57,300 bases of DNA from Thermoplasmata archaeon. Its GTDB lineage: Archaea > Thermoplasmatota > Thermoplasmata > Halarchaeoplasmatales > Halarchaeoplasmataceae. The notes beneath the pieces were generated by a model, which ran no database searches, was not told where the DNA came from, and saw only the letters and a list, made by a program, of their open reading frames with translations. The stretch covers positions 1-57,300 of the forward strand of contig PUNG01000062.1 in assembly GCA_003551675.1 (NCBI GenBank), read 5' to 3'. The first letter of the stretch is position 1. Every line of letters begins with the position of its first letter. A program made the translations under genes and the position numbers. This document shows, one piece after another, positions 1-57,300 of this stretch.

Positions 1-161
1 CTGATAGCAGAGATGGTCATCTCATCTTCAACATCATCTACTAAAACTATCGTTTCTTCACCATACTCCATGTCTTCCGATACCGATAATCCAGAATATA
101 AAGAGACCATCAATATCAGAACGGAAAAAACGGTCAAAATTGTCTTATTTTTTTCAAACAT
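1..161 (-). CDS. Secreted/membrane-anchored protein, N-terminal part only (cut by window edge)
   Basis: Reverse strand reads ATG from 161 with open frame to the edge: MFEKNKTILTVFSVLILMVSLYSGLSVSEDMEYGEETIVLVDDVEDEMTISAI; signal-peptide-like start. Not in the ORF track (track shows antisense 13..198). Confidence 0.6.
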   Translation of the reverse strand, partial: MFEKNKTILTVFSVLILMVSLYSGLSVSEDMEYGEETIVLVDDVEDEMTISAI

Positions 162-395
162 ATTATTATCTCCATATAGGGCCTGTGTTATGAGGTGATC
201 CTGGATCGTTTTATTTAAACCCTGATAATACATGTGTGATTTTTTCTTTATATATGCGGAGATTCAATCTCTCTCGTTCTCTAACCTACCATGATCTTGC
301 AATCATTCTACACGCTAAAACAGTATAGATCTTTAGATTTCCTATCGAGCACTCACTTTAAATAGTAGTTTGACAATCTATTATCCGGTGATTAA

Positions 396-1994
396 ATGTT
401 CGGCAGAGGTCAACCAATATTTATACTCAGTGAAGGAACCGAAAGGATGAAAGGGAGAGATGCAAGAAAGAATGATATTTCAGCCGCAAAAGCGATAGCG
501 GATACTGTAAGAAGTACTCTAGGGCCAAAGGGCATGGACAAGATGCTCGTGGATAATTTGGGTGACGTAGTCATAACCAACGACGGAGTCACGATATTAA
601 ACGAAATAGATATAGAGCATCCCGCCGCCAAGATGATCATAGAGGTCGCTGAAACGCAGGAAGATGAATGTGGGGATGGAACAACTTCAGCGGTGATACT
701 CGCCGGCGAACTCTTGAGCAAGGCTGAAGGCCTGATAGACAGGAATATCCATCCGGCGATCATATCTAACGGTTACAGACTAGCTTCTTTGAAGGCATAC
801 GAGATAATTGAAGAGTTGAAGATACCTATAGAGATGGACGATATCGTACTTACCAACATCGCCACTGCAGCCATGACTGGAAAAACGGTAGAGCTCGATA
901 AAGAACATCTAGCCGAGATCGCCCTCGAGGCTGTAAAGAAGATAGTGGATGACGAGAAGGAGAGTTACCAGGTCGATATCGATAACATAAAGATCCTAAA
1001 AAAAACAGGAGCTAGCGTTGACGAGTCCCAACTTATCGACGGCATAGTCCTGGAAAAAGAAAGACTACACGAGAAGATGCCTAAAAGGATAGAAAACGCT
1101 AAGATAGCGCTTCTGAACTATGAGTTCGATGTAAAAAAGACGGAGATCGATGCATCCATAGAGATCACCAGCACAGACCAGCTCCAAAAGTTTATCGACC
1201 AGGAAGAAAAGAGCATTATGAAGATGGTGAAAATACTCGAAGAAGTTGGCGCCGATATCTTGATCTGTCAAAAGGACGTTAACGATCTAGCTCAGCACTA
1301 TTTGGCTAAAGCAGGTATAACCGCTCTGAAAGATGTGAGTAAATCGGATATGAAAAAACTCGGGAAAGCCACGGAAGGAAAGGTTGTAAACAATCTGAAG
1401 GAGCTTTCCTATGAAGACTTGGGTCATGCGGACCTTATCCACGAAAGAAAAATTTCAGACAAGAACATGATCTTCATCGAAGGTGCGAGAAACGGTAAGG
1501 CGGTTTCGATACTTATCAGGGGAGGTACGGAACACATAGTCGACGAGATAGAGAGGGTACTAGAAGACGGATTAAAGGTCTTAGCCGTGGCGATAGAGGA
1601 TCTGACCATATTACCAGGAGGAGGTGCAGTCGAGATAGAATTGGCCAATAGATTAAGGGAGGAAGCGGGAAAAATTAGAGGCAGAGAACAAATAGCCTTC
1701 GAAGCCTTCGCCGAAAGTTTTGAGATAGTACCCAGAACCCTTGCTCAAAACTCAGGGCTTGACGGGATAGACGTACTCATGAACTTAAACACGGCTCATC
1801 AAAAAGAAGGGTTGAAAGATCATGGGATCGATATCGATACAGGTACTACCAAGGATATGGTTGAAATGGGCATCATCGAGCCATCAAGAATCAAGATCCA
1901 GGCTATCAAATCCTCCACGGAGGTAACCAACATGATACTGAGGATAGACGACGTTATAGCGGCTAAAGGATCCTCAAAAAAGAATGAAGGGTAA
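396..1994 (+). CDS. Thermosome subunit (group II chaperonin)
   Basis: [42 protein letters not shown] motifs; 532 aa; TTTAAATA TATA-like box about 30-40 bp upstream. Confidence 0.97.
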
Positions 1995-2080
1995 CAAAAC
2001 TAACATCTACTGAGAGCGGATGGCATCTTCGTAAAATTAAAAAAGGTATGAGGGGTTTCTATATCGCCTAAGATGAGATC

Positions 2081-3769
2081 ATGCAGACCGCGATAGCGTT
2101 TTCCGCCGACTTTGCCATCATATTCGTGGCCGCCACTCTTATTGGTTACGTGGCTCATAAGTTAGGCCAGCCTACAATAGTCGCTTACATCTTGACAGGG
2201 GTTATATTGGGGCCGGTGGTTCTCGATATAGTGGTTGAAGAGGGGCTTGTAGAGATGATGTCTCACCTTGGTATCGGGTTCCTTCTTTTCCTTCTAGGAA
2301 TAAAGATGCATTTCGACGAGGTCAAGAAGATATTTCGACCCATCGTCAAGATAGCCGGAAGTCAGATCGTGCTGCAGCAATCTTTGGCATTCCTGGTGGC
2401 CTACATGCTTGGGTTTCCTTTCTGGCAGGCACTGGTCATCGGCTTATGTACAATATTCGGTGCCACCCCGGTGATAGTCAAGGCCCTCACTGATAAGGGA
2501 GAAATAAGAACTTTACCTGGAAGGATCAATGTGGGTGTGTTGATCGGTCAAGATATATACCTCGTTTTAGCACTCGCCCTGTTAGGGATAGGTACCTTGA
2601 CTAGTCCCGTGGAGATAGCCTTCACCGTGGGTAAGATACTGCTTTTGGTCGGTATCATAACCGTAGTCACCTTGGCCGCCTCACGTTACGTATTACCTGA
2701 AGTGTTCAAAAGGGTGGCGTCCCACAAAGAAGTACTGTTCGTCTTCACCATCGCCTGGGCTTTCCTATTCATTTACACTTCGGAAATATTCGATCTTTCT
2801 CTGGAAGTAGGGGCTTTCTTGGCGGGGCTCGCCCTTGCACAGCTGCCCTACAGTGGGGAGCTGGAGGAGAAGATAGAACCATTGACCGATTTTTTCATAT
2901 TGATATTCTTCTCGACCATCGGTCTGAGGTTGGTGGCCGATGAACTGTTTTATTACTGGCAGGAGGCGGTCATCGCCTCGTTGATATTGATCGTTGGAAA
3001 CTTCCTAATAATGTTCTACTTGATCCACAAAGAAAAATTTTCCGTGAAAACATCATTCCTCGGCAGCATAAACATGATCCAGGTGAGCGAATTCTCGTTA
3101 GTGGTGGGTGCACTAGCAGTGGCCCAGGGCTTTATAGAGATCGAAGTCCTCGGTTATCTGAGCCTCATGGCCTTGATGACCATGAGTTCGTCCACATATG
3201 TATTATATAACAATCAGAAGATTTATGAGTGGGCGAAACCGTGGTTAAAAAGGTTTGAATCCGAGGACCGGAGAGATGAAGATGTTACAGAATACCAAAA
3301 TCATGCAGTAGTGCTGGGATATAACCACCTTTCCAAAAAATTAATCCCTGTCATCAAAGAGCATTTTGACGACCTTGTGGTCTTGGATCATGATCCGAAA
3401 AACATAGATAAGCTAAAACAGAGCGAATTTGATCTTGTCTACGGTGATTTCAGATACGATCAGGTTAGAAAAGGACTGAACCTTAAAAATGCCGCCTTCG
3501 TGTTCAGCTTTCTTCCGGACATATCCAGCAATACTATTTTGATGGAGGAGGTATCTGAAGATACCACGGTTTTCGTGGAGTGTGAATCAGAGGAGGATAT
3601 GGTAGAACTGTCCAAGTTAGGTGGCAACGAGCCCTTGTTTACGAAGGTGATCTCATCCCTTCAGTTGTTTGATTGTGTAGAGGGTTTTCTGAAAGATGAG
3701 GATAATTTGAAAGAGATGGCCGGTGAGGATTGTAGAATGTTAAGGGGTGAAACATCCCATGGCCGTTGA
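2081..3769 (+). CDS. CPA2 (Kef-type) cation:proton antiporter with C-terminal TrkA-N-like domain
   Basis: Multi-TM Na/H exchanger fold (GYVAHKLGQPTIVAYILTGVILGP; LSLEVGAFLAGLALAQ) plus C-terminal Rossmann-like region. Confidence 0.9.
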   Translation: MQTAIAFSADFAIIFVAATLIGYVAHKLGQPTIVAYILTGVILGPVVLDIVVEEGLVEMMSHLGIGFLLFLLGIKMHFDEVKKIFRPIVKIAGSQIVLQQSLAFLVAYMLGFPFWQALVIGLCTIFGATPVIVKALTDKGEIRTLPGRINVGVLIGQDIYLVLALALLGIGTLTSPVEIAFTVGKILLLVGIITVVTLAASRYVLPEVFKRVASHKEVLFVFTIAWAFLFIYTSEIFDLSLEVGAFLAGLALAQLPYSGELEEKIEPLTDFFILIFFSTIGLRLVADELFYYWQEAVIASLILIVGNFLIMFYLIHKEKFSVKTSFLGSINMIQVSEFSLVVGALAVAQGFIEIEVLGYLSLMALMTMSSSTYVLYNNQKIYEWAKPWLKRFESEDRRDEDVTEYQNHAVVLGYNHLSKKLIPVIKEHFDDLVVLDHDPKNIDKLKQSEFDLVYGDFRYDQVRKGLNLKNAAFVFSFLPDISSNTILMEEVSEDTTVFVECESEEDMVELSKLGGNEPLFTKVISSLQLFDCVEGFLKDEDNLKEMAGEDCRMLRGETSHGR

Positions 3770-5378
3770 AGCGATCTCCGACCTGGCCGTGGTCTTCATG
3801 ATCATAGGCGGATTCATCCTCATCGCTAACCACTTTTCACTTCCCACCATACCCAGCTACATCCTGGCCGGCGTGATAGCTGGATTCTTCATAGATCAAG
3901 AGAACATATTCGAGATGGCCAGGTGGGGGCTGACCTTCATGATATTCGCTTTCGGAGCATCTATCAACTTTAGAGATATAAAGGAGGTATTGTGGGAGAG
4001 CGAGGTCCTACTGGGCCTGCAGGTATTTGTACTGGGTGTGCTGGGTTTCATGGTCGGGATCATACTCGGATTAGGCTATACAAATTCTCTGTACTTCACA
4101 GTGGCGGTGATACTGAGTTCCACTATAATCGGTTTTAAATTGGCCAGTCCCAAGGGCAAGACCCGATTGGTCCATGGTAGATTATCCGAAGCGATACAGT
4201 TCACGGATGATCTGCTCGCTGTTTTTTTGATACTCATTTTGGGTGCCATCACGGTGGAAGGATTCACGGCGTTCTCCGTCTTTAGGAACTTGTTTTTCGG
4301 CCTAGCACTGCTGTTTATTTCTTTTTTGATCTATAAGTTCGGTTTCAAGTACATCATACGCTTCGCCGATGATTCAGGAGAGTTGATCCTCATGGGTAGC
4401 ATCTCTCTACTTTTCTTGTTTCTTGGGCTTAGCCACTACTTGGGGTTATCCATCTTGATAGGTGCCTTCGCCGCAGGTCTAGCGGTAAGGATCGATTCCC
4501 ACGGTTTGACCGAGGTAACAACGGGTATAGAATCCATCAAATACTTCTTTTCAGCCATATTTTTTGCAATGCTGGGCGGTCTTCTCAACATCACATCAAC
4601 CTACACTGTGGTGATAGCGGCGATCCTGATACTCCTGGTGGCCTTGGTCAAACCCATGATAACTACCCTGATACTATCATGGGAGGGGTATGATGCCCGG
4701 ACCTCGACCCTTACCGGTTTACGCTTTTCTCAGATGAGTGAGTTCACACTGATAATCGCCATGGAGGGGTTTTTGATAGGCATATTGGTGCCGGAACTTT
4801 TCGATGCCATAATCATGGCCTCGGTAGTTACCATGGTCTATTCATCTATGGTCCTGACAAAGGAGGAAGAAGTATTTGATGTATTCAAGGACTTTTTCAA
4901 ACGTTCGTCTATCAAAAAGATCGAGGATAATAGTTCCGTCGGATCGGATATCGAAAACCATGTTATCATACTAGGATATGGAAGACAAGGGACCATATTG
5001 GCTAAAAGATGCCGATCAAGAGGTATAGACCATATAGTCATAGAGAACGACCCCGTCAAGCTCGATTCCTTGGAAAAAAGTGGATCCGACCACGTTTTCG
5101 GAGATGCTATGAACGAATATACTTGGGAAAAGGCCGAGGTGAAAAGGGCTAAGCTAGTGCTCTCCACAGTGGATAATCATCTTGTATCAAAAAGGCTACT
5201 TGAGATGGAGCTAAACTGTCCGGTGGTACCGAAGGCGGTTTCTCCGGAAAGAACTTTAGAGTACGTCGAGATGGGTGCGGCTTACGTCAACAATCCGAAC
5301 ATGTTGGCATTCAGGCATATGAAGGAGAAGGTCCTTTCCGAGCTGACCGGGAAAGAACATGGTCCGGATAAAGTATAA
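3747..5378 (+). CDS. CPA2 (Kef-type) cation:proton antiporter with TrkA-N domain (tandem paralog)
   Basis: Same architecture; canonical GYGRQG nucleotide-binding motif; overlaps preceding gene (likely start ATG at 3759). Confidence 0.9.
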   Translation: MKHPMAVEAISDLAVVFMIIGGFILIANHFSLPTIPSYILAGVIAGFFIDQENIFEMARWGLTFMIFAFGASINFRDIKEVLWESEVLLGLQVFVLGVLGFMVGIILGLGYTNSLYFTVAVILSSTIIGFKLASPKGKTRLVHGRLSEAIQFTDDLLAVFLILILGAITVEGFTAFSVFRNLFFGLALLFISFLIYKFGFKYIIRFADDSGELILMGSISLLFLFLGLSHYLGLSILIGAFAAGLAVRIDSHGLTEVTTGIESIKYFFSAIFFAMLGGLLNITSTYTVVIAAILILLVALVKPMITTLILSWEGYDARTSTLTGLRFSQMSEFTLIIAMEGFLIGILVPELFDAIIMASVVTMVYSSMVLTKEEEVFDVFKDFFKRSSIKKIEDNSSVGSDIENHVIILGYGRQGTILAKRCRSRGIDHIVIENDPVKLDSLEKSGSDHVFGDAMNEYTWEKAEVKRAKLVLSTVDNHLVSKRLLEMELNCPVVPKAVSPERTLEYVEMGAAYVNNPNMLAFRHMKEKVLSELTGKEHGPDKV

Positions 5379-5425
5379 ATACTAAAGTTTTCTTTACTTT
5401 TCTAAAGATTATTGGAGAAGATAGG

Positions 5426-6424
5426 ATGGAAAGTAAATATGTACTCGCAGCGGTCGGTGTGCTCGTGGCGGTAGTATTCATTATCGCAGCGTTACTGGGG
5501 CCTCTGAGCGGTACCATCGAGCAAGACGATCAGGAAGATGAGCAAAGTTTTGTTGTAGAAGATGCCACGGGTAACGAGATAAGATTCGATGAACCCCCGG
5601 AACGTATCGTTTCTTTCATGGCTTCGAACACGGAGCTTCTCTTCCACCTTGAAGTAGGAGAGAGGATAGTCGGCGTCGACGATTTTAGCGACTATCCTGA
5701 AGAAGCCGTAGCGATTCAAAACGTAGGCGACTCATTAGAAGTGGACTACGAAAAGATCGTCGACCTTGAACCCGATGTCATGGTCATCACGGAAGCGGTC
5801 ATCCACATGAGGGATGAGATGGAAAACTACGGTATAAAATGCTTTGTGACAGGGGGAAACACGCTGGAAGATGTTTACTCAGATCTGGAACTTCTAGGGG
5901 AGATGTGTGGCGTTCCTGAAAGAGGAGAAGAGAAGGCACAAGAATTGAGGGAAGATATGAACGATATCACAGAAGATACCAAAGACCTGCCTGAATACGA
6001 AAGGGTCGACGTTCTGTACATCTCAGGGATATTCGAAGGGATAAATACCCCGGGAGAAGGTACGTTTCAGAACACCCTTTTTACCAACGCTGGATTCAAC
6101 AACATCGCTTCCGATAAAATCGGTTGGGCCACCATATCTGAGGAGGATATCGTGATGAGAGATCCCGACGTTATCATAGCTCCGTATTACCTTGAAGAAA
6201 GCATTAGTGAATACACTGAGAAAGACTCCTGGCAGGACATCACCGCGGTGGTGGAAGATGAAATCCATTTCGTCGACGGCGACATCATGTCTAGACCGGG
6301 GCCCAGGATAGTGGAAGCCCAGGAAACGTTGGTGGATATAAATGAAGAGGCTGAAACGAACCTATCATTGTCTTGGTCTATCTCTTCAAAAGAACTCGCT
6401 GAAGGAACATGTCTCACCCTCTAA
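5426..6424 (+). CDS. ABC transporter substrate-binding protein, BtuF/FepB type (cobalamin or iron complex), N-terminally membrane anchored
   Basis: FVVEDATGNEIRFDEPPERIVSFMASNTELLFHLEVGERIVGV; directly followed by FecCD permease and ATPase. Confidence 0.88.
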   Translation: MESKYVLAAVGVLVAVVFIIAALLGPLSGTIEQDDQEDEQSFVVEDATGNEIRFDEPPERIVSFMASNTELLFHLEVGERIVGVDDFSDYPEEAVAIQNVGDSLEVDYEKIVDLEPDVMVITEAVIHMRDEMENYGIKCFVTGGNTLEDVYSDLELLGEMCGVPERGEEKAQELREDMNDITEDTKDLPEYERVDVLYISGIFEGINTPGEGTFQNTLFTNAGFNNIASDKIGWATISEEDIVMRDPDVIIAPYYLEESISEYTEKDSWQDITAVVEDEIHFVDGDIMSRPGPRIVEAQETLVDINEEAETNLSLSWSISSKELAEGTCLTL

Positions 6425-7443
6425 AAAAGCACTTCAAAACTTCACTGCTGGCTTTCGCGCTACTGGGTTTAGCATCCGTAGTGATCTCGCTGTCATTGGG
6501 TTCTGTTGATATACCTTTCAGAAACATAGTCGAGATACTGCTCTCGAGGATACCTTTCGTGGGAGATCTTTTTTCCACACACCCTGGTTCCCCCCCTACT
6601 TGGGACTCGATCATCATGAAGATCCGGTTGCCCAGGGTTTTACTGGGCTTTATCGCAGGAGTTTCTTTATCCGTATCTGGTTCGTCCATGCAGGGCGTGT
6701 TCAAAAATCCCATGGCATCTCCGTTCATACTGGGAGTTTCCGCAGGCGCCGCCTTGGGTGCGGCGATCGGCATATTTTTCGGGTTCCCTTGGTACCTATT
6801 ACCGGTGATGGCTTTCATCTTCGCCATGGGTACGATGCTTACAGTTTTTTTCTTGGGAAGGGTGAGAGGCCGTACCGATATCTCCACTCTACTTCTTGCG
6901 GGCCTTGCCATGAACTTTTTGATGACCGCTTTCACCAGCCTTATAATATTTTACAGCGATCCGGCGGAAAGGATGAGCATAGTGGCCTGGACATGGGGTT
7001 CGCTCAACGGCACCGTCTGGAACCACGTGTGGATCAGCCTGCCGGTGATGCTCTTGGGCTCTACCGTGGTGTATGCGTACGCTAGGGACTTGAACGTGAT
7101 ACAGACCGGTGAAACCTCGGCGAAGCAGCTTGGGATCGAAGTCGAAAAAACCAAGATCGTTCAGCTTATCACTTCGAGTTTTCTCGCCGCCGTGGTGATC
7201 TCTTTCACGGGTATAATCGGTTTTGTCGGCCTTATAATCCCCCACGCATCTAGGCTGCTGGTAGGGCCGGACCACAAGAAACTGATACCCATCTCCGCAC
7301 TTTTAGGAGGCATATTTTTGGTGGCCTGTGACGCCGCATCAAGGATGAGCGGCGAGATCTGGGTCGGCGTAATAACTGGTCTTTTTGGAGCACCTTTCTT
7401 CATCTATCTCCTGATCAGGAACAGAGGTGATACGGGATGGTGA
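6409..7443 (+). CDS. FecCD/BtuC-family ABC transporter permease
   Basis: RLPRVLLGFIAGVSLSVSGSSMQGVFKNPMASPFILGVSAGAALGAA; GFVGLIIPHASRLLVGPDHKKLIP. Confidence 0.96.
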   Translation: MSHPLKKHFKTSLLAFALLGLASVVISLSLGSVDIPFRNIVEILLSRIPFVGDLFSTHPGSPPTWDSIIMKIRLPRVLLGFIAGVSLSVSGSSMQGVFKNPMASPFILGVSAGAALGAAIGIFFGFPWYLLPVMAFIFAMGTMLTVFFLGRVRGRTDISTLLLAGLAMNFLMTAFTSLIIFYSDPAERMSIVAWTWGSLNGTVWNHVWISLPVMLLGSTVVYAYARDLNVIQTGETSAKQLGIEVEKTKIVQLITSSFLAAVVISFTGIIGFVGLIIPHASRLLVGPDHKKLIPISALLGGIFLVACDAASRMSGEIWVGVITGLFGAPFFIYLLIRNRGDTGW

Positions 7444-8711
7444 TCCTTCAACTTGAAAAGGTGGATACGGGTTACCTTAAAGGTGAGCCGGTGTTGAAAG
7501 ATCTGACCATGGGTATGAATAAAGGTGAGTTCATCGGCGTGGTGGGGCCCAACGGTTCAGGTAAGAGCACGCTGATAAAGTGCATAACCAAGGTCTTGGA
7601 ACCGTGGGAGGGAACCCTGAAACTCAAGGGTAGAGACGTGATGGAACTTTCCAGGAAGGAAATTGCCAAAAACGTCGCTGTGGTCCCTCAAGATACCTAC
7701 ATCAGCTTCCCGTTCAGCGTTGAAGAAGTCGTTCTCATGGGGAGGAGTCCCTACCTTGGAAGGTTTGAAAATTATGATAAAGAAGACGAAAAAATTACAA
7801 AAAGATCGTTAAAAACCACCAAGACCTACGAGTTCCGAGATAGGAAGATAAACGAACTATCCGGTGGAGAGATGCAGAGAGTTATAGTGGCTAGGGCCCT
7901 TGCACAGGATCCGGATATTTTACTACTGGACGAAGCTACGTCACACTTGGACATAGGTCACAAGAAAGAAGTCATGGATACCATCAAAGAAAAAAATGAG
8001 GATGAAGGTCTGAGCGTTCTTTCCGTCCACCACAACCTTAACCTGGCGGCCCGCTACTGCAACAAGATACTACTTTTGGACGACGGTGAGAAACACGCCT
8101 TCGGGAGGCCTGAAGAGGTACTGACGCAGGCAAATCTGCGGGCCGTTTACGGTATAGAGGCCGAAGTCCACAGGCATCCAAAAGACGGAAGCCTTTACAT
8201 CTCCCCCGTGCACAAAAGCATCGGCACAAAAGAGAAAGGTAAGACCGTCCACGTGGTCTGCGGTGGAGGTTCTTCCGACGGTCTTTTCCGAAAACTCATC
8301 GAGAGGGGTTACGAAGCGACCGCAGGTGTACTGAACGTCATGGACTCCGATCACGAGAAGGCGAATTTTTTAGATGTTTTGTGTGTTACCGAAGCGCCTT
8401 TCTCATCCATCAGTAAAGAGGCCTACCAAAAAAATTTGGACCTGATAAGAGGATCTGACGCGGTTGTGGTAACAAACTTCCCTGTGGGGGAAGGTAACGT
8501 CATGAATTTAGATGCAGTGGACAAAGGCGTAGGAGGGGATCAAAAACTGATATTGGTAAAGGGAAAAAGCATAGAGAAACGAGACTATACCAAGGACGAA
8601 AAGGGAGTAGAGTTGTACCATAAACTGCTGCAAAAGAGACACGTTGAAGTGGTACCCTTTCCTGAAAGCGCAGTTGATATCCTTGAAGAGGAGAGGACAA
8701 AAGATAAATAA
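7437..8711 (+). CDS. ABC transporter ATP-binding protein (BtuD/FepC type) with C-terminal extension domain
   Basis: Walker A GPNGSGKST, LSGGEMQR signature, Walker B; about 150-aa extra C-terminal domain after the ATPase. Confidence 0.95.
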   Translation: MVILQLEKVDTGYLKGEPVLKDLTMGMNKGEFIGVVGPNGSGKSTLIKCITKVLEPWEGTLKLKGRDVMELSRKEIAKNVAVVPQDTYISFPFSVEEVVLMGRSPYLGRFENYDKEDEKITKRSLKTTKTYEFRDRKINELSGGEMQRVIVARALAQDPDILLLDEATSHLDIGHKKEVMDTIKEKNEDEGLSVLSVHHNLNLAARYCNKILLLDDGEKHAFGRPEEVLTQANLRAVYGIEAEVHRHPKDGSLYISPVHKSIGTKEKGKTVHVVCGGGSSDGLFRKLIERGYEATAGVLNVMDSDHEKANFLDVLCVTEAPFSSISKEAYQKNLDLIRGSDAVVVTNFPVGEGNVMNLDAVDKGVGGDQKLILVKGKSIEKRDYTKDEKGVELYHKLLQKRHVEVVPFPESAVDILEEERTKDK

Positions 8712-8779
8712 CCCCATTTCTTTGAAGCATGTACACACATAATTGTATATGTGTTAATAAAAAATAGAAGAGGTGTAAA

Positions 8780-9100
8780 TTGATGAGCGAAGGCGTAGGT
8801 GTTTCCCCTCCTGTTCAAGAAGGGGAAAAGTACAAGGTAAAAATAGAAGACATAGGGAAGGAAGGAGACGGAGTCGCGAAGGTAGAAAACTTTGTGGTCT
8901 TTGTCCCCGACACGGATGTAGGGGATAAAGTGGAAATAGAGATCACGAGGGTTCTGCGCACTCTCGCTTTTGGCGAGGTCGTGGAGAGAGACGTAGAAGT
9001 CGAAGAAGACGAAGAAGAGGAAGATCTTGAAGTATCGGAGGATGATGAAGATACTCCTGAAGTAGAAGAGATAAGCGTAGATGAAATAGAATTAGAGTAA
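8780..9100 (+). CDS. TRAM-domain protein with long acidic C-terminal tail
   Basis: YKVKIEDIGKEGDGVAKVENFVVFVPDTDVGDKVEIEITRV is a TRAM domain; tail about 35 aa, mostly D/E. Confidence 0.88.
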   Translation: MMSEGVGVSPPVQEGEKYKVKIEDIGKEGDGVAKVENFVVFVPDTDVGDKVEIEITRVLRTLAFGEVVERDVEVEEDEEEEDLEVSEDDEDTPEVEEISVDEIELE

Positions 9101-9161
9101 AGTAGAGGCGTTAGACCTCACCATAAAAACCTTTTTTACCTTTCTCTTGTTTTTAAAGATC

Positions 9162-10085
9162 ATGGAATCCTATCTAGGTGTGTTCGGGCACACTGCCTTG
9201 GATATAATTATACGAGTACCGAGGATACCCAAGTTGGACTCATCCATAGGGATAGATGAAAGGATAGTAAGATTCGGAGGTACCGCGGCAAACATATCAA
9301 GGACCGCCGCCGAGATGGGGGTCGAGGTATCTCTCTGTTCCTTCGTGGGTGACGACTTTCCTGAAGATTATCTCCACTCTTTAAAAAGATCCGGCGTTCA
9401 TACCCATGATCTAAAAAAAGTCGACGGGCTCAGAACGCCGAGATGTTGGATCGTAACAGATCGGGATGGAAATGAATTCACCCTGGTTGATCAGGGAGCC
9501 ATGAAAGAAGCCCGTAATTTTAAAGTTGCAAAAAAGACATTGGAGAGATGTGAAGTGGTACATATAGGAACTGGTGTGCCTGGATACTATAAAAAAATTT
9601 ACCACGAGATATCAGAAGAAGATAAATTGATCGCTTTTGATCCTTCTCAAGAACTTGAGTACGTTTACGACCCCGATACTTTTTGTTCTTTTTTGGAGCA
9701 GAGCCACCTATTTTTTTGCAATGAAGTGGAGAAGGAGATCGCCTTAAAATATACTGAGGAAAAATCCGTGGAAAGCATGGTAGAATCTTTTGATCTAGAT
9801 CTCGTGGTAGTTACCCAGGGAGAGCAAGGTAGCACTCTTTTTCTAACTGATGAGAGGATAGACATACCCGCTTATACACCCGCAAAAGTAAAAGAAGCCA
9901 CGGGAGCAGGAGATGCTTTTAGAGGCGGCTTTTACGCAGCACTGTATAAAGGATACTCTTTCGAAGAGTGTTGTAAAATAGGTTCCTCTAGAGCTTCCTT
10001 CGCCGTGGAATGCGCAGGATCACAAAAAAATTTAGTAGGATGGGATGAGGTGATCTCGCGGATGGAAAAAGACATAATATATTAA
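9162..10085 (+). CDS. PfkB-family carbohydrate kinase
   Basis: RFGGTAANISRTAAEMG and ATGAGDAFRGGFYAAL motifs; start moved to MESYLG. Confidence 0.93.
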   Translation: MESYLGVFGHTALDIIIRVPRIPKLDSSIGIDERIVRFGGTAANISRTAAEMGVEVSLCSFVGDDFPEDYLHSLKRSGVHTHDLKKVDGLRTPRCWIVTDRDGNEFTLVDQGAMKEARNFKVAKKTLERCEVVHIGTGVPGYYKKIYHEISEEDKLIAFDPSQELEYVYDPDTFCSFLEQSHLFFCNEVEKEIALKYTEEKSVESMVESFDLDLVVVTQGEQGSTLFLTDERIDIPAYTPAKVKEATGAGDAFRGGFYAALYKGYSFEECCKIGSSRASFAVECAGSQKNLVGWDEVISRMEKDIIY

Positions 10086-10144
10086 TACAACTCAAAATAT
10101 TGTTGTATACGCATCTGTGAGAGAGTTTACGATAAAAAGGTGGC

Positions 10145-12961
10145 ATGTTGATCGACGAGGAAGAGTGTTTGAGGAATCTCGAAAAGATGAGCAGAAAGAA
10201 GTTCGAGAGTATCTGCTTGGAACTGTTGGAGATCATGGGTTTTCATATCTCAGACGTAAAATCGTTGAGTGGAGATATCGTCGCCGAAGGAAGATTAGAA
10301 AAAGAGGATGAAAGACCACTAGATTACATAATCAAGTGTACCCGGTCCGGAGGCGATGTGAAAGTAGAGATAGAGAGCTTGAAAAAGATGATGACGGCAA
10401 GATCCCACGGCCTTCTATTGACCACCAAAAAGATCGATGCTGAAATAGACGATTCCGATATAGAGGTTGCGGGTGGAGATAGATTTTATAGGCTATTAGA
10501 TAATTTTGGTCTTTTATCGAGGGTTGAAAAGAAGGAAGAGAAGAGAAGTGGAGGTAGACTTCTTAGAGAAGGGGATCACTGCCTCTCCGAAGGAAATTAC
10601 GAGCAGGCTTTAGAGTATTACGAACGGGCCATAGCCGAGGAAAACGAGCCGGCCCTGGCTTTTTTAAAAAAGGGCTTGATATTCTTTGAAAAGAATAGTT
10701 TGGAGGAAGCGGAGGAGGCTTTTAGAGATTCTTTGGACCTAGATCCCGATAATCCCGAAGCATGGGTCAAATTAGGACAGATACATGATGGTAGAGACGA
10801 AAAGGAAAAGGCCGTAGAACTCTACGATAAGGCCCTTGATTACGACGAAGATAGTATAGAAGCCTGGAAAGGCAAGGGTAAGACGCTCCGAGATCTAGAA
10901 CTATACGACGAAGCTGTTCTCTGCTTCGATAGGATGATCGAGATAGAACCTAAAAATTTTAAAGCTTGGAACGAAAAAGGCCTGTGCCACTTGAATAAAA
11001 GAGAATACAAAGAAGCACTGGATGCGTTCAACAGCGCCTTGACCATACAGCCAAGGTTTGAAGAAGCTATGTTGAATAAGGCGTTGGTGTTCGAAAAACT
11101 CGGTAAGATCAAACAGGCTTTGTCCGTAGCAGAAAAGTTGGTGGATTCTAACGCAAAAAATGCGGAATATCACTACATAAAAGGTGCATATCTGGAAAAA
11201 TTAGGGGAGAATAAAGACGCGTGGAGATCCATCCAAAGAGCGCTGCAGCTCGATCCTGGGCACAAAAAAGCCCAAGAACTGCAGTTCATCCTTCAAGAAA
11301 AACTTGGAAGAGGCACTGACACGTCTATAGTGGGAGAAGCACGGCAAAGGATCACTTCAAAGGAGATAGAGGAAGAGATAAAGGCTGCCGTGGGAACCGA
11401 AGACCAAGGAAAACTCAGCATAATCCCAAAGGGCGGTGGAAAATTTGAACTCAAGATAGACGATAAAAAGGAAGAGATCACCGAGCTGAAGGGGAAAAAG
11501 GATGAGTTGGAGAAAGATCTAGAAAAGAGAGAGAAAGAGATCACGGATCTAGCTGACGAATTAGAAGACACGAAAAGGAGATTGAAGGAAAAGGAAGAAA
11601 AAGAGGATGGAGAGGCGGAAGCTAGTGAAAAAGTCAGCGAGTTGATGGACCGTGAAGAGGAATTGGAAGGACTGCTCAGCGGAAAAAAAGAAGATATTCA
11701 GCAGTTAGAAGATGAAAAATACGAGCTCGAAAATACGGTAAGAGATCTAGAAGAACAGATCGCAAAATGGGAAAACATAGAAAAAGAGATGGAAAAGAAA
11801 GAAAAAGATATAGATCAATTGGTAGGTGAAAGGGAAGTCCTGAAAAGCAAATTGAACAAAAAAAGAGAGGAAACTAAAGAACTTATGGACCGATTAGAAA
11901 TGTTGAAGAAAGAAACTGAGAGAAAAGACAAAAAAATAAAAGAGTTGAAGGATAAAGAAAAGTACTACAAGGGGATGATAGAGGGGGAAGAGGTGGTTGG
12001 CGCTTACATGGATCGAAACATATATGGAGAAAGGAGAGGGGTGAAGGAGGCACGGTTGTTATGGACCATGGGGGAAAACAGTGAAGCTCTGGAACATGCA
12101 CCAAGAGTGGACCATAAAAGAGCATATAATATCATGGGTTGTTGCTTCTATGATCTTGGAGACATGGACTCCGCCGAAGATATGTTCGAAAATGCCCGAC
12201 CGTGGCTTTTGTCGGATCTCAATCTCGAGGAGATGTATTACAACCGTGGTAGATATGAAGATGCCGGGAGTCTGGTAGAAGAGTTGAATCAAAGGAAAGG
12301 CGCCTTTGAAGATGTATTATCTTTTTTAGAGAGAGGTAGTGAAACTCTGCGTCGTTTGGAAAGATTAGGGTCCGCTGTAGAGCTTTATGAGAAAGCGGAA
12401 AGATTAGAAAGTGACCCCTTAGTGGATTTTGTCATGGCAAAGGCCAGATGTATAGTAAAAAAAGAGGGACTGAGTCAAGGTATAGGATCGCTTGAAAGTA
12501 TAGGATCTAAGGAAGATCATCTTGAGATTTTGAACCTTTTAGGTGTATTTTATCTTAAAGATAAGAAGTACAAGAAAAGTTTTGAAATATATTCGAAGAT
12601 GGTTGAAGAGGCAAAAAACGATCATCGGTACTTGAATAATCTCGGGTGTAGCGCTCATCATCTTGAGAAGTTCGATGAAGCCATGAACGCTTTTGAAGAC
12701 GCCCTAGGATCAAAACCAGATCACCGTATAATATTGAACAACCTTGGTTTTTGTCAGCTCGAGATGAATCTGGTCGACGCTGCCCTTGAGACCTTTAAGA
12801 GGGCCGTTGAAGTGAACAAAAAAGATCCTGTGAGCTGGTACAATAAAGGGATCGCGTTGAAAAGACTCGAAGACGAGGGGTGGCGTGAAGCGGTAGAGAG
12901 GGCCGTCGAATTGGAACCTGATTTTGAAGAAGCTAAAAAAATACTGAATGAAGAAGACTGA
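10145..12961 (+). CDS. Large TPR protein: N-terminal Mrr/restriction-endonuclease-like domain, TPR array, long coiled coil, second TPR array
   Basis: N-term SRKKFESICLELLEIMGF..GDIVAEG..YIIKCTR..GLLLTT resembles the Mrr fold; repeated TPR signatures (ALEYYERAIAEEN, AVELYDKALDYDEDSIEAW); KE-rich heptad region. Confidence 0.85.
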   Translation: MLIDEEECLRNLEKMSRKKFESICLELLEIMGFHISDVKSLSGDIVAEGRLEKEDERPLDYIIKCTRSGGDVKVEIESLKKMMTARSHGLLLTTKKIDAEIDDSDIEVAGGDRFYRLLDNFGLLSRVEKKEEKRSGGRLLREGDHCLSEGNYEQALEYYERAIAEENEPALAFLKKGLIFFEKNSLEEAEEAFRDSLDLDPDNPEAWVKLGQIHDGRDEKEKAVELYDKALDYDEDSIEAWKGKGKTLRDLELYDEAVLCFDRMIEIEPKNFKAWNEKGLCHLNKREYKEALDAFNSALTIQPRFEEAMLNKALVFEKLGKIKQALSVAEKLVDSNAKNAEYHYIKGAYLEKLGENKDAWRSIQRALQLDPGHKKAQELQFILQEKLGRGTDTSIVGEARQRITSKEIEEEIKAAVGTEDQGKLSIIPKGGGKFELKIDDKKEEITELKGKKDELEKDLEKREKEITDLADELEDTKRRLKEKEEKEDGEAEASEKVSELMDREEELEGLLSGKKEDIQQLEDEKYELENTVRDLEEQIAKWENIEKEMEKKEKDIDQLVGEREVLKSKLNKKREETKELMDRLEMLKKETERKDKKIKELKDKEKYYKGMIEGEEVVGAYMDRNIYGERRGVKEARLLWTMGENSEALEHAPRVDHKRAYNIMGCCFYDLGDMDSAEDMFENARPWLLSDLNLEEMYYNRGRYEDAGSLVEELNQRKGAFEDVLSFLERGSETLRRLERLGSAVELYEKAERLESDPLVDFVMAKARCIVKKEGLSQGIGSLESIGSKEDHLEILNLLGVFYLKDKKYKKSFEIYSKMVEEAKNDHRYLNNLGCSAHHLEKFDEAMNAFEDALGSKPDHRIILNNLGFCQLEMNLVDAALETFKRAVEVNKKDPVSWYNKGIALKRLEDEGWREAVERAVELEPDFEEAKKILNEED

Positions 12962-12963
12962 AG

Positions 12964-13037
12964 TGCGGTTGCCGGGATTCGAACCCGGGCCACAAGCTTG
13001 GGAAGCTTGGGTCCTGACCAGTCTAGACCACAACCGC
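12964..13037 (-). tRNA. tRNA-Gly(CCC)
   Basis: GCGGTTG acceptor pairs CAACCGC; anticodon arm CAAGC-TTCCCAA-GCTTG; T arm CCGGG-TTCGAAT-CCCGG; no intron; CCA not encoded. Confidence 0.96.
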
Positions 13038-13054
13038 CGTACAAACAGTTGGGC

Positions 13055-13083
13055 GGGGGAGACCCCTTTATTTCATGTGGAAC
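13055..13083 (-). repeat. Copy 1 of perfect 29-bp repeat GTTCCACATGAAATAAAGGGGTCTCCCCC
   Basis: Identical to the + strand at 16130-16158; lies between a minus-strand CDS stop and tRNA-Gly. Confidence 0.95.
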
Positions 13084-13093
13084 CCGACAGGTA

Positions 13094-13471
13094 TTACCTT
13101 CTTATGTTCAACTCTTCTTCTTTTTCTATGACTTTCTCTTCGTACTCGGGTCCTAATTTTAGTGCCAAGGTTTCTATGCGTACGATATTCTTTCTAAATT
13201 TGCTTTTGCTCTCAGTTTCATATAGATCTTTGAATTCCTGTAAGTTCTTGTATCTGAAGATTATAACAAGTGCAAATATGAACACTAGTATGATTCCAAA
13301 TACAAGAGCCCACCATACCCAATTTCCCATGGGTTCAGTTATACTTTCCAATGCCGCAGGGCTGCTCAGAACGGCACCAAAAAGTCCGATCAGTAAAAGA
13401 AAAACTCCAACGATCGTACCTATAATAGATATAGTAAATTCGTGTTTCCGTACAGATGTTTTTAGGCTCAT
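13094..13471 (-). CDS. Small membrane protein (two predicted TM helices)
   Basis: 125 aa, hydrophobic segments TISIIGTIVGVFLLLIGLFGAVL and WVWWALVFGIILVFIFALVIIF. Confidence 0.75.
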   Translation of the reverse strand: MSLKTSVRKHEFTISIIGTIVGVFLLLIGLFGAVLSSPAALESITEPMGNWVWWALVFGIILVFIFALVIIFRYKNLQEFKDLYETESKSKFRKNIVRIETLALKLGPEYEEKVIEKEEELNIRR

Positions 13472-13512
13472 ATATCAACATGAGTTAGGGAACCGTACTT
13501 AAATTTTTTCTC

Positions 13513-14928
13513 TTAGTGTTCATGATCGTGAACATGATCGTGAACATGCACGTTCATGAAAGCCCTTTCTACTACTTCACTCAAAGAAGGATGGATATGC
13601 ATGCCCCTATAGATAGGAACGGCCGTACCATCTCCGGTATACATCAAGTTTACTACCTCCTGGATCAAAACCGATGCATGGGGACCTACGATATGTGCAC
13701 CTAATATCTTGTAAGATCCCTGCTCGATTATCACTTTAACGAAGCAATCTTTAATCCCCATGGCGGAGCCTTTCGCGGTCCGTTCAAAGGGGTAATGCCC
13801 CACCAATATATCGTGGTCGAGAGCGGCCTCCCTTTCTTTAAGGCCCACGGACGCTACTTGAGGATTCGTATATATAGCATAAGGGATTGCGTGATGATCC
13901 ACTTCTCTTACTCCTTCACCAAAGGCGTTGTGGTATACCACTTCGGCTTCGTGATTTGCTACGTGCTTGAACATGTATTTACCCGTAGCATCACCGAGCG
14001 CCCAAATATGGTCTTTGGAGGTTTCTAGTGTTTTATCCACCTTTATCCAACCTTTATCGTTTAGCTCTATGCCGCTATTTTCAGGTTTCAGCAGGTCCGA
14101 GTTAGACCTTCTTCCCGCAGCCAAAAGGATATTCTCGGTTTTACCACTAAGTTTTTTGTTTTGATGGTCGTCCGTCACCGACTTTGCGATCACTCTCTTT
14201 TTACCTTTTTTCTCTTCTACCTTCACCACTTCGTACCCTGTATATATATCCATAAATCTAGTAAGTTTTTTTTCTAGCACTTCCGAAACTTCCCTTTCTC
14301 CAGAAGGGACGAATCGAGAGTTCTTTCCGATTATCGTTACCTTCGCTCCCATCAAAGCCAAAAAGTATCCATATTCCGCTGCTATGTATCCACCGCCGAT
14401 TATGGTCACCTTTTTTGGTAGCTCTTTCAGATCCAATATGGACTTACTGGTCAGATAGTCTACACTTTCTAAGTTTTCGATGGAGGGTATAAACGGTCTA
14501 GATCCACAGCCCAGTACTATCTTTTCTCCTTTTATGGTTTTGTTTCCCACCTTTAAAGTGTAGTCTTCAACGAACTCGGCGGTCTCCTGATAAAAATCGA
14601 GTGCGTGGGTTTTTTTCAAGTTCCTCTCTATCTTTTTACTTTCTCCCCTAGTATGTTCTCTCATCCTGTTCATTATGTGTGTAAAATCTATATCTTTGAT
14701 CTCTGTATCTATACCAAATTGTTTTGCTTTGAGTATGTTTTCGACCACTTCCGCGGGATAGATCAACATCTTGGACGGGATACAACCCCGGGTCAAACAG
14801 ATCCCACCAGGTGCTTCGTTCTCTATAACCGCAACGCTCAGATCCGGCTTTTCCTTCAGCGCACGGGACACTACGCTCATGGCTGAACCGGTACCTATGC
14901 TAATCAAATCATAATTTTTAACGCTCAT
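13513..14928 (-). CDS. lpdA: Dihydrolipoyl dehydrogenase-family flavoprotein disulfide reductase with His-rich C-terminus
   Basis: SIGTGSAMSVVSRAL FAD motif, GGICLTRGCIPSKMLI redox CxxxxC, NAD motif, C-terminal dimerisation domain; start set to MSVKNYDLIS, which does not overlap gcvT. Confidence 0.9.
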   Translation of the reverse strand: MSVKNYDLISIGTGSAMSVVSRALKEKPDLSVAVIENEAPGGICLTRGCIPSKMLIYPAEVVENILKAKQFGIDTEIKDIDFTHIMNRMREHTRGESKKIERNLKKTHALDFYQETAEFVEDYTLKVGNKTIKGEKIVLGCGSRPFIPSIENLESVDYLTSKSILDLKELPKKVTIIGGGYIAAEYGYFLALMGAKVTIIGKNSRFVPSGEREVSEVLEKKLTRFMDIYTGYEVVKVEEKKGKKRVIAKSVTDDHQNKKLSGKTENILLAAGRRSNSDLLKPENSGIELNDKGWIKVDKTLETSKDHIWALGDATGKYMFKHVANHEAEVVYHNAFGEGVREVDHHAIPYAIYTNPQVASVGLKEREAALDHDILVGHYPFERTAKGSAMGIKDCFVKVIIEQGSYKILGAHIVGPHASVLIQEVVNLMYTGDGTAVPIYRGMHIHPSLSEVVERAFMNVHVHDHVHDHEH

Positions 14929-15022
14929 ACTTTTCGATATAGGGAAGGAACACATGTAAGTCTTTCCCTCCGTAGAGAGAAAAAAGATAAAAACTTTTAA
15001 GGGATGACCCGATAACGATATC

Positions 15023-16123
15023 ATGAAGGAAACCGCCCTTAAATCCAAACATGAAGACGCCGGAGCCAAGATGACCAGTTTTGGAGGCTACCAGATGCCT
15101 CTAAAATTTACCAGTATAAACAAAGAACATAAAGCAGTCAGAGAAGCAGCAGGCATCTTTGACGTATCTCATATGGGTGCCGTACTACTAAAAGGAGAAG
15201 GAGCCATCGAATTCATCAGTGAACACTGTACCATGAACATTGTAGAGTCTGAAGTAGATCAACTCAAATATGCCCATATATTGAACGAAGACGGAGGGAT
15301 AATCGACGATACCATAGTGACCAGGCTTTCGAAGGATTCGTGTTACATCGTTCCAAACGTAGGCAAAAACGAAAAAGTCTGTGAATGGTTCGAAGAAAGA
15401 GGAGGAGAAGAATATATTATCGATCTAACCGGAAAAACCGTTATCATGGCTATCCAGGGGCCTGATGCGGAGAAAACCCTTCAACAACTGACCGACGAAG
15501 ACCTTTCCAAGATAGAGTTTTTCCAATCTAAACAAATCCCCATCAATGAGGACGTGATGGGTGAGTTCGACAAGGATTGGTCCATGTCCGATACTCCTAT
15601 AGTACAGCGAAGTGGTTACACAGGAGAAGACGGTTTTGAAGTGGTACTGCCCAACGAAGCGGGTATAGAACTGTGGGATCAGCTGATGTCACTCGAGGAA
15701 CCCCCTGTAAGATGCGGACTCGGTGCTAGGGACACCCTAAGGATCGAATTCGGCTTTTTACTAGGAGGCAACGACTTTGACGAATCTAGAACAACCATCG
15801 AAACGGGATGGGAAGAGCATGCAGTAGAATGGGACCATGATTTCGTGGGTAAAGAAAGTCTCGAAAAGATAAAAGAGGAAGAACACCAGATGTTGAAGGG
15901 ATTCGTCATGGAAAATAAAGGGATCCCCAGACACGGTTACGTTATTTACGATAAAGATAAAAAGATAGGAAAGATAACAAGCGGTACTAGATCACCCGTA
16001 TTGGAAAAAGGCATCGCTTTGGGCTATGTAGATCCAGATTACCATGAAGAGGGGAGTAAAGTACAGATAGAGATACGAGGCGATAAAAGAGAGGCCGAAG
16101 TTACAAATCCTCCCTTCATATGA
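15023..16123 (+). CDS. gcvT: Glycine cleavage system aminomethyltransferase (T protein)
   Basis: MTSFGGYQMPLKF, FDVSHMG, QRSGYTGEDGFEVVLP, GLGARDTLRIE motifs. Confidence 0.96.
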   Translation: MKETALKSKHEDAGAKMTSFGGYQMPLKFTSINKEHKAVREAAGIFDVSHMGAVLLKGEGAIEFISEHCTMNIVESEVDQLKYAHILNEDGGIIDDTIVTRLSKDSCYIVPNVGKNEKVCEWFEERGGEEYIIDLTGKTVIMAIQGPDAEKTLQQLTDEDLSKIEFFQSKQIPINEDVMGEFDKDWSMSDTPIVQRSGYTGEDGFEVVLPNEAGIELWDQLMSLEEPPVRCGLGARDTLRIEFGFLLGGNDFDESRTTIETGWEEHAVEWDHDFVGKESLEKIKEEEHQMLKGFVMENKGIPRHGYVIYDKDKKIGKITSGTRSPVLEKGIALGYVDPDYHEEGSKVQIEIRGDKREAEVTNPPFI

Positions 16124-16129
16124 TGGGAT

Positions 16130-16158
16130 GTTCCACATGAAATAAAGGGGTCTCCCCC
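16130..16158 (+). repeat. Copy 2 of perfect 29-bp repeat GTTCCACATGAAATAAAGGGGTCTCCCCC
   Basis: Starts 6 nt after the gcvT stop; exact reverse complement of 13055-13083. Confidence 0.95.
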
Positions 16159-16185
16159 TGTAGAGAAGATAGAGGTGGTATATAT

Positions 16186-17247
16186 ATGAAAGAACTCGAA
16201 GGATCAGAGGTATTTAGCGAATTGTTGAAAACCCCCGGCGTTTCAGGATACGAAGGCCCAATCAGAGATAAGATAAAAGAGATGATAGAGCAGCATACTG
16301 AGGATAAAAAAACCATCAGAGAAGACAATATAGGCAATCTTATCTACGAGATGAAAAACAAAGATAACAAACCCAGTGTAGCGCTGGTAGCGCATATGGA
16401 TGAGATCGGTCTGGTAGTTTCCAACATCGAGGAAAACGGTTACCTGAGGATAAAGAAGATCGGAGGAGTCTTAGATCCTCTCTTACCTGGTAGACACGTG
16501 ACCATACATACCAAAAAAGGACCGATAAACGGAGTGATCGGCCACAAACCCCCTCATCTTACCACCGATAAGGACAAGGACGAGAGCGTAACGCCTTGGA
16601 CCAAAACCCACGTCGACGTTGGAGCTCGGTCCGCCGAGGAAGTGAAAGACATGGGCATCGACGTTCCAGACTCCATCACATTCAACAAAAAAGTGAGAAG
16701 GTTGAACGAATACGTGATCTCCGGTAGAGCCTTGGATAACAGGATAGGTTGTTATGCACTTTTAGAATTATTGAAACGCTGGACTTCAACAAAAGATGAA
16801 TTGGACGTATCCCTTTCCTATATCTGGAGCGTCCAAGAAGAGATAGGGCTCAGAGGAGCCAAAGTTGTTGCCAACACCATGGATCCGGACTACGTGATAG
16901 CTTTGGATACTTACACTACGTCGGATATGCCGGGTATCGAAGAGTTTTACAAACCCATCAAGTTCGGTGAGGGCCCGGTTCTCCGCATGGTCGATACAAG
17001 GGCCATATCTTCTCCAAAGATGGTGGAACACTTTAAAGAAGTGGCTGAAGATGAAAGTATACCTTACCAATACGGGGTCACCGGAGGAACTACCGACGGT
17101 ATGGCACTTCAGGAAACGGGCTGTTTGACATTATCCGTAGGCGTTCCAGTCAAATATTCTCACTCTACTGTAGAGTGCGCCGACTGGAGAGATGTAAAGA
17201 ACTTGATAGAATTGATAGAAAAGGGAGTCCAAAACTTACCATTCTAA
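16186..17247 (+). CDS. M42-family metallopeptidase (aminopeptidase)
   Basis: VALVAHMDEIGLVV, RALDNRIGCYALLELL, VQEEIGLRGAKV metal-ligand motifs. Confidence 0.95.
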   Translation: MKELEGSEVFSELLKTPGVSGYEGPIRDKIKEMIEQHTEDKKTIREDNIGNLIYEMKNKDNKPSVALVAHMDEIGLVVSNIEENGYLRIKKIGGVLDPLLPGRHVTIHTKKGPINGVIGHKPPHLTTDKDKDESVTPWTKTHVDVGARSAEEVKDMGIDVPDSITFNKKVRRLNEYVISGRALDNRIGCYALLELLKRWTSTKDELDVSLSYIWSVQEEIGLRGAKVVANTMDPDYVIALDTYTTSDMPGIEEFYKPIKFGEGPVLRMVDTRAISSPKMVEHFKEVAEDESIPYQYGVTGGTTDGMALQETGCLTLSVGVPVKYSHSTVECADWRDVKNLIELIEKGVQNLPF

Positions 17248-17585
17248 GAACGAAGCACCACTTTGTCACCCACGTTCCAATCATGGATATCTGTTAAATG
17301 GGTGGGCACCTCCAACACATATTTAACTCCTTTATCCGAAGTTATACCCGTGGTGAAGGGTGATATGTCCCTTTTGATATCGACGATAACTTTTTCTTGA
17401 TCCAAAAACACGCAGTGGAAGTCAAAAAAAACAAAAAACGAATGTAGAGTTACTTTCTTTCTTTCCTCCACGAACTCCATCAACAGTGCGTAGTCCACCT
17501 CCTTTTTGAACATGAGACCCAACACTTTTCTAAATGGATTACTCACTCTTTTTACATTCACTCCTTCAGGAAGTTTCACGACCAT
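17244..17585 (-). CDS. DUF192 family protein
   Basis: RKVLGLMFKKEVDYALLMEF..FFDFHCVFLDQEKVIVDIK..YVLEVP pattern. Confidence 0.85.
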   Translation of the reverse strand: MVVKLPEGVNVKRVSNPFRKVLGLMFKKEVDYALLMEFVEERKKVTLHSFFVFFDFHCVFLDQEKVIVDIKRDISPFTTGITSDKGVKYVLEVPTHLTDIHDWNVGDKVVLRS

Positions 17586-17619
17586 TTAAGATCCCTCGAT
17601 ACGAGCTGTTTTTGCCGAT

Positions 17620-18993
17620 CTAGAATTCCGTAGTTCCCGTAAACCTGAAATCGGATATTTTGAGCGCAGGACTAACGAAATAGGCAGGCCAATAACCCAT
17701 CGAGTATAACTTTCTTTCCTTTCCTATGGATTCTATATTGTTGAACGCGTCTATAAGATTCTGCGTGAATCTCAGATTCTTTAACGGATGCTTTAGTTCG
17801 CCGTTTTCGACCAGCCAAGTCCCGTCTCTGGTGAGCCCCGTTAGTATGCCCTTTACAGGATGAACTGGGTTGCAGTAGTTGAACCTGGTCACAAGTATAC
17901 CCTTTTCAGTCTCTTGGATCATATCTTCAAGGGGATAGTCGCCGGTATCCATCAATAGATTCATGGCCAAGGGACCCATGGGATTAGGCATGGCCAAAGC
18001 ATGGCCAGTAGATTCTTTATCCTTTTCTCTTCCCGCAGTGTATGAATCATAAACCACTTTATTGGCCACACCTTCTTTGATTATATCCACTCTCTGTTTG
18101 GGTACTCCTTCGTAATCGAATGGAAACCCGATCATATCAGCATCGGATACATCGTCGTATATGTTTATCCGTTCATCCATTATCTTGTCTCCGAATTTAC
18201 CGTTCATAAAACTCCTTTCTTCCTGCACGCTTTTTGCGCTGAACCCCATCATATCGAGGTATATCAATATATCTTTAGCCGCTAGGGGTTCGAGGATCAC
18301 GTCGTATTCGCCGGGCTTTATCTTTTTTGGATCTAGATTGTTCAATCCCTTTTCCACGGCGGTTTTAGCCACGTGGAGATGGTCGATATCTGAAACGTCT
18401 GCGGAGCACATCTCGCCCCAGCCGAACCCCTGGTCGTTGTCCCAATCCGCGATGGCGCAGGTGGTTATATTTGATGAGGTAAGCCTGGAAAAACCCTCTA
18501 CTCCGTGGGAATTAGCTACGAACAGGCCGCTGCTTTCGGTTTTAAAGGCACCGTAGACTCTATCGACTCCTTTCTCGTTGGCCATCTCGATTATTTCTTT
18601 CACTTTTTCCGCCTTTTGGTCTGGAGAATGATCCGCGGTCTTATCGATATAGATATCTTTTTTATCTTTTAGACCTTTCACATCGGGCAGACTTTTAAAA
18701 TCCGGATCCTTTCTCTGGTTCCTCGCGATGTTTTCCGCCCTGGTCAGGCAGTTCAAAGCCGCATCTTCATCCAAGGCGTTGGTGGTGGCCGAGCCTATCT
18801 TCTTTCCGAAAACGGCCCTTATCGCTAGATTGAAATTATTCCGGGCTATGTTCTGATGTATCTTTGAATTGGCGTACCTTGTAAGTGCGGAATCATTATG
18901 AGATATCCTCACTTCCAGTTCATCCGCTTTGGCGTTTTTAAATATTTTATCGGCTAGGCCTTCAAATCTCTCTTCGTAGTTTTTCCCTACCAT
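17620..18993 (-). CDS. TldD/PmbA family protein (PmbA/TldE-like)
   Basis: Length and motifs; paired with TldD-like gene overlapping by 7 nt. Confidence 0.9.
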   Translation of the reverse strand: MVGKNYEERFEGLADKIFKNAKADELEVRISHNDSALTRYANSKIHQNIARNNFNLAIRAVFGKKIGSATTNALDEDAALNCLTRAENIARNQRKDPDFKSLPDVKGLKDKKDIYIDKTADHSPDQKAEKVKEIIEMANEKGVDRVYGAFKTESSGLFVANSHGVEGFSRLTSSNITTCAIADWDNDQGFGWGEMCSADVSDIDHLHVAKTAVEKGLNNLDPKKIKPGEYDVILEPLAAKDILIYLDMMGFSAKSVQEERSFMNGKFGDKIMDERINIYDDVSDADMIGFPFDYEGVPKQRVDIIKEGVANKVVYDSYTAGREKDKESTGHALAMPNPMGPLAMNLLMDTGDYPLEDMIQETEKGILVTRFNYCNPVHPVKGILTGLTRDGTWLVENGELKHPLKNLRFTQNLIDAFNNIESIGKERKLYSMGYWPAYFVSPALKISDFRFTGTTEF

Positions 18994-20444
18994 TTTCCCA
19001 CCCCTACTCTGATATCTACGAACCGAGCGGGAGCGCAGCCGTGTCCCACCTGCATTGTTTGTGGGGGCTCCCCTTTACCACAGTTCGGGACACCGTGCAG
19101 CTTCCAATCTTCTTCACCTGCGATGGCGTCACAGTTACTCCAGAATTCAGGGGTTATGCCCGTATAAGTGGGATTTTTGATCAGTTCCGTTACTTCTCCG
19201 TTTTCAACGATATATCCTACTTCCGTTCCGAACTGGAAGTTCAGTCTTTTATCATCTATGCTCCAACTTTTTATCCCGTTGAGGAGTATACCGTCTTGGG
19301 TCTCTTCGATGATCTCATCTCTAGACCAATCGCCTGGTTCTAGATTTATATTTGTCATCCTTACCAGCGGTAGATTTTGCCAACCGTCGGCTCTCATGTT
19401 TCCGCTGGGTTCGACTCCTATCTTCGCGGCACCTTCTCTCGATGCCTGGTATCCTACGAACATACCGTCTTTTACCAGGTCCACTTTTTTCGCCTTTACC
19501 CCTTCGTCGTCATAACCGAAGGTTCCAAGTCCTCCCTCTGCCGTTGCATCGGAAACTATATTCACTATATCGGAGCCGTATCTGAGCTCTCCTAATTTAT
19601 CCGGCGTCAAGAAGCTTGTTCCGGCGTAACTCGCTTCTGTACCAAGGGCTCTATCGAGTTCAGTGGGATGACCACAGCTTTCATGCACCTGTAGTATCAA
19701 TTGATTCGTGTCTAAGATCAGATCTTTCTTTCCTTTTGGGCACTGCTTCGCATCGAGAAGGTCTACACCTTCTTTAGCCGTCTTCTCTGCATACTCGATC
19801 AGGTCAAAACTTTTGAAAAATTCGAATCCCTTTGAATTGTAGTCACCGCCGAAAGAGTTGGGGTAGCTCCTCTTCTGGGTATCTTTTCCATCGGAGACGT
19901 TAACGCCCAGCCCACCGCCGGTCATGATCAGATCCTGCTCGATCCTTGCGCCTTCGGTACTAGCAAACTCTTTGAACGTTTTCCAAGCTTTAAAATTACA
20001 CTGCCTAACTTTTATCCTTTCATCTATATCCATCCTCTCGTCAACATCCATCAGATAATCTAGTTTCTCTTCTAATCCCACCTCGAAAGGATCTATTTTG
20101 TACGGTGTAGTGTATTTGTCCTCGTGTATGTCTATCTCTTCCAGGTCTACTTTTACCGAGACTTTAGAGGATGCTTTAGCTATCTTGAGTGCTCTTTTTA
20201 TCGTTTCTTTCATACCTTTTTTACTCATATCCGCCGAGGACGCAAAACCCATACCTTCGTCGAATATCCTTATCCCGTATCCTCTACTCTCACTGCTTTT
20301 TATGGCTTCTACAGCCCCATTTTTGACGTTGATTACTTCGCTTTTCCTCTCACATAGGCGTACGTCGCCATAGGCCACATTTTCCTTCTCTAATCGTTCG
20401 ATCCCGAACACTACTAGGTCCCTCATGTTTGCACCGATATGCAA
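18987..20444 (-). CDS. TldD family metalloprotease
   Basis: LQVHESCGHPTELDRALGTEASYAGTSF (HExxxH-type metal motif), GCAPARFVDIRVG; likely start at 20426. Confidence 0.94.
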   Translation of the reverse strand: MHIGANMRDLVVFGIERLEKENVAYGDVRLCERKSEVINVKNGAVEAIKSSESRGYGIRIFDEGMGFASSADMSKKGMKETIKRALKIAKASSKVSVKVDLEEIDIHEDKYTTPYKIDPFEVGLEEKLDYLMDVDERMDIDERIKVRQCNFKAWKTFKEFASTEGARIEQDLIMTGGGLGVNVSDGKDTQKRSYPNSFGGDYNSKGFEFFKSFDLIEYAEKTAKEGVDLLDAKQCPKGKKDLILDTNQLILQVHESCGHPTELDRALGTEASYAGTSFLTPDKLGELRYGSDIVNIVSDATAEGGLGTFGYDDEGVKAKKVDLVKDGMFVGYQASREGAAKIGVEPSGNMRADGWQNLPLVRMTNINLEPGDWSRDEIIEETQDGILLNGIKSWSIDDKRLNFQFGTEVGYIVENGEVTELIKNPTYTGITPEFWSNCDAIAGEEDWKLHGVPNCGKGEPPQTMQVGHGCAPARFVDIRVGVGKW

Positions 20445-20527
20445 ACAACCCTGTGATATAAAAAGATTACCGTCGCACGAAAAGGTAAATCCTTTATACT
20501 ACACACCCGATTTATAACACGATAATC

Positions 20528-21061
20528 ATGGATAAAAAAACACTAGAAAGATACAGCCTAGAAGAGCTTCTTGGTTATTCTATAGAAGCGGAAAAAAATG
20601 CTACTGGGTACTACAATGATTTTTCGGAAGCCGCCATAGGAAGACTGATGAAAGAGAGGTTCAAAAATCTAGCTAGGGATGAAAAAATTCACGCTAAGGA
20701 GCTTTTAAAAATATACAAAAAAGAATTCGGCGATAAAGATTATGTGGTCCCCTCTGGTGACGAATTACCGAGCCACGAGACCGAGTTCAAATTCGACGAT
20801 GTGAAAAACATGGTGGATTCCCTCGAAAAGGCCATCACCAACGAAAGAAACGCAAAAAAGATATACCTCTACATGGCAGAAAAATGGGATAAATACTCTA
20901 CCGAGTTCCGATACATCGCGATGATGGAAGAAGGACATGCGAAATCGCTCCGCGCGGAGATGAATCTTTTCGAAGGTGAAGCTCAAGGCAAATCCCAGGG
21001 GAAACCCGTAGTCATGGATGAAATCTGGCAGAACGTTAGGAATCGAGATAGGGTCGATTAA
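20528..21061 (+). CDS. Ferritin-like/rubrerythrin-type diiron protein
   Basis: SIEAEKNATGYYNDF..LARDEKIHAKELL and AITNERNAKKIYLYMAEK..IAMMEEGHAKSL: two ExxH helix pairs. Confidence 0.88.
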   Translation: MDKKTLERYSLEELLGYSIEAEKNATGYYNDFSEAAIGRLMKERFKNLARDEKIHAKELLKIYKKEFGDKDYVVPSGDELPSHETEFKFDDVKNMVDSLEKAITNERNAKKIYLYMAEKWDKYSTEFRYIAMMEEGHAKSLRAEMNLFEGEAQGKSQGKPVVMDEIWQNVRNRDRVD

Positions 21062-21723
21062 ACAACCTCGATCTTCTTCAGGATAAGTTCGCCCCGGCTT
21101 CCATCCCATCTTTTTTCTATTTCTCCTATTTTGAATTCTTTATGGAACATCGGGCCACCCAAGACCACACTTTCGTATTCTCCTCCTTCACCGGATAGAT
21201 TGATGCAGTATTTTTTTTCTAGTTTTTTCAGCTCTTCCAAGGTTCTCTCGTTCAGTTTTCTTCCTAACCACCGTTCATCGAGTCCTCTAGCGGATACGCT
21301 GACGATAAAGATCTTAAAGGAATTGTCAAGGAGTTCTGACATGAGCTCGTTTTCATCCATGTTCCACAACGGTGCGAAGAGGTCCAAAGAAAGCTCATTG
21401 GCCATATGTTCTATCCTGCTCATCTGGTAGGTCGAAGCCACAGCACCGGTGATCACCCCTTCTACGTCCAGTGATCCTAATCCCGATTTCAGATCGTCCA
21501 GCTCTTTTTCTTTTTCCCCCGGCGTCTCTATCTTAACGAGTTCCATGCCCAACGAGTCCGCCAGGTCTGGAACCACATGAAGGTTCGGTCGGTGGAACAT
21601 GTAGGAATATTTTTCCTCGGGATATACGGTAACAAGATATCTTATATCCAATCCTAACCTATATGCTTTCCAAAGTGCAAGTGAGGAATCCTTTCCTCCC
21701 GAGAATAATGCGGCGTATTTCAT
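21058..21723 (-). CDS. Diphthine-ammonia ligase (Dph6-like, ATP-PPase fold)
   Basis: MKYAALFSGGKDSSLALWKA PP-loop; EGVITGAVASTYQMSRIE; LSGEGGEYESVVLGGPMF. Confidence 0.93.
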   Translation of the reverse strand: MKYAALFSGGKDSSLALWKAYRLGLDIRYLVTVYPEEKYSYMFHRPNLHVVPDLADSLGMELVKIETPGEKEKELDDLKSGLGSLDVEGVITGAVASTYQMSRIEHMANELSLDLFAPLWNMDENELMSELLDNSFKIFIVSVSARGLDERWLGRKLNERTLEELKKLEKKYCINLSGEGGEYESVVLGGPMFHKEFKIGEIEKRWDGSRGELILKKIEVV

Positions 21724-21735
21724 CTATGAAACAGC

Positions 21736-22893
21736 TCAGATCAGTTTTTGATACTTGGGATGTTTCTTGGTATCTAGTCGCTTTTCTTTTTTCTCGAATA
21801 CTCTTCTTCGGAGACTTTCCATACCTTCGTCTAACGCGCGCATGATGTTCCAATCGAATTTTTTTGCGTAGAACATACCGTGATCAGTAGAGAGACGTAA
21901 TCTGACGCTGTGTTTTGTCTGCTCCCCTTCTGTTTGATGCGTCACCACGTGCACGTTCAGCACCAGGGGTTTGAGCACTTTATTCATCTTCTGTAAGTAG
22001 CCTTGGATAATATCGTACATGTCGTCATAGACTTCTGGTCTTTCATGCAGCCCGGTTATCTGTACATACACGTGATCTTCTTCTCTGAAACTGGTGATTA
22101 TCTCGATGAGATCGAACTGAGTGAGTATCCCTTTAATATCGTCGTCTTCGAGAGCAACCAGAGAGGACACGTCGTTTTTCACCATCTTTTTCGCGGCAGA
22201 ACGTATCTTAGAATCTGTTCGAGTAGTTATAGGGGGTTCCGCCATAACGCTCCGGACTTCTAGGTCTTTGAAAGGAGAATCTTTTTCTCCGGTCCTTTCT
22301 CCCTTCTCCTGCCTTTCCACGGGTAGATGTGTTTCTTCGATGATGTCTCTTATGCCCACCATGCCGCTGAGTTTTCCGTACTTATCCACCACGGGCAGAA
22401 CTCTAACGTCCAGCCTTTTCATCATGGCCTTCGCCTTTCCTATCTTTTCATGCTCGGTGATGGTAGAAGGGGAAGGCGTCATGAATTCATTTACTTTAGT
22501 TTTTTTGAACTCCTCTATCTCGGGAACGATCCTCGTTATGTCGTTCCTACTTATGAATCCCACATAATCTCCTTTTTCAGATATTACGGGTACGCCTCGA
22601 TAATCTGAAGACAGCAGCATCTCGCTTACTTTTACTATGGAGTCGTCTTCATTGACTTTAGGAGGCCTGCTCATCACGTGTCTGAGTTTGGTGGAAAAAG
22701 GAAGATGTCTTTTTTCTATAAATGTGTCGTCGCTTATTATCCCTATCACTTCGTCCTTTTCGACCACAGGGATCTCATCTAAGCCATGTTTTCTCATAAG
22801 ACCTATGGCGTCGGATACCGTATCGTCTTGACTTGCATGCGGTAATCTCTCACTCATAAAGTCCTTCGCTTTAAAATCCTCTATTTTTGCCAT
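21736..22893 (-). CDS. Four-CBS-domain protein with C-terminal HPF/RaiA-like domain
   Basis: Repeated CBS signatures (MRKHGLDEIPVVEKDEVIGIISDD etc.), then VYVQITGLHERPEVYDDMYDIIQGYLQKMNKVLKPLVLNVHVVTHQ..KHSVRLRLSTDHGMFYAKKFDWNIMRALDEGMESLRRRVFEKK. Confidence 0.85.
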   Translation of the reverse strand: MAKIEDFKAKDFMSERLPHASQDDTVSDAIGLMRKHGLDEIPVVEKDEVIGIISDDTFIEKRHLPFSTKLRHVMSRPPKVNEDDSIVKVSEMLLSSDYRGVPVISEKGDYVGFISRNDITRIVPEIEEFKKTKVNEFMTPSPSTITEHEKIGKAKAMMKRLDVRVLPVVDKYGKLSGMVGIRDIIEETHLPVERQEKGERTGEKDSPFKDLEVRSVMAEPPITTRTDSKIRSAAKKMVKNDVSSLVALEDDDIKGILTQFDLIEIITSFREEDHVYVQITGLHERPEVYDDMYDIIQGYLQKMNKVLKPLVLNVHVVTHQTEGEQTKHSVRLRLSTDHGMFYAKKFDWNIMRALDEGMESLRRRVFEKKEKRLDTKKHPKYQKLI

Positions 22894-23070
22894 GTTATCA
22901 CCCTTAATATAATATCACGTCGTGACATATCTTTTTTTCTGTCCTCAATCAGGGAAACAGACTTAAATGTTTTTCCCTTGGTTAGCTGAACGACACGGGA
23001 TCATCTTAGGTTCAAAACAGGGACAAAATGATTTAATATGTAGTACTTGATTCACATCCAAGGTGTTGAT

Positions 23071-24363
23071 ATGAAAGAAGATGCAGATTATATACACGAG
23101 CAGGCGAAAAAGCACGTAGAATGGTTCTCCAAGTCCCTGCCCATGATAGCCTCTGAGAACATAATAAGTCCGATGGCTAGAGATCTGATGCTTTCCGAAT
23201 TTCAGGACAAGTACGCAGAGGGTGCTCCTGGTGACAGGTATTACGAGGGCAACATATACGTGGATAATGTTGAGCGAAAAGTACAGGAATTGGCTAAAGA
23301 CACGTTCGGAGTGGACTACGCCGATGTCAGACCCATCTCGGGTACAAATGCCAACCAAGCGGTTTTGATGGCCCTTGGAGGCTCTGATAAGAGCATAACC
23401 GCCGTAGATGTCTCCTCAGGAGCACATATAAGCAGTGCCAAATTCGGATCGGTGGGCTTCCGAGGCATGGCTCCTAAAACGTATCCATTCAACGTGGAAG
23501 AGATGAACATAGAAGTCGAGGGTACCAAGGAGCTTATCAGGGAAGTGAAACCGGACATAGCCTTATTTGGAAGGTCCGTCTTTTTGTTCCCTCCTCCTCT
23601 TGAAGAACTCCAAGACGTTTTTGAAGAGGTGGGATGTCATGTTTGGTACGATGCTGCTCATGTATTAGGTCTGATCGCGGCAGGCGAGTTCCAGCAGCCC
23701 ATGGAGAACGGTGTAGAGATAATGACAGGTAGTACGCACAAGACCCTTCCCGGCCCCCAGAGAGGTTTGATCCTTGCGAATCCAAGGGACGAGGAGACGG
23801 AAACGGGTCTTTTCTTCGGGATGTTCCCTGGAGTCGTATCCAATCATCACCTGCACACCATGGCCGCTTTAGGTGTTGCCCTAGCCGAGCATCAAAAATT
23901 CGGCGAAGAGTACGCTAAGCAGATAATAAAGAACGCCCAAGCTCTAGGCCAGTCGTTACACGAAAGAGGTATCAAAGTGCTATGTGAACACAAAGGTTTT
24001 ACGGAATCTCACGCCCTTGCTATAGACGTTCAGGATCAGGGCGGCGGTGAAACATTGGTAGAGGCGATGGAAGACGCGAACATGATAGCGAACAAAAATC
24101 TAATGCCGTGGGACGATGTGGACAGCGCCAACGAACCAAGTGGGATAAGATTGGGCAGTCAGGCCTTGACTCGTTTGGGCATGAAAGAAAGTCACATGGA
24201 CGAGGTGGCGGAATTCATTAAAAGGATCGTAGTGGACGACGAAGACCCTGAAAAAGTAAAAAATGATGTGATCGAGTTCAGAAAGGATTTCCAGGAGATA
24301 CACTATTGTTTCTACGAAGGGTTCCCTGCGCACAAGCACCTCAGTATACTAGATTCCAAGTAG
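23071..24363 (+). CDS. glyA: Serine hydroxymethyltransferase
   Basis: MIASENIISPMARDLM, EGAPGDRYYEGN, GSTHKTLPGPQRGLIL PLP-Lys motif. Confidence 0.97.
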   Translation: MKEDADYIHEQAKKHVEWFSKSLPMIASENIISPMARDLMLSEFQDKYAEGAPGDRYYEGNIYVDNVERKVQELAKDTFGVDYADVRPISGTNANQAVLMALGGSDKSITAVDVSSGAHISSAKFGSVGFRGMAPKTYPFNVEEMNIEVEGTKELIREVKPDIALFGRSVFLFPPPLEELQDVFEEVGCHVWYDAAHVLGLIAAGEFQQPMENGVEIMTGSTHKTLPGPQRGLILANPRDEETETGLFFGMFPGVVSNHHLHTMAALGVALAEHQKFGEEYAKQIIKNAQALGQSLHERGIKVLCEHKGFTESHALAIDVQDQGGGETLVEAMEDANMIANKNLMPWDDVDSANEPSGIRLGSQALTRLGMKESHMDEVAEFIKRIVVDDEDPEKVKNDVIEFRKDFQEIHYCFYEGFPAHKHLSILDSK

Positions 24364-24384
24364 AACTCCCAAACCTCTTTTTTT

Positions 24385-24774
24385 TTACTTTATGAGTTCT
24401 TTGTATTCCTGAGCACTCAGTAGCGATTCGACTTCAGACTCGTCACCGATCTCCATAACTGCTATCCATCCTTTACCGTACGGGTCTTCGTTCAAGAGTT
24501 CAGGTTCGGCTTCCAGCTCTGTATTCACTTCGATTATTTTACCCGATATGGGGGCGTAGAGATCGGAAACGGCTTTTACGGATTCGATCACACCCGCCAT
24601 ATCTCCCAGTTTTACCTCTTCGCCTTCCTCCGGCAGTTCCACGTAAACGATATCACCCAGTTCGTCTTGAGCGTATTCCGTGATCCCGTAACGTACTTTT
24701 CCATCCGTGATCTTCACCCATTCGTGCTCTTCGCCATATTTTAAGTCATCTGGTATTTCGCTCATATTTAACAC
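24385..24774 (-). CDS. gcvH: Glycine cleavage system H protein
   Basis: YGEEHEWVKI..GITEYAQDELGDIVYVELPEEGEEV..GVIESVKAVSDLYAPISGKI (lipoyl-Lys motif). Confidence 0.97.
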   Translation of the reverse strand: MLNMSEIPDDLKYGEEHEWVKITDGKVRYGITEYAQDELGDIVYVELPEEGEEVKLGDMAGVIESVKAVSDLYAPISGKIIEVNTELEAEPELLNEDPYGKGWIAVMEIGDESEVESLLSAQEYKELIK

Positions 24775-24828
24775 ACATTCTCAAATCAAATAGAGTTATT
24801 TAATATAATCGGACGTAGGCTTCTTCTC

Positions 24829-26283
24829 CTACTCTTCTCGTGCGTCGTAAACGATCTTGCCTCCCACGACCGTCATCTTCACCTCGATATCCCTTAGATC
24901 ATCAGCGTCTAACGGGTTTTCTGAAAGCACTACGAAATCAGCAAACTTCCCCTCTTCGAAAGAGCCCAATTTCTTTTCATCTCTTGCGGCATATGCTCCG
25001 TTCATGGTGTAGCTCTGAAGCGCGTTGTAAGTGGAGATCCTTTGGCCCAAAACAGGATGATTGATGGCCGAATGAATCCCGTATAGAGGCGACATGGGCA
25101 TATTATCTGAACCGAAGGTCATCTTTATCAAAGCTCTTTGTATGTCCCAAAACGGATCGCACTTCTGTAACCGTTCTTTACCCAATCTTTTTTCGTTCAT
25201 CTCCGAAGGTTGAGACCATTTATAGGCGAAGTTGGGCTGAGTAGACAGTACGAGGTCAATATCTCTTATCCTTTTTATGTATTCTTCCCAAAGCATCTCC
25301 GCATGTTCTATACGATGTCTTAACTCTTTGCTTTTTTCCGAGGCCTCTTCGAATGCATCCAACACAGTCGACATAGCCCTATCTCCTATGGCATGCACCA
25401 TGAGTTGGAAGTCCCTCTCTTCCGCATCTTTGATCATTTCCGTCATATCGTTTTGGTCTAAAAGTAGCATACCCTTGTTTCCAGGATCATCCTCGTAATC
25501 TTCGTTCAAGGCTGCACTCCTCGCACCTATGGATCCGTCGGCATATAGTTTCAAGCCGTTGAGTGATAGAAAATCACTTTTTTCCGTAGGGTGGAGTCCA
25601 TCCGATTCGTTGAAATGGATGTAGCACTTAACTCTAAGGTCTAATGCGCCCTCCTCGTCCAGTTCACAATACGCCTCCCAATCTTCTCTGTCGACGATAT
25701 CGTGCACGCAGGTTATCCCCTCGGAGTGTGCGATCTCGATGGCATCCAAGATCGCCTCTTTCCTTTCTTCCTTGCTTACGGCGATTATCTCTTCTAGATT
25801 CCATACGACCTCTTCTTTTAATAGACCAGTTTCTCTATCCACGAAGTCCCATCCATCCCCTATACTTTCCAAGGCTTCTGAGTTGGCTACCGCCAGATGT
25901 CCACAGATCCTTTTTATGATCACAGGGTGAACTTCACTCACGCTAGCCAGTTCTTCTTTGGTGGGATAAGACGTTTTTTTCCAAACAGTTTCGTCGAAAC
26001 CTACTCCTATGATCCAGTCTCCTTCTTCAGCCTCTTCTTCCTTTTTCTTTAGATAGTACAGGGCCTCGTCAAAACTGTCCGTGTCCGATAGATCGACCCT
26101 TTTAACGTCCAACCCCATCTCGACCATGTGTGTGTGAGAATCTATAAAACCAGGTAAGACAAAATAGCCTGTAAGGTCTATCTTTTCGTCGGATTCCCCC
26201 ATGATCACATCGAAGTCGTCGATGTTCCATATCCTGCCTTTCTCAACTAGGAAACCGTGGTATTGTTCAGACCTTTTTTCCAC
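24829..26283 (-). CDS. Amidohydrolase (YtcJ-like)
   Basis: LPGFIDSHTHMVEMG, KLYADGSIGARSAAL, HAIGDRAMSTVLDAFE, RIEHAEML, FGSDNMPMSPLYGI. Confidence 0.93.
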   Translation of the reverse strand: MEKRSEQYHGFLVEKGRIWNIDDFDVIMGESDEKIDLTGYFVLPGFIDSHTHMVEMGLDVKRVDLSDTDSFDEALYYLKKKEEEAEEGDWIIGVGFDETVWKKTSYPTKEELASVSEVHPVIIKRICGHLAVANSEALESIGDGWDFVDRETGLLKEEVVWNLEEIIAVSKEERKEAILDAIEIAHSEGITCVHDIVDREDWEAYCELDEEGALDLRVKCYIHFNESDGLHPTEKSDFLSLNGLKLYADGSIGARSAALNEDYEDDPGNKGMLLLDQNDMTEMIKDAEERDFQLMVHAIGDRAMSTVLDAFEEASEKSKELRHRIEHAEMLWEEYIKRIRDIDLVLSTQPNFAYKWSQPSEMNEKRLGKERLQKCDPFWDIQRALIKMTFGSDNMPMSPLYGIHSAINHPVLGQRISTYNALQSYTMNGAYAARDEKKLGSFEEGKFADFVVLSENPLDADDLRDIEVKMTVVGGKIVYDAREE

Positions 26284-26342
26284 TGGTATGACATTGCAAT
26301 TGATGAAGCCCTTTTTAGAGATGGTAAAACCCCCTTGATGGG

Positions 26343-26702
26343 TCAGAGTGATCCTCGTATTTCATTTATCGATTTCTTCGTCGCCTCTAAAATATCTTCT
26401 ACTTTACCCCCATCCTCGAGCCGCGTCACGAGTATCGCGGACGAACCACTGTCTTGTATCAGTATACGCGTGTTTTCTAATTCTACTAAAACATATTTAA
26501 GGCGATCTTCGAGCTCAGAAGTAGCCGTCTCTGCTGACCCCAGTAATATGGCGGACATGGCAACGTAAGTTTCCCGATGCGCCTTTTTTGGGACCTCTCC
26601 AGCAATGTGCATCCCACTGCGGGAGACGAGAGTGACATCGCTTATGTACTCGGTATTCCCTATTTCTTTTAATATCCTCTCTAAAGAATCTGCTGGAGAC
26701 AT
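26343..26702 (-). CDS. Roadblock/LC7 domain protein
   Basis: LERILKEIGNTEYISDVTLVSRSGMHIAG..YVAMSAILLGSAETATSEL; start reset to MSPADS. Confidence 0.85.
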   Translation of the reverse strand: MSPADSLERILKEIGNTEYISDVTLVSRSGMHIAGEVPKKAHRETYVAMSAILLGSAETATSELEDRLKYVLVELENTRILIQDSGSSAILVTRLEDGGKVEDILEATKKSINEIRGSL

Positions 26703-26947
26703 GATAACCACTGCTTTTTGAAATGCTAACTGGGATGAGAATGACATTACAAGATTATAAACATTTTCCCTCAAATCTAGATACCTTTTTTTGGGACGAC
26801 GCGAAGTAGGAGATCGTAATGCTAGTATGCTGTCCATGGTGTTACCTGAACACTCTGACGGAGATGCGACGTTCGACCTTGCCGTACTACGACGCGTGAT
26901 ATGCGATATGAAAAGATTATTAAAGCAGCAAGTTGTAGAAACTGACG

Positions 26948-27379
26948 ATGCCGATAAAAAACTTTGAATTAACTGCTATAGACGCCGAAAGATACAGCAA
27001 GAAAGGTGAGAGTAGGAAGAACGTGAAGATAAATCACAACAGTTCGGTCACCAAGATCGAAAAGATCGATAACGAAACCAACAGTATCGATTTCAGATTT
27101 ACGGCCAATTACACAGGGATGGGTATGATCAAGATCGAGGGCAATATAGTACATTCCGGCGGGAGCCCTGAACTTGCTCAAAGATGGATAGAGGATAACA
27201 AGATGCCCAATGAAGTTGCGAAAGAGATACATTCGACGATCATCAAAAATTGTATACCTCAGTCTGTTATAATCGCTAGGGATTTAAGGCTGCCACCTCC
27301 CATACCGTTACCAAAGGTGAATATGCCCGGCAAAGGAAATAAAACCAAACCTGCTAAAGGCGGGATGGAAGTCGCTTGA
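26948..27379 (+). CDS. SecB-like fold archaeal protein (tentative)
   Basis: FRFTANYTGMGMIKIEGNIVHSG..HSTIIKNCIPQSVIIARDLRLPPPIPLPKV resembles archaeal SecB-like proteins. Confidence 0.6.
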   Translation: MPIKNFELTAIDAERYSKKGESRKNVKINHNSSVTKIEKIDNETNSIDFRFTANYTGMGMIKIEGNIVHSGGSPELAQRWIEDNKMPNEVAKEIHSTIIKNCIPQSVIIARDLRLPPPIPLPKVNMPGKGNKTKPAKGGMEVA

Positions 27380-27432
27380 AGTGATCCGGTGGGAGGTATA
27401 AACCAGCGATCATATCTAACTGGGCTGAGAAA

Positions 27433-28023
27433 ATGGTATATCATGAAGGAATCTTGGTCTCCTCCAACGAGGTAATCAACTCTGCTGCAATCGGGGCTGA
27501 AATAACAAGATCTAGGATACGATGTAATATCTATAAACCATCCGATACCGCTAGAAACCTCGAGATAGGGAGTGAATTTACATATTCTTTAACCGACGAT
27601 ATATGTTTATTTTTCAGGAGCGCCTTGACGGGAAGAAACAAGCCCGACCAGGCCGAACTGACGGAAGAAGAACTTCATAGTCAAAAAGGTTTTTTCTACC
27701 CTAAAAGAGCAGCATCAGTTTATTTTTGCAGAGTTGAAGATTTGACCGTAAAAGAGATAAGAGACGAGTATGGGGAAGCGGAGATTAAAAAAATAGAAGG
27801 AAACATATTGTGGAAAGAAGAGATGAGAGAAGCGGAACCACTGGATAGAGACGATGCTTTGATAGATGCCATGGTCCATGCCAGTAGATTGTCCATCGCC
27901 GATGAAAAACAAAGAGAGGGGTTGAGAGAAAAGATAAAAACCATCCTGCGTTCAACGGGTGATGAGTGCGATGATGAGAGGGATATGATAAATAAAATAA
28001 ACGAATACATAGAAAAGTGGTAG
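27433..28023 (+). CDS. DUF447-like archaeal protein (flavin-reductase-like fold)
   Basis: Family resemblance over 196 aa (N-term VSSNEVINSAAIGAEI..IYKPSDTARNL); no catalytic motif verified. Confidence 0.65.
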   Translation: MVYHEGILVSSNEVINSAAIGAEITRSRIRCNIYKPSDTARNLEIGSEFTYSLTDDICLFFRSALTGRNKPDQAELTEEELHSQKGFFYPKRAASVYFCRVEDLTVKEIRDEYGEAEIKKIEGNILWKEEMREAEPLDRDDALIDAMVHASRLSIADEKQREGLREKIKTILRSTGDECDDERDMINKINEYIEKW

Positions 28024-28682
28024 CTATGAAGTTCGATCTACACATACATTCGGTTCATTCAGGAGATTCTAAGTGTAGGCCCGAGGACATAGTCAGGGCC
28101 GCTGAAAAAAAGGGCATGGACGGAATAGCTATCCTTGATCATAACACTATAGAAGGGTACCGAAGGGCAAAGAGAGTGGACACCGAGTTGATAATAGTGC
28201 CAGGTATGGAGGTCAGCACATCCCAAGGCCATATACTAGCTCTGGGTCTCCGGGAAGACATCGTCAGACAAAAGACCGTTTCCGGAGCGATAAAGACCAT
28301 ACGAGGACACGAGGCACTCGCGGTCGCTGCACACCCCTACCGATTCTGGTCCGGTTTGGGTGAGAAGAACGTTCTGAAACACGACTGGGACGCCATAGAG
28401 GGTATGAATGGGAGAGGTTGGTCCACAAGAAACAAACAAGCGCAGGATCTGGCGAAAAGATTGGACCTCCCCATGATAGGCGGGAGCGACAGCCATCAGC
28501 TCAAAACAGTGGGAAAATCTTACACTATCATGGAGAACGTCGAAGACTGGCGCGATGTGATCCAAAAGGTGAAAAAAGGCGAAACCGGTGTAGGAGGGGA
28601 GAACAGAACTTACACGCAAACTTTTTTCTACGTCAGAAGAGCTTTGTTCGGCTGGATATCAAGGGGCTTCAAAAAGATATAG
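28017..28682 (+). CDS. PHP-domain metallohydrolase
   Basis: MKFDLHIHSVHSGDSKCRPEDIVRAAEKKGMDGIAILDHNTIEGY; GGSDSHQLKTVG. Confidence 0.93.
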   Translation: MVAMKFDLHIHSVHSGDSKCRPEDIVRAAEKKGMDGIAILDHNTIEGYRRAKRVDTELIIVPGMEVSTSQGHILALGLREDIVRQKTVSGAIKTIRGHEALAVAAHPYRFWSGLGEKNVLKHDWDAIEGMNGRGWSTRNKQAQDLAKRLDLPMIGGSDSHQLKTVGKSYTIMENVEDWRDVIQKVKKGETGVGGENRTYTQTFFYVRRALFGWISRGFKKI

Positions 28683-28688
28683 GATAAC

Positions 28689-29564
28689 TCATTCACTTTT
28701 TTTCTTTAAAAGATACCAATATTCCAGGACGATGACTACCACTGCACCGATCAGCGCGGGAAGTATTATCTCCCATGGAGACACGGCTTCACCGACCGCT
28801 TCACTCAACGGTTCTCTAAGGCCGCCCAGCATCAAGCCGAAGAGAAAGGCTATGGTCACCGAACGGGACCACTCTAAAAGGAATCCCAATATCTTTGCAA
28901 GACCGAACAGACCAACGAACCCTCCTGTCAGGAAGATAACCACAATAAAAATATCGAAGGAGTACAGCGCCTCTAACATGTACTCGTATTGGCCCAATAT
29001 TATCAATATATATGATCCAGAGATGCCTGGAAGTATCATAGAAACGATGGAGAACATACCTCCCAAAAATATCATCACGGGATGATGGATGTTGGAGATC
29101 TCCCGAAGACTCAATATCAAAGAGATGGTCAAAAAACCTATAAACGCAGAAAGAACCGCCCATATATCAACCTTATCTATGTACTTGTAGATGATGACGA
29201 CCGAACCAGATATGAGTCCAAAGAATAGTGCGTAGGTGGGGGCGGGAAACGTTTCGATGAGGTGGCTAAGTCCTCTTGCTATGCTTATAACGGCAAAAAG
29301 AGAGCCGAAGAAAAGAGCACCTAAAAACCAATACTCCACCTTTTCAAAACGCTCCTTCACGCCTTTGAAATCCAGCTTGATAAAAGCTATAGGTATATCT
29401 TTCGGGATCTCGTTTATGGCCAGTATCAACTTATCGTAGATGCCCATTATCAAAGCTACCGTTCCGCCCGATACACCTGGAACTATGTTGGCCGCACCCA
29501 TGAGTAGTCCAATCGTGAAATCTTTGATCACTCTCGTTATTTTCATAATCGTTGTTAAGCCCAA
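28689..29564 (-). CDS. DUF368 family polyprenyl-phosphate translocase-like membrane protein
   Basis: GLLMGAANIVPGVSGGTVALIMGIYDKLI and second SIVSMILPGISGSYILIILGQYE repeat. Confidence 0.9.
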   Translation of the reverse strand: MGLTTIMKITRVIKDFTIGLLMGAANIVPGVSGGTVALIMGIYDKLILAINEIPKDIPIAFIKLDFKGVKERFEKVEYWFLGALFFGSLFAVISIARGLSHLIETFPAPTYALFFGLISGSVVIIYKYIDKVDIWAVLSAFIGFLTISLILSLREISNIHHPVMIFLGGMFSIVSMILPGISGSYILIILGQYEYMLEALYSFDIFIVVIFLTGGFVGLFGLAKILGFLLEWSRSVTIAFLFGLMLGGLREPLSEAVGEAVSPWEIILPALIGAVVVIVLEYWYLLKKKSE

Positions 29565-29604
29565 GATACTTAGGTGTATATATTTTTCTATTCGCCTGGT
29601 GACC

Positions 29605-30804
29605 TCATCCTAAGAATGAGATCATGAGCGGTAGTACTATGAATAGACCTGTCCACGTCAGTATGTTGGAAAATATCCCTACGGATATAGGTCTGATAAG
29701 ATTGTTAGAGAGGAATTCGTTGATGGATCTAGATGACATGAGCTTTTGTACATCTTGGACCTTTGGTTTCCTTACCCTTGCTTCTACATATCCCGCTATC
29801 CATCCTGGGCCTATGAGCGTTAATGACATGAAGGGAGCTAAAAAGAAAGCTGTAAGTACGGATAGTATGTGTCCTTTTCCTATGAGTGCGCCGAGGGAAG
29901 CCATACCTCCCACCGCTACAAACCAATAAAGCCAAGCCCTCCATATGTTGAGCACGTCGGAAAATACGAAAAGATAGGTGGCTAAACTTATGAAAAAAAT
30001 CGGCGACGCGTACCGCAGCAATTTTTTATACACTTTTTTACCCACCACCTCCAAGTGTTCGTGTCCTGAGATGGTACCTTCTTTTTTCTCCTCCCACTTC
30101 AAACTAACCAGCTTATCTTTAACTTGCCGCATATTGCTTTTTGGGACGATAGCTAGGATCTTTCCTTCCTTGGATAAAGAGTAGATCTTTTTCGACATGT
30201 ATTCCAACCTTTCTCTTCTAGCCTTCTCCGCCATATCTGGAGAGAACTTGTCCAAGGTGCTCAAAACCCCTTCCACTATGTCGTCGTGTTTCTCCACCAC
30301 CTCCACGGACTTCGCTTTTTTTTCATCCGAAAAGGAGAGCATGGCTGACTTGAAGTACCAACCGACCCTCAAGGTCTCAACCGGCGACATGTCATGGATC
30401 GCTCTCTTCAGTGTCACGGTGATATCTCTGTCGATAAATTCAACATCTACCTCTAAGAAGTCGGCCACGTCCACCAATTCGGCTATGTGTGTTTCTGGTT
30501 CTAATTTCTTGAACTTTCTTAAGTTCTCTTTCACCGCCTCCACAAAGATCTGATACATCAGGGTCGCAGACTCTCCTCCTTTGTAAGATGAGAGCAAGGG
30601 CCTTTCTAACCACTCCTTTTTCTCCTCCAAAGTTTCGAAGCGCTTCTCACAAAGAGCCAAGCCGATGGATGTAGGTTCATACAGGTTTATAAGTTCGGTC
30701 AGATCCTCTTTGAGGTCCTCGCCTCCGATATAATCAACGCCTACTAGTATTATATCCTCGCGGAACACTTCTACATCCATGGAAACCTCGTTTAAATCCC
30801 TCAC
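29605..30804 (-). CDS. TraB/TIKI-like family membrane protein
   Basis: VGVDYIGGEDLKEDLTELINLYEPTSIGLALCEKRFE; C-terminal TM segments. Confidence 0.7.
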   Translation of the reverse strand: MRDLNEVSMDVEVFREDIILVGVDYIGGEDLKEDLTELINLYEPTSIGLALCEKRFETLEEKKEWLERPLLSSYKGGESATLMYQIFVEAVKENLRKFKKLEPETHIAELVDVADFLEVDVEFIDRDITVTLKRAIHDMSPVETLRVGWYFKSAMLSFSDEKKAKSVEVVEKHDDIVEGVLSTLDKFSPDMAEKARRERLEYMSKKIYSLSKEGKILAIVPKSNMRQVKDKLVSLKWEEKKEGTISGHEHLEVVGKKVYKKLLRYASPIFFISLATYLFVFSDVLNIWRAWLYWFVAVGGMASLGALIGKGHILSVLTAFFLAPFMSLTLIGPGWIAGYVEARVRKPKVQDVQKLMSSRSINEFLSNNLIRPISVGIFSNILTWTGLFIVLPLMISFLG

Positions 30805-30874
30805 AGTATTACTAAAACTTTTTTACCCTCGAGTGAAATAACCTCAAAGCGGTGATTATCACTCATAACCTGTT

Positions 30875-31468
30875 TCAATACCCGTATCGAAAAACATTCC
30901 TGTTCATGACGATCAGTATCAGAGCCAAGGAGGATATGAAGAGGGTGATGAGCAGATAAAATACGGGAGGCAAAGCACCCAATGCTAAAAATCCTTTGTC
31001 ATAATTCAGGCCGCCCCACAAAAATGAGTTCAATATGGCGAAGATACATCCCGTTAACGATACTGCGAAAGACTTCCCTCTATACGTGTGCCACGCTCCA
31101 AGAGTCAATATCATGGTGAATACCGTCCCTCCAAGTGCGATCCCTCCGCGGAGTTCCGTGACTCCTTCCAACAAAAAAACTGAGACGATACCTAAAGAAA
31201 AAAGGAACAAGCTGAAAAGGAGAAGCCCTCCACCGATCTTCAACTGTTTTCTACTACCACCACGAAGTCTTAGGTACGGATAAAGACCGCTGTAAAGTTC
31301 CCAATAATACTCGGCCTTTCTCGTTCTGGATCCATCCCATACATCCCTGTAATTCAATCTGCAATAAGGACAGACCACTTCAGCATATCCCCCTCTTCTT
31401 TTTTCCTCTTCCACATAGAACTGTCCTCTGCATCGGGGACAGTGCGTGAATAGATGTTTCATCGTCAT
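30875..31468 (-). CDS. Zinc-ribbon membrane protein
   Basis: HCPRCRGQFYVEEEKRRGGYAEVVCPYC followed by several TM helices. Confidence 0.7.
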   Translation of the reverse strand: MTMKHLFTHCPRCRGQFYVEEEKRRGGYAEVVCPYCRLNYRDVWDGSRTRKAEYYWELYSGLYPYLRLRGGSRKQLKIGGGLLLFSLFLFSLGIVSVFLLEGVTELRGGIALGGTVFTMILTLGAWHTYRGKSFAVSLTGCIFAILNSFLWGGLNYDKGFLALGALPPVFYLLITLFISSLALILIVMNRNVFRYGY

Positions 31469-31569
31469 AGTATATCTATGAAAGCAATAAGAGTTTTTTG
31501 GACACTCGTGACGAGATCTAGGTTTTAGGGAGAAAACATATTTATCAGATTGGAGGATTAAGTTATGCA

Positions 31570-33228
31570 TTGTCATCGAAAATCGAATTACCCGAAGGAC
31601 TAACGGCACAAGAAGCCGAGGGTTCCGGGGCCCTTCAACCCCTGCTGGACAAGCTGAAGAGGTATTCTTTTCAAGGGTATCTTAAACTGAGAGTCCAGGG
31701 TGAGTGTGAAGGCTATCTCATATTGAAGAAAGGGCTCCCTCGGAATGCGTTATACCATGATCTAGTTGAAGATAAAGTTAAAAAAGGTATCATCGCACTA
31801 CAGGATATCCACACTTTAGATTCAAACGACGACCTCCAGATAACGGTCCACACGGATATAGATGTGGACAAACTCATTGAAGAAGTCGGAGGGAAACTCC
31901 CCGCCCGTGGTTCGAAGAAAAGTACTAAACCCCCTCCTTCAAAAAAATCAAGCGATACGTTTTTACATGCCATCGAACGATCAGGAGATGATCTGAAAGG
32001 CCTGCCGGAAGATATCCTGGAAGAGTTCCCTCCTCGATACACATTTAAAAACTTCATAGTAGGCCCCAATAATAGATTTGCATATGCCGCCGCCTTGTCC
32101 GTGGCGGGAAAACCGGGCCGAAGCTACAATCCTCTTTTCATCACCAGTAAAACCGGGCTGGGAAAAACACACCTTCTTAAAGCCATCGGCCGAACACATC
32201 TTGTGGATGATAAAGATAGAAAAGTCAGGTACGTTGTGACCTCTAGATTGATAGATGAGATAAAAGAGCACAAAAGGAAAAATAAGATGTCCGAACTCAG
32301 AAAGAAATATCTCGATACGGATACATTGCTCTTGGACGGCGTGCAGTCCTTGGCTAATAAAGAACAGATTCAAGAGGATATCTTTAATATATTTTCAGAA
32401 CTCCAGGAGAGGGGAAGCCAGATCGTACTATCGTCGGATCGAATACCAGAGGAGATCCCCGAGATCGAGGAAAAACTCATATCGAGATTTAGGTCGGGTC
32501 TAGTGGTGGATATATTGGCCCCTGGCTACCAGACCAGGAAGATCATCATCGAGCACGCGGCTGAAGAGCAGGGACTAGATCTACCTGAAGATGTGATAAT
32601 TTACATGGCGAAAAAGATCAAAGGTAACGTCAACACCATCAAAGGGGCTTTGAACAGAGTTAGCGCTTACTCGTCGCTCATGGACAAGCCCATCTCTTTG
32701 GAAAACATAGAAGGCGTTCTCACCAGGTATATCGATAAAGAAGTAGGTACCGGCGACGCTCTGAAACCACAATTCAAACCCGGTAGGAGTTACATAATAG
32801 AAGAAGAGACCACTCCTTTGGAGGGCCTAAGACTGGTGGACGAGATGTCGCCGAAAAAAAATAAGTTCATCATATCTAGGATGAATCCTGAACAGATAAA
32901 AGAAGATTACGAACTCATAAACTCCGAGGTAGCATGGCTCACCGATAAAAAGAGCGAGGAGCAGAAAACCGTACCACCGAATTTAGAACGATTGAGTTGG
33001 ATGTTAGAAGAGCAGATCAAAAAGACGGACGTGGTCTTCATCGACGGTTTGGAGTACTTGATCAGCAACACTAATTTTGATGCGGCCATCCAATTCATAA
33101 GACATATCGTGGACGTGGTCTCAGAGAGTGAAACCATCTTCTTGGTCATAGTCAATCCCCGGGCGTTGGAAAGCAAGCAGATCTACATATTGGAGAGAGA
33201 GATGGACGTTATCTCATACATCAGTTAA
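31570..33228 (+). CDS. Chimeric protein: N-terminal DUF2226-like domain, bacterial DnaA-type AAA+ domain, C-terminal DUF835-like domain
   Basis: YTFKNFIVGPNNRFAYAAALSVAGKPGRSYNPLFITSKTGLGKTHLLKAIG..LSSDRIPEEIPEIEEKLISRFRSGLVVDI..VNTIKGALNRVSAYS closely parallels bacterial DnaA domain III; C-term GRSYIIEEETTPLEGLRLVDEMS..DVVFIDGLEYLISN is DUF835-like. TTG start. Confidence 0.88.
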   Translation: MSSKIELPEGLTAQEAEGSGALQPLLDKLKRYSFQGYLKLRVQGECEGYLILKKGLPRNALYHDLVEDKVKKGIIALQDIHTLDSNDDLQITVHTDIDVDKLIEEVGGKLPARGSKKSTKPPPSKKSSDTFLHAIERSGDDLKGLPEDILEEFPPRYTFKNFIVGPNNRFAYAAALSVAGKPGRSYNPLFITSKTGLGKTHLLKAIGRTHLVDDKDRKVRYVVTSRLIDEIKEHKRKNKMSELRKKYLDTDTLLLDGVQSLANKEQIQEDIFNIFSELQERGSQIVLSSDRIPEEIPEIEEKLISRFRSGLVVDILAPGYQTRKIIIEHAAEEQGLDLPEDVIIYMAKKIKGNVNTIKGALNRVSAYSSLMDKPISLENIEGVLTRYIDKEVGTGDALKPQFKPGRSYIIEEETTPLEGLRLVDEMSPKKNKFIISRMNPEQIKEDYELINSEVAWLTDKKSEEQKTVPPNLERLSWMLEEQIKKTDVVFIDGLEYLISNTNFDAAIQFIRHIVDVVSESETIFLVIVNPRALESKQIYILEREMDVISYIS

Positions 33229-33232
33229 AAAA

Positions 33233-33817
33233 TCATTCTTCATCGTTTTCTTCTTTTTTTTCCGGATCGCTGGTCAGATGGTCTAGTAGAGGCCTGCTTC
33301 GAGAAGTTACGTCTATCTGTGGGTCCGGTACATGGAGGTTGACGTTTTCACATCTTCTGCAGATCAGGGCGACGGCATACTTGTCTTCGTGGCCGCAGGA
33401 GGGGCACTGGAAAGTTTTTGGCAGGAGCGTAGAGTCCATGATCTTGATCTCCAGTTGTGATAATCTGCTGCCCAATAGACCGATCTGGGTTGCAAGTTTG
33501 TCTTGCATGGACCTCTTACTTTTTTTTCCCTCGCTTATGATGGATCGATATTTTTGAAATAGGACTTCGGCCTTATCGGCCTCACAAAAACCGGATTTTA
33601 CCATGTCTTCGGGTTTTTCCCCCTCTTCGAACATCCGAAATGCCTTGGACTCTAACGCCAAGGTCTTCAACCGTTTTGACATCTCAGGATCACCCATGAT
33701 GTGCTTTTGTATGTCTTCAAGGGGCTTGTCCAATTCGTCCGCTATCTCCTTTAATGAAAAACCCTTCTCTGAAAGCTCCACAAGCCTTTCCGATTTATCT
33801 TCGATGTCTGTACCCAT
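33233..33817 (-). CDS. HTH-like / C-terminal zinc-ribbon protein, unknown function
   Basis: RLVELSEKGFSLKEIADELDKPLEDIQKHI (HTH-like) and CPSCGHEDKYAVALICRRC. Confidence 0.75.
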   Translation of the reverse strand: MGTDIEDKSERLVELSEKGFSLKEIADELDKPLEDIQKHIMGDPEMSKRLKTLALESKAFRMFEEGEKPEDMVKSGFCEADKAEVLFQKYRSIISEGKKSKRSMQDKLATQIGLLGSRLSQLEIKIMDSTLLPKTFQCPSCGHEDKYAVALICRRCENVNLHVPDPQIDVTSRSRPLLDHLTSDPEKKEENDEE

Positions 33818-33868
33818 CGTTTATGGTAAATGTATCTTTTTACTTAAAATTATTGCTAAGGTGTGAGC

Positions 33869-34693
33869 TCAAAATAGATCGAGAGATATGTCCAAAGAAC
33901 TTATCTGATGGGTCAAAGCACCTATGGATATTACATCGACTCCAGTGGCTGCTACCTCTTTTATGTTGTGGATATCTATACCTCCGGAAGCTTCGACTAC
34001 CGCTTCGTCTCCTATGATCCTTACGGCTTCCTTCATCTCATCCATGGACATATTATCCAACATGACGATGTCTACATCGACTCTAATAGCCTTTTTAACA
34101 TCTTCAACGGATTCCACTTCCACCTCTATCTTCAAGGTGTGTTCATGGCCGACCCTAGCAACAGCTTCTTCTATGCCGCCGGCGGAGCGGATATGATTGT
34201 CTTTGATGAGCACGGCGTCGTAAAGTCCCATCCTGTGGTTGTATCCTCCACCTATCTTTACGGCGTACTTTTCTAAAATACGAAGGTTTGGCGTGGTCTT
34301 TCGAGTGTCAACCACCTTTACATCGTAATCCTCGACTTCCTTGACGTACCTTCTCGTTTTAGTTGCGATCCCGGACAACCTTTGAAGAAAGTTCAAAGCC
34401 AGCCGTTCCCCTTTCAATATACTGGCGGACCTTCCTGATACTTCCGCCACCACTTCACCGGGTCTTATGGTCTGTCCCTCTTTTTTTAAAGCTTGAAAAT
34501 TCACGCCGTCATCGATCTCTTTGAAAACGAGTTCAGCCACTGGTAGGCCCGCTAAAACGCCGTTTTCTTTGAACTTTATTTTGCCTGAAGATCTTTCCTC
34601 ATCCTCTACCACGCTTTCCGTGGTTATATCTCCTGTACCTATATCTTCTTCTATGGCCTGGGTGACTATTTTTCTTATCTTGAATTCGTCCAT
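33869..34693 (-). CDS. nadC: Nicotinate-nucleotide diphosphorylase (carboxylating)
   Basis: EDIGTGDITTESV, ALNFLQRLSGIAT, VVDTRKTTPNLRILEKYAVKIGGGYNHRMGLYDAVLIKDNH. Confidence 0.97.
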   Translation of the reverse strand: MDEFKIRKIVTQAIEEDIGTGDITTESVVEDEERSSGKIKFKENGVLAGLPVAELVFKEIDDGVNFQALKKEGQTIRPGEVVAEVSGRSASILKGERLALNFLQRLSGIATKTRRYVKEVEDYDVKVVDTRKTTPNLRILEKYAVKIGGGYNHRMGLYDAVLIKDNHIRSAGGIEEAVARVGHEHTLKIEVEVESVEDVKKAIRVDVDIVMLDNMSMDEMKEAVRIIGDEAVVEASGGIDIHNIKEVAATGVDVISIGALTHQISSLDISLDLF

Positions 34694-34694
34694 C

Positions 34695-36278
34695 TTAACT
34701 ACCCTCTTCTTTATTTAAAACAACATGTTTATTTTTCCATGCTTCTTTTTTATAGGGATGGTCTGATCTGTAGTGGGTTCCTCTACTTTCTTCCCTCAGT
34801 AAAGCCGACCTAGATATCAAAAGCCCGACGGTCAACATATTTTTCACTTCATGATCGTCTGTATTCCATCCATCTACATCCTCGGCGGCCTTCAATTTTC
34901 TTTCCAACCACCTGATGAGTTTTGAGAGACCTTTTCTTTCCCTTTTGATCCCTGCATATCGCATCATGTTATCCCCTACCTCTTTTTTCAATGTTTCCAT
35001 CTTTGGCTCCTTTATACCTAAGGAAGGAGTATCCAAATCTTCGGGATAACGATGGTCATGGTTCTTCTTAAAACCTTCCCTTTTTATTTTTTCGTATATC
35101 CTGTGCCCAAAAACGATACCTTCCAGCAGTGAATTGCTAGCAAGGCGGTTGGCACCGTGGACACCGGCACAGGCGGTTTCCCCGCATGCGTAAAGGTTGT
35201 TCATGCTTGTTTGCCCGTACAGGTCCGTCTCGACACCTCCTATCATGTAGTGCGCCGATGGTGCAACGGGGATCCATCGTTGGGTCGGGTCTATCCCTCT
35301 TTCGTTTAATTTTTTGAAGATGTTTGGGAACCTACCTTCTAGATATTTTGGAGAAAGGTGCGTGACGTCTAACCAAACATGCTCTTTTCCGAATTTCTCA
35401 GCCTCTTCGATTATGGCCCTGGCCACAACGTCACGAGGAGCCAGTTCTGCATCTTCATGGTGATCTTTCATGAAGCGCTCACCGTCTTCGTTCCTCAAGA
35501 AACCTCCTTCACCTCTCACCGTTTCCGAAATAAGGAAGGGATCACCTTTTGGATCGTACAGAGCGGTGGGATGGAACTGTATAAATTCCATATCTCTTAT
35601 GTTAGCGCCGGCCCTATAGGCTACTGCCACTCCGTCTCCCGTAGTGACTTCTGGATTCGTAGTGTTCTCGTAAACCATACCGCATCCTCCCGTGGCCAAG
35701 ATGCCGTACACGGCGTGGTAAAACAGAAGTTCGGAAGCGTTTTTATCCCAGCACAGAGCACCTGCGAAGGAATCTTCATGGACCAGTAGGTCTACTAAGA
35801 ACGTTCTTTCATGCAGTTCTACATTTTCTAGAGCGATTATATGTTCGGTCAAAGATTCCCTGATCTCCTCACCCGTGGCATCGCCTCTTGCATGGAGTAC
35901 CCTTCTTCGACTATGTGCCCCCTCTTTGGCAAGGTCTAGTTCACCTTCAATATAATCAAAACGGGTGCCCAGCTCGATGAGCTCTTTTACTCTGTCAGGA
36001 CCTTCCTTTACCAAAGTACGAACGGCTTCTTCGTCGCAGAAATCATCACCTGCATCGAGCGTGTCCTTCATGTGTAAGTCCCAAGAATCTCCCTTATCTA
36101 GTACGGCCGCGATACCTCCTTGAGCATACTGGGTGCTGCTCTCTTTTTTTTCTCCTTTAGTTATAACGATCACGTTTCCCAGAGTGCTGAGTTTCATGGC
36201 GGTGTACAAGCCGGCGATACCACTGCCGACTATCAAAAAATCGGTATTTATATTCTCATCTACCAGATCATCTTTCAT
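34695..36278 (-). CDS. nadB: L-aspartate oxidase
   Basis: FLIVGSGIAGLYTAMKL, STQYAQGGIAAVLDKGDS, EFIQFHPTALYDPKGDPFLISE, APSAHYMIGGVETDLYGQTSMNNLYACGE. Confidence 0.97.
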   Translation of the reverse strand: MKDDLVDENINTDFLIVGSGIAGLYTAMKLSTLGNVIVITKGEKKESSTQYAQGGIAAVLDKGDSWDLHMKDTLDAGDDFCDEEAVRTLVKEGPDRVKELIELGTRFDYIEGELDLAKEGAHSRRRVLHARGDATGEEIRESLTEHIIALENVELHERTFLVDLLVHEDSFAGALCWDKNASELLFYHAVYGILATGGCGMVYENTTNPEVTTGDGVAVAYRAGANIRDMEFIQFHPTALYDPKGDPFLISETVRGEGGFLRNEDGERFMKDHHEDAELAPRDVVARAIIEEAEKFGKEHVWLDVTHLSPKYLEGRFPNIFKKLNERGIDPTQRWIPVAPSAHYMIGGVETDLYGQTSMNNLYACGETACAGVHGANRLASNSLLEGIVFGHRIYEKIKREGFKKNHDHRYPEDLDTPSLGIKEPKMETLKKEVGDNMMRYAGIKRERKGLSKLIRWLERKLKAAEDVDGWNTDDHEVKNMLTVGLLISRSALLREESRGTHYRSDHPYKKEAWKNKHVVLNKEEGS

Positions 36279-37207
36279 TTTCCTCTTCCTATCTCGACCA
36301 TCCTTTGTAAAGGTTTTTTGGCTTTGATCGCGATATTCTCATCCACCTTTATGACGGGTTCAAGATTTTCCAAAGAATGGATCATTTTTTCCATGGTTAT
36401 CTTCTTCATGTTCTGGCAGACCGGGTTTCCGGGGAAGTGATATTCTTTACCCGGTGCTTCCTTTTTCAATCGATGCCCCATCTCCCTTTCGGTGCCGATT
36501 ATCATGTGTTTAGCACGGGACTGTTTTGCTCTTTTTAGTATCCCCGCGGTGGATTCGACGTGATCTGCCATATCTACTACCTTTGGATCACATTCAGGGT
36601 GTACTACTACTTCGGCTTCAGGAAATTTTTTCAACAGGTCTTTCACATGAGATGGTTTGATGTTGTCGTGGGTACCGCAGAAGCCTTCCCATATGTCAAT
36701 TTCTTTGTCTTCGACGAACCGTTTTATGTAGTCTCCTAGATTCCTGTCTGGTAAAAAAAGGACCTTGGTACTGTCCACGCTCTTGACCACTTTCACGGCG
36801 TTAGACGAGGTACAGCATATATCGGATTTTGCCTTGGTTTCAACATTGGTGTTAACGTATGATACCACGGAGGTGTCAGGATTTTCTTTCCTGTACCGTT
36901 CAAGTTCCTCCTGATCCACCATCTTTGCCATGGGACAGGTAGCTTTGGGCTCGGGATGAATGATATCTTTGTCAGGGTTGAGTATTACGGCGGAGTCCAC
37001 CATAAAATCTACGCCGCAGAAGATCACATTTGATACGTCTAACTCGGCAACTTTTTTAGCCAACCCGAACGAGTCTCCGACATAATCAGCAATATCTTGG
37101 ATCGCCCCTATCTGGTAGTTGTGGGCGACTATAACGGCGTGGTTTTTTTCCTTCAACTCCTCTATCTTATCTTTCAAGGCCATCGATTTCTCCATATATA
37201 ACTCCAT
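36275..37207 (-). CDS. nadA: Quinolinate synthase
   Basis: VIVAHNYQIGAIQDIADYVGDSFGLAKK, DICCTSSNAVKVV, PECDPKVVDMADHVESTAGIL. Confidence 0.97.
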   Translation of the reverse strand: MELYMEKSMALKDKIEELKEKNHAVIVAHNYQIGAIQDIADYVGDSFGLAKKVAELDVSNVIFCGVDFMVDSAVILNPDKDIIHPEPKATCPMAKMVDQEELERYRKENPDTSVVSYVNTNVETKAKSDICCTSSNAVKVVKSVDSTKVLFLPDRNLGDYIKRFVEDKEIDIWEGFCGTHDNIKPSHVKDLLKKFPEAEVVVHPECDPKVVDMADHVESTAGILKRAKQSRAKHMIIGTEREMGHRLKKEAPGKEYHFPGNPVCQNMKKITMEKMIHSLENLEPVIKVDENIAIKAKKPLQRMVEIGRGK

Positions 37208-37286
37208 TATAAGTTTTTACCCCTGAGTCACGGAAGAAAAACTATACATGTAAGAAGACTATAGGGAAGAAAAAGGTGATGAGCAA

Positions 37287-38057
37287 ATGGAAGCTTTCAA
37301 AGTAGCGGTAGTCCAATACGATCCGGCTTCGGATGATAAGGAAAAGAATATTGAAAAGGCTGCAGAAAAGGTGAAAAAGGCTTCTCGACAAGGTGCTAAA
37401 TTCGTGGTACTGCCCGAATACTTTTCCATAGGTGGTGGTTCCGATGGATGTGACGTCCTTGCAGAGCCAGTTCCCGGCTACACGGTAGAAAGATTGATGG
37501 ACATCTCTAAAAATAACGGTGTGTATATCTGTGGCTCCATGCTCGAGGGAACAGAGGACCATGTATACAATACGGCGATTTTCACAAGTCCCGACGGAGA
37601 ACTTATAGCCACCTATCGAAAGATGCACCTTTTCATGGACGAACAGGATAATATATGTGCTGGAGACGAGACCGTGGTGGTTGAAACGGAATACGGTAAG
37701 ATAGGTCTGATGATATGCTATGATGCGATATTTCCTGAAGTTGCTAGAGACCTCGGATCCAAGGGCGCCGAACTCATATTGGTACCATCAAATTGGCCCG
37801 ACCCTTTCAAACCACAGTGGCAGTTAGCGACCAGCGCCAGGGCGTTGGACAATCAAGTATGGCTAGCGGCTGCGAACTGTATAGGTGCTGACGACAAATT
37901 CACTTACTTTGGAAATAGCCGTATAGTAGCACCCACCGGTGTTCCTGTGGATGAGTGCGGAGACGAAGAAGAAATATCGATCTCCACCGTACGTATGGAC
38001 ACAATAGATGAGTTCAAGGAGACGGTGAATTTTTTGGAAGAACGACGCCCACCTTAG
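37287..38057 (+). CDS. Carbon-nitrogen hydrolase (nitrilase superfamily)
   Basis: FVVLPEYF, RKMHLF, GLMICYDAIFPEVAR: Glu-Lys-Cys triad. Confidence 0.95.
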   Translation: MEAFKVAVVQYDPASDDKEKNIEKAAEKVKKASRQGAKFVVLPEYFSIGGGSDGCDVLAEPVPGYTVERLMDISKNNGVYICGSMLEGTEDHVYNTAIFTSPDGELIATYRKMHLFMDEQDNICAGDETVVVETEYGKIGLMICYDAIFPEVARDLGSKGAELILVPSNWPDPFKPQWQLATSARALDNQVWLAAANCIGADDKFTYFGNSRIVAPTGVPVDECGDEEEISISTVRMDTIDEFKETVNFLEERRPP

Positions 38058-38126
38058 TTACCTGTAAAACGGTCACAATCTATAAGTAGTCAATCGGCAT
38101 CATGGTTAAAAGAACGAGGCACAATA

Positions 38127-38282
38127 ATGGATGTAAAAATCCACGTGAAGATAGATAAGCAGGACGAATCCATCGGCATAGGCGATATCCAGGATATGAT
38201 CAAAAAAATCCAGGAGGAGAATCCCGATAGAGAGGTCTTCTTCGACGGGGACGAATACGCCATATGCAGTAGAAAGAGATGA
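38127..38282 (+). CDS. Small hypothetical protein (51 aa)
   Basis: Read directly: MDVKIHVKIDKQDESIGIGDIQDMIKKIQEENPDREVFFDGDEYAICSRKR*; fills the gap between CDSs; below the ORF-track cutoff. Confidence 0.55.
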   Translation: MDVKIHVKIDKQDESIGIGDIQDMIKKIQEENPDREVFFDGDEYAICSRKR

Positions 38283-38341
38283 GTGACGAGCTATCTTTGA
38301 TTCGGAACGAAAATTAAAAATACCCTTATTGTTATGTTGGT

Positions 38342-38794
38342 ATGATGACATGGGGAATCGTGTTGATAGCAGTGGGGATAATCTTGTTTATCATGGAGGC
38401 GGCAGAACCGGGCTTTTTTATAGCTATACCTGCGGGTGTTCTGATCACCCTGGGATTTATAATCATAGCGGTTCCGGACTTCGATCTACTCTCATTATGG
38501 ACGCCGCTGATCGTGGCGCTGGTGGTTTTACCTATGATGTTCCTTTCCATGAGGTATTATCAGTATATTTCTCCTCCCTCTAAACCTACCACGACCATGA
38601 CCACGTCTTTGGAAGGTAAGGAAGGCATCGTGATCAAAGAGATCAAACCAGGTGAGATCTCGGGAAAAGTAAAAGTTGGTGACGAGATCGGCGGAGGATG
38701 GAGCGCTACGGCCGATGAAAAGATCGAAGAGGGAGCGAGAGTAAGAGTTAAAAAATCTAAAGGAGTACATGTGGTCGTGGAAAGATTGAATTGA
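38342..38794 (+). CDS. NfeD-like membrane protein
   Basis: TM hairpin plus C-terminal OB-like domain GKEGIVIKEIKPGEISGKVKVGDEIGGGWSATADEKIEEGARVRV; precedes SPFH gene. Confidence 0.9.
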   Translation: MMTWGIVLIAVGIILFIMEAAEPGFFIAIPAGVLITLGFIIIAVPDFDLLSLWTPLIVALVVLPMMFLSMRYYQYISPPSKPTTTMTTSLEGKEGIVIKEIKPGEISGKVKVGDEIGGGWSATADEKIEEGARVRVKKSKGVHVVVERLN

Positions 38795-38819
38795 TCTGGT
38801 TGATAATGGAGGAAAAAGA

Positions 38820-40034
38820 ATGTTAGGAGAAATCGGATGGTTAGGTCTGCAGATGATAGAGGGAACCACCGCATGGGTGGTCGGTCTGGTGATAATAGTG
38901 ATCATCTTTGCCATAGTGGCAGGTAGGACCGCATTTTGGATAGTACAGCCCTACGAGCAGGGGATATGGATAGTATTAGGAAACTTTAGAAAAACCCTTG
39001 AGCCCGGCGTCAGTATAGTGCATCCGTTCATCTCTGAAGTCATAAAATTAGATCTGAGGACCCAGGTATTGGATGTTCCAAGACAAGAGGTGATCACCAA
39101 AGACAATTCCCCCACCAACGTGGACGCTATAATCTACATCAAAGTCGTAGATGTAGAGAAGGCCTATTTTGAAGTCACGAATTACAAGGCCGCTACCATC
39201 AACTTGGCACAGACCACACTGAGATCGGTGATAGGTGATATGGAGTTGGATGAAATACTCTACAACAGGGAGAGGATAAACACTCATCTCAGACAGGTGT
39301 TGGACGAGGCCACCGATGCATGGGGAGTTAGAGTGGAATCTGTAGAGATAAGGGAAGTCGATCCAGTACCACAGGTCAAAGATGCCATGGAGGAACAGAC
39401 TGCAGCGGAAAGGCAGAGGAGAGCGGCTATCTTGAGAGCCGATGGAAAGAAACGCTCCGCCATACTTGAAGCAGAGGGTAACCGAAGATCGAAGATACTG
39501 AATGCCGAAGGTATGAGACAGAGCAGGATATTGAACGCTGAAGGTACCAGGATGAAAAAGATCTTGGAGGCGCAAGGTGAAGGACAAAGGCTAAGAGTGC
39601 TTTCACTAGGCGCTAATACATTGGACGAAAAAGCGTTGACCTATCTGTCTTTAGACACGCTCAAAAACATGTCTCAAGGCGAATCCACGAAGATCCTTTT
39701 CCCATTCGAAGTTACAAAACTGATGGAAGGCGCATCGAATTATCTAGGAGCCTCTAGAGAAGTACCCAGCAGGGAACCGGTGGATATTCAGTCTCTAGAA
39801 GAAATAGTCGGGAAAGCCGATGAGATCCTCGGAGAGATACCCGGTAGAACTGAGATGAAAGAAAGGATCGACGCCATCGAGAAGAAGGCAAGAGAGGAAG
39901 AAGACAAGGATAGAAAAAAGATAAGAGAACAGGCCGAAAAGAACGCCAGGGAAGTTTTAGAAGAGGTGAAAGAATCTACTGGTGATGATGAGGTTGAGAC
40001 GTGGAAGATGGACAAAGAGGAGGACGAGGAGTAA
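38820..40034 (+). CDS. SPFH/stomatin-like protein (slipin)
   Basis: FWIVQPYEQGIWIVLGNFRKTLEPGVSIVHPFI..RTQVLDVPRQEVITKDNSPTNVDAIIYIKV. Confidence 0.95.
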   Translation: MLGEIGWLGLQMIEGTTAWVVGLVIIVIIFAIVAGRTAFWIVQPYEQGIWIVLGNFRKTLEPGVSIVHPFISEVIKLDLRTQVLDVPRQEVITKDNSPTNVDAIIYIKVVDVEKAYFEVTNYKAATINLAQTTLRSVIGDMELDEILYNRERINTHLRQVLDEATDAWGVRVESVEIREVDPVPQVKDAMEEQTAAERQRRAAILRADGKKRSAILEAEGNRRSKILNAEGMRQSRILNAEGTRMKKILEAQGEGQRLRVLSLGANTLDEKALTYLSLDTLKNMSQGESTKILFPFEVTKLMEGASNYLGASREVPSREPVDIQSLEEIVGKADEILGEIPGRTEMKERIDAIEKKAREEEDKDRKKIREQAEKNAREVLEEVKESTGDDEVETWKMDKEEDEE

Positions 40035-40104
40035 AAAAACGATCTTCCTCTTTCAACACAAGGGACAACACTAAATTACATCTTTCCCTATTATCATATT
40101 CAAT

Positions 40105-40587
40105 ATGAAGAGAAATGAGACAAAAAGATATCCTAACTACATGGAGATAGACGGGAAGCGATTCACAAGAAGAACGATAGAAGTACTGCAGGGTGAAGAA
40201 GGTGTAGAAGATCTGAGAGACGAATGGATCCCCATAGCGGAGGCTTTAGACTATCCGGAAAAGTTTCCCTTCTTGGTCTCCGATATATTAGATGTAGAAA
40301 AGAGTAAAGAGCTCAGGCGGGCATTGATAAGGATCCAGATCGACGCACAGTTACAGTTGAATAGAGATCTTGATTTTTACAAAAAACAACTTTTCATCTC
40401 TGAAACCATCGAGCTCCTACTCTTCCATCGATTGAGACTTCGACCCAGACGAAAAAGAAAAAAGAAAAAAGATGACGAAGAGAAAGATGAAAAGAAAGAT
40501 TTGCAGGGGAAAGAGGCACCTGTAGATGATGAAGAGACCGATGATGAAGAGACCGACGACGAAGAGACCGACGACGAAGAGGACTGA
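40105..40587 (+). CDS. Hypothetical protein with Lys/Arg-rich stretch and acidic 5-aa tandem repeat tail
   Basis: Open frame 160 aa; tail DDEETDDEETDDEETDDEED. Confidence 0.7.
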   Translation: MKRNETKRYPNYMEIDGKRFTRRTIEVLQGEEGVEDLRDEWIPIAEALDYPEKFPFLVSDILDVEKSKELRRALIRIQIDAQLQLNRDLDFYKKQLFISETIELLLFHRLRLRPRRKRKKKKDDEEKDEKKDLQGKEAPVDDEETDDEETDDEETDDEED

Positions 40588-40661
40588 TCCAAAGAAGAAA
40601 GGAGGAAAACTGAAGTCAACGGATCGAGACTGCTACCAGATATTATCTTGAAGCTATAGAC

Positions 40662-41759
40662 CTAAGAGGGACTTTTAGCAGTTCCTTCATCTTTCTTAAT
40701 TTTCGGGAACCAATGTCGAGTTTTCAGACATATCTGTACGATTATCAGCATTATCGGTACCTCTATCAACAGACCCGTCACCGCCGTCAATGTAGCCAAA
40801 GAATCGATACCGAAGATCGTTATAGACATGGCGATAGCCACTTCGAAATGGTTGCTTGTCGCTATCTGAGCCGTCGGTGCAGCATCTTCATATGGTAGTC
40901 CTACTTTTTTAGCGGTCCAGTATGAGATGATGAACATTATCATGAATTGTATGATCAAGGGAACAGCGATCATAAGGACTATGATCGGTTGATCTAGTAT
41001 GGTTCTAGAATGAGGCGAAACTATAACAACGATGGTGAAGAGAAGCGCCAAAACCGACACGTAATGAAGTTTATCGGTGAACTGGTCGAACCATTCTCGC
41101 CCTCGCCGCTGTATAAGCTTCTTCCTGGTGACGTAACCGGCCGCGAGAGGCAGACCGATGTAGGCTAGCACACCGAAGGCTATCTGGCCCGCAGGCACTC
41201 CGACACCTTCTCCAGCAACGTCCGCTATGGGTAAGAGTATGATAGCAAGAGGGGCATAAAGCACCAGCATGGAGAGGGAATTTATCGCAGTCACCACGAT
41301 AGTATGTCCCATATTACCTCTAGAAAGATAGGACCATACCAAGACCATGGCGGTACACGGCGCTATACCCAAGAGTATCATCCCTCCGATTATAGGTCCG
41401 ATCTGATCCTGTGTCAGCCATGGAGCAAATATGACAGCAAAGAAAAACCATGCAAGGCCCGCTTTCAGGAACGGTTTTATCCCCCAGTTGAGTCCTAAAG
41501 TGGTCAGGATCGGTTTGGTCGACTTCCCCGCTCGGATGATCTTTTGGAAAGGTGTCTGGACCATTATAGGATAGATCATCAGGAAAAGGACTATCACCAC
41601 TGGAACAGAGTAACCTGAAACTTCAAAGGCCTCGAAAGTCTCCGCCAGACCTGGATATGCATTTCCCAATACTAGCGCGATCACCATGCAGATTCCGACC
41701 CAAACCGTAAGATATCTTTCGAAGAAACCGAGTTCATATCCTTCCGACATGATCAGCAC
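40662..41759 (-). CDS. acr3: ACR3-family arsenite efflux transporter
   Basis: RYLTVWVGICMVIALVLGNAYPGLAETFEAFEVSGYSVPVVIVLFLMIYPIMVQ; LLGIAPCTAMVLVWSYLSRG; TSNHFEVAIAMSITIFG. Confidence 0.94.
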   Translation of the reverse strand: MLIMSEGYELGFFERYLTVWVGICMVIALVLGNAYPGLAETFEAFEVSGYSVPVVIVLFLMIYPIMVQTPFQKIIRAGKSTKPILTTLGLNWGIKPFLKAGLAWFFFAVIFAPWLTQDQIGPIIGGMILLGIAPCTAMVLVWSYLSRGNMGHTIVVTAINSLSMLVLYAPLAIILLPIADVAGEGVGVPAGQIAFGVLAYIGLPLAAGYVTRKKLIQRRGREWFDQFTDKLHYVSVLALLFTIVVIVSPHSRTILDQPIIVLMIAVPLIIQFMIMFIISYWTAKKVGLPYEDAAPTAQIATSNHFEVAIAMSITIFGIDSLATLTAVTGLLIEVPIMLIIVQICLKTRHWFPKIKKDEGTAKSPS

Positions 41760-42028
41760 CTTTTTTCCAATCTATCTCCCAGCTCTTTTCCTTTCTCTAA
41801 TATCTCTATTATCTCGGGTTCTGAAACTTTGTAATAGATACGTTTCCCCTTTCTTTTCTTCTCGATGAGGCCGCAGTCGTACAGATCCTTTAGATGATGG
41901 CTGGTCAGCGATTGTTCTAGGTCCAAACATTCAGCTATCTCGTTAACGCACTTTTCCTCCTTCCCTATGCAGTAAAGTATCTTTCTTCGATTGGCATTGT
42001 TTAGGCACTTGTATAAATGACCGTTCAT
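41753..42028 (-). CDS. arsR: ArsR-family transcriptional regulator
   Basis: Winged HTH: CVNEIAECLDLEQSLTSHHLKDLYDCGLIEKKRKGKRIYYKV; overlaps acr3. Confidence 0.93.
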   Translation of the reverse strand: MNGHLYKCLNNANRRKILYCIGKEEKCVNEIAECLDLEQSLTSHHLKDLYDCGLIEKKRKGKRIYYKVSEPEIIEILEKGKELGDRLEKRC

Positions 42029-42031
42029 ATG

Positions 42032-42052
42032 AATAACATATCATATGTTATT
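42032..42052. promoter_or_regulatory. Perfect palindrome AATAACATAT-C-ATATGTTATT, candidate ArsR operator
   Basis: 10-bp arms, 1-bp centre, 3 nt upstream of arsR ATG. Confidence 0.75.
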
Positions 42053-42098
42053 AAAAAATCTTTTGGTGCTCATGCAAGTGTAAATAAGTCATCTTGGA

Positions 42099-43118
42099 TC
42101 AAACTATCCTGTGTCCAAACACCTCGACATCCTCTTTTTTTATCAGATACATGGTACTCCCAGCAGATACTAAAAGAGGAAACCAGAATGTTATCGCCCT
42201 TGCTAATAAGGCTATAGCCATGCCCTCGGCAAAAAGGAAACCGTTCAGTCTCAAAACGAGCGCCATGCTTCCTTCGAAAGTGCCGAGACCGCCGGGCGTT
42301 ATGGGTAACATACTGACCAGATATGCGGCGTAGGTAACGACCACTGCAAGAAGAAAACTGATCTGGATTCCAAGAACGTGTGCGGTCACATAGATCTTTA
42401 AAGGATACAATACCCAAACCAAGAGAGAGACCATAAAAAGACTGTTGCGGGTCTTAGGCGTGAGGATATTTTGGGTCGAATTTGAAGCTCTTTGAACAAA
42501 ACAAACCGCTGCTCTGAATTTGCCGTATAACTTATCAAAACCTGAAGGTCCGATATCTAGATGTTCCGGCAATCCTCTACTTTTTCCTTCATGATAGATG
42601 AGTAAAAAAAGAAGAAACGTGATAACAGCTAACAAGGCGAAAGAAGCGTAGACGAGAAAAGGCATAGTATAGAAGAAGGAAGTTAGCACTAGAGTCAAAA
42701 GACACAATAGAAGAAAAGGAACTAACGATATGTACTTGTGAGCTAAAAGTAAAGAAGTCAGCTTTTCATAGCCTATACCTCTGAGATGATTAAAAAGATA
42801 AAGCTTGGTGACTTCACCTCCCATCTTGGACGAGGGGGTCACGCTTTCGACAAAACCGCCTGTCTGATTTATCAAAAAAATTTTACTGAAAGGTATCTTC
42901 TCCGCACTTTCTCTGAACAGATAATACCATTGATAAGAAGTCAAAGAAAGAGTGATCAATTGAAGGGAACAGAGTGATACGATAAAGAGTAACAATATAA
43001 AGATATCTAAGTTCGATAAGATGGATACGATCTCTCCAAAACCGCTGATGATCGTTATGAAGGTTAGGAGAATTATACCAAAAACCCATAACAACAGTTT
43101 TTTATTCATGATCTTCAC
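42099..43118 (-). CDS. UPF0104/LPG-synthase-TM-like flippase-family membrane protein
   Basis: Multi-TM; VESVTPSSKMGGEVTKLYLF and LVSMLPITPGGLGTFEGSM signatures. Confidence 0.88.
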   Translation of the reverse strand: MKIMNKKLLLWVFGIILLTFITIISGFGEIVSILSNLDIFILLLFIVSLCSLQLITLSLTSYQWYYLFRESAEKIPFSKIFLINQTGGFVESVTPSSKMGGEVTKLYLFNHLRGIGYEKLTSLLLAHKYISLVPFLLLCLLTLVLTSFFYTMPFLVYASFALLAVITFLLFLLIYHEGKSRGLPEHLDIGPSGFDKLYGKFRAAVCFVQRASNSTQNILTPKTRNSLFMVSLLVWVLYPLKIYVTAHVLGIQISFLLAVVVTYAAYLVSMLPITPGGLGTFEGSMALVLRLNGFLFAEGMAIALLARAITFWFPLLVSAGSTMYLIKKEDVEVFGHRIV

Positions 43119-43119
43119 T

Positions 43120-43659
43120 TTAATGATCGAATAGGACTGATCTATTGAAGGTCAACATATTATGTTTCACTTCACCTTTAGGTTCACGATCAGGTATTTC
43201 GCCGTATGTATCTTCGAACCTTTTTCTCGGTGCGCGCACGATAACGGGACCATTTCTTTCAAAAAGCAAGTTTTCCACAACCCGTAGCTTCGGCTCGACT
43301 TGGAGAGCGACCAAAGCCTTATCGAAGTGCACGGGAACATCTTCCATGCAGTCGTCTTTCAAAAAATGTATCCGGTGGGATAACCCCATAGACTGGACTA
43401 ATTTTTTCCCTCTAATCAACGCCGTTTTATCTTTATCTACAGCGTAAACTTCGGCACCACTGACCTCTGCTAAGTGAACTGCGGTAAAAGGTAGTGCGCC
43501 GCAGCCGAGGTTCAAAATCGTATCGTTCGAAGAGATATCTCCTAGTTTTATCTCCCTTTTCACCACGTTTTCGTATGGTGCTGCGTACAACCTGAACAGG
43601 GAATGATTATCGTGAAGGACTTTTTCTAAAGACGCGGTAAATCGCTGTATCGCTTTCAT
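43120..43659 (-). CDS. Nicotianamine-synthase-like / SAM-dependent Rossmann protein
   Basis: LNLGCGALPFTAVHLAEVSGAEVYAVDKDKTALIRGKKLVQ; GCGxLPxT resembles the NAS GSGPLPLT motif. Confidence 0.7.
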   Translation of the reverse strand: MKAIQRFTASLEKVLHDNHSLFRLYAAPYENVVKREIKLGDISSNDTILNLGCGALPFTAVHLAEVSGAEVYAVDKDKTALIRGKKLVQSMGLSHRIHFLKDDCMEDVPVHFDKALVALQVEPKLRVVENLLFERNGPVIVRAPRKRFEDTYGEIPDREPKGEVKHNMLTFNRSVLFDH

Positions 43660-43693
43660 GTATGAGTATATTTACCTATCATGCATTTAAATC

Positions 43694-43709
43694 TTTAGGT
43701 TAACCTAAA
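43694..43709. promoter_or_regulatory. Perfect 16-bp palindrome TTTAGGTTAACCTAAA, DtxR/IdeR-like iron box
   Basis: In the divergent intergenic region between the two NAS-like genes; matches half-site TTAGGTTA; abuts TATA-like CTTTATAA. Confidence 0.8.
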
Positions 43710-43743
43710 CTTTATAAACCTCCTCTCTTTTACCCTTGTTAAC

Positions 43744-44556
43744 ATGGTCACACCATCGGAAAGCTTTGAGAGCGCAGATAAAAAGATGATAAAATCCATC
43801 GAAAAGCTCGGTTGTCGTTTCAAAAAATTCGGTAGCATTTATCACAAAGTCTTCTATGAAGATGTTATCGAGAAGGAGCTTGAACTTGCAGAATTAAAGA
43901 GCGATGCGGATATAATAGTGGTAGGATGCGGCCCTTTTCCTATGACCGTTCAAAATCTAGCCGAAAAAGGTTTCAACGTCACCGGTTTGGATCGAGATCC
44001 GAGTGCGATCCGGCATTCTAAAGAGATGTTGGCTGATGTCGAATTTATCTTGGACGACGGACGAAACATCGATTACTCAGATTACGATGCTGTCTGGATC
44101 CCCTTCCATGTAGAACCCAAGGACGATATCTTGTGTAATATATTCAAAGAGATAAAGCTCGGTGGAAAGGTCGTTTATAGAGTCCCCAAAAACCATCTTA
44201 AATGCTTTTACCGCTCCGTGGATCCCTCGGCATACACAAAAAAACACTGCTGCGTTGACCAGAGTATGGGTAAAAGATCCATCGTGGCCGTTAAGGAAAA
44301 GAAGTGTAGGCAAAACTGTAATGAGAGCAAAAGATCCCCTATCTCCTGCCGTTCTTTAAAAACGGTAAAGATCGGTGAGGAAGCTAAGGTCCTATCCTGT
44401 CCTAAACATTCCTGTTTGAACGCTTTGGGTATCAGAGAGGGAAAAAGAGTCAAGATGAAAAGTAGACAACCTTTAGGTGGGCCGCTTCTCGTCTCTGTTG
44501 AGGGTAGAGAGGCCGCCATAGACAGAGACATCGCAGGAAACATAGCAGTGGCGTGA
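43744..44556 (+). CDS. Nicotianamine-synthase-like/SAM-dependent domain fused to C-terminal FeoA domain
   Basis: IIVVGCGPFPMTVQNLAEKGFNVTGLDRDPSAIRHSKEML; Cys-rich linker; FeoA-like SLKTVKIGEEAKVLSCPKHSCLNALGIREGKRVKMKSRQPLGGPLLVSVEGREAAIDRDIAGNIAV. Confidence 0.82.
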   Translation: MVTPSESFESADKKMIKSIEKLGCRFKKFGSIYHKVFYEDVIEKELELAELKSDADIIVVGCGPFPMTVQNLAEKGFNVTGLDRDPSAIRHSKEMLADVEFILDDGRNIDYSDYDAVWIPFHVEPKDDILCNIFKEIKLGGKVVYRVPKNHLKCFYRSVDPSAYTKKHCCVDQSMGKRSIVAVKEKKCRQNCNESKRSPISCRSLKTVKIGEEAKVLSCPKHSCLNALGIREGKRVKMKSRQPLGGPLLVSVEGREAAIDRDIAGNIAVA

Positions 44557-44565
44557 GGACCTTTT

Positions 44566-46254
44566 ATGGAAGTACTTCTGATAGGACCTCCAAATGTAGG
44601 AAAAAGTGTTCTTTTCAATCGTTTGACCGGCTTAGATGTAGGCATGGCAAATTATCCCGGTACTACGGTGGATTTTAAAAAGGGAAAAGCTACGGCCGGT
44701 GAAAAAGAGTACGAACTCATCGATGTTCCCGGCACCTATTCTTTAGACGCCTCTAATCAGGCGGAACGTATAGCGGTGGAGATGTTAGAGGTTGACCCTG
44801 CCGGAGTCGTGTGTGTTCTTGACGCTAAAAATTTAGAGAGCAGCCTATATCTCCTCATGCAGGTTCTAGAGAAAGATATCCCTACTGTTGCAGTGATAAA
44901 CAGGGTAGACCTGATAGAAGAAAGTCTTGACGTCGAATATCTATCCAAAACGATGGATATACCTGTGATCACAACGGTTGCAACCAAGGGACGTGGCATC
45001 GGCAAATTGAAGGAATCGATCAACGATCTGGTGGAAGGAAAAATAGATACCAGTCGTAAAGAAAACAAAGCTGACTGGGATCTAGCCGAAGATCTGGATA
45101 AAAATGTAAAAAAAGGGTCTAAAGACGACTATAAAAGTAGAAAGAACCGTTGGAGCGATCTTCTAGTAAAACCTTTTCCTGGGATACCTTTAGCTTTTTT
45201 GATATTAGGTTTGATGTTCCTTTTGGTTATAGGTGCTGGCTTAGCGATGAGACGATTCATATTTTTACCTTTTTTTGATAGTGTTATATTTCCGCCAATC
45301 ATAGCAGCAGTAGAACGTTTTACAGCCGAGGGCACTGTTCGAAATATACTGGTAGGGGAGTATGGATTTTTGATCAAAGCCATCGAATGGCCCATCGGCC
45401 TTGTGTTGCCGTATATAATTTCTTTCTACACCGCTTTAAGCATATTGGAGGATAGTGGGTATATGCCTAGACTGGCTGTACTATTGGATGGTCTGTTCAC
45501 CAAGATGGGACTCTCCGGTTCCGCCATAATACCTCTTCTACTGGGTTACGGGTGCGCCATCCCTTCTATTATGTCTACAAGGACCATGACCGATAAAAAG
45601 AAAAAGATGATTGTATCCGCGATGGTCTGCTTATCGGTACCGTGTGTAGCCCAGTCCGGTGCCTTTATCGCTCTTCTGGCCGAGCGTTCCATCATGTTGG
45701 TGTTTCTGATATTCTTGTTTTCTTTGAGCGCAGCTTTTTTATCCGGTCTGTTACTAGGTAAATTATTCAAAGTCGAAAAAACTCCCATGATACAGGAGGT
45801 ACCAGAACTTCTAGTTCCCGACTGGAAGATGTTTGGAAAAAAGTTATGGATAAGGGTAAAGCACTTTCTTACCAACGGCGCGGTTCCGATGATATATATC
45901 ATCGGAGCTGCCGCCGTTCTCTACGAAACAGGTATACTAGCCCACATAGGCATGTTATTGGAGCCATTGGTAACGGGATGGCTTGGTCTACCTTCCGAGG
46001 CGTCCACCCCTCTCATACTAGGAATATTTAGAAGAGAACTAGCGGTACTACCTCTGTTGGAGATGAACCTTACCAACCTGCAGCTCTTCGTGGGTGCTGT
46101 GATAGCCCTCTTTTACGTACCGTGTGTGGCGGTTTTAGGTGTGATCGCAAAAGAGTTCGGTGCTAAGGTTTCCGCGGGCATCTTGGCTTTTACCGTTATA
46201 TTTTCCATGTTGATCGGCGGTTTGATATTTCAGATAGGAAGCATCTTACTTTAG
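44566..46254 (+). CDS. feoB: Ferrous iron transporter FeoB
   Basis: GPPNVGKSVLFNRLTG, NYPGTTVD, DVPGTYSL G-domain motifs; Gate motifs LLLGYGCAIPSIMSTRT, FYVPCVAVLGV. Confidence 0.97.
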   Translation: MEVLLIGPPNVGKSVLFNRLTGLDVGMANYPGTTVDFKKGKATAGEKEYELIDVPGTYSLDASNQAERIAVEMLEVDPAGVVCVLDAKNLESSLYLLMQVLEKDIPTVAVINRVDLIEESLDVEYLSKTMDIPVITTVATKGRGIGKLKESINDLVEGKIDTSRKENKADWDLAEDLDKNVKKGSKDDYKSRKNRWSDLLVKPFPGIPLAFLILGLMFLLVIGAGLAMRRFIFLPFFDSVIFPPIIAAVERFTAEGTVRNILVGEYGFLIKAIEWPIGLVLPYIISFYTALSILEDSGYMPRLAVLLDGLFTKMGLSGSAIIPLLLGYGCAIPSIMSTRTMTDKKKKMIVSAMVCLSVPCVAQSGAFIALLAERSIMLVFLIFLFSLSAAFLSGLLLGKLFKVEKTPMIQEVPELLVPDWKMFGKKLWIRVKHFLTNGAVPMIYIIGAAAVLYETGILAHIGMLLEPLVTGWLGLPSEASTPLILGIFRRELAVLPLLEMNLTNLQLFVGAVIALFYVPCVAVLGVIAKEFGAKVSAGILAFTVIFSMLIGGLIFQIGSILL

Positions 46255-46327
46255 CTATGAACATCTATTTGATGTGATCATCTTCGATAGCCTTGGAAAA
46301 AGTAAAAAAAGAAAAGGGTTAGCTTGA

Positions 46328-47668
46328 TCAATCCACTATCTCATCCACTATCTCTTCGGACCTGCCCAGATACTCTTCGGGATCGAACATTTCTTCCAAC
46401 TCCACTTCAGAGGTGACTTCCATCACATCTTCTTTTTCCATGAGTTTTTCTTTTAGCGGTTTTCCTTCCGCCCTAGCTTCCATGGCCGCTTCCCGCATGA
46501 TCTCATGAGCTTCCTGCCTGCTAAGACCTTTTTCCGTGAGATGGATCATGACGGCTTCAGCCATCACGAGACCGTCGCTCATATCTATGTTCTTTCTCAT
46601 GTTCTCAGGAAAAACTTTCAAGTTTTTGAACAGCTTCTCGCTCTTGTTCAATATATCGTCTAAGAGGACTAAAACATGGGCAACGGTGATCCTCTCGGAA
46701 GAAGAGTTCGTAAGGTCGCGTTCATGCCAAAGTATCATGTTCTCATAAGTAGGTGCGACAAAACCTCTCAGGGTTCTGGCTAGCCCACATATATTTTCCG
46801 CCAAGATAGGATTCTTCTTATGGGCCATGGTCGAACTACCGACTTGCTTTTCCGTTTCGAAGGATTCAGCCGCTTCCATTATCTCCGGTCTTTGAAGATT
46901 TCGCACCTCGGTGGAAAACTTCTGCAGTGAAGCGGAAACATTGGCGGCAAAAGAGATCAATTCCGCATACCTGTCACGACCGACTATCTGCCCCGTAGCT
47001 TTATCGATCCCCAAGCCGAGGTCGTTCATGACCAGCTCTTGCAACTCTTTTGCGTCCTGGCCAAAGGCGGCACCGGTTCCTACCGCGCCGCCCATCTTAC
47101 CTACAAGGATTCTTTTTTTAGCCTCTTCTAACCTTTCTATATGTCTATCTATCTCAGAGACGTAAACCGCCAGTTTTAACCCGAAGGTCATGGGTACGGC
47201 GTGCTGAGCATGGGTCCTACCTATCATCACCGTACTTTTGTGCTCTTTTGCTCTTGCGGAGAGGGTCCTTCTCAACTCTTTAAGGTCCTCTTCGAGCACC
47301 TCAACGGCTTCCTTGAGCTGTAACGCCATACCGGTATCTATTATATCGTTGGAAGTGGCACCCAAGTGGATATACTTCTCGGCGTCACCACATTCTTCGC
47401 CCAAAACTTTCACTAGAGCCATTATGTCGTGCTTCGTCTCCTCTTTCTCCACTCTCTCGATCTCTTCCCACTCGATTATTTTCGTTGTTGCGTTTTCGGT
47501 TATTATCTCCGCAGCTTCTTCAGGTATATTTCCAAGTTCCGCGTGAGCTCTCGCTAGAGCGGCTTCAACTTTCAACAGTTTGTCCGTTTTATTTTCTTTA
47601 CTGAATACGGACTTCATCTCGTTTCTGCCGTACCTGTAGTCCAACGGGCATACCAACATGTCTCTCAC
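46328..47668 (-). CDS. purB: Adenylosuccinate lyase
   Basis: GRTHAQHAVPMTFGLKLAVY, QVGSSTMAHKKNPI signature. Confidence 0.96.
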   Translation of the reverse strand: MRDMLVCPLDYRYGRNEMKSVFSKENKTDKLLKVEAALARAHAELGNIPEEAAEIITENATTKIIEWEEIERVEKEETKHDIMALVKVLGEECGDAEKYIHLGATSNDIIDTGMALQLKEAVEVLEEDLKELRRTLSARAKEHKSTVMIGRTHAQHAVPMTFGLKLAVYVSEIDRHIERLEEAKKRILVGKMGGAVGTGAAFGQDAKELQELVMNDLGLGIDKATGQIVGRDRYAELISFAANVSASLQKFSTEVRNLQRPEIMEAAESFETEKQVGSSTMAHKKNPILAENICGLARTLRGFVAPTYENMILWHERDLTNSSSERITVAHVLVLLDDILNKSEKLFKNLKVFPENMRKNIDMSDGLVMAEAVMIHLTEKGLSRQEAHEIMREAAMEARAEGKPLKEKLMEKEDVMEVTSEVELEEMFDPEEYLGRSEEIVDEIVD

Positions 47669-48675
47669 TACTCTATACCCATGGCATCGTTGGTCATCTG
47701 GATGCTCTTCTCGTTATCTTTTTCCACCTTACACATGGCCCGTATCGCGTCTATATTTTCGGGTACTATGTCACTCTCTTGATGTATAGCTTGGTAGTAA
47801 TAGAGGGTAGAACCTTCCACTTTGACCGCGTCCTTCCAGACAGCTATTTCGTTTATGTCTCCCCTAAGATTGTTCCTGTCTTTTGCCCACTCCATCACCA
47901 TGGCAGTAGATTTGACTCCTTGCGAAGCCTCGAAGAATTTGATCCGAGGTGTTTCATCCCATATGTCTATCACTTTTTGTGTATCTACCTCTTTTTCAAG
48001 TTCGACGATCACGCTGTGCAAGTGCATTATAGTGCTGGGAACTTTTACCGCGGTGGTCTGTATGTCTATTTCAGGTACTACGCTCTTCACATCCGGCCCG
48101 TGGTGGGAAGGTATGTTCAGCACGGGATCGATGGAGTTTATGGGTCCTCTTGAAGTATCCCATGGATCCGCACCTCTTCTCACCATCACCGCTTTACAGT
48201 TATCTATACCCACTTTTTGGTGAAGAGGATACAAGGTTCTCAGCAAACCGGTCGTGTTACAAGAGACCACTCTCAAGTAGTCTGCTCCGTAGGCTTCATC
48301 GTAATTCGCCATGGAATTGAAAGACAGTCCAGTCAATTCGTGATCTTCTCCACCCTGCCATAGAGCTTTGACTCCCGCTTTTTCGTATATCGGTTTGTAC
48401 CCCGCTTTCTTGGGAGTTCCATCAACGATTATATCCGCCTTCTCCAGAAGATCTTCTAGCATCCCTTCCACCGGGATGTTCTTTTTTTCAAAGTCATCCA
48501 TGTACTTGTCCGAGGCGGCGTAAAAAGGGTAACCTTTCTCTGCGGCCATCTCGGCTTCGTAGGTCGGACTTCTTTTTGCAACTCCTATCACTTCCATGTC
48601 GTCCTGCTGAGATACGGCGTCTGCAATTCTTTTCCCAACGGTTCCATATCCATTTATTCCTACTTTTACGGTCAT
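47668..48675 (-). CDS. gap: Type II (archaeal) glyceraldehyde-3-phosphate dehydrogenase
   Basis: MTVKVGINGYGTVGKRIADAV; VVSCNTTGLLRTL catalytic Cys; start reset from 48765. Confidence 0.96.
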   Translation of the reverse strand: MTVKVGINGYGTVGKRIADAVSQQDDMEVIGVAKRSPTYEAEMAAEKGYPFYAASDKYMDDFEKKNIPVEGMLEDLLEKADIIVDGTPKKAGYKPIYEKAGVKALWQGGEDHELTGLSFNSMANYDEAYGADYLRVVSCNTTGLLRTLYPLHQKVGIDNCKAVMVRRGADPWDTSRGPINSIDPVLNIPSHHGPDVKSVVPEIDIQTTAVKVPSTIMHLHSVIVELEKEVDTQKVIDIWDETPRIKFFEASQGVKSTAMVMEWAKDRNNLRGDINEIAVWKDAVKVEGSTLYYYQAIHQESDIVPENIDAIRAMCKVEKDNEKSIQMTNDAMGIE

Positions 48676-48761
48676 ATTATCCCTGCGATTAGACGGAAAT
48701 ATGATAACAGATAAGTAGATTACGGTCGTAGAAGCGCTTTCTTTCAAAAAGTCCCGTCTAT

Positions 48762-48932
48762 TCACTTTTCATCATCTGAAAATAGACCTACGATTATACC
48801 TCCGATCAGGAATGCGAAATAACCCACGCCCACTATACATAGATTTCCTAAACAAACATTTCCGCGAAGATGAAAACCCATGTCGTTCACGGCTAACACT
48901 CCGGCGATGATGATGAAAAGGATCAAAACCAA
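48762..48932 (-). CDS. Small membrane protein, about 56 aa, probable TTG start
   Basis: Minus frame LVLILFIIIAGVLAVNDMGFHLRGNVCLGNLCIVGVGYFAFLIGGIIVGLFSDDEK* has two TM helices and an acidic end; no ATG at the 5' end. Confidence 0.45.
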   Translation of the reverse strand: MVLILFIIIAGVLAVNDMGFHLRGNVCLGNLCIVGVGYFAFLIGGIIVGLFSDDEK

Positions 48933-49043
48933 TATTATTCGTGATAGATATAGAGATACGTTTCCGGACCACGACTCACTCTAGCCTTGTCCATCTCTCT
49001 ATCGCTTCCCTTAGATATATCTACCACCTTCTATGTTTTTACG

Positions 49044-50087
49044 TCACTCTATCTTGTACCTAAGAAGCGCACCCAGACCTCCCAACGCATCCAATTTTTC
49101 CCCACCTTCGTGGGTACTGCTTATCACGATCACCTCTCCACCCAACTCTTCCGTCCTCTTCATAAGTCTTTCTCCCAGTTCCTCTCTAACCTGTTCGTCC
49201 AATATAAGTAGCGTGTCCACCGCTCCTCTTTCCACCGCATCTTTTACCTTGTCCGGTCCATATGCGTAAGCACCGTCTTTTTTTATCTCTTTTAAAAGTT
49301 CTTCGACTTTTTCGCTCTCGTATCCCATACGTTGTCCGTCCAAGGTACCTCTTTCCTTTCCCTTTTTTAACACCTCGTGCACCCCTGTAAGGCCCCCCTC
49401 CCCTGCAGGTACCACCTCCGCATGTTTTACAAATTCAGGATGATGTTTATTGCAGTATTCGAAAAAATCCTCTTTAGTGAACCCGGGCCCCAGTATGACC
49501 AAAGGTTCTCCAGGGTCCATTATGGCCTTCAATTTTTTTATTATCATGTCAAAGTAGTCGTCTTTACTCAACCTCTCAGAATCGTACATCTTTCCTCCCA
49601 TGTTCGGTGTGAGATTGACCATCTCCTTGACTCCGTACTGCCTCAAGATCGCTATGGTCGTGTCATTTTCTTCCAAAGCCACAAATGTGATCAATGGTTC
49701 TTCACTCCTCTCCACCGCTTCTTTTAATCTTCCTAACTCGTGCTCTTTCCACTCTTTTATAATGGTGAGTTTGTCCCCTTCGGTGAGGTTAAGGGTATGG
49801 TATGATCCGTGGTCTTGAGGTCCCCGGATTATCACGCCCAAAACTCTTAAACGGTCCGTGAATTCATGGAATTCTACCTTCTCCACCTCTATATCTAATC
49901 TCATCTTTTTCTTTTCACCTCTATCCGAGCGGAGCTTGTCACGTTGTGTTTCTTCTCTTCTGTATGTGAGAGCCGAAACTACATCACCTTCTTTTATGAT
50001 GTTTTTCAGGTGCCAGAGATCGTCAAGGTTATCGATCCTGATCTTTATCTTACCTTCTCTTCTATCCTGATGTAGTATCTTCATCAA
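49044..50087 (-). CDS. pelA: mRNA surveillance protein pelota
   Basis: MKILHQDRREGKIKIRIDNLDDLWHLKNIIKEGDVVSALTYRREE; GPGFTKEDFFEYC; VISSTHEGGEKLDALGGLGALLRYKI; likely start 50084. Confidence 0.97.
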   Translation of the reverse strand: MMKILHQDRREGKIKIRIDNLDDLWHLKNIIKEGDVVSALTYRREETQRDKLRSDRGEKKKMRLDIEVEKVEFHEFTDRLRVLGVIIRGPQDHGSYHTLNLTEGDKLTIIKEWKEHELGRLKEAVERSEEPLITFVALEENDTTIAILRQYGVKEMVNLTPNMGGKMYDSERLSKDDYFDMIIKKLKAIMDPGEPLVILGPGFTKEDFFEYCNKHHPEFVKHAEVVPAGEGGLTGVHEVLKKGKERGTLDGQRMGYESEKVEELLKEIKKDGAYAYGPDKVKDAVERGAVDTLLILDEQVREELGERLMKRTEELGGEVIVISSTHEGGEKLDALGGLGALLRYKIE

Positions 50088-50142
50088 GACCTCTAAAACG
50101 TAATACCTTAATAATTCCTATCCATATTTCACGCGAGCTCTT

Positions 50143-50628
50143 ATGAAAGATGAAGTGAAGTATTTCGCCTACGGAAGCAATCTAAATTTACAACAGATGG
50201 AGGAAAGAGGAGTAGTAGTAAAAAGTGCCCAACGAGCGGATCTGCCCGGATGGAAACTAGCCTTTACTGTTTACTCCGAGGGATGGAAAGGAGGTGTGGC
50301 GGATATCTTACCTCATCCTGAAGAAAGGATCGAAGGGATCGTATATGAATTAAAGAAAAAAGATATTAAGGAACTTGACCGGTATGAAGGAAGGAAGCTC
50401 CGAAATAAGATGGAAGTGGGGATGTATAGAAGACAACATCTACCCGTAAAGATAGGTGATGAATGGAAAACCGTTCTGACTTATTTGGTCAATATGGCGG
50501 TGGAATATAAAAAAGAGATGGAGCTGAAACCTTCACGAGGATATATGAAAACCATACTCTCAGGTGCGGAGGAACACGGACTCAGCACTGACTACATACA
50601 ACGATTGAAAAGTATAGATCACAGATAG
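50143..50628 (+). CDS. Gamma-glutamylcyclotransferase-family protein
   Basis: YFAYGSNLNLQQMEERG..GIVYELKKKDIKELDRYEG. Confidence 0.93.
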   Translation: MKDEVKYFAYGSNLNLQQMEERGVVVKSAQRADLPGWKLAFTVYSEGWKGGVADILPHPEERIEGIVYELKKKDIKELDRYEGRKLRNKMEVGMYRRQHLPVKIGDEWKTVLTYLVNMAVEYKKEMELKPSRGYMKTILSGAEEHGLSTDYIQRLKSIDHR

Positions 50629-50683
50629 CTTTTAAAAAAACAAAAAAGGAGGGAGGGTGATTATCGTGAAGGGATACAGCTGA

Positions 50684-50866
50684 TCATTTTTTTAATTCAA
50701 GCACCTTTTCGAAGCACTCCACCACATGTTCTTCCTCTACGCAATCTTTCGCTCTGCGTAGGCATTCGAAGAATGCATCATCCTCCAGTCGAGGTTTACA
50801 CCCGAATTCTCCTTGACTGGTCAATGTCTCTTTGTCCAACATAGCGGACACTTCGTATGTATGCAT
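50684..50866 (-). CDS. Small Cys-containing hypothetical protein
   Basis: 60 aa, amphipathic, no competing ORF; TATA-like AT-rich upstream. Confidence 0.4.
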   Translation of the reverse strand: MHTYEVSAMLDKETLTSQGEFGCKPRLEDDAFFECLRRAKDCVEEEHVVECFEKVLELKK

Positions 50867-50980
50867 ATGTGTGCAACCGTAAATAAAGATTCCGGTGTTT
50901 TATTCGTTTTTATTATTAAATAAAACCTTCTCCATAACGTAGTAAGATATATTTGACTCTTCCATTTATATCCGTCTAGG

Positions 50981-51418
50981 ATGTACACTGTGAGAAGCTT
51001 CATGGAACGAGACCTAGATGAGGTCTATAATATAGCGGCCTTATCTCTCAAAGAAAAGTATCCCAAAGATCTTTATCTCTCCATAGATCGAGCATGGAAG
51101 CACGGTTTTTTCGTGGCCGACGTAGATGGCAAAACCATTGGATTTATTTGCGGGATAAAGGAGCAAGAAGATATCTCACGGGTACTGATCCTTGCCGTGC
51201 ATCCATTATATAGAAACTGCGGCATAGGAAGCGAGCTGCTAAAAAAATTTATCGAAGTGAGTTCCAACCAGGGCGTGACAAAAGTCACACTGGAAGTTAG
51301 GACGAATAATACAAAAACCATACTATTTTACCAGAAAAGAGGTTTTCAGGTCGTGGCTACTCTTGACTCGTTTTATACGGACGGAGAAGATGGGTATAAG
51401 ATGATCAGGTATCTTTGA
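50981..51418 (+). CDS. GNAT acetyltransferase (RimI-like)
   Basis: VLILAVHPLYRNCGIGSELLKKFIEVS..VTLEVRTNNTKTILFYQKRGFQVV. Confidence 0.94.
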   Translation: MYTVRSFMERDLDEVYNIAALSLKEKYPKDLYLSIDRAWKHGFFVADVDGKTIGFICGIKEQEDISRVLILAVHPLYRNCGIGSELLKKFIEVSSNQGVTKVTLEVRTNNTKTILFYQKRGFQVVATLDSFYTDGEDGYKMIRYL

Positions 51419-51535
51419 AGGCTGACCGCAACTTTGGAGAATAGTCACTTTTAAGTATGAGAAGATATATGAAACCTATCCAAGTAACAAAATTAGCAGA
51501 GCCAGTATTTACACCCATCACCATGGAGGAAAAAT

Positions 51536-51991
51536 ATGTCAAGAATGCACAGCTCGAAAAAAGGACGATCAGGTTCAACACGGCCCAACCTAGAAGAAAA
51601 TCCTGAATGGGTCCCTCAAGATGAGGAAAAGATAGAAGAATTGGTCATAGAGTTAGCAAGGCGAGGAAACACGGCCAGCGAGATCGGTATCATATTGAGA
51701 GATCAATACGGTGTGCCTGATGTTGAACTAGCCGTGGATAAAAGCGTCACCGAGATATTGGAAGAAAACGATCTAGCCCCGGAGCTACCAGAAGATCTTT
51801 TGGCACTGATGGAGAAAGCAGTAGATCTTAAGAAACATATCGATGAACATCCCAAGGACAATGCGAATCGAAGAGGCTTGAATCTGGTCGAAGCTAAGAT
51901 AAGACGACTGGTGAAGTATTACAAAAGCGAAGGTAAGTTAGACGAAGATTGGAAATATTCAATAGATAAGGCTGAGATGCTCACTCAGTAA
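51536..51991 (+). CDS. rpsO: Ribosomal protein S15P
   Basis: MSRMHSSKKGRSGSTRP; ELARRGNTASEIGIILRDQYGVPDVE; DNANRRGLNLVEAKIRRLVKYYK. Confidence 0.97.
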   Translation: MSRMHSSKKGRSGSTRPNLEENPEWVPQDEEKIEELVIELARRGNTASEIGIILRDQYGVPDVELAVDKSVTEILEENDLAPELPEDLLALMEKAVDLKKHIDEHPKDNANRRGLNLVEAKIRRLVKYYKSEGKLDEDWKYSIDKAEMLTQ

Positions 51992-51996
51992 CAATT

Positions 51997-53370
51997 ATGA
52001 CATCGGAGAAGAAGGAAAATTTCTTTGATCTACCCGAAGACTTGAAAAAAAAATTAGATGATGCCTCCTCCATTTTGGAGAAGAACGACAAGTTCAGGAT
52101 AATAACTCATTATGATGCCGACGGCATCTCTGCCGCCGCTGTTCTAACAAGATGTTTGATGAAAGATCAAAGTGGATTTCATACGAGTTTTATCGATAGA
52201 TTTCCCGACAAGATACCAGAGGGTCTCCCCCTCATCTTTGCCGACATCGGTAACAGTCATTTAAAAGATATCCAGGCAGTGGATGAAGACGTGATTGTCT
52301 TGGACCACCATTATGTAAAAGAAGATCTCATGATCGAATCGGACGAAGAAAATAAAATCTTTATCAACCCCCACGAGTACGATATAGATGGAGCCCAGGA
52401 AGTGAGCGGAGGCACTCTAGCCCTACTACTTTCCGTTTGGTACGATGAGATCAATTGGGAGGACGCCGTTTACGGACTAGCCGGTGCTGCAGCAGACAAG
52501 CAAGCTATAGGTGGTTTCAGCGGATTGAACCTAAAACTGGCTCAAGAAGCGGTCGAAAAAGGGTCCTTGCAAAAGAGTAAAGAGCTGTTCATCGATGGAA
52601 AAAATATCCAAGATTCCTTGATGAAAGCCTGTGACCCCTATTTTCCTGATATATCCGGTGAAAAAAAGGAGATCCGTAGGATCATCGACGATCTCAAGAT
52701 CGATCCCGAGGCTGAAATAGGCTCGATAAAGAAAGATAAGAAAAGAGATCTGAACAGCTTATTGGTATTGTCCATGCTAAAAAAAGATCGCTACGCCGAA
52801 GTCATCGAATCTATAATGGGTATACATTATGAGTCTGAGCACGAACCATTTGATACGGACTGCCTGTACAAGATACTGAATTCGACCGCAAGAACCAATC
52901 GAGCGGGCCTTGGATTATCCTTGTGCTTGGGGGACAAGAGCGCCCGTAAAGAGGCAAAAAAGATAAGAGACGATTACAGGAGTGAGATGATAGGTGCACT
53001 GAAAAAATTAGAAGAAAGAGTCGAAGCCGATGAGTACGAGCATCTACAATACTTTTTTGAAGAGAAAAAGACACGGAAGGGAGAGTTGGCCGGTCTGGGT
53101 ATCTTGTACATCTTGGATAAACATAAACCAGTTTTGGGGATGTCGGAGGTGGATGAGGATATAGATATATCTGCGAGGGCGACTAAAGAACAGGTGGAAA
53201 AGGGACTAGATCTTGGTGAGCTGTGCAGAAAGATATCCGGTGAGTTAGACGGCAGCGGCGGAGGACACAATATCGCCGCAGGTGCGACCATAAAAAAGGG
53301 CCCTGATAAAGAAAACGTGAACAAATTCTTGAGTAGGATGGATCAAGAGATCGGCGAGGTCTTGTTTTGA
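51997..53370 (+). CDS. DHH/DHHA1 phosphoesterase (archaeal RecJ-like)
   Basis: FRIITHYDADGISAAAVL, IVLDHHYVK, GGGHNIAAGATI; adjacent to rpsO. Confidence 0.93.
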   Translation: MTSEKKENFFDLPEDLKKKLDDASSILEKNDKFRIITHYDADGISAAAVLTRCLMKDQSGFHTSFIDRFPDKIPEGLPLIFADIGNSHLKDIQAVDEDVIVLDHHYVKEDLMIESDEENKIFINPHEYDIDGAQEVSGGTLALLLSVWYDEINWEDAVYGLAGAAADKQAIGGFSGLNLKLAQEAVEKGSLQKSKELFIDGKNIQDSLMKACDPYFPDISGEKKEIRRIIDDLKIDPEAEIGSIKKDKKRDLNSLLVLSMLKKDRYAEVIESIMGIHYESEHEPFDTDCLYKILNSTARTNRAGLGLSLCLGDKSARKEAKKIRDDYRSEMIGALKKLEERVEADEYEHLQYFFEEKKTRKGELAGLGILYILDKHKPVLGMSEVDEDIDISARATKEQVEKGLDLGELCRKISGELDGSGGGHNIAAGATIKKGPDKENVNKFLSRMDQEIGEVLF

Positions 53371-53397
53371 TCCGCTCAGTAAGGAAGGCAAGGTAAA

Positions 53398-53589
53398 ATG
53401 AAAGTTGAAGTGGAAAAAGAAGGTTTAGTGGAAGTTCCTAAGGGCAGTACGGTGTCTACTTTACTCGGTAAACTTGGATATCATCTCGATTCCACGATAG
53501 TTCTTTTAGACGGTAGCCCCGTACCTCTAGACCATCAACTGGAGGATGGTATGACGTTAAAAGTAGTTTCAGTTGTTTCCGGCGGTTGA
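53398..53589 (+). CDS. ThiS/MoaD-like ubiquitin-like small modifier, C-terminal GG
   Basis: 63 aa beta-grasp pattern ending VVSVVSGG. Confidence 0.85.
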   Translation: MKVEVEKEGLVEVPKGSTVSTLLGKLGYHLDSTIVLLDGSPVPLDHQLEDGMTLKVVSVVSGG

Positions 53590-53631
53590 ACTGAAGGGGA
53601 TTATGGAGTTTCAAGTGATGGAGTTAAAAAG

Positions 53632-53727
53632 TGCTCCTGAGGGGATTCGAACCCCTGTAATCGGCTTTCCCTGGCCGTTGTCGGCCTCGAAAGGCCGAGA
53701 TGATTGGCCGGACTACACCACAGGAGC
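53632..53727 (-). tRNA. tRNA-Glu(TTC) with 21-nt BHB intron after position 37
   Basis: GCTCCTG/CAGGAGC acceptor; T arm AGGGG-TTCGAAT-CCCCT; exon anticodon arm TCGGC-CTTTCG|A-GCCGA; intron at 53667-53687. Confidence 0.95.
53667..53687 (-). other. tRNA-Glu intron AGGCCGACAACGGCCAGGGAA
   Basis: BHB: central helix CUUU/AGGG, bulges CG|A and AA|A, inner helix GGCC/GGCC with loop GACAAC. Confidence 0.92.
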
Positions 53728-53925
53728 AGTATTGTTTTTATAGTTGTCTGCACAGATATGCATAGAGATAAGCCCAAGGATAACCCGATAAGCTTACATC
53801 GCTACTATGGACCCAACCTACAATCCCGGGAGGATATATATTTTTCTAATCGTGATTTGGAAAAGCGAGCAGCATACAAAGTACTGTAAAATCTTTGAAA
53901 GGAGAACTTCAGAGGGCCTAGAATA

Positions 53926-54303
53926 CTAGAATACGGAATCGGAGAGTTCTTTGATACGCTTGAGATTATCTCTGATCTCATCCATACGTTTCTCTTCTTT
54001 TTCTCTTATCTCGTCGATGATCTCTTCTATAGATTTATTCAGGAAGTAACTGTGATGGGGCCTTCCCTTCTTTCTTTTTTCCTTGACGTCTTTCTTTGCC
54101 GCCCATCCAAGTTCTCTCAATTCCTGCATCGCGAGTGAGACTTCTGGCTGCCTTAAGTAAGTAGAGTCCTCTATCTCTCTTGCCTTTGCTTCTCCTCTAC
54201 TGGCAACGAATACCAGCGCTCGAGCTGTGTTCTTCTGGATACCGGTTTTTTCTAGGCCGTCCACCAACTCCTTTTCCTTATCATTCAATCTTCCTCTAGC
54301 CAT
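53926..54303 (-). CDS. Winged-HTH transcriptional regulator
   Basis: KNTARALVFVASRGEAKAREIEDSTYLRQPEVSLAMQELRELGWA..KGRPHHSYFLNKSIEEII. Confidence 0.88.
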   Translation of the reverse strand: MARGRLNDKEKELVDGLEKTGIQKNTARALVFVASRGEAKAREIEDSTYLRQPEVSLAMQELRELGWAAKKDVKEKRKKGRPHHSYFLNKSIEEIIDEIREKEEKRMDEIRDNLKRIKELSDSVF

Positions 54304-54325
54304 GTTTCCTCCTTTTTACACACCT

Positions 54326-54349
54326 ATATATACAATTACTAGTATATAT
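54326..54349. promoter_or_regulatory. Inverted repeat ATATATAC-N8-GTATATAT, candidate operator
   Basis: Upstream of the HTH regulator start (54303); overlaps TATA-like sequence. Confidence 0.45.
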
Positions 54350-54421
54350 CATTTGCTAAATTTTCTACGCCTCTTTCATGTCACAAAAACATAAACAGCA
54401 TATTTTATATCATTCAATCCA

Positions 54422-55033
54422 TTGTCTGATAATATGCGAAAATTTATAATATACTCGGGGAAAGGGGCGACGACTCCTGATTTCATCATCAAAGACCTGC
54501 CAGGCAGCGGTGGAAGGATGGATCTGAATGCGAGATGCGTGATCTCTACTCTTTGGCTTTCGGGAAGTATGAGAGAGGACAGCAGCATCTACATCTCTCT
54601 CAACGGAGAACCGGACGCCCCCCTGGTGATAACTTTTAACGGCGGAGAGCTGAGAAAAGTCTCACCGGACGAAAGGAGTATCTCGATCTGGATAAAGAAG
54701 GCCCTTGAGAGGAAGGACATCATTTCAAAAAAAGGAAACTGGCTGGAGACGCATGATGGTATCGCGATAGCTAGAAAGACGTTTGAAGAGTTACTGGAAG
54801 AAAGGATGAAAAAAGGATCTTTGTATCTACTCCACGAAACGGGAAAAGATGTAAGAAAGGAAAAGTTGAATGTGGATCCAGTTTTTGTTTTGGGCGATCA
54901 CATGGGTTTGCCTGAAGAGAAGGTCCACACAGTAGAAAAATTAGCGGAAGAAAAGCTCTCCTTGGGACCCGAAACCTATCTATCTTCTCAGTGTATAACC
55001 ATAGTGCAAAACGAATTGGATAGGAGATATTGA
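54422..55033 (+). CDS. trmY: tRNA (pseudouridine54-N1)-methyltransferase (SPOUT)
   Basis: FIIYSGKGATTPDFIIKDLPGSGGRMDLNARCVISTLWLS; VFVLGDHMGLPEE; LGPETYLSSQCITIVQNELDR. Confidence 0.95.
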   Translation: MSDNMRKFIIYSGKGATTPDFIIKDLPGSGGRMDLNARCVISTLWLSGSMREDSSIYISLNGEPDAPLVITFNGGELRKVSPDERSISIWIKKALERKDIISKKGNWLETHDGIAIARKTFEELLEERMKKGSLYLLHETGKDVRKEKLNVDPVFVLGDHMGLPEEKVHTVEKLAEEKLSLGPETYLSSQCITIVQNELDRRY

Positions 55034-55102
55034 AAAAGCGATCTGTCACTCTTCTTAGGGTAGAAAGGTAAAACATATATTAAGCAGTTCTAAAATGGTA
55101 TT

Positions 55103-55363
55103 ATGATGTCAGAGAAAATAGATATAGTTGTAAAATTTTTCGCGATGGTTCGTCAAACCGTAGGCAAAAGAAAAATGGACTTGGATATTAAAAAGGGCAC
55201 AAAGGTGAACGAGTTAGTGGAAGATATCATAGAAGACTATCCAGAACTAGATAATATAAGAGATATATTGATAGTGTCTGTGAACAAGAAAACAGCCGCG
55301 GATGACCAGATACTAGAGGATGGTGATGAAGTCGCTATAATGCCTCCTGTAACAGGAGGATGA
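55103..55363 (+). CDS. MoaD-family ubiquitin-like small modifier (SAMP-like), C-terminal GG
   Basis: IVVKFFAMVRQTVGKRKMDLDIKKGTKVNELVEDI..EVAIMPPVTGG. Confidence 0.93.
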   Translation: MMSEKIDIVVKFFAMVRQTVGKRKMDLDIKKGTKVNELVEDIIEDYPELDNIRDILIVSVNKKTAADDQILEDGDEVAIMPPVTGG

Positions 55364-55395
55364 ATAAGTGGTGTCCAGTCCAAAGGAGTAGCAAG

Positions 55396-56790
55396 ATGAG
55401 TTTAGCTATCGTAAACACGTATATATTGACCTGCAAAGGAGGAGCCCCTCCGATAACCAATGGCGCCGTAGGAATAGAGGAAAACAACATAGTTTTCGTA
55501 GGAAAGAACAGTGAAATAGACCCGAATGGATACGAAAGGATAATAGACGGTTCAGGTCATGTGACCATGCCGGGCCTCGTAGATGCACACATCCACACAG
55601 GTTTATCCCTTCTTCGTGGTGCCGCTCAAGACGTTCCTGAAATAGAGTGGATGAATAAAGCTTTAGGGCCGTTTGCTCGGCACATGAACGACGAAGATCA
55701 TCTTGCATCCTCTAAACTAGCCGTTCTGGAAGGTATGAGAGCGGGTACTACCACCTTTGCCGAATTTTCTAGAGACGTAGAGCACCTGATAGATGAGGTA
55801 TATGTTCCTTTCAAAGCGAGGGTGGCAGCCGCTGAGACAATAAACGAGATCGTAGGGAGAAAAGAAGAGCTTTACGAACTAGAACCCTCGAAAAAAAGTT
55901 TGAAGAAGAACGAACGCCTTTTCAAAAAGTACCAGGGAGACATGGTCGAACCTTTTTATGGTCCTCAGGCTCTAGATATGGTGACTCAGGAAACGTTACG
56001 ACGTATAAAAGAAAGAGCCGGAGTACACCATAGGAAGATACAAATGCACGTTGCCCAGGGCGGTAGGGAAAGGAAACAGGTAGAGACGAGGTACGGCACT
56101 TCAACTGTCAAAAAATTGGACGAACTGGGTTTGTTGAAAGAGAATCTTGTAGCCGCTCATTGTCACGGGGCCGTCGCTGAAGAAAGAAAGATGATGGCTG
56201 AGAAAGGAGTAAAGATGGTGGGCTGTCCCAGTTCCATAGGCATGATCGATGGTGTGGTTCCTCCTATCAAAAGTTTTTTAGATCATGGTGGAAAAGCGGC
56301 TCTAGGAACTGATCAGACGCCGGGCAACGGAGCCCATAATCTCTTCAGAGAGATGCGGACCATCAGTCTATTGACCAAGTGTGAGGAGAAGGACCCTACG
56401 GTACTTCCCGCATGGGATGCTTTGAACTTAGCCACTAAAGGAGGAAGTGAAGTGCTGGGCTTGAACCATAAGATAGGCACACTCGAAGAGGGGAAGAAAG
56501 CGGACCTTATCACCGTCGACTTGAAAAAGTTGAACATGACTCCTACTGTCACAAAACCATTCAAAAATTTCATCCCCAATCTAGTCTATTCTTCCACGGG
56601 TTCTGAAGTCGACAACGTGGTAATCAACGGCAAATTGGTCATGGAAAACGGTGAGTTTGTTGATATCGATGAAGAAGCTCTCAAAAAAGAGGTTGAACAG
56701 AGGGCCCAAAATGTATTCAAAAGGGCAGAGGAAGATTGGCTTGAAGCCGATGCTCATATGGTCAAATATCTGAAGGAAGGGCATATCTGA
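55396..56790 (+). CDS. Amidohydrolase, MTA/SAH deaminase-like (MtaD/DadD family)
   Basis: GLVDAHIHTGLSLLRGAAQDVPEIEWMNK; AHCHGAVAEE; ALGTDQTPGNGAHNLFREMRT; start set to MSLAIVN. Confidence 0.92.
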   Translation: MSLAIVNTYILTCKGGAPPITNGAVGIEENNIVFVGKNSEIDPNGYERIIDGSGHVTMPGLVDAHIHTGLSLLRGAAQDVPEIEWMNKALGPFARHMNDEDHLASSKLAVLEGMRAGTTTFAEFSRDVEHLIDEVYVPFKARVAAAETINEIVGRKEELYELEPSKKSLKKNERLFKKYQGDMVEPFYGPQALDMVTQETLRRIKERAGVHHRKIQMHVAQGGRERKQVETRYGTSTVKKLDELGLLKENLVAAHCHGAVAEERKMMAEKGVKMVGCPSSIGMIDGVVPPIKSFLDHGGKAALGTDQTPGNGAHNLFREMRTISLLTKCEEKDPTVLPAWDALNLATKGGSEVLGLNHKIGTLEEGKKADLITVDLKKLNMTPTVTKPFKNFIPNLVYSSTGSEVDNVVINGKLVMENGEFVDIDEEALKKEVEQRAQNVFKRAEEDWLEADAHMVKYLKEGHI

Positions 56791-56871
56791 AAAATTTGAT
56801 CTTTCATTTCAACAAGGTCTCGTGTTCCTTCGATTTTTTCTTCCAATAGCTCAGCGAGTAAAAAAATTCGT

Positions 56872-57089
56872 AGGAATCAAAGATTCCTTCTTTTCCAAAT
56901 TTTTTCGTTTCACTCAAAAATATTGAAAATTCGAGGGACATAAGTCCCTCTTTACTTCGGAAGGCTATCGCCTTCCTGCGTATGCGATAGGAATGGAACT
57001 CAAAGTCTATTTGTATACCGCCTTGTTTTTTAAGGGCTATCGCAGATAGCCCCACATGTTTTTGATGCATCTTTTTTGAAAAAAGATGC
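56872..57089. repeat. Cluster of short perfect hairpins (five within about 220 bp; sixth at 57256-57272)
   Basis: AGGAATC-AAA-GATTCCT (56872-56888); GAGGGAC-ATAA-GTCCCTC (56933-56950); GGAAGGC-TATC-GCCTTCC (56959-56976); GGGCTATC-GCA-GATAGCCC (57034-57052); GCATCTTTTTT-G-AAAAAAGATGC (57067-57089). Confidence 0.9.
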
Positions 57090-57208
57090 GAGGGATGGGA
57101 TTTGAACCCACGGACCCCTATGGGACAGGATCTCCTATCAATCTTTTTTGACCCTTTCGACAGTTGATCTTAAGTCCTGCGCCGTTGGCCATGCTTGGCT
57201 ACCCTCGC
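57087..57208 (-). tRNA. tRNA-Leu(TAA) with 37-nt BHB intron after position 37
   Basis: GCGAGGG/CCCTCGC acceptor; T arm GTGGG-TTCAAAT-CCCAT; long variable arm; exon anticodon arm CAGGA-CTTAAG|A-TCCTG. Confidence 0.94.
57132..57168 (-). other. tRNA-Leu intron ATCAACTGTCGAAAGGGTCAAAAAAGATTGATAGGAG
   Basis: BHB: central helix CUUA/UAGG, bulges AG|A and AG|A, inner helix UCAA/UUGA. Confidence 0.9.
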
Positions 57209-57255
57209 TTTAGGAGCGAAAAGGTTTTTTTTGAGCGAGTAAAGCGAGAGTGAAC

Positions 57256-57272
57256 AGGAACTTTGTTCCTGT
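57256..57272. repeat. Perfect hairpin CAGGAAC-TTT-GTTCCTG
   Basis: 7-bp arms; overlaps a second hairpin GTTCC-TGT-GGAAC (57266-57278). Confidence 0.9.
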
Positions 57273-57300
57273 GGAACCCTCGCAAGTTGGAGCGAGTTTA

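Follow-up and report, generated by a model that had tools for sequence, protein, structure and literature searches.

DnaA, which is universal in bacteria, is regarded as the bacterial initiator, and Orc1/Cdc6 holds this place in archaea. The E. coli gene order is dnaA-dnaN-recF-gyrB. A regulatory precedent is provided by Hda (TIGR03420), a DnaA-type AAA+ protein that is likewise devoid of the HTH domain. On the archaeal side, DUF835, termed an iKaiC, occurs in signalling proteins of Methanomicrobia and Thermoplasmata with the architectures REC-DUF835 and REC-PAS-PAS-DUF835 (PMC5847659). Here we describe an archaeal protein in which the DnaA-type AAA+ domain is joined to DUF835. Both domains would already be visible by Pfam-level annotation; new is the DnaA-type AAA+ domain in a new architecture and probably in a new role. 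No description of an archaeal DnaA or of a DnaA-DUF835 fusion was found in the open literature, with few subscription journals covered by the search. The gene lies in a stretch of 57,300 nucleotides of a Thermoplasmata archaeon (contig PUNG01000062.1), hereafter the window, and the protein is composed as follows.

31570..33228, plus strand: gene of the N-domain / DnaA domain III / DUF835 protein, an open frame of 552 aa with a TTG start
31585..31899, plus strand: N-terminal domain, about aa 6-110, predicted as b-a-b4-a-b-a and without known family (AlphaFold pLDDT 87, pTM 0.79)
32029..32739, plus strand: DnaA-type AAA+ domain III with lid, about aa 154-390 (Pfam, NCBIfam, phmmer, TM 0.94 to 8bv3)
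32767..33225, plus strand: DUF835 (inactive-KaiC-type) domain, about aa 400-552 (Pfam, NCBIfam)

The frame contains no in-frame stop, a GGAGG lies about 12 nt upstream of the TTG, and the same residue context is found at the start in three full congeners. The orthologues of the genus are 60-68% identical over the full length, and their frames are intact or nearly so; in congener L006 a TAG cuts the frame short by two to three residues.

The preliminary description had seen a bacterial DnaA domain III in this archaeal protein, and the data bear this out. The Bac_DnaA profile (PF00308) matches aa 155-314 with E 2.2e-54 (184 bits against a cut-off of 23 bits), while a phmmer search of the PDB places B. 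subtilis DnaA (8bv3) over aa 154-378 with E 2.4e-61, the top PDB relatives being the DnaA proteins of B. subtilis (E 2e-61) and T. maritima (E 3e-52). The AlphaFold model of the whole protein has a mean pLDDT of 80, and its AAA+ part superposes on 8bv3 with a TM score of 0.94 (target length) and an rmsd of 1.6 Å over 232 columns, so that the fold, too, is the one the preliminary description expected a model to confirm. The whole of domain III with its lid, Walker A, sensor I and Arg finger is shared with bacterial DnaA at about 45% identity. Unlike bacterial DnaA, the protein has neither DnaA_N nor the HTH domain IV, carries an additional N-domain and DUF835, resides in an archaeal host that possesses Orc1/Cdc6, and in the genus of the window shows eroded Walker B and sensor II motifs. 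No Pfam match to Bac_DnaA_C or DnaA_N (domains IV and I) was found in the 552 aa, and DUF835 occupies the region of the HTH domain, whose absence had been read correctly. The NCBIfam DnaA model (TIGR00362) scores 277.8 bits, below its equivalog cut-off of 343.9, as is expected if domain IV is missing. Since domain IV is lacking and the equivalog cut-off is not reached, the protein is not a DnaA initiator. Identity with Hda was rejected as well: DnaA ranks far above Hda in NCBIfam (277.8 vs 93.9 bits), the N-terminal clamp-binding motif QLxLP was not seen in the translation, and DUF835 is present. Orc1/Cdc6 is also an initiator-type AAA+ protein of the same organism, but a distinct one with a Cdc6_C winged helix, which the 552-aa protein does not have.

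The C-terminal DUF835, likewise proposed beforehand, is confirmed by a Pfam match over aa 420-545 (E 5.3e-26, 91.5 bits against a gathering score of 33.1) and by ArlH/FlaH-type NCBIfam matches over aa 464-548. DUF835 is a KaiC-like fold without a P-loop. The archaeal signalling proteins share this C-terminal domain; the present protein differs from them in having no receiver or PAS domain and in its fusion to the DnaA AAA+ domain. The domain matches together with the predicted fold therefore establish a bona fide DnaA domain III and DUF835 in one protein and exclude chance.

The N-terminal domain is conserved across the DnaA-DUF835 family (26 members aligned). Searches of nine family members against Pfam, with E up to 10, returned only noise, as did a profile search against PDB sequences, and a PDB fold search gave nothing below E 0.09. 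The likeness to DUF2226 suggested earlier is not supported: the N-domain yields no meaningful Pfam E, and a search of 31 related genomes gave no match to DUF2226. PATAN/DUF4388 was rejected on the same grounds, the resemblance being one of pattern only. The N-domain is thus a confidently predicted fold that has no database match.

The motifs of the ATPase centre were located by alignment.

32143..32169, plus strand: Walker A TSKTGLGKT, aa 192-200, intact (K199)
32326..32340, plus strand: Walker B LLLDG, aa 253-257 (D256, G257), second acidic residue lost
32479..32502, plus strand: box VII ISRFRSGL, aa 304-311, Arg finger R306 retained
32623..32658, plus strand: sensor II GNVNTIKGALNR, Arg replaced by N355

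The readings SKTGLGKT, LLLDG, SRF (R306) and NTIKGALNR given in the preliminary description are all correct by this alignment, which comprises 43 archaeal proteins outside the genus of the window, four of the genus and 77 bacterial ones and is numbered after E. coli DnaA. The difference in Walker A is trivial, however: GxGKT has not changed, and family members commonly have Ser where the P-loop would begin with Gly. The Walker A lysine (K178) is universal. Without exception, the 43 archaeal proteins outside the genus and the 77 bacterial ones have D235 and D236 in Walker B and R334 in sensor II; the Arg finger R285 is present in 41 of these 43 and in all four genus members. Within the genus D236 has become G in the window's protein and D235 has become E in another member, the four sensor II residues are N, S, R and T, and the R281 position is K or H. 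The ATPase centre of the window's protein is consequently incomplete, with Walker A and the Arg finger kept, DG in Walker B and N in sensor II. As Walker B and sensor II are invariant outside the genus and decay only within it, these defects are no property of the family; the constraint on the centre in most of its members indicates that ATP turnover matters in these. Reduced ATP hydrolysis, as previously put forward, is therefore plausible from the residues for the window's species and genus, but not as a general trait. Relaxed constraint was not seen in the genus either: the identity of the AAA domain is 66%, against 65% and 69% for the other domains. The domain is thus still under constraint, which speaks for its continued function as a nucleotide-binding module. 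The residues that serve DnaA on single-stranded DNA are another matter. Conservation of R227, an ISM residue, and of the ssDNA residues is poor in the window's family and better elsewhere in the class; in the family R227 is lost, V211 and R245 are mostly replaced, and a K243-equivalent is partly kept. With these residues only partly kept, the formation of DnaA-like filaments is not assured.

The captured DnaA-type domain supposed in the preliminary description is not a lone case. In the 61 genomes around the window, 50 match the protein somewhere and 38, from over a dozen families, include the DnaA region by the listed spans. In a separate scan of named genomes, the relatives among the matches listed were MAGs of Thermoplasmata and Methanomassiliicoccales. 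Of 394 genomes sampled evenly from the phylum, 41 have a DnaA-type AAA+ domain at E 1e-15. One of these is bacterial contamination: G345 (L155 3096-4466), a Thermoplasmatota MAG, contains a complete gammaproteobacterial-type DnaA with DnaA_N, Bac_DnaA and Bac_DnaA_C. Outside the class the fusion to DUF835 recurs in G065 and G074, and the DnaA-type AAA+ domain is also found in short proteins. Proteins of 1250-1400 aa from other classes (L150, L152, L157, L163) carry it near the C-terminus, in some cases followed by double zinc ribbons. Since 38 of the 61 genomes carry the protein and the AAA+ domain extends to other classes, the DnaA-DUF835 protein is an old, lineage-wide Thermoplasmatota family and no one-off capture. 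Reuse outside initiation, the other part of that claim, is probable: domain IV is missing, and a check for Orc1/Cdc6 found two copies in the window's genome.

An unrooted maximum-likelihood analysis of 92 AAA+ domains, 41 from archaea and 51 from bacteria, separates the two groups on one branch with support of 85/87, which 82% of the bootstrap trees recover, and no archaeal sequence nests in a bacterial phylum; this is the comparison with bacterial DnaA that had been proposed. A branch of weak support (58/75) has the DUF835-bearing rows on one side, and isolate B1Sed10_107R1 is placed among the window's family. Rooting with E. coli Hda and DnaC was attempted, but both branches were too long and that tree was not used for rooting. 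It is the presence of DnaA throughout bacteria that suggests a direction for the transfer.

Open reading frames were called around 40 homologues and clustered. What surrounds the gene varies with the lineage, and in the window, where the adjacent genes are divergent or convergent, it lacks a clear operon partner. One of these adjacent genes encodes a zinc-ribbon protein.

33233..33817, minus strand: convergent neighbour, 194 aa, with a C-terminal zinc ribbon, kept beside the DnaA-DUF835 gene in ten genomes of the family

Through a large part of the class, +1 of the DnaA-type gene is occupied by a convergent zinc-ribbon protein (17 loci). The window's family has another arrangement, in which a zinc-ribbon protein of 148-194 aa adjoins the gene or lies one gene away in ten loci. 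A KaiC-family ATPase (PF06745, E 5e-34) and a coiled-coil zinc-ribbon protein are nearby in 13 loci; the window's genome has the KaiC-like orthologue (60%) and its coiled-coil partner on another contig. Ras-family GTPases on the same strand accompany the gene in three genomes of the window's family, and the window's genome has Ras GTPases. At L180 (5172-7408), L181 and L182, all from one genus of this family, they stand on either side of a zinc-ribbon protein of 148 aa that comes immediately after the DnaA-DUF835 gene. Two genomes outside the class have a RadB-like ATPase at +1 on the same strand. Upstream of the gene lie ThiC (13 loci), gyrB (14 loci) and gyrA (11 loci), the gyrase genes within about 10 kb and over eight families; the gyrBA of the window's genome is elsewhere. 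At L194 (3684-6965) gyrB is broken by an intein with an HNH motif, and the unusually long gyrA frames of L198 and L200 (1246 and 1334 aa) possibly contain inteins. Farther from the gene in the window, a Roadblock/LC7 protein, a possible GTPase regulator (26343-26837, minus strand), keeps its synteny in five related loci, and a TraB/PrgY family membrane protein (29605-30804, minus strand) has a multi-pass membrane protein and a PHP-like protein next to it, in an order kept in the family.

What the protein does can be proposed with about even confidence: it would be an ancient switch of the DnaA AAA+ type, no longer tied to origin recognition, and probably an ATP-dependent assembly hub. The AAA+ engine (domain III, lid and Arg finger), separated from domain IV and set between a novel N-domain and DUF835, may act as an ATP-controlled assembly switch whose subunits meet head to tail at the Arg finger, as those of DnaA do. 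As a pseudo-ATPase, DUF835 could dock on an active RecA-fold partner, KaiC-like here or RadB-like in other families, although this is a guess, because hhalign with shallow alignments found no direct likeness between the family's DUF835 and the neighbouring KaiC-like ATPases. Input would come from the N-domain and from the zinc-ribbon or GTPase partners, and the output would be regulatory or spatial rather than the firing of origins. The protein of the window's species probably binds ATP but hydrolyses it poorly, so that it may act there as an ATP-bound scaffold. A regulatory hub is suggested by the recurrence of RecA-fold ATPases, GTPases and zinc-ribbon proteins among the neighbours and by the occurrence of DUF835 in archaeal signalling proteins, and the two Orc1/Cdc6 copies together with the lost DNA-reading domain make an initiator role unlikely.

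One would argue that the proximity of gyrase genes, reminiscent of the bacterial dnaA-dnaN-recF-gyrB cluster, points to a regulator of replication or topology, whose AAA+ domain still engages single-stranded DNA, or duplex DNA by way of partners, and ties gyrase or replication to the ATP level in the manner of Hda/DnaA control. The RadB-like recombinase ATPase beside the gene in two genomes and the partial retention of the K243-equivalent agree with this. However, the HTH domain is absent, the ssDNA residues are largely replaced in the window's family, Orc1/Cdc6 is present, and in the window's genome gyrBA is not near the gene; we consider such a regulator rather unlikely.

It could also be that the window's copy is a decaying enzyme which no longer needs ATP hydrolysis and whose gene is on its way out, as D257 -> G, the sensor II change R -> N, the loss of sensor II in three of four congeners and the Walker B D -> E change in another might imply. 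Intact or nearly intact congener frames, an AAA domain that matches the other domains in conservation across the genus, and an intact P-loop and Arg finger all speak against decay, which is therefore improbable. The thought of a recent bacterial transfer or of assembly contamination arises naturally with a protein universal in bacteria, and in G345 contamination did occur; yet for the window's gene the fusion and synteny kept in many archaeal genomes and the separate cluster of the archaeal sequences refute it, and we give it hardly any credence.

An older transfer is a different question. For gyrase, published trees set archaea and bacteria apart in two clades and point to one transfer from bacteria (PMC9348778). 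The DnaA engine might have entered Thermoplasmatota together with gyrBA on a bacterial segment reaching from dnaA to gyrase; having shed the domain that reads DNA, it would then have formed the centre of a new regulatory complex that depends on ATP, made up of DnaA AAA+, pseudo-KaiC and KaiC-RadB ATPase, in places with Ras GTPases. The linkage to gyrBA recalls the bacterial order and, with the single gyrase transfer, makes this idea reasonable, but synteny among related genomes is no independent evidence, and we offer the scenario tentatively, as one that is, taken whole, rather unlikely. The family may hold a trace of the entry of bacterial replication-associated genes, gyrase included, into archaea. 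It is an ancient archaeal family that has the DnaA ATPase machine, with catalytic residues strongly constrained in most lineages, and no DNA reader, and as such it reveals what this machine is capable of without an origin. Nature has thereby provided a separation-of-function protein in which DnaA domain III can be probed alone.

Follow-up and report, generated by a model that had tools for sequence, protein, structure and literature searches.

The 57.3-kb stretch of thermoplasmatal DNA analyzed here (the window) contains a divergent locus, at positions 42099–46254, that raises the question of why proteins resembling nicotianamine synthase (NAS) should be encoded together with, and in one case fused to, components of a ferrous iron transporter. 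On the minus arm, a compact NAS-like protein of 179 amino acids (P2; 43120–43659) is followed by the last gene of that arm, encoding P3, a multi-TM flippase-like protein (LPG_synthase_TM/TIGR00374; 42099–43118) that begins 1 nt after P2 from a GTG start, or 10 nt after it from an alternative ATG (42099–43109). The plus arm comprises P1, an NAS-like Rossmann domain fused to FeoA (270 amino acids; 43744–44556), and FeoB, a ferrous iron transporter of 562 amino acids (44566–46254). Between the two divergent starts lies one DtxR/IdeR-type half-site of TTAGG-N4-CCTAA form, TTTAGGTTAACCTAAA (43694–43709, no strand assigned). All elements named in a first-pass annotation of the locus were found in the sequence, namely two NAS-like proteins, a FeoA fusion, FeoB, a flippase-like protein, and an iron box.

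The assignment of P1 and P2 as NAS-like is real. A SAM-binding Rossmann domain with a G-x-G-x-x-P-x-T motif (VGCGPFPMT in P1, LGCGALPFT in P2) and a downstream K/R, R, Y motif is present, and G52, G54, P57, T59, D113, R142, and Y152 are invariant across the FeoA-linked rows of the alignment. The similarity between LQVEPK of P2 and FHVEPK of P1, already remarked on at first pass, extends further, as EPK is a motif of the whole family and recurs at the same place (AEPKRRVFRNI) in MtNAS, the thermonicotianamine synthase of Methanothermobacter (PDB 3fpe/3fpg/3o31). Among PDB sequences (phmmer), P2 matched CntL (3e-6) and MtNAS (5e-6), and P1 matched MtNAS and CntL at 5e-4 to 8e-4; P2 also matched the CntL model of NCBIfam (2.6e-10), under that model's equivalog cut-off. 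A profile built from 32 compact relatives recovered CntL (8.6e-21) and MtNAS (9e-20), with the next best other methyltransferase at 1.4e-9, and profile-profile comparison of the compact relatives with bacterial opine-metallophore NAS gave an E-value of 1.7e-22. The PF03059 cut-off of 27.1 bits is missed by P1 (17.1) and P2 (17.2) and passed by relatives, namely the methanogen fusion of G184 (44.3) and f30 (43.5). Structures were predicted with AF2 from window and related-locus sequences. Using the P2 model (pLDDT 79, pTM 0.78), the four best Foldseek hits were all MtNAS (TMq 0.70–0.77), and MtNAS also ranked first (7e-7) for the weak P1 model (pLDDT 61, pTM 0.47), of which only the Rossmann and FeoA parts are meaningful. 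For both models, the best structural match was therefore MtNAS and not an ordinary methyltransferase, in agreement with the NAS likeness first proposed. Another gene, L003 (G000:C4), was considered as a third paralog and rejected as a generic methyltransferase.

Among 400 genomes of the class Thermoplasmata, P1-type fusions were found in eight, which belong to two families, one of them methanogens. P2 occurs in seven of these eight genomes (in the eighth, the contig stops short) and in none of the 392 others at the same threshold, bearing out the co-conservation of the four genes in relatives on which the original proposal depended. P3 is kept in seven cassette genomes (42%–50% identity), P1 and P2 are each monophyletic (tree support 100/98 and 100/99), and the FeoBs form a cassette-specific clade, with 62%–82% identity among cassette genomes and ~32%–37% to canonical FeoBs of relatives. 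The divergent order is the same in four genomes (G000, G184, G410, and G610) and is rearranged, with the genes mostly adjacent, in G002, G005, G010, and G015. Chance adjacency was rejected, as these four genes are found together repeatedly and in more than one order. A search of the open-access literature returned no description of NAS-like proteins with FeoA/FeoB in archaea; an earlier description in the subscription literature, which lay outside this search, is possible.

The exact TTAGG-N4-CCTAA sequence has a single copy in the window, where 0.06–0.08 are expected, and two in the 2.29-Mb genome, the second directly upstream of a ZIP metal transporter gene. TATA-like stretches lie on both sides of it, TTTATAAA towards P1 and TTTAAAT towards P2. 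An exact half-site precedes P1 and/or P2 in seven of nine regions, with one mismatch in the remaining two; P2 retains its own iron box in rearranged cassette genomes where readable, and canonical feoA operons of relatives (L040 and L041) are preceded by the same half-site. A DtxR-family regulator (L095:1952–2404) is encoded in the window genome. The DtxR/IdeR half-site consists of two CCTAA repeats with a 4-bp spacer (PMC10317159), and TTTAGGTTAACCTAAA has the same sequence and spacing, although it is a putative site and not the full 19-bp double site. The box by itself did not delimit an iron regulon genome-wide, as matches at two mismatches do not exceed the control (22 versus 32). Its recurrence across the regions and in the feo operons of relatives is consistent with the iron-type control predicted at first pass.

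The FeoA domain of P1 (PF04023; E-value 3.6e-13) occupies residues 204–269, C-terminal to the NAS-like Rossmann domain (residues ~14–185). A metal site in the Cys-rich linker of P1 was entertained and then rejected, since the cysteines are not kept in G002, G184, or G410. FeoB is complete, with FeoB_N, two Gate stretches, and FeoB_C (PF02421, PF07670, and PF07664); a FeoA partner together with both the G-domain and the Gate/permease of FeoB is the composition of Feo ferrous iron transport. A search of the window genome found no FeoA besides the P1 fusion and no FeoB besides its partner in the cassette (P0004), and ferrous uptake in this organism may therefore depend on the fusion. FeoA is cytosolic, which would place P1 in the cytoplasm, at the exit of FeoB, and this location speaks for a ligand that stays in the cell no less than for one that is secreted.

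We give roughly even odds to the interpretation that the locus is a ferrous-uptake cassette induced by iron starvation, with a small Fe(II) ligand produced by two minimal NAS-type transferases, of which one is tethered to FeoB. At low iron, a DtxR-type repressor would leave the half-site between the arms, to judge from the box, and both transcripts would be made. FeoB would import Fe2+, while P1 and P2 would transfer 3-amino-3-carboxypropyl groups from S-adenosylmethionine onto an amine, yielding a small nicotianamine-like Fe(II) ligand. The FeoA domain of P1 may dock on the cytosolic G-domain of FeoB and keep the synthase there, and the ligand would then be made or loaded where Fe2+ exits the channel, trapping it. 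A second or different transfer could be carried out by P2, alone or paired with P1, and P3 may translocate the product, either as such or in membrane-linked form. Only tentatively do we propose the narrower version, a four-gene cassette of methanogenic and non-methanogenic Thermoplasmata in which FeoA has its own minimal nicotianamine-type synthase and an Fe(II) chelator produced at the cytosolic mouth of FeoB pulls iron through by trapping it.

Several observations were counted against the ferrous-uptake ligand interpretation: the missing N-terminal region, scores of P1 and P2 under the Pfam NAS cut-off, the lipid-flippase family of P3, the lack of a metallophore importer at the locus, distant compact relatives that are without the box and in several cases lie among isoprenoid/lipid genes, and the lack of an opine dehydrogenase match in cassette genomes, for which the control set is equally without a match. 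P3 matches PF03706 (LPG_synthase_TM; E-value 5.8e-42, 144.6 bits, cut-off 33.4) and TIGR00374 (113 bits, cut-off 43), corresponds to the TM region alone of the MprF type, without the aminoacyl-transferase domain, and is a neighbor of P2 in most carriers. In another class, distant compact NAS-like genes have LPG_synthase_TM genes next to them in L080, L085, and L087, with UbiA and mevalonate-pathway genes (AcnX, UbiD, and GHMP kinase) as other neighbors. Given these lipid-type neighborhoods, a product linked to a lipid has to be taken seriously as a rival, albeit an unlikely one: P1 and P2 would act on a lipid or polyprenyl-linked substrate, giving it an aminocarboxypropyl headgroup as in betaine lipids, P3 would flip that lipid to the outer face, and either iron limitation would trigger this membrane change or the amino-acid headgroup would present Fe2+ to FeoB. 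The flippase type of P3 and its position beside P2 fit this rival. However, the distant genes have neither an iron box nor FeoA, and their context may not carry over; moreover, the NAS enzymes covered in one review act on free amino acids or SAM-derived equivalents, and according to the same review BtaA, which is the known enzyme of betaine lipids, does not appear to be a homolog of NAS (PMC10491745).

At odds with the first-pass interpretation, most of the N-terminal helical domain of NAS, its first ~70 residues, is absent from P1 and P2. Profile matches start at position 66–77 of bacterial NAS, all PF03059 hits across the phylum begin at Pfam position 72 or later, and two N-terminal helices precede the Rossmann domain in the P2 model. 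In NAS, the residues missing here help form the reaction chamber. The residues of interest in the part that is kept are E12, Y25, Y29, and E36 in P2 and E20, Y33, Y38, and E45 in P1. Profile-profile alignment places E12-K13, Y25, and E36 of P2 on the invariant E-K, Y, and E of bacterial NAS, and Y29 (Y38 in P1) aligns with the MtNAS Tyr seven before the conserved Glu. MtNAS uses Glu81 and Tyr107 (PMC10491745), and E12 of P2 would be the equivalent of Glu81. An acidic residue is found at the candidate catalytic position in 31 of the 31 relatives having the region, and the Y25 and Y29 positions are Tyr in every FeoA-linked protein tabulated; by alignment, the candidate Glu and Tyr positions are thus kept. 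These residues bear on the possibility, improbable in our judgment, that the NAS-like part of P1 serves chiefly as a regulatory sensor of SAM or a metabolite, attached to FeoA and tuning the FeoB GTPase, with P2 as a partner and with little or no product. Such a role would suit the stabilization of GTP-bound FeoB by FeoA (PMC8980893), a reaction chamber that looks incomplete given the shortened N-terminal domain, and the co-occurrence of P1 and P2 wherever the contig permits a test, whereas in the tabulated FeoA-linked proteins the Glu, the Tyr, and the residues of the SAM site (G-x-G, P-x-T, and D) never vary, which would be unexpected in a degenerate sensor.

It was originally suggested that a metallophore is made and moved by one arm and taken up by the Feo arm, with P1 and P2 as synthases, P3 as exporter, and returned iron released and entering via FeoB. 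FeoB carries Fe2+ and not a metallophore, and chelates are not imported by it; with no importer at the locus and P3 falling in a lipid-flippase family, this suggestion goes beyond the data. Bacterial NAS-like enzymes do serve secreted opine metallophores, as in the operon of a Vibrio plasmid (L152) with an ABC importer, NAS, opine dehydrogenase, and DMT exporter, but no metallophore ABC importer or DMT/MFS exporter is adjacent at the window locus or the relatives' loci examined, and opine dehydrogenase (PF10100) was found in none of the eight cassette genomes, the control set likewise being without any match. We regard secretion as quite improbable. It is very unlikely that P1 and P2 are simply ordinary methyltransferases with some other substrate, sharing only the Rossmann fold with NAS. 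Although their single-sequence Pfam scores for generic methyltransferase models equal or beat the NAS score, NAS enzymes come out on top in the profile search, in the profile-profile comparison, and in the structural comparison, with a lead of about ten orders of magnitude in the first of these.

If the ferrous-uptake ligand interpretation is true, the cassette joins two iron strategies known separately, Feo import of Fe2+ and SAM-derived amino-carboxylate metal ligands. A widespread archaeal NAS-like family without most of the N-terminal domain is now identified, and because every member of this shortened family that has the region keeps the acidic residue at the candidate catalytic position, it becomes possible to test what the NAS reaction minimally requires. 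The role of FeoA is still debated, and a natural fusion of FeoA to an enzyme offers a direct handle on it.

MtNAS is the best structural match among known systems. It has the SAM-site and EPK motif in common with P1 and P2, a Glu and a Tyr at the positions proposed as catalytic, and a Tyr-5-Tyr-7-Glu spacing shared by P1, but its N-terminal helical domain is complete, with ~100 residues preceding the matched region, and it carries no FeoA domain. The CntL/opine-metallophore NAS family (e.g., L152) is the best sequence match and has the E-K...Y...E motif of the N-terminal helices in common, whereas its loci carry the opine dehydrogenase, ABC importer, and DMT/MFS exporter that are all missing here. 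P3 matches the entire TM region of LPG_synthase_TM/TIGR00374 proteins, the flippase half of MprF, and differs from MprF in its missing aminoacyl-transferase domain and in its NAS-like and Feo neighbors. As in FeoAB systems, including FeoA-FeoB fusions, a FeoA domain accompanies a complete FeoB GTPase/permease, and the half-site is that of the relatives' canonical feo operons; FeoA, elsewhere stand-alone or fused to FeoB, is here fused to an NAS-like enzyme.

The locus lies on a contig (G000:C54) of a Thermoplasmata MAG whose closest named relatives, JAFDUB010000022.1 and PUPH01000012.1, are likewise MAG sequences labeled "Thermoplasmata archaeon," and all elements named in the first-pass annotation were present on re-reading. 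The minus arm begins with P2, a compact protein of 179 aa resembling nicotianamine synthase (NAS; 43120–43659), followed by P3, a multi-transmembrane, flippase-like LPG_synthase_TM protein (42099–43118, or 42099–43109 from an alternative start). The plus arm comprises P1, a NAS-like domain fused to a C-terminal FeoA domain (43744–44556), and then FeoB (44566–46254). Inside the 84 bp separating the P2 and P1 starts is a palindromic box, TTTAGGTTAACCTAAA (43694–43709), flanked on both sides by TATA-like stretches. Directly left of this cassette, an ArsR-type regulator is followed by an SBF-family transporter, presumably ACR3-like (40662–42028), with no conservation alongside the cassette.

Single-sequence Pfam evidence on the identity of P1 and P2 was ambiguous: both scored 17 bits against the NAS model, below the cut-off of 27.1, and generic methyltransferase models scored them equally or higher. 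That cut-off was passed by the P1 homologue of one relative (G184) and by one free-standing compact relative. The opine-metallophore NAS CntL held the top NCBIfam rank for both proteins, far under its equivalog cut-off, and it and Methanothermobacter NAS (MtNAS) were top or near top in PDB sequence searches. Stronger tests, namely profile, hhalign, and structure comparisons, agree in pointing to NAS-like proteins. A 32-relative profile matched CntL (8.6e-21) and MtNAS (9e-20), with the best other methyltransferase at 1.4e-9, and an hhalign comparison with six opine-metallophore NAS proteins from bacteria gave an E-value of 1.7e-22. For the AF2 model of P2 (pLDDT 79, pTM 0.78), the top four Foldseek matches were all MtNAS (TMq 0.70–0.77; next fold relatives about 0.62–0.65), and MtNAS also ranked first for the weak P1 model. 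The NAS-like identity proposed at first reading is supported by these rankings. The compact family lacks about 70 residues at the start of the N-terminal helical domain of NAS. A search of 380 genomes from the phylum turned up no full-length NAS, all matches beginning at Pfam position 72 or later. Because P1 and P2 lack a full N-terminal domain and score below the Pfam threshold, we do not call them NAS proper.

Glu81 and Tyr107 are the proposed catalytic residues of MtNAS (PMC10491745), and mutating the corresponding Glu and Tyr abolished AtNAS1 activity (PMC10248798). An acidic residue (E12 in P2, E20 in P1) is kept in 31/31 compact-family proteins having the region. hhalign aligned P2 E12 with the invariant Glu of the E-K motif of bacterial NAS; Y25 falls on an invariant Tyr there, and E36 on an invariant Glu. 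By these alignments, E12 is probably the counterpart of Glu81. Y29 of P2 (Y38 of P1) aligns with the MtNAS residue seven positions N-terminal to the conserved Glu, and is Tyr in every FeoA-linked sequence tabulated.

Of 400 genomes searched in the class, 8 carry the NAS-FeoA fusion. Five of these belong to the family of the window genome, and the others, which have mcrA, are three members of a single genus in a methanogen family; the carriers are related, and such counts are not independent events. A neighborhood survey bore out co-conservation in relatives, with P2 and the fusion on one contig in seven of the eight carriers (the exception is G005, whose contig stops within P3), and P2 was absent, at the threshold used, from the rest of the 400 genomes, which lack the fusion. 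The divergent order is conserved in G000 (the window genome), G184, G410, and G610, the two arms point towards each other in G010 and G015, and P2 is relocated away from the cassette in G002. The P1 sequences form one fully supported clade and the P2 sequences another. Cassette FeoBs form a separate group, with 62–82% identity to the window FeoB and about 32–37% to the relatives' canonical FeoBs. Methanogen carriers have both kinds; in the window genome (94% complete), the fusion and cassette FeoB are the only FeoA and FeoB found. In another class of the phylum (loci L084, L085, L087, and L080), compact NAS-like genes that stand alone, in many cases two to a genome, neighbor mevalonate-pathway genes (AcnX, UbiD, GHMP kinase), UbiA, and B12-radical SAM, PaaK-like, and LPG_synthase_TM genes, possibly a lipid pathway with NAS-like enzymes.

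The box is of the DtxR/IdeR type (TTAGG-N4-CCTAA), and the window genome encodes a DtxR-type regulator. Among nine P1/P2 upstream regions, seven had an exact half-site and two a one-mismatch half-site, against a chance expectation of ~1e-4 exact half-sites per region. P2 has its own upstream box where it lies apart from P1 (G002, G015, and the latter's near-twin G010), and an identical half-site precedes canonical feoA by 17 bp in G004 and 7 bp in G016. The sole other exact half-site of the window genome (G000:C1:7505–7520, locus L094) directly precedes the gene for a metal transporter of the ZIP family. No exact half-site was present in any of the retrieved loci where compact NAS-like genes are unlinked. 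Genome-wide counts at two mismatches showed no excess over control, and no wider regulon is claimed. Two exact half-sites (11698 and 11734) in G610:C5 (L121) lie ~80–120 bp upstream of a minus-strand gene (10861–11616) that we take to resemble larB (nickel-pincer cofactor), suggesting that this gene may also be under metal control. One-mismatch boxes stand just upstream of a presumably DUF89-like gene in L095 (G000:C85, 1501) and L040 (G004, 874).

Most likely, the cassette would be an importer of ferrous iron to which a ligand factory is attached. In plants, ligands of the nicotianamine type bind Fe(II), and in the simplest combined function P1 and P2 would be active enzymes whose product, an intracellular Fe(II) ligand, captures iron exiting FeoB. 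FeoA works in the cytosol, on the FeoB G-domain (PMC8980893), and therefore the P1 enzyme domain would be expected to dock at the cytosolic side of FeoB. The main rival is a lipid-linked product, because P3, whose role would then be in lipid handling, is flippase-like and distant relatives are located near isoprenoid and lipid genes. A secreted ligand transported by P3, close to the metallophore made and moved by one arm in the first-pass annotation, is possible, but would be without an importer. Neither the gene combination nor the compact NAS form was found described in the open literature searched; the components of the ligand-making importer proposed here are all of known kinds.
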